From positions 1 to 13,801 of the forward strand of contig JAKALZ010000015.1 of NCBI GenBank assembly GCA_021813065.1: a stretch of DNA of 13,801 nt, in the 5' to 3' direction. Below are positions 1 through 13,801 of the stretch, piece by piece; the first letter of the stretch is position 1; each line of letters begins with the position of its first letter. The stretch comes from a bacterium. GTDB taxonomy: Bacteria; Spirochaetota; Spirochaetia; Treponematales; Rectinemataceae. A program made the position numbers and the translations under genes. Below the pieces are notes generated by a model. The model had not been told where the DNA came from. It did not search any database and worked only from the letters and a program-made list of their open reading frames with translations.

Positions 1-1
1 A

Positions 2-289
2 CCCGCCAAGGGCCAATTTCAGATCAACTACAATGAAGGGTTCCAGCAATGCGAGTATATTCCCGATTTTGTAGCGGAAACCCGCCACGCCATCTATATG
101 GCCGAGACCAAAGCGCGAAATGAACTCAACGACCCCATCGTGCGGGAAAAAAAGAAAGCCGCCGAGCTGTGGTGCTGCCGTGCGACGGAGTTCAATAAAA
201 ACCTCGGGAAGAAACCATGGAAATATCTTCTAATCGCGCACGATCAGGTCCAGGAGAATATGAGCCTCGAGGCGTTTGCGCAATTGTGA
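2..289 (+). CDS. Type III-like restriction endonuclease / helicase, C-terminal end (partial)
   Basis: The gene enters from the left edge; the reading frame is open from base 2 to a TGA at 287-289, giving the last 95 residues. The visible part resembles the C-terminal nuclease domain of Res-subunit/BPTD_3080-type restriction helicases. A PDF motif (about visible residue 21-23) is followed by MAETKA, which fits the D...ExK pattern of a PD-(D/E)XK nuclease. The block KKAAELWCCRA and the near-terminal KPWKYLLIAHDQV are typical of the end of these proteins. The DEAD/DEAH helicase domains would lie outside the window. In the family such proteins cut or process unmodified foreign DNA in the cytoplasm. 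No partner methylase is visible here. The gene ends just before two toxin-antitoxin modules, which fits a defence-type neighbourhood. The family call is by motif recall and the exact subfamily is uncertain. Confidence 0.75.
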   Translation, partial: PAKGQFQINYNEGFQQCEYIPDFVAETRHAIYMAETKARNELNDPIVREKKKAAELWCCRATEFNKNLGKKPWKYLLIAHDQVQENMSLEAFAQL

Positions 290-308
290 ATATTCTTGCA
301 TAAAAACC
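287..308 (+). repeat. 22-bp perfect direct repeat, copy 1
   Basis: This copy begins at the stop codon of the restriction gene and is identical over 22 bp to 2743-2764 in the same orientation (core GAATATTCTTGCATAAAA). A chance 22-bp match in a window of this size is very unlikely. The two copies enclose the MazEF and MqsRA-SecB modules and could be recombination scars or target-site copies of the inserted block. No integrase or transposase lies between them. Confidence 0.85.
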
Positions 309-344
309 AGATGATTATCACCGATTGTGACAGTAAGTAAAACG

Positions 345-686
345 CTACTTTAGTATTACTTCGATTTTTTCAATGATTTCCTGGAGCTTAGCGCTATCGA
401 TCTTCTCTATGAACTCGATATTTCTCTCTGTCCAATCGAGACTCTTTATTTGATCGCTCAATACGGCTCCCAGAATCAAACCCGATGGTATCTCAACCTC
501 AAAGGGATAGCCCTTTACTTTGCTCGTGATCGGACAGAAAAGCCCTAGCCCTATTTTTTCATTATACGCCTTGAATGACAACGTTAAAGCTGGCCGTCTT
601 CCCCGCTGTTCATGCCCCAGCTGCGGATTGAAATCGAGCCACACAATATCCCCGCGCTCAGGCACATACTCCTTATTGCCTACCAT
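345..686 (-). CDS. mazF: MazF-family toxin, endoribonuclease
   Basis: This is a 113-residue MazF/PemK toxin, close to the usual 110-115 residues. In the family it cleaves mRNA at short sequence motifs when released from the MazE antitoxin. The N-terminal RGDIVWLDFNP block, the EQRGRRPALTLS loop and the CPITSKVKGYPFEV strand are all present. R31 and T54 occupy the positions of E. coli MazF R29 and T52, so the toxin looks catalytically intact. The block AVLSDQIKSLDW also matches the family. The ATG at 686 overlaps the end of mazE by 7 bp (GCATGGTAG), indicating translational coupling. The gene runs convergent to the restriction gene that ends at 289. Identification is firm; the RNA target sequence cannot be read from the gene. 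Confidence 0.93.
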   Translation of the reverse strand: MVGNKEYVPERGDIVWLDFNPQLGHEQRGRRPALTLSFKAYNEKIGLGLFCPITSKVKGYPFEVEIPSGLILGAVLSDQIKSLDWTERNIEFIEKIDSAKLQEIIEKIEVILK

Positions 687-913
687 GCCTCTTTCCCCAC
701 CGAAGAGCCAGAATCAATATAGTCCTGCATATTTTCTTGGGTGACTTCAGAGAGAAGACCTTCGAGTGTCGGTTTCGGTGGAAGAATGATAATTTTCCCA
801 CTATCCTTTACAATATCCACAAACACGCCATTCTTGAGGTCCAGCTCTTTTGCGTATACCGCGGGTATCCGGATTCCAAGGCTGTTGCCCCATTTCTGAA
901 CAATGGCTTTCAT
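680..913 (-). CDS. mazE: MazE-family antitoxin (AbrB-like DNA-binding domain)
   Basis: The ATG at 913 is chosen because GGAG lies 6 bases upstream and MKAIVQKWGNSLGIRIP is the canonical MazE opening; the longer open frame back to 976 runs through the promoter. The protein has 77 residues. Residues 1-45 form the swapped-hairpin AbrB/MazE DNA-binding fold that dimerises and represses its own promoter. The acidic tail (about residues 48-77, LEGLLSEVTQENMQ then VGKEAW) is the flexible segment that wraps around and neutralises MazF in this family. It is the first gene of a two-gene operon with mazF. A near-consensus promoter and overlapping palindromes sit directly upstream, fitting tight autoregulation. 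Confidence 0.92.
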   Translation of the reverse strand: MKAIVQKWGNSLGIRIPAVYAKELDLKNGVFVDIVKDSGKIIILPPKPTLEGLLSEVTQENMQDYIDSGSSVGKEAW

Positions 914-923
914 AACATTCTCC

Positions 924-961
924 ATACTTAAAGTATATACTTTGTATATTTGTGGTGTCAA
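924..961 (-). promoter_or_regulatory. mazEF promoter with overlapping palindromic operator
   Basis: On the minus strand TTGACA (961-956) is followed after 18 bases by TATACT (937-932), a near-consensus sigma-70 promoter. Over the -10 element lies a perfect 14-bp palindrome, AAAGTATATACTTT (930-943). Its left half also pairs with ATACTT (924-929) around a single base, so one shared arm can form either of two palindromes. This resembles the 'alternating palindrome' described for E. coli mazEF. Transcription would begin close to the GGAG at 923-920, leaving a very short leader. The operator role is inferred. Confidence 0.75.
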
Positions 962-1030
962 GCTACAGAGTAGCAAAAATGAAAAAGCAACTCGGATAGC
1001 ATCGGTTTACGAAATACGCCTATCATTTAT

Positions 1031-1075
1031 ATTGAGCCAATTTCAAAAGTCTGTTGCTTTTGAAATTGGCTCAAT
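1031..1075 (-). terminator. 19-bp perfect inverted repeat, probable terminator of the TAC operon
   Basis: Bases 1031-1049 are perfectly complementary to 1057-1075, with a 7-base loop (1050-1056). The hairpin begins 7 bases past the stop codon of the SecB-like gene on the minus strand and lies 70 bases before the mazEF promoter. It therefore most simply ends the TAC transcript and insulates mazEF. The following minus-strand sequence is A/T-rich but lacks a clean T-run. It could equally be a processing or stability hairpin, or a small palindromic repeat. Confidence 0.6.
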
Positions 1076-1081
1076 TAAAAG

Positions 1082-1522
1082 TTATAGAACCCACGGCAAA
1101 GTCACTGGGCTTAGTCCAAGGCGACTCATGCCATCGTGAATGTGTTGACGTAACAATGGCCAGAGTGTTTTTTGGATCTGCTGTTCCATGAAGGCTTTTC
1201 GAAGGTCTTCCTCAGCCCAGAGCTGTTCATAGGCTTCTGCGTTAATGACTTTGAAGCTGATAATGAATTTCGAAGTATGCTCAAAGATTATCGACCCGTT
1301 GAATTTGATATTGAATTCATACTTCGGACGAAACACTTTTATTTCAAGTTGCGACGCTATCGGATCTCCTTTGGCGAAGGCATATCTCCACTCAAGTTGG
1401 AGTCCGCTTCCTTGAGGTGGTGTAGAACCAGACGCCTTTGAGTGAAGCTCCATAGGACGAATATCTTGAAGCTGAATTGTATGAAGAAAGCTCGTAAAAC
1501 GCTCGTTGATATCGCCACTCAT
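1082..1522 (-). CDS. SecB-like chaperone of a toxin-antitoxin-chaperone module
   Basis: The start at 1522 (MSGDINERF) is preferred over the longer open frame from 1594. Its ATG overlaps the antitoxin stop in an ATGA, and a GGGGG run lies about 6 bases upstream. The product is 146 residues, near the ~155 of housekeeping SecB. The central alternating hydrophobic strands (about residues 40-95), the QLWAEEDLR segment and the C-terminal block KTLWPLLRQHIHDGMSRLGL, which ends in PVTLPWVL, match the SecB fold. The tail is like SecB proteins linked to TA operons. In such TAC systems (M. tuberculosis Rv1957, Geobacter MqsRA-SecB) the chaperone binds a C-terminal region of the antitoxin, prevents its aggregation and proteolysis, and allows toxin control. 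Position as third gene, after toxin and antitoxin, supports that role. Use in general secretion is possible but less likely. Confidence 0.82.
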   Translation of the reverse strand: MSGDINERFTSFLHTIQLQDIRPMELHSKASGSTPPQGSGLQLEWRYAFAKGDPIASQLEIKVFRPKYEFNIKFNGSIIFEHTSKFIISFKVINAEAYEQLWAEEDLRKAFMEQQIQKTLWPLLRQHIHDGMSRLGLSPVTLPWVL

Positions 1523-2229
1523 CCGGCTACCCCCAATGCAGAATTCACTAGCACAGAAGCGCCAGGTATTTGCCTTGTCGTTCCGCTTGTCCACTGGGCC
1601 TCGGCGTAAAGCCGCGAGTAATCCTGGAAAGATTCACATCCTACATAGCGAGCGATTTGTTCCGACACCGGCAGACCATTCTGGCCCGCACAGACTTCGA
1701 TTTTCTCACGCTGAAGCGCTGTCAAGGAGGCCGAAAGCGCTTCGAGGCCATCCCATTCCATCGCGGACCGAAAAGCCTCGGAGGCCTCGATTCGCTGACG
1801 CTGGAGAGCACCGATTCTGTTCTTGTTGATGCTATACATCTCTTTGAAGATATATGGCTTGGCCGCGAGCTTGAGAAGAAGGCGGTTTGTCGAATCGGGC
1901 GACGAGCCACTCTCATAACTGTTCATCGTGAGCTTGCCGAAACCGAGAATAATGCTGAAAGCCTTCTGGCTGGCGCCGTAGCGAGTGCGGAGCGCGACCA
2001 GCTCTTCAGGCTTCGGTGATTCGTAGAGACGGGCATAGGCCTCGCGGGCCGCGGCGAGGTTCGCGTCGAGCTGACCTGGCGCCTCGAATTCCTCGCCGCA
2101 GGTCATGCAGCGAGAAAATTGAGCGGTGAAAGGCACTTCTCTGCCATGTATCGTCACCTTCTCTTCGCGTTCGACAATGTCGACATCACGGGTTGTGCCG
2201 CAGCGGGGACACGGTAGTTGCTTAGTCAT
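1519..2229 (-). CDS. Extended MqsA-family antitoxin, zinc finger plus HTH
   Basis: The ATG at 2229 (MTKQLPCPRCG) is chosen because AAGGA lies a few bases upstream inside the toxin's last codons; an in-frame ATG at 2244 is an alternative. The protein has 236 residues, against about 131 in E. coli MqsA. Cysteines C7, C10, C41 and C44 form two CxxC pairs with the same 31-residue separation as E. coli MqsA C3/C6/C37/C40, so a structural zinc site is expected. Residues about 75-121 form an XRE-type HTH (SQKAF, NSYESG), the likely operator-binding part. Residues 122-236 have no counterpart in E. coli MqsA. They include an aromatic cluster F201, Y204, Y208, W213 and are a candidate chaperone-addiction segment recognised by the SecB-like neighbour. 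The recognition-helix residues differ from E. coli N97/R101. It overlaps the toxin by 8 bp and the chaperone by 4 bp. Confidence 0.85.
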   Translation of the reverse strand: MTKQLPCPRCGTTRDVDIVEREEKVTIHGREVPFTAQFSRCMTCGEEFEAPGQLDANLAAAREAYARLYESPKPEELVALRTRYGASQKAFSIILGFGKLTMNSYESGSSPDSTNRLLLKLAAKPYIFKEMYSINKNRIGALQRQRIEASEAFRSAMEWDGLEALSASLTALQREKIEVCAGQNGLPVSEQIARYVGCESFQDYSRLYAEAQWTSGTTRQIPGASVLVNSALGVAG

Positions 2230-2584
2230 AATTTCCTTCATCATGAAAAGACATCACCACACCGGCATCGCCATTGATGTCGGTCCATATCTTCAGTTTG
2301 ATATACAAAAGTATGGTATCCTTTCGTGGAGCCTGGCGTCTGTATGGGAAAAAGAACACCATGACTTCTCCGGGAGAGCAATCCTCATCTGGCTCTGGCC
2401 CTTGATGGTAGTGTTCAGGCTTCAGCTTTGCGACAATGTCATAGACATCTTCCTCAGAAAGCCCTTCCTCCAGCAAAAATGCCATTGTCTTGCGCCAGTT
2501 GCGCGGTTTGAATCCAAGCTTTCCTGCTGCTAGAAGTGGTGTAAGGCGCCTGAGAAAAAGCGGGGCCGCCAAAAGCCTGTCCAT
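2222..2584 (-). CDS. MqsR-family toxin (RelE-fold mRNA interferase)
   Basis: This is a 120-residue protein, first gene of the TAC operon; GGAG sits 8 bases before the ATG at 2584. The match to MqsR rests on the helical segment LSEEDVYDIVAKLKPEHYHQGP, split here as residues 42-59 and 60-63, and on the C-terminal strands LLYIKLKIW and VVMSFHDE. Y94-I-K96 aligns with E. coli MqsR Y81-L-K83, and SFHDE with its SFKEK end. The E. coli K56 position appears to be H60 or Q61, so the active site is partly altered. Family members cleave mRNA and are held inactive by MqsA. Like E. coli mqsRA, and unlike mazEF, the toxin gene comes first. The stop codon lies within the antitoxin start region. Divergence from E. 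coli MqsR is considerable; family confidence comes from motifs plus neighbours. Confidence 0.78.
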   Translation of the reverse strand: MDRLLAAPLFLRRLTPLLAAGKLGFKPRNWRKTMAFLLEEGLSEEDVYDIVAKLKPEHYHQGPEPDEDCSPGEVMVFFFPYRRQAPRKDTILLYIKLKIWTDINGDAGVVMSFHDEGNYD

Positions 2585-2603
2585 TAAATATACTCCCTAT
2601 TTC

Positions 2604-2626
2604 GGTATTGCGCAATACCAATTATA
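2604..2626 (-). promoter_or_regulatory. TAC operon promoter and 16-bp palindromic operator
   Basis: A consensus TATAAT (2626-2621, minus strand) is followed at once by a perfect 16-bp palindrome, GGTATTGCGCAATACC (2604-2619). The palindrome would span the transcription start, and the ribosome site and ATG at 2584 follow. No good -35 box is seen in the A-rich sequence upstream. The placement is that of an autoregulatory operator for the HTH antitoxin, alone or with MqsR. The sequence differs from the AACCT/AGGTT operator of E. coli mqsRA. Binding is inferred. Confidence 0.7.
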
Positions 2627-2701
2627 TTGTTGATTTTATTTTTTCCTCTTCAGGATGTCATCGAACAATCGCATCGTCAATGCAGAGAACCATAGGCCGC
2701 C

Positions 2702-3030
2702 ATGAATATACTGGAAGAAATCCGACATGGCGCTTTAACTTTTGAATATTCTTGCATAAAAACCGGTAAACATATCGTACCGGAGGAAACGCCTTCGCCT
2801 GGGAAGCTCATCATCTTCGCCTTCCAGCAACTCTTGGTCATGTTTCCAGCGACTGTGACGGTCGCGCTGCTTACGGGTTTCTAAGTGTCGACCACGATTT
2901 TCGCGAGCGGGCTCGCGACGATCGCGTTCCGACCATTCTCTTTTCGGTGTACCTGAAAGGGGTCTGTGGCCAGCTGCCGATTCTCTTCGGGAACCTCGTC
3001 GGCTACGCAGTGAGCGTTCCTCTAAGGTCG
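2702..3030 (+). pseudogene. Decayed uracil/xanthine permease (NCS2 family) fragment
   Basis: Translated fragments in two frames resemble NCS2 permeases such as UraA. The segment from about 2784 (PSPGKLIIFAFQQLLVMF, then PATVTVALLTGF) is a first membrane helix of this family, interrupted by a TAA at 2882-2884. The same frame continues with VSTTIFASGLATIAF, which is the expected next segment. A shifted frame from about 2947 gives YLKGVCGQLPILFGNLVGYAV, here read as YLKGVCGQLPILF plus GNLVGYAV, a motif normally several helices further on. So the gene has lost its C-terminal part and an internal segment, and it carries a nonsense change and a frameshift. The ATG at 2702 may not be original, since the 22-bp repeat (2743-2764) lies in the apparent N-terminus. 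No functional product is expected. Confidence 0.72.
2743..2764 (+). repeat. 22-bp perfect direct repeat, copy 2
   Basis: This copy is identical to 287-308 and lies near the 5' end of the permease remnant. It marks the right boundary of the block holding both toxin-antitoxin modules. Flanking bases outside the 22 bp differ (AG follows copy 1, GG follows copy 2). Confidence 0.85.
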
Positions 3031-3055
3031 GTTCTGTGTACTTCTCGCTCAGACA

Positions 3056-5557
3056 TTAACCCAATTCGTTCTCATCGGATCGATCGGCGCCAGCGCCACG
3101 CGCCCCGCCACCCTCGAACACGTCGGGGTTGCGGAGAATGTCGCGGGGCTTGGAGCCCTGGGCGGGGCCGACGATGCCCTTCTCCTCCATCATTTCCACG
3201 AGGCGCGCCGCGCGGTTGAAGCCGATCTTGAGGCGGCGCTGGATGTAGCTGACGGAGGCTTTTCCCTGTTGGAGGACGATTTCGAGGGCCTTCTGAAAGA
3301 GCGGATCGCTGCCGTCTTCATCGAAGAGCGAGGGTTCGTTCAACTCCTCTTCATCGATGAAGATTTCGTCGTCGATGTACTCGGGCTCGCCGAGGGTTTT
3401 GACGTGGGCGACGACGCGCTCGACTTCCTCTTCGGAGACGAAGGCGCCCTGCATGCGGACGGGGAAGGGGTCCTGGGCGCCGGAGAAGAGCATGTCGCCG
3501 CGTCCGAGGAGTTTTTCGGCGCCCACCATGTCGATGATGGTACGGCTGTCGAATTTGCTCGCCACCATAAAGGCGATGCGCGAGGGAATGTTGGCCTTGA
3601 TGAGGCCGGTGATGACGTCGATGCTGGGGCGTTGTGTCGCGAGGACGAGATGGATGCCTACGGCGCGCGACATCGCGGCGAGGCGCGCCAGGGTGGCCTC
3701 GAGCTCCTTGCCGGTGGTCTGCATGAGATCGGCGAACTCGTCGATGATAACCACAATATAGGGAAGTTTTTCCTGCGCGAGGTTGCGCTCGCGGACGCGG
3801 CGGTTGTAGGAGCGGATGTCGCGGACGCCGAGCCCGTCGAGCATCGAGTAGCGGCGTTCCATCTCGCAGATGCAGTACTGGAGCGCCTGGAAGGCCTTCT
3901 TCGCCTCGGTGACGACGGGCGTCAGCAGGTGGGGAATGTCGTTGTAAAGCTTGAGCTCGACGATCTTGGGGTCGATGAGCATGAGTTTGACTTCCTCAGG
4001 CGTGCGTTTGTAGAGCACGGAGAGGATGATCGAGTTGACGCAGACAGACTTGCCCGAGCCCGTGGCGCCCGCGATGAGGAGATGGGGCGTCTGGGTGAGG
4101 TCGATCAGCTGGACTTCGCCGGTGATATCTTTGCCGAGGGCGACGGGAATTTCCATTTTGGTCTGGCGGAACATTTCGCTCTCGATGAGTTCGCGCAGCG
4201 AGACAATGGAGCGGCGCTCGTTCGGCACCTCGATGCCGACCGCGTGCTTGCCCGGAATGGGCGCTACGATGCGGACGCTGGAGGCGGCGAGCCGGAGCGC
4301 GATGTTGTCGCTGAGATTGGTGATCTTCGATATTTTGACGCCGTGAGCGGGAAGTATCTCGAACATGGTGATGACGGGGCCCTTGCGGATGCCCGTCACT
4401 TCCGCCTCGATGTCGAATTCGGCGAGGGTCTCCTTGAGGACGCCCGCGCTGGCCCGCGTCTTGTCGTCGACGATCCAGTACTGGCCGTCGGGGTAGCTGT
4501 TGAGGAGACCGTCGATGGGCACGTGGTAGGTCTTAGCGGCTTTGCGGTCGAGAATGCGCTCGACGATGGCGCGCTTGGGCTCTTCGCCGGGGGCGGCTGG
4601 CCGCGCGGGCGGCACCGAGGTAAAGGAAATGCCCTCGGCGTTGAGGTCGGGGGCGGGAACTGGCGATTTTGCGGCGTGTTCAGCCGCGGCCGCATGAATA
4701 GAAGCTGTTGAAAGCGCGCCGGCGATTCCGGATGCCTGAGCCGAGCTCGCCATTGGCGCCGCGCCCATCAATGAACCCGCCATCGCGACCGACACTGCCG
4801 CTGGCGTTGCTGGCTCTCCGCTCTTGAGCGGGTCGGGAGCCGGCACATCCGGAATATTGAGCGAAATGTTCTTCTGCGCAAAGGCTTCGGCGCGCGCGAG
4901 CCTCGCCTCCTCTTTTAATCGGCGGCGCTCTGCGCGTTTCATTGAAACGTTCTTTATCAAGGTCGCCATGCGATCGCCAAAGCTGGGGCCGCTGCCATTT
5001 TTTTTCTCGGCGCGGGCTTTGAGGTAGCCGTTCGACTTGAGCCAGTCGCTGAGTTTGATGTAGCCGGCGATCACGACGACGAGGCTCGCCGCGCACAGAA
5101 ATCCCAGGGCGGCATAGAGCGATGAGAGCCCAACCTTCGCCATCGAGGGGTGGCTGTCGAAGAAAGCGCCCGGATTCGTCGAAAGCCGCGCAAAACCAGT
5201 CACCACGAGGAAGGGAAGCGCGGAAGTGCCGAGAAGGTAGGTAAGCCGGGGGCAAAATTTCGGCACATAGGTGAGCGCGGCTGCCCACAGGAACCAGACC
5301 GGCAGATAGTAGGCCGCCCACGAGAATATGCTCAACAGCGCCTGCCCCGGCAGCACGAGCGGTTTCCAGAGCGTGGGAGCTTTTGTCCACAGGAGCATCG
5401 AGAGGAGCCCAAGCGCGCCGACGCAGGCAAAAATAAGGGCGAACACGCCGCGCGCGGTTTTGAGCGGCGAACGCGACGGCACCGCGCGGCGCGCGTTTTT
5501 TTTTGCGACGACGACTGAGGCTTTGGGCTGTGTCTTTTTCTTTGCTTCCATGGGCAC
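3056..5557 (-). CDS. ftsK: DNA translocase FtsK/SpoIIIE
   Basis: This 833-residue protein couples chromosome segregation to division by pumping DNA through the septum. Four hydrophobic segments (about 37-57, 68-98, 104-124, 144-167) form the N-terminal membrane anchor. An Ala/Pro-rich linker (about 185-330) follows, then the RecA-like motor with Walker A GATGSGKS at 497-504 (K503) and Walker B IVVIIDEFADLM (D606, E607). Residues about 751-793 form the gamma winged-helix domain (SVSYIQRRLKIGFNRAARLV), which in the family reads polar KOPS/SRS sites and may contact XerD. The length is short for FtsK and typical of SpoIIIE-like forms. The start at 5557 is a GTG, 5 bases after AGGA; an ATG two codons later (5551) is an alternative. 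It appears monocistronic, runs divergent from the araC gene, and no terminator is evident downstream, where the permease remnant lies on the other strand. Confidence 0.95.
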   Translation of the reverse strand: MPMEAKKKTQPKASVVVAKKNARRAVPSRSPLKTARGVFALIFACVGALGLLSMLLWTKAPTLWKPLVLPGQALLSIFSWAAYYLPVWFLWAAALTYVPKFCPRLTYLLGTSALPFLVVTGFARLSTNPGAFFDSHPSMAKVGLSSLYAALGFLCAASLVVVIAGYIKLSDWLKSNGYLKARAEKKNGSGPSFGDRMATLIKNVSMKRAERRRLKEEARLARAEAFAQKNISLNIPDVPAPDPLKSGEPATPAAVSVAMAGSLMGAAPMASSAQASGIAGALSTASIHAAAAEHAAKSPVPAPDLNAEGISFTSVPPARPAAPGEEPKRAIVERILDRKAAKTYHVPIDGLLNSYPDGQYWIVDDKTRASAGVLKETLAEFDIEAEVTGIRKGPVITMFEILPAHGVKISKITNLSDNIALRLAASSVRIVAPIPGKHAVGIEVPNERRSIVSLRELIESEMFRQTKMEIPVALGKDITGEVQLIDLTQTPHLLIAGATGSGKSVCVNSIILSVLYKRTPEEVKLMLIDPKIVELKLYNDIPHLLTPVVTEAKKAFQALQYCICEMERRYSMLDGLGVRDIRSYNRRVRERNLAQEKLPYIVVIIDEFADLMQTTGKELEATLARLAAMSRAVGIHLVLATQRPSIDVITGLIKANIPSRIAFMVASKFDSRTIIDMVGAEKLLGRGDMLFSGAQDPFPVRMQGAFVSEEEVERVVAHVKTLGEPEYIDDEIFIDEEELNEPSLFDEDGSDPLFQKALEIVLQQGKASVSYIQRRLKIGFNRAARLVEMMEEKGIVGPAQGSKPRDILRNPDVFEGGGARGAGADRSDENELG

Positions 5558-5628
5558 TTGTATCCTGCATGATTATCGGCATCTTGCAGCCGAGGGCTTA
5601 CGCGAATCTATCGCGAAGAAAAAGTGAG

Positions 5629-5657
5629 TTGACAGACAGGTAAGGCAGGCTTACAGT
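5629..5657 (+). promoter_or_regulatory. Probable sigma-70 promoter of the AraC-type regulator gene
   Basis: TTGACA (5629-5634) is followed after 17 bases by TACAGT (5652-5657). The start would be about 35 bases before the ATG at 5699. The -35 is perfect and the -10 matches 4 of 6, so basal expression without an activator is expected. Confidence 0.6.
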
Positions 5658-5698
5658 TTCCTCTTAACAATGCAATCCTATGGCGAGAAAGCGGCAGG

Positions 5699-7885
5699 AT
5701 GAGAGAAAGTAACTTTTTCAAACGTTTTTTCAATCTTTTCTTCATTTCCATTTTTATACTCTTCTTCGCGAACTCCGCCCTTCTGCTCTACCTCTCGAAC
5801 AAGGACCTCAGCACCGCGGGAATAGAGTACTACAATCAGAAAGCTGAAATCATCTGTCAGAAGCTCGACGATTCGGTCCTCACTCCGCTCTCGAGAATGG
5901 TCTTCGATCAGTTTGGATCATTCCAGAACTCCTCGATGATGAATTTTCTCATCTATGACAAGAGCCAAGAAGGCGCATCCAATCTGACTCGAGAAATCGC
6001 GAATGAAATTGTGCAAAACGAGTGGCTCAGAAGCATCATTGTTTACCGAGAGGATGGGGCCATTGTCACCGATCAGAGAATGCGCCGCAGCGCTGAGAAT
6101 TTTTTTACCGCCACGCAGCTTCAGGGAATCATCAACGGTATCATCAAAAAAACGAGTTCGAGCGGATGGCTCTCGCCGGAACTGCTGAACAGCGCGAATG
6201 AAAAATCGCTCATCTATTTCATCAAGTACCCGATAACCGACACATCGAGGAATCGCGGCATCATTCTCTACATGGTGAGCGCGTCGTTTCTGGAAAACAA
6301 AATTCGGAACATCATTGACCCAACCGTGGCAAGGTTCATGATAGAAGATGAAACGAGTCAGATTCTTTTCAGTTATGGTAGCACCACCATTCCCGCCTGG
6401 GTAAACGCGACGCGCCCCGAAAACATCGAAACGACCGCGCTCTGGAAGGGCAGCGACAAAAAGTGGCAGGTCATCTGGAAACCTCTTCCCAACCAGAGAA
6501 TTTCGACCGCCCTCGTGGTGTCCTCCTCGATCTTCCAGAGAAATCTATTCTACTCTCAGCGTCTCAATATCGCTCTCACGCTCCTGTTCATTTTGGGAAT
6601 AGCGTCCTACCTGTTCTTTGTGAACAATCACGTGCAGCATCCGCTCGCGAAGATTATGGATTCGCTCCGAAGCATGGTGCACGGGCAGCCGACCAGAAAG
6701 CACGCGTTCGACTTCGATACTGAGAAAATGGTCGATGAGAACAAGCATCTCATCGCATACCGCTTCATCATCAATCTTGTAACCGAAGGTCTCTCCCGAG
6801 AAGATTTTGCGCACATCTACGAGATCCTAGGTTTGCGAAATAGTTCCTCTACTTTCCATGTCATCCTCATCGAGCACGACCCGGTGCCGTTGAAGTGTCT
6901 GAGCTGGGAGGAACGTGAGTTGCGCGAGGAGAGCCTGCAGCAGCAGTGGGACTTGCTCATGCCCTCGGAGAGAACGCTGTCCATACGCTATCCCGCAGGA
7001 GGAATTATCTGTCTGTTCTTTGTCGACTCAACATTCACACTTCCCGTTGGGGCTATGTTCAGATACGCGCAGAAGATCCACTCTAATTTTGTGTTCTCCG
7101 AAGCGTGCGAAGAGACCGCCGAGTTTCCACACATCTATCGCGACCTGGTGCAAGTGTTGGATAAAAAGCTGTACTGCGGTTACGGCAATGTATTTTACCA
7201 CGAAGGGACGCAGACGTGCGCGTGGAAGACTTTTTCCATGGATCAGCTCAAAGGCTATCTCGTCGGCGACAAATATCAGGATTTCAAAACAGCGCTCGTG
7301 AAAAATCTCACTAAAATGGAACAGGAAAGCTTCCCGCCCGTGATGATACGCGACTATTTTGTTCACATCTCTGAGTTGATCAATGAAATGTACCAAAAGA
7401 AAGCAAAAAATAAAGAGAGCATCGAGCTGTCCCATGTGATCATGAGAGAGGAAGTACAGCAACTCTCCGGTATCGCTGAATTTCTCGAATGGACCGACAA
7501 CAAAATTAGATTGCTGCAAGATTCCGTTCAGAATTCTTCTGATGAGAACAATCGCGAACTCATCGCGGAGATACGTGAGTTTATCTCTCAGTCCATCGAC
7601 AGAAACATTACGCAGGAGATAGTTGCCCAGCGCTTTGGAATAAGCTCAGGCTACCTGAGCCGACTCTTTAAGGAGCACAGCCCCGAAGGCTTCAGTGCGT
7701 ATCTGAAAGAGTGCAAGCTGCGCAAAGCTGCCCGACTCATAAGAGAGAAACAGTGCGATTCGATCGCCGATCTCTCACAGCGACTGGGCTACTCTTCTAC
7801 CGCGTACTTTTCGCGCCAGTTCAAGAAGCGATTTGGCCTTTTGCCGCACGACTACGCTAAATGCCCAGAAAGAGTTCTTGAATAG
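5699..7885 (+). CDS. Membrane-anchored AraC-family sensor/regulator
   Basis: The protein has 728 residues. A first membrane helix lies at about residues 10-31 and a second at about 290-308. The roughly 255 residues between them form an extracytoplasmic region of the size and position of a Cache-like ligand-sensing domain. After the second helix comes a cytoplasmic linker (about 310-620) without recognisable catalytic motifs. The C-terminus carries two AraC-type helix-turn-helix units: ITQEIVAQRFGISSGYLSRL (about 637-656) and SIADLSQRLGYSSTAYFSRQ (about 688-707). This one-component layout, sensor outside and DNA-binding domain inside on one chain, is common beside carbohydrate ABC operons in Firmicutes and Spirochaetes. 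It directly precedes the transporter genes and probably activates them upon sensing an extracellular sugar or a loaded binding protein. The ATG at 5699 has only a weak Shine-Dalgarno (AGG abutting the start), suggesting low translation. Confidence 0.88.
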   Translation: MRESNFFKRFFNLFFISIFILFFANSALLLYLSNKDLSTAGIEYYNQKAEIICQKLDDSVLTPLSRMVFDQFGSFQNSSMMNFLIYDKSQEGASNLTREIANEIVQNEWLRSIIVYREDGAIVTDQRMRRSAENFFTATQLQGIINGIIKKTSSSGWLSPELLNSANEKSLIYFIKYPITDTSRNRGIILYMVSASFLENKIRNIIDPTVARFMIEDETSQILFSYGSTTIPAWVNATRPENIETTALWKGSDKKWQVIWKPLPNQRISTALVVSSSIFQRNLFYSQRLNIALTLLFILGIASYLFFVNNHVQHPLAKIMDSLRSMVHGQPTRKHAFDFDTEKMVDENKHLIAYRFIINLVTEGLSREDFAHIYEILGLRNSSSTFHVILIEHDPVPLKCLSWEERELREESLQQQWDLLMPSERTLSIRYPAGGIICLFFVDSTFTLPVGAMFRYAQKIHSNFVFSEACEETAEFPHIYRDLVQVLDKKLYCGYGNVFYHEGTQTCAWKTFSMDQLKGYLVGDKYQDFKTALVKNLTKMEQESFPPVMIRDYFVHISELINEMYQKKAKNKESIELSHVIMREEVQQLSGIAEFLEWTDNKIRLLQDSVQNSSDENNRELIAEIREFISQSIDRNITQEIVAQRFGISSGYLSRLFKEHSPEGFSAYLKECKLRKAARLIREKQCDSIADLSQRLGYSSTAYFSRQFKKRFGLLPHDYAKCPERVLE

Positions 7886-7894
7886 CCCGCACAT

Positions 7895-7951
7895 CAGAAA
7901 ATTGCCAGAAATGTCATATAATTTCCACTTGTCAGATCGCGCGTATCTGAC
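7895..7951 (+). promoter_or_regulatory. Candidate regulated promoter of the sugar ABC operon
   Basis: A consensus -10 TATAAT (7917-7922) lacks a good -35. In its place are two direct repeats CAGAAA (7895-7900 and 7906-7911) 11 bp apart, about one helical turn, which fits binding of the tandem HTH units of an AraC activator. Just past the expected start lies an inverted repeat, GTCAGAT (7931-7937) and ATCTGAC (7945-7951) around 7 bases, which could be a repressor operator or a 5'-leader hairpin. A second possible promoter is TTGTCA (7929-7934) with GATAAT (7954-7959) at 19 bp. The assignment is inferred from layout. Confidence 0.45.
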
Positions 7952-8009
7952 TGGATAATGCTTGCATCATCTCTACGATCCAGAATCGAAATTGAAGGAG
8001 GAGGTTACG

Positions 8010-9272
8010 ATGATGAAAAAAAGCAGATTCGCGCTTCTCGCAGGTCTGATGATCCTGGGGCTCGCGTTTCCACTGATGGCGCAGAGCAATAGCGGAGTCG
8101 AGCTTAACACGCTCGAAGGCCCAGGCCACGTGCAGTTCCTCACGCAGCGCTTCCAGGAACTCGCCGCGGAAAAGAACATTAAGGTTAATCTCAATGTTCT
8201 TCCCTACGGTCGCGACGCGGTGCTGAAGCTTGTCGCCTCGTTTATGGCGGGCGGCAGCCAATACGATGTGTTCGTGTTGGACTGCGTCGATGTCGCCCGG
8301 TATGCGTCCGCTGGCTGGCTGTATCCCATCGACGATCTCGTACCGGATTCGTACCGCAAGGACATTATCCCCTTCGCAAAGGAAGGAATGATGTACCAAG
8401 GAAAGTGGTATGGACTCCCTTGGGCATCCGAGTGGAAATCTTTCATCTACAACAACGCCATGCTGCAGAAAGAGGGGCTCAAAGATTTCCCGAAGACCTG
8501 GAGTGATGTTGTTTCTTACAGCCAGAAACTTCAGAAGGATAAGACTGTAAAATATGCGACAGCTTTTTCTTGGGCACAGAAAGAGTGCTTGATCTGTGAC
8601 TTTGTCGCGCTTGCGGCAACATTCAATGGTCAGTTCTTCGATGACAATCTCAACCCGCTCTTTAACAAGGGTGGCGCGGTCGATGCTCTCCAGTGGATGA
8701 TCGACAGCATCTACAAGACAAAAATCGTCGACCCCGCCTCGCTCATGTGGACTGAGGACGATGTGCAAGCTGCCATGAAGCAGGGAGATATCGCCTACTC
8801 TCTATCATGGGGAAACCCTCTCGTTCCGATGAACAACGCGCAGGAATCTAAGGTTGTCGGGCAGGTCGAAATCGGAATGATGCCCTCAGCCGACGGAAAG
8901 CATCCCTACACGATCGCGGGTCCGATGGGTTACGCGATCAGCAAGAATACCAAGCACCCCAAAGAGGCCTGGGAGTTCGTTAAGTTCATGGCTGGACCGG
9001 AAGGCTCTCGCATCGCGCTTGAGCGAGAAGGCTATCCGACCGGATGGAAATCCGTCATTGAAGATCCGCAGATTCAGAAAGAATTCCCCGAACTCAAGAA
9101 GATGGCGCAGCAGTCTCAGTACATCGTCAACAGACCAGCGGTTCCCTGGTACGGAGAGTTCAGTGTCATGCTCGCCGAGGAACTCCACAAAGCGCTTACC
9201 GGTTCCATGACCGCCCAGCAGGCGCTCGACGAAGCTGTCGCTAAGACGCTTCAGATCAAGAAAGCTTACTGA
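8010..9272 (+). CDS. Extracellular sugar-binding protein of an ABC transporter (family 1)
   Basis: The ATG at 8010 is chosen because a strong AGGAGGAGG lies 5-8 bases upstream; the open frame back to 7962 lacks this. The product has 420 residues. A signal peptide is clear: MMKKSR, a hydrophobic core LLAGLMILGLAF, and a likely signal peptidase I site LMA|QS at about residues 23-24. There is no lipobox cysteine, so it is predicted to be a free periplasmic protein. The mature part has the pattern of MalE/UgpB-type solute-binding proteins: YDVFVLDCVDVARYASAGWLYPID near the start, GLPWASEWKSFIYN in the hinge region, and AISKNTKHPKEAWEFVKFM near the end. It would capture an oligosaccharide or glycoside for the two permeases that follow. 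The adjoining GH4 enzyme suggests a glycoside substrate, but the sugar cannot be read from sequence. Confidence 0.92.
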   Translation: MMKKSRFALLAGLMILGLAFPLMAQSNSGVELNTLEGPGHVQFLTQRFQELAAEKNIKVNLNVLPYGRDAVLKLVASFMAGGSQYDVFVLDCVDVARYASAGWLYPIDDLVPDSYRKDIIPFAKEGMMYQGKWYGLPWASEWKSFIYNNAMLQKEGLKDFPKTWSDVVSYSQKLQKDKTVKYATAFSWAQKECLICDFVALAATFNGQFFDDNLNPLFNKGGAVDALQWMIDSIYKTKIVDPASLMWTEDDVQAAMKQGDIAYSLSWGNPLVPMNNAQESKVVGQVEIGMMPSADGKHPYTIAGPMGYAISKNTKHPKEAWEFVKFMAGPEGSRIALEREGYPTGWKSVIEDPQIQKEFPELKKMAQQSQYIVNRPAVPWYGEFSVMLAEELHKALTGSMTAQQALDEAVAKTLQIKKAY

Positions 9273-9296
9273 ATGTAATCTGCCCCGCGCAGAGAC

Positions 9297-9327
9297 AAGG
9301 CAGCCGGCGCACTTGGCTGGCTGCCTT
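9297..9327 (+). other. Intercistronic hairpin between binding protein and permease genes
   Basis: AAGGCAGCC (9297-9305) pairs perfectly with GGCTGCCTT (9319-9327), and three more pairs (one G-U) extend the stem inward, leaving a 7-base loop. No strong T-run follows. Its position after the binding-protein gene and before the permeases matches hairpins that stabilise the upstream message and attenuate downstream expression in other sugar ABC operons (malE-malF is the classic case). That gives excess binding protein over membrane components. Confidence 0.65.
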
Positions 9328-9365
9328 CTGTTATAGCTATGGCTACAAAGAGGAGCATCCCATAG

Positions 9366-10265
9366 ATGAATAAAAAACCACGATCTTTGGCAGCGCAAGA
9401 CAGGAGGTTGGGAATCGCGCTTCTCATGCCCGCGATCATCATTCTGTGCGCCGTGATTGTGTATCCCATGGTGCACTCTTTCTGGCTCAGTACTCAGAAT
9501 CTCAATGTGAGCAATCCGGCGCGTGGAAGAGAATATGTTGGAGTGCAGAACTATCTCGAAGTGCTGCGCTCGAGCGAATGGTGGCTTTCGCTCATGCGCA
9601 CGTTGTACTTTGTCGCGGCCGACCTTTTGATTGGCATTCCGCTCGGCTTGGCAATCGCCACACTGCTCAACAAAGAACGCAGAGGCAAAGGGCTCATCCT
9701 CGCCATCATACTATTCCCCTATGTGCTCGCCCCTATTGTCAATTCGCTTATATGGAAACTTATCTACGATCCCAATTATGGGTTTCTGAATGGTTTGCTG
9801 ACGCAGGTTGGCATACTCAAAGACTATGTGCCATGGCTCTCCAAGCCATCTCTGGCAGCGATCATGCTCATCATCGCCAATCTCTGGCAGGGGACACCGT
9901 TCGCCATCGTGCTTTTTTTAGCGGGACTCAAATCCATTCCCAAGGAAGAATACGAAGCGGCCGCGATCGACGGTGCATCGAAGCTCGCTTCATTTAAATA
10001 CATCACCATTCCACACCTCAAACCGATTATCTACATGAACATCGTTATGAAAACAATTTTGACCTTCAAGCTGTTCGATATTGTGTATTCGCTAACAGGC
10101 GGAGGGCCAGGAGGAAGCACGACCGTGGTGAGCATGCTCATCTACCGTGAGTCATTTGAGTACATGAAGTTCGGCCAAGGAGCAGCGATGAGCTATCTGC
10201 TGTTGCTGCTGGTTCTCACGCTCGTCGTCGTCTACTCGCGCATGTTCAAAGAGGAAGAAATATGA
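9366..10265 (+). CDS. Sugar ABC transporter permease, MalF/UgpA type
   Basis: This 299-residue inner-membrane protein is one half of the translocation pore. Hydrophobic helices start at about residue 18 (LGIALLMPAIIILCAVIVYP); about six are expected. The cytoplasmic EAA loop, which docks the ATPase, is seen as EYEAAAIDGASKLASFKYIT with IPHLKPI following. The late block LTGGGPGGSTTVVSMLIY is characteristic of MalF/UgpA-like permeases. The Shine-Dalgarno GAGGAG lies about 10 bases before the ATG, somewhat far. It is separated from the binding-protein gene by a 93-base gap with a hairpin and overlaps the next permease gene by 4 bp (ATGA), so the two halves are translationally coupled. The substrate is unknown but presumably matches the GH4 enzyme. 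Confidence 0.93.
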   Translation: MNKKPRSLAAQDRRLGIALLMPAIIILCAVIVYPMVHSFWLSTQNLNVSNPARGREYVGVQNYLEVLRSSEWWLSLMRTLYFVAADLLIGIPLGLAIATLLNKERRGKGLILAIILFPYVLAPIVNSLIWKLIYDPNYGFLNGLLTQVGILKDYVPWLSKPSLAAIMLIIANLWQGTPFAIVLFLAGLKSIPKEEYEAAAIDGASKLASFKYITIPHLKPIIYMNIVMKTILTFKLFDIVYSLTGGGPGGSTTVVSMLIYRESFEYMKFGQGAAMSYLLLLLVLTLVVVYSRMFKEEEI

Positions 10266-11119
10266 AGAAAAAATGGCACCCATCAAACCTTGTCGAACTT
10301 TTCCTCATTCTCATCGTTCTGGCGACGATACTGCTTCCTCTCTATTGGACACTGAAGATCAGTCTCTCTCCCGACAAGGAAATTCGATCGCTCCCAATGA
10401 AGTGGGGTGTGTCTCAGCTCAATGTTCAAAACTATAAGGAAATCATTTTCTCCTACGCCAAAGCCATCGACACGGCGTACACCTTCAAGCGAGGACTCGG
10501 AAACAGCCTGATCATAAGCGTGGCGACCACCATCATCACCGTGTTTTTTGGTTCGCTCGGAGCGTACGCGATCACGCGGCTTAAAGTGAAATTTGGCAAC
10601 GTTATGACCTTCTTCGTGCTGCTGACACAGATGCTGCCACCTGTCCTTCTCGTGATTCCGCTCTATATTATTGGCAACAAGGTTGGCATCCTGAACACAA
10701 AGACGCTCCTTGTAGTGAGCTACATCGCACTAAACCTACCGCTCTGCATCTGGATCATGCGGGGCTACTTCAAGACTCTTCCTTCCGCCATCGAAGAGTC
10801 TGCTCTTGTCGACGGCTGCGGACGGCTTGGCGCCCTCTTCCGGATCGTGCTTCCCATGTCGGGACCAGCGCTCTTCACGGCGGGGCTTTTTGTATTCAAC
10901 AACGCGTGGAATGAATTTCTCTTCGCGCTCGTGTTCACGACCGATCTGAGAGCCAAGACAATGACTGTCGCGATGGCTGAGATGATCGGGCGCTTTAGGA
11001 CCGATTATGGCCTCATGGCGACCTCGGGCATCCTCGGTTCCATTCTCCCTCTCATTTTCGTCGCGTTTTTCCAGAAATACCTCGTGAGCGGCATTACCGG
11101 AGGTGCTGTCAAACAGTGA
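10262..11119 (+). CDS. Sugar ABC transporter permease, MalG/UgpE type
   Basis: This 285-residue membrane protein is the second pore subunit. A first helix lies at about residues 11-29 (ELFLILIVLATILLPLYW), and the loop after it is typical of MalG/UgpE proteins. The EAA motif appears as EESALVDGCGRLGALFRIVL followed by P; the usual EAA is EES here, and the conserved Gly is kept. The segment FNNAWNEFLFALVFT and the terminal FFQKYLVSGITGGAVKQ are strongly typical of this family, which often ends in GxxxGxVK. It starts in the ATGA overlap with the first permease. The GH4 gene begins 40 bases downstream and is probably in the same transcript. No ATP-binding subunit is encoded nearby, so a shared MsiK/UgpC-like ATPase elsewhere is presumably used. 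Confidence 0.93.
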   Translation: MKKKWHPSNLVELFLILIVLATILLPLYWTLKISLSPDKEIRSLPMKWGVSQLNVQNYKEIIFSYAKAIDTAYTFKRGLGNSLIISVATTIITVFFGSLGAYAITRLKVKFGNVMTFFVLLTQMLPPVLLVIPLYIIGNKVGILNTKTLLVVSYIALNLPLCIWIMRGYFKTLPSAIEESALVDGCGRLGALFRIVLPMSGPALFTAGLFVFNNAWNEFLFALVFTTDLRAKTMTVAMAEMIGRFRTDYGLMATSGILGSILPLIFVAFFQKYLVSGITGGAVKQ

Positions 11120-11159
11120 CGCTTCTCCACATATCGCAAGAATTTCCAAGGAGATTAAC

Positions 11160-12539
11160 ATGAACGGGAAGAAAATCGTGGTAATAGGCGCGGGAAGCGC
11201 GTCTTTCGGATTGTCCACTCTCGCGGGTTTGATGAGGAATGCCGATCTTCGGGGCTGCGAACTCTCGCTCGTGGACATCGATAGGCCAGGTCTCGAGGCA
11301 ATCCACAAGCTCGCAGTCCGACTGAATGATACCTGGGGCTCAGATATGACAATAAGTGCCTTCGATGATAGAAAAAAGGCTCTTCCTAACGCAAATTTCG
11401 TGATCCTTTCGATCGCGGTAGACCGCGAGAATCGCTGGAGAATCGACTATGAACTCGCGAAAGAGTACGGAATCATGCATTACGCGGAGAATGGCGGTCC
11501 CGCAGCGCTTTTCCACACCGCGCGCAACCTCGCCCAGGTCATGCCCATACTGCGCGACATGGAGGCGCTATGCCCCGAGGCGAGACTTCTCAACTTCACG
11601 AATCCTGTTCCTCGCATCGCGCGTGCGGCGAGACAATACTCGCGGATCTCCACTGTGGGCATTTGCCACCAACTCGGTTTTGGTTACATGATGGCGGGCT
11701 ATGTGCTGGCGAAGGATCTGGGGATCGATGCTCCGCGCGACTATCGTTTTGTGTGGACTGACGAATCCAGCCGCATTGAGCGAAGCATCATCGATCAGGC
11801 GGTGCGGAAAATAGATATCACGGCGGCGGGCATCAACCACTTCACGTGGATGCTCAGTGTAAGAACTAAAGACGGCGAAGACCTCTATCCTCTTCTGAAG
11901 CAACGATTTCTTGAAGCCCCCGCCGACTTCGAACCCCTGACACAAGAGATGATACGCATTTTCGACTGCGTTCCTGTACCAGGCGATTGCCACATGTGCG
12001 AATACCTTCCTTACACCCACAACATGCACCGCGACACCTGGGCAAAGTACAACATCCAGATGTACGACCTAGACCGCGGCTCGAGAAATCGCGAGAAACT
12101 CTGGGACAGCATCCACAGGATGGGCGATGGTTCTTTGCCCGTAGTGTCGCTCGAATCCGCGCGCACCGAGCGAGCCGAGCTGATCATTGGAGCAATGCTG
12201 GCGAATTCCCACGCCTACGAGCCTGCTGTCAATGTGCCCAATCTTGGGTATATCAGCAATCTTCCACACGACAGCATTGTTGAGGTGCCCGCGATGATCG
12301 ACGCCGATGGTATTAAAGGAATCGGTGTGGGAAATCTTCCAGAGCCTGTCGCGGAGCTCTGCCGACGTCAGATCGTTATCGCCGAACTTTCGGTAAAGGC
12401 GGGCGTCGAAGGCGATCGCCGCGCGGCGATCGAGGCTCTGGCGATCGATCCCATGATCGATGACCCAGCTCTCGCCACAGTGCTCTGTGACCGATACCTG
12501 AAGGCACACAGGGATTTCCTGCCACAATTTGACAAATGA
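11160..12539 (+). CDS. Glycoside hydrolase family 4 enzyme (NAD- and metal-dependent)
   Basis: The ATG at 11160 is chosen because AAGGAG lies 6 bases upstream and the protein then opens with the Rossmann dinucleotide motif KKIVVIGAGSASFG; the open frame back to 11103 overlaps the permease. The product has 459 residues, usual for GH4. GH4 enzymes cleave glycosides by an unusual oxidation-elimination-addition-reduction cycle using NAD+ and usually Mn2+. Visible landmarks are NFTNP, the metal-site motif CHQ (C169, H170, Q171) and GINH (224-227). The third residue of the CHx motif differs between known GH4 specificities (for example CHS, CHE, CHN, CHG); CHQ is not one I can assign. The spacing from C169 to GINH is about 30 residues longer than I recall for MelA/AglA. 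Transport by an ABC system suggests an unphosphorylated substrate such as an alpha-galactoside, alpha-glucoside or uronide. Confidence 0.88.
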   Translation: MNGKKIVVIGAGSASFGLSTLAGLMRNADLRGCELSLVDIDRPGLEAIHKLAVRLNDTWGSDMTISAFDDRKKALPNANFVILSIAVDRENRWRIDYELAKEYGIMHYAENGGPAALFHTARNLAQVMPILRDMEALCPEARLLNFTNPVPRIARAARQYSRISTVGICHQLGFGYMMAGYVLAKDLGIDAPRDYRFVWTDESSRIERSIIDQAVRKIDITAAGINHFTWMLSVRTKDGEDLYPLLKQRFLEAPADFEPLTQEMIRIFDCVPVPGDCHMCEYLPYTHNMHRDTWAKYNIQMYDLDRGSRNREKLWDSIHRMGDGSLPVVSLESARTERAELIIGAMLANSHAYEPAVNVPNLGYISNLPHDSIVEVPAMIDADGIKGIGVGNLPEPVAELCRRQIVIAELSVKAGVEGDRRAAIEALAIDPMIDDPALATVLCDRYLKAHRDFLPQFDK

Positions 12540-12608
12540 TTGTGTAGCCAGGCTTTCCGGCACAGAAGATCTTTCTGAGGTTTATTGGATTTTAATGCCG
12601 TTACTCCA

Positions 12609-12638
12609 TTGCCGCGCAAGAGAATAATCCATTATACT
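12609..12638 (+). promoter_or_regulatory. Probable sigma-70 promoter of the slyD-like gene
   Basis: TTGCCG (12609-12614) is followed after 18 bases by TATACT (12633-12638). The start would be about 55 bases before the ATG at 12701. It lies in the 161-base gap after the GH4 gene, so the FKBP gene is probably transcribed independently of the sugar operon. Confidence 0.5.
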
Positions 12639-12700
12639 AGCCAACCGGAAGGATTATCCGCGGCAGCGGCTTCTTCCTTAAACTCATTGAAGGAACATGT

Positions 12701-13267
12701 ATGGAAATTAAAAAGGACCGCGTCGTCACCATCGACTATTCGCTGCGCGACGATACCGGAAGAGTGATCGATTCATCGTCGGAAGCCGAACCGCTCGTGT
12801 ATCTCCATGGGAACGAAAACATCATTCCCGGCCTAGAGAAAGAACTCGAGGGCAAAAATCCCGGCGACTCGCTGAAGTGCAGTATCGAGCCAGCGGACGG
12901 TTACGGCGATCGCGATGAAGCGCTCGTGTTCAAGGTTCAGAAGAAGGAATTCGGCGAGAACGCTGAGGTCGCTCCCGGCATGCAGTTCGAAGCCCACGGC
13001 GAAAACGGCGTCCAGATCGTCACCGTGGTCAAGATCGACGGCGACGATGTCACCCTCGACGCGAACCACCCGCTGGCCGGCGAAACCCTCCACTTCGATG
13101 TGAAGGTCGTCGATGTCCGCGACGCGACCGCCGAAGAGATCGAGCACGGCCATGTGCACGGCGATCACGACCATGAGTCCGGCGACAGCTGCGATTGCGG
13201 CGATGACTGCGACTGTGGCGACGATTGCGGAGACGACTGCGACTGCGACGACGGCTGCTGCAACTGA
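12701..13267 (+). CDS. slyD: SlyD-like FKBP peptidyl-prolyl isomerase with metal-binding tail
   Basis: This 188-residue cytoplasmic protein begins with a SlyD-type FKBP domain: VVTIDYSLRDDTGRVIDSS, then PLVYLHGNENIIPGLEKELE and GYGDRDEALVFKV. The IF (insert-in-flap) domain follows at about residues 73-128, and NHPLAGETLHFDVKVVDVR (about 124-142) returns to the FKBP core. SlyD proteins catalyse prolyl isomerisation, act as chaperones through the IF domain, and deliver Ni2+ to hydrogenase or urease. After residue 145 comes an extreme tail: five His in a short stretch (HGHVHGDHDH), then about 25 residues made almost only of Asp, Cys and Gly with nine Cys (CDCGDD-type repeats). This is a strong predicted Ni/Zn/Cu-binding region. 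The ATG follows AAGGA by about 7 bases. The NusG-II gene begins 33 bases downstream and may be co-transcribed. Ni chaperoning itself is inferred from the family. Confidence 0.92.
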   Translation: MEIKKDRVVTIDYSLRDDTGRVIDSSSEAEPLVYLHGNENIIPGLEKELEGKNPGDSLKCSIEPADGYGDRDEALVFKVQKKEFGENAEVAPGMQFEAHGENGVQIVTVVKIDGDDVTLDANHPLAGETLHFDVKVVDVRDATAEEIEHGHVHGDHDHESGDSCDCGDDCDCGDDCGDDCDCDDGCCN

Positions 13268-13300
13268 TCCAGAAACAGATTTTCGTTCCGACAGGCATTC

Positions 13301-13693
13301 ATGAAATTGAATTCACGCGTGCATGTCCGGTTTCTCGATGTCGTAATCTTTGGACTAGCTGCCGCTCTGGTGGTGGGAACCTCGCTTCTGGTTCTGAATC
13401 GCCAGAGCGGTACTCGTTATGTGCAGATGACAGGAGAAACCGGCGAGTGGATCGCTCCCCTCGACAAGGAGGCTGACTACGAGATTCCCGGCCCCCTCGG
13501 CGACACACATGTGCACATTCACGATGGTCTCGCGGCCATCGTCGATTCTCCCTGCAAAAACAAACTCTGCATTCTCGCCGGCGCGATCTCGCAGCCGAAC
13601 CAGTGGGTCGCCTGCCTGCCGAACAAGGTGTTCGTGCGCATTGTGAGTAGCAGCGCGAACGACAACGGAGGGGTCGATGCGAGCGCCTTCTAA
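13301..13693 (+). CDS. NusG domain II-containing membrane-anchored protein
   Basis: This is a 130-residue protein with one N-terminal membrane helix (about residues 11-32, FLDVVIFGLAAALVVGTSLL) and a small extracytoplasmic domain. The domain carries the NusG_II signature: IHDGLAAIVDSPCKNKLC, then CLPNKVFVRIV, with three cysteines (SPC, KLC, ACLP). This stand-alone domain II family is unrelated in role to the transcription factor NusG as far as is known. It is common in Firmicutes and spirochaetes, often near small membrane transporters or FMN-dependent electron-transfer proteins; its function is not established. The Shine-Dalgarno before ATG 13301 is weak (ACAGG, about 8 bases away). It follows slyD by 33 bases, so coupling with that gene is plausible. 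The protein ends just before a large hairpin. Confidence 0.8.
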   Translation: MKLNSRVHVRFLDVVIFGLAAALVVGTSLLVLNRQSGTRYVQMTGETGEWIAPLDKEADYEIPGPLGDTHVHIHDGLAAIVDSPCKNKLCILAGAISQPNQWVACLPNKVFVRIVSSSANDNGGVDASAF

Positions 13694-13697
13694 TCGT

Positions 13698-13743
13698 GGG
13701 CGGCAAGATCATAGGGGGTCTGACCCCTCTAATCTTGCCGCCC
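13698..13743. repeat. Compound hairpin, REP-like palindrome or terminator
   Basis: GGGCGGCAAGAT (13698-13709) pairs perfectly with ATCTTGCCGCCC (13732-13743). Inside the 22-base interior a second stem forms between AGGGG (13713-13717) and CCCCT (13724-13728). The inner core GGGGTCTGACCCC resembles palindromes of dispersed REP-type elements. No T-run follows on either strand, so an ordinary intrinsic terminator is less likely, although it lies 5 bases after the NusG-II stop codon and may still end that transcript. Confidence 0.65.
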
Positions 13744-13801
13744 CCTCGTGTGGCACCGTTCAATCGCGGTTCGCCGACCGCGCGGATGTTACCGCCCTCC
13801 T

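Follow-up and report, generated by a model that had tools for sequence, protein, structure and literature searches.

The window, by which we mean the whole 13,801-nt stretch analysed here (positions 1-13801 of contig C272, from a 2.01 Mb assembly in 325 contigs that is 69.8% complete), carries a three-gene operon that is very probably a genuine MqsRAC-type toxin-antitoxin-chaperone (TAC) module, acting by the mechanism proposed below. We found members of the three families with their predicted folds, a conserved gene order and operator, purifying selection on the genes, an antitoxin extension whose occurrence is coupled to that of the chaperone, and a conserved C-terminal motif. The operon comprises the following features:

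2604-2619, no strand: operator palindrome GGTATTGCGCAATACC, probable autorepression site
2222-2584, minus strand: MqsR-family toxin, 120 aa
1519-2229, minus strand: MqsA-family antitoxin, 236 aa from the ATG at 2229, with a CxxC/CxxC zinc finger, a helix-turn-helix and a C-terminal extension
1522-1770, minus strand: candidate chaperone-addiction (ChAD) extension, antitoxin residues 154-236, about 80 aa beyond the helix-turn-helix
1522-1530, minus strand: candidate ClpX-type degron at the antitoxin C-terminus, VAG in the window and xA[A/S] in most relatives
1082-1522, minus strand: SecB-like TAC chaperone, 146 aa
1031-1075, no strand: hairpin 3' of the chaperone gene, copy of the dispersed genomic repeat GAGCCAATTTCAAAAG...

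The three minus-strand open reading frames were found where the initial annotation had placed them, and its assignments to the MqsR, MqsA and SecB-like families all stand. The overlaps it had described, 8 nt between toxin and antitoxin and 4 nt (ATGA) between antitoxin and chaperone, were verified and are conserved in relatives; an alternative in-frame ATG at 2244 would lengthen the antitoxin to 241 aa. Its guess of a spirochaetal lineage was borne out, and a genome of the same genus, G414, carries a related TAC locus (L058, apparently the same as L002, from a "Spirochaetales bacterium" MAG). The toxin-antitoxin-chaperone order was kept in 9/9 public loci where all three genes are visible, while a tenth locus, L001, begins within the antitoxin and stands outside this count. 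With overlapping genes in this order, a type II toxin-antitoxin pair and a SecB-like chaperone form one operon, as is characteristic of a TAC, and the three genes are presumably co-transcribed. pN was lower than pS in all 24 comparisons (6 pairs, 4 segments each), which indicates that the frames are under purifying selection, and this conservation suggests that the TAC is functional.

The antitoxin matched the MqsA profile TIGR03830 over residues 7-131 (77.3 bits, cut-off 61.8), confirming the proposed zinc-finger family, and scored below the cut-off with PF15731 (24.6 bits, cut-off 30). Cysteines C7, C10, C41 and C44 make up the CxxC/CxxC arrangement that, together with the helix-turn-helix, is typical of MqsA. 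The toxin did not reach the cut-off of PF15723, the profile by which the initial annotation expected it to be recognised (16.4 bits, cut-off 26.2). Its predicted structure has the MqsR fold (VIA-align), and Y94 and K96 align with Y81 and K83 of E. coli MqsR in a loose alignment; we take Y81 to be a catalytic residue of the E. coli protein. An hhalign comparison between E. coli MqsR and the aligned toxins was of no use (probability 0.9), and a sequence search of solved structures with the toxin returned irrelevant matches only.

Placement of the 1082-1522 product in the SecB family, as claimed by the initial annotation, failed by PF02556, which gave no match at E up to 10, but was upheld by predicted fold and by profile-profile comparison. 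Structure prediction of the monomer indicated a SecB-like fold, closest among solved structures to 5mtw (Rv1957), with about 20% identity between the two chaperones. The comparison set for hhalign consisted of 16 of 20 spirochaetal PF02556 matches (one below cut-off) and E. coli SecB. Against this set, the probability was 94.8 with 6 distant family members and 86.3 with 38 sequences, whereas 120 column shuffles gave no more than 1.3 and the reversed control less than 1; it was 30.7 with the narrow alignment A1, and broadened profiles scored less than 1 against E. coli SecB alone. Sequence searches of solved structures yielded a weak match to Rv1957 (E 1.1) with the chaperone alone and none with the A1 profile. 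Since the chaperone is invisible to PF02556, TAC counts using this profile will miss the spirochaetal family. Searches of plasmid and phage collections gave no match to the chaperone, and PHROGs gave one, to a family of unknown function (E 1.7e-4). One relative, L070, lies on an IMG/VR contig; regulators and a member of a phage-type endonuclease family are among the genes flanking it.

The chaperone family is modular: it is coupled to MqsRA pairs and also, as newly found here, to HigBA-like pairs. Related chaperones follow RelE/HigB-like and XRE-type genes in L017, L020, L021, L022, L068 and L069, pairs that were named by eye from their sequences rather than by profile. Orphan SecB-like chaperones with no recognisable toxin-antitoxin pair were seen in L016 (genome G206) and in L066 (G398, of the window's genus), and may be remnants or export chaperones. 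These orphans, the absence of any PF02556 protein at E 0.001 from the window's genome (69.8% complete) and the ability of the M. tuberculosis TA-associated SecB to substitute for E. coli SecB in vivo (PMC6377645) would suit a protein that mainly serves export in place of SecB and lies near toxin genes only secondarily. We regard this as highly improbable, because PF02556 is absent from 376/392 genomes of the phylum, so that its absence here is no sign of replacement, the family is patchy (A1 in 11/392 genomes of the phylum, the broader A4 in 19/390 of the order), and most copies examined directly follow an antitoxin.

The relation of the chaperone to the antitoxin was followed in an alignment of 16 antitoxins, 12 chaperone-linked and 4 chaperone-less (L027, L030, L031, L032). 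The extension of about 80 residues is present in 12/12 chaperone-linked antitoxins and in 0/2 of the nearest chaperone-less ones, L027 and L030, which stop at 157 and 159 aa; the more distant L031 and L032 have different tails. Long antitoxins outside this alignment are those of L065 (232 aa) and L070 (239 aa), and the decayed locus L067 has a chaperone, no toxin in view and an antitoxin of just 195 aa. Judged by sequence, the extension looks as a chaperone-addiction region would and is a candidate for one. At L027, L030, L031 and L032, relatives of the toxin and antitoxin occur with no chaperone, which could also mean an ordinary two-gene MqsRA pair, with an antitoxin independent of the third gene and the latter a co-transcribed passenger. 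The missing extension in the two nearest chaperone-less antitoxins, the conserved gene overlaps, the purifying selection on the chaperone and the occurrence of its relatives behind unrelated HigBA-like pairs all argue against a passenger, which we consider very unlikely. In genome G283, the MqsA-type antitoxin of L032 is 334 aa long and has a long C-terminal domain, which presumably resembles the SocA/Panacea type.

Conservation of the antitoxin C-terminus was assessed among the best 120 of 207 homologues, using the 102 of at least 230 aa, window included; these are database records lacking genomic context, so chaperone linkage is not part of the count. Alanine occupies position -2 in 96 of the 102, and the final residue is serine in 65 and alanine in 33. 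Entropy in the same sequences was 0.36 bits at -2 and 1.18 at -1, compared to 2.2-3.8 bits at -30 to -3. The 18 shorter homologues excluded from the count have alanine at -2 in 6 cases, and most end differently. HigA-like antitoxins preceding related chaperones end in LAS (L017), LAA (L020, L068), IAA (L021) and LCA (L022), and departures from the motif are AKI in the HigA-like L069 and QPA (L065) and HAI (L070) in MqsA-type antitoxins. The tmRNA tag of the host genome ends in LAA, as does CmdA, which is degraded by ClpP (PMC11618068), and the last Val-Ala of HigA1 is, according to a review, a ClpX signal (PMC8165232). The family C-terminus resembles a ClpX degron and is a candidate for one. 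As the VAG end of the window's antitoxin is off the family pattern xA[A/S] and an exception in its family, we infer the degron at family level.

The last antitoxin codons in many loci seem to double as the ribosome-binding site of the chaperone gene, which could shape the antitoxin C-terminus. The motif was kept where a separate ribosome-binding site was seen (L020, L021) and in L008/L009, and the alanine codons at -2 differ in their third base. This variation and the persistence of the motif argue against a mere by-product of the ribosome-binding site, which is unlikely to be the whole cause.

The palindrome that the initial annotation saw before the operon is present and exceeds chance expectation. 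GGTATT-N4-RATACC lies 35-38 nt upstream of the toxin start in 12/12 loci, among them the near-duplicate pairs L008/L009 and L018/L019, with R being A in 8 and G in 4. By analogy, the window's GGTATT-N4-AATACC is a probable autorepression site. A sigma-70-like site at 2661-2633 was one of 4 found versus 1.9 expected and was not relied upon. The single terminal hairpin described downstream is real (about 1031-1075, -26.5 kcal/mol, z = -10.4), but its role as terminator is not borne out: it has no T-run, and a terminator scan of 800-3000 gave 0 sites. Its 17-nt arm has 19 matches in the genome with at most 2 mismatches, the window's own two arms included, compared to 0 for the reversed control. 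The seven exact-match loci examined comprise that of the window, five that extend into a longer shared stretch, and L079 with a palindrome like the window's; copies of the repeat were seen in L072-L075, L078 and L079. The many arm copies and longer shared stretches imply that the hairpin is a copy of a dispersed repeat and not evidently the operon's terminator.

In the mechanism that we propose, the MqsA-type antitoxin of growing cells would bind the MqsR-type RNase toxin and repress the operon at the GGTATT-N4-AATACC palindrome. Its extension of about 80 residues would need the SecB-like chaperone for folding and for shielding from ClpXP, the signal for which would be the small-residue C-terminus. 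Were the chaperone taken away, as happens in CmdTAC by a phage capsid protein, the antitoxin would be degraded, the toxin would cut mRNA and growth would stop. This follows the published TAC model of a ChAD antitoxin, a dedicated SecB-like chaperone, turnover by ClpXP and toxin release upon chaperone titration (PMC5105189, PMC6377645, PMC8165232, PMC11618068), which fits what was computed here save for the VAG end, the departures from the C-terminal motif and L067. RNase activity, autorepression, chaperone dependence, ClpXP degradation and phage triggering are ascribed to the window's operon by analogy with these relatives, and homology together with the neighbouring defence genes suggests that it may have an anti-phage role.

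Among known systems, MqsRAC of E. coli C496_10 shares the MqsR toxin, MqsA antitoxin and SecB-like chaperone; there, toxicity is rescued only by MqsA plus MqsC, and the system is an anti-phage TAC that protects against T2 and acts with McrBC restriction (PMC9519451, PMC10783111). As far as it is described, it differs from the present operon, which is spirochaetal, has a chaperone beyond the reach of PF02556 and has relatives with directly adjoining restriction-modification (R-M) genes. The initial annotation had cited an MqsRA TAC of Geobacter beside the M. tuberculosis system; the former is incorrect, since PMC5105189 gives the Geobacter lovleyi system as a HigBA TAC and the MqsRA TAC as that of Vibrio cholerae RC385. 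In the Vibrio system, MqsRA occurs together with a SecB-like chaperone, and the antitoxin was shown to depend on the chaperone through a C-terminal extension, the ChAD being described as residues 136-176, about 41 aa, compared to about 80 aa here (PMC5105189). HigBA-Rv1957 of M. tuberculosis provides the closest solved chaperone fold and has a C-terminal antitoxin extension with the ClpX degron at its very end (PMC6377645, PMC8165232), whereas its toxin-antitoxin pair is HigB/HigA instead of MqsR/MqsA. CmdTAC of E. coli ECOR22 likewise has a SecB-like chaperone and an antitoxin that ends in a small-residue degron and is degraded by ClpP, but by description its toxin is an mRNA ADP-ribosyltransferase and its antitoxin has a pair of N-terminal helices plus a long stretch without structure, unlike here (PMC11618068). 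The TAC modules, recognised as an anti-phage class only lately and investigated in few organisms, gain a spirochaetal family here. This family allows natural comparisons: toxins and antitoxins of one kind occur either with the extension and the chaperone or lacking them, and one chaperone family accompanies two toxin-antitoxin families.

TACs of this clade cluster with R-M genes, a linkage that is new here. The comparison of flanking regions covered 13 loci of the MqsRA type, namely the window, L001/L098 (whose toxin is truncated by the contig), L002, L003/L101, L004/L100, L005, L006/L099, L008/L097, L009, L010, L018/L083, L019/L084 and L065/L087. L007 (contig stops 360 nt past the chaperone), L070 (not scanned for R-M genes) and the decayed L067 were left out. 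Eight R-M proteins served as tblastn queries against all 13 flanks, and selected neighbouring ORFs were run against Pfam. In 6/13 loci an R-M gene starts, by longest-ORF start, 19-93 nt 3' of the chaperone on the same strand: HsdM in L002 (seen in the copy L081), HsdR then HsdS in L005, and type III Mod then Res in L006, L008, L009 and L010. A further 3/13 have an above-cut-off R-M gene within 8 kb, namely Eco57I-type methylases in L004, L018 and L019, one of which ends about 100 nt upstream of the toxin in both L018 and L019; PADLOC classes the large Eco57I-type methylases as type IIG. L001 has an AAA ATPase nearby, together with an end that weakly resembles Mod, and L003 and L065 showed no R-M gene by tblastn of the flanks and Pfam on selected ORFs. 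Although L010 is assigned to Syntrophobacterales, its Res shares 97% identity with a spirochaetal one, which points to transfer or a binning error.

As a control, the 77 matches to PF02384 and PF01555 in 11 genomes with 12 TACs were merged to 73 places. Of the 12 TACs, 8 have a DNA methylase within 8 kb versus 0.39 expected, and 6 have one within 2 kb versus 0.10. The corresponding probability, about 1e-10, presupposes that loci are independent and evenly spread. This does not hold, because the R-M genes of L006, L008, L009 and L010 are homologous to one another and defence genes cluster. The TACs of G000, G426, G063 and G593 have no methylase within 8 kb, while the sole PF02384 match of G414 and the sole PF01555 match of G342 each lie beside a TAC. 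HigBA-type loci showed the same trend in L086, amid HsdM, HsdS and HsdR, and in L088 with GmrSD; at L085 an HNH endonuclease and a fragment of HsdM were seen, L089 showed no such trend, L082 gave no R-M match by tblastn alone, and the contig of L022 is too short for the comparison. The two orphan-chaperone loci gave no R-M match. Of four chaperone-less MqsRA loci, only L095 lies inside an hsd operon, a type I R-M operon whose hsdS and hsdR genes have the pair inserted between them (L095 5070-11989).

The R-M genes that adjoin the TAC in many relatives, the mosaic divergence of the locus described below and the relative on an IMG/VR contig could mean that the TAC is selected mainly for keeping an adjacent R-M or mobile island in the genome by addiction, rather than for phage sensing. 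R-M genes and toxin-antitoxin pairs both cluster in defence islands anyway, which detracts from this interpretation. Moreover, two TACs that have already been tested act against phage (PMC9519451, PMC11618068). Selection by addiction, which is compatible with the MqsRAC mechanism preferred here, is possible, though we rate it rather unlikely. A further, tentative idea, to which we give somewhat less than even chances, is that the TAC is a built-in R-M partner: mqsR, mqsA, the chaperone gene and mod-res or hsdR/hsdS/hsdM would form one transcription unit that moves and recombines as a cassette, with restriction as first line and, for phage that evades it, chaperone-sensed toxin release as second, and the chaperone as a general adaptor for MqsRA and HigBA. 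Among the matches listed from the open literature, no title or abstract opening describes a TAC from spirochaetes or one linked to R-M genes. That R-M genes of types I, IIG and III recur so close to the TAC lends the reported cooperation of MqsRAC with restriction a testable genetic form, and both the divergent chaperone and the R-M neighbourhood deserve follow-up.

Divergence from L002 varied along the locus, with a dS of 0.09 in the toxin gene, 0.40 in the antitoxin gene and 2.1 in the chaperone gene, compared to 0.80 in the neighbouring ftsK. Window positions 2586-3023 match pieces of L002 (3036-3628, 3891-3933 and 5467-5523) that belong to a permease gene upstream of the TAC (Pfam), the operator region and 57 nt before hsdM. 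This suggests that the locus was probably shared with G414 and rearranged, the matches being probable traces of a rearranged shared island. A sharp recombination breakpoint between window and L002 was rejected since similarity declines gradually, so that we claim a mosaic history and no more; a single pair with a single baseline gene falls short of proving cassette exchange. Synonymous divergence was lowest in the toxin gene in 4/6 pairs. Separately, an antisense ORF of about 135-144 aa was seen opposite the toxin gene in several loci. Low divergence and antisense ORF may reflect either recombination or constraint.

Three further genes of the window lie downstream of the TAC:

680-913, minus strand: MazE-like antitoxin of a second, separate toxin-antitoxin pair, PF04014 36.9 bits, cut-off 24.7 (scanned as 680-910)
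345-686, minus strand: MazF toxin of this second pair, PF02452 90.7 bits, NF007386 120.6 bits, cut-off 120
2-289, plus strand: possible C-terminal end of a type III Res, cut by the contig edge, by similarity to the Res of L010

PADLOC gave no match for any of five window proteins tried. The ORF at 2-289 is 36% identical over 47 aa to the C-terminus of the L010 Res (E 8e-6 among 17 sequences) and scored 20.8 bits with PF08722, below the cut-off of 26.5; this cut ORF with its one local match hints weakly at an R-M linkage of the window's own. The TAC is followed immediately, on its own strand, by the MazE/MazF pair (345-913).
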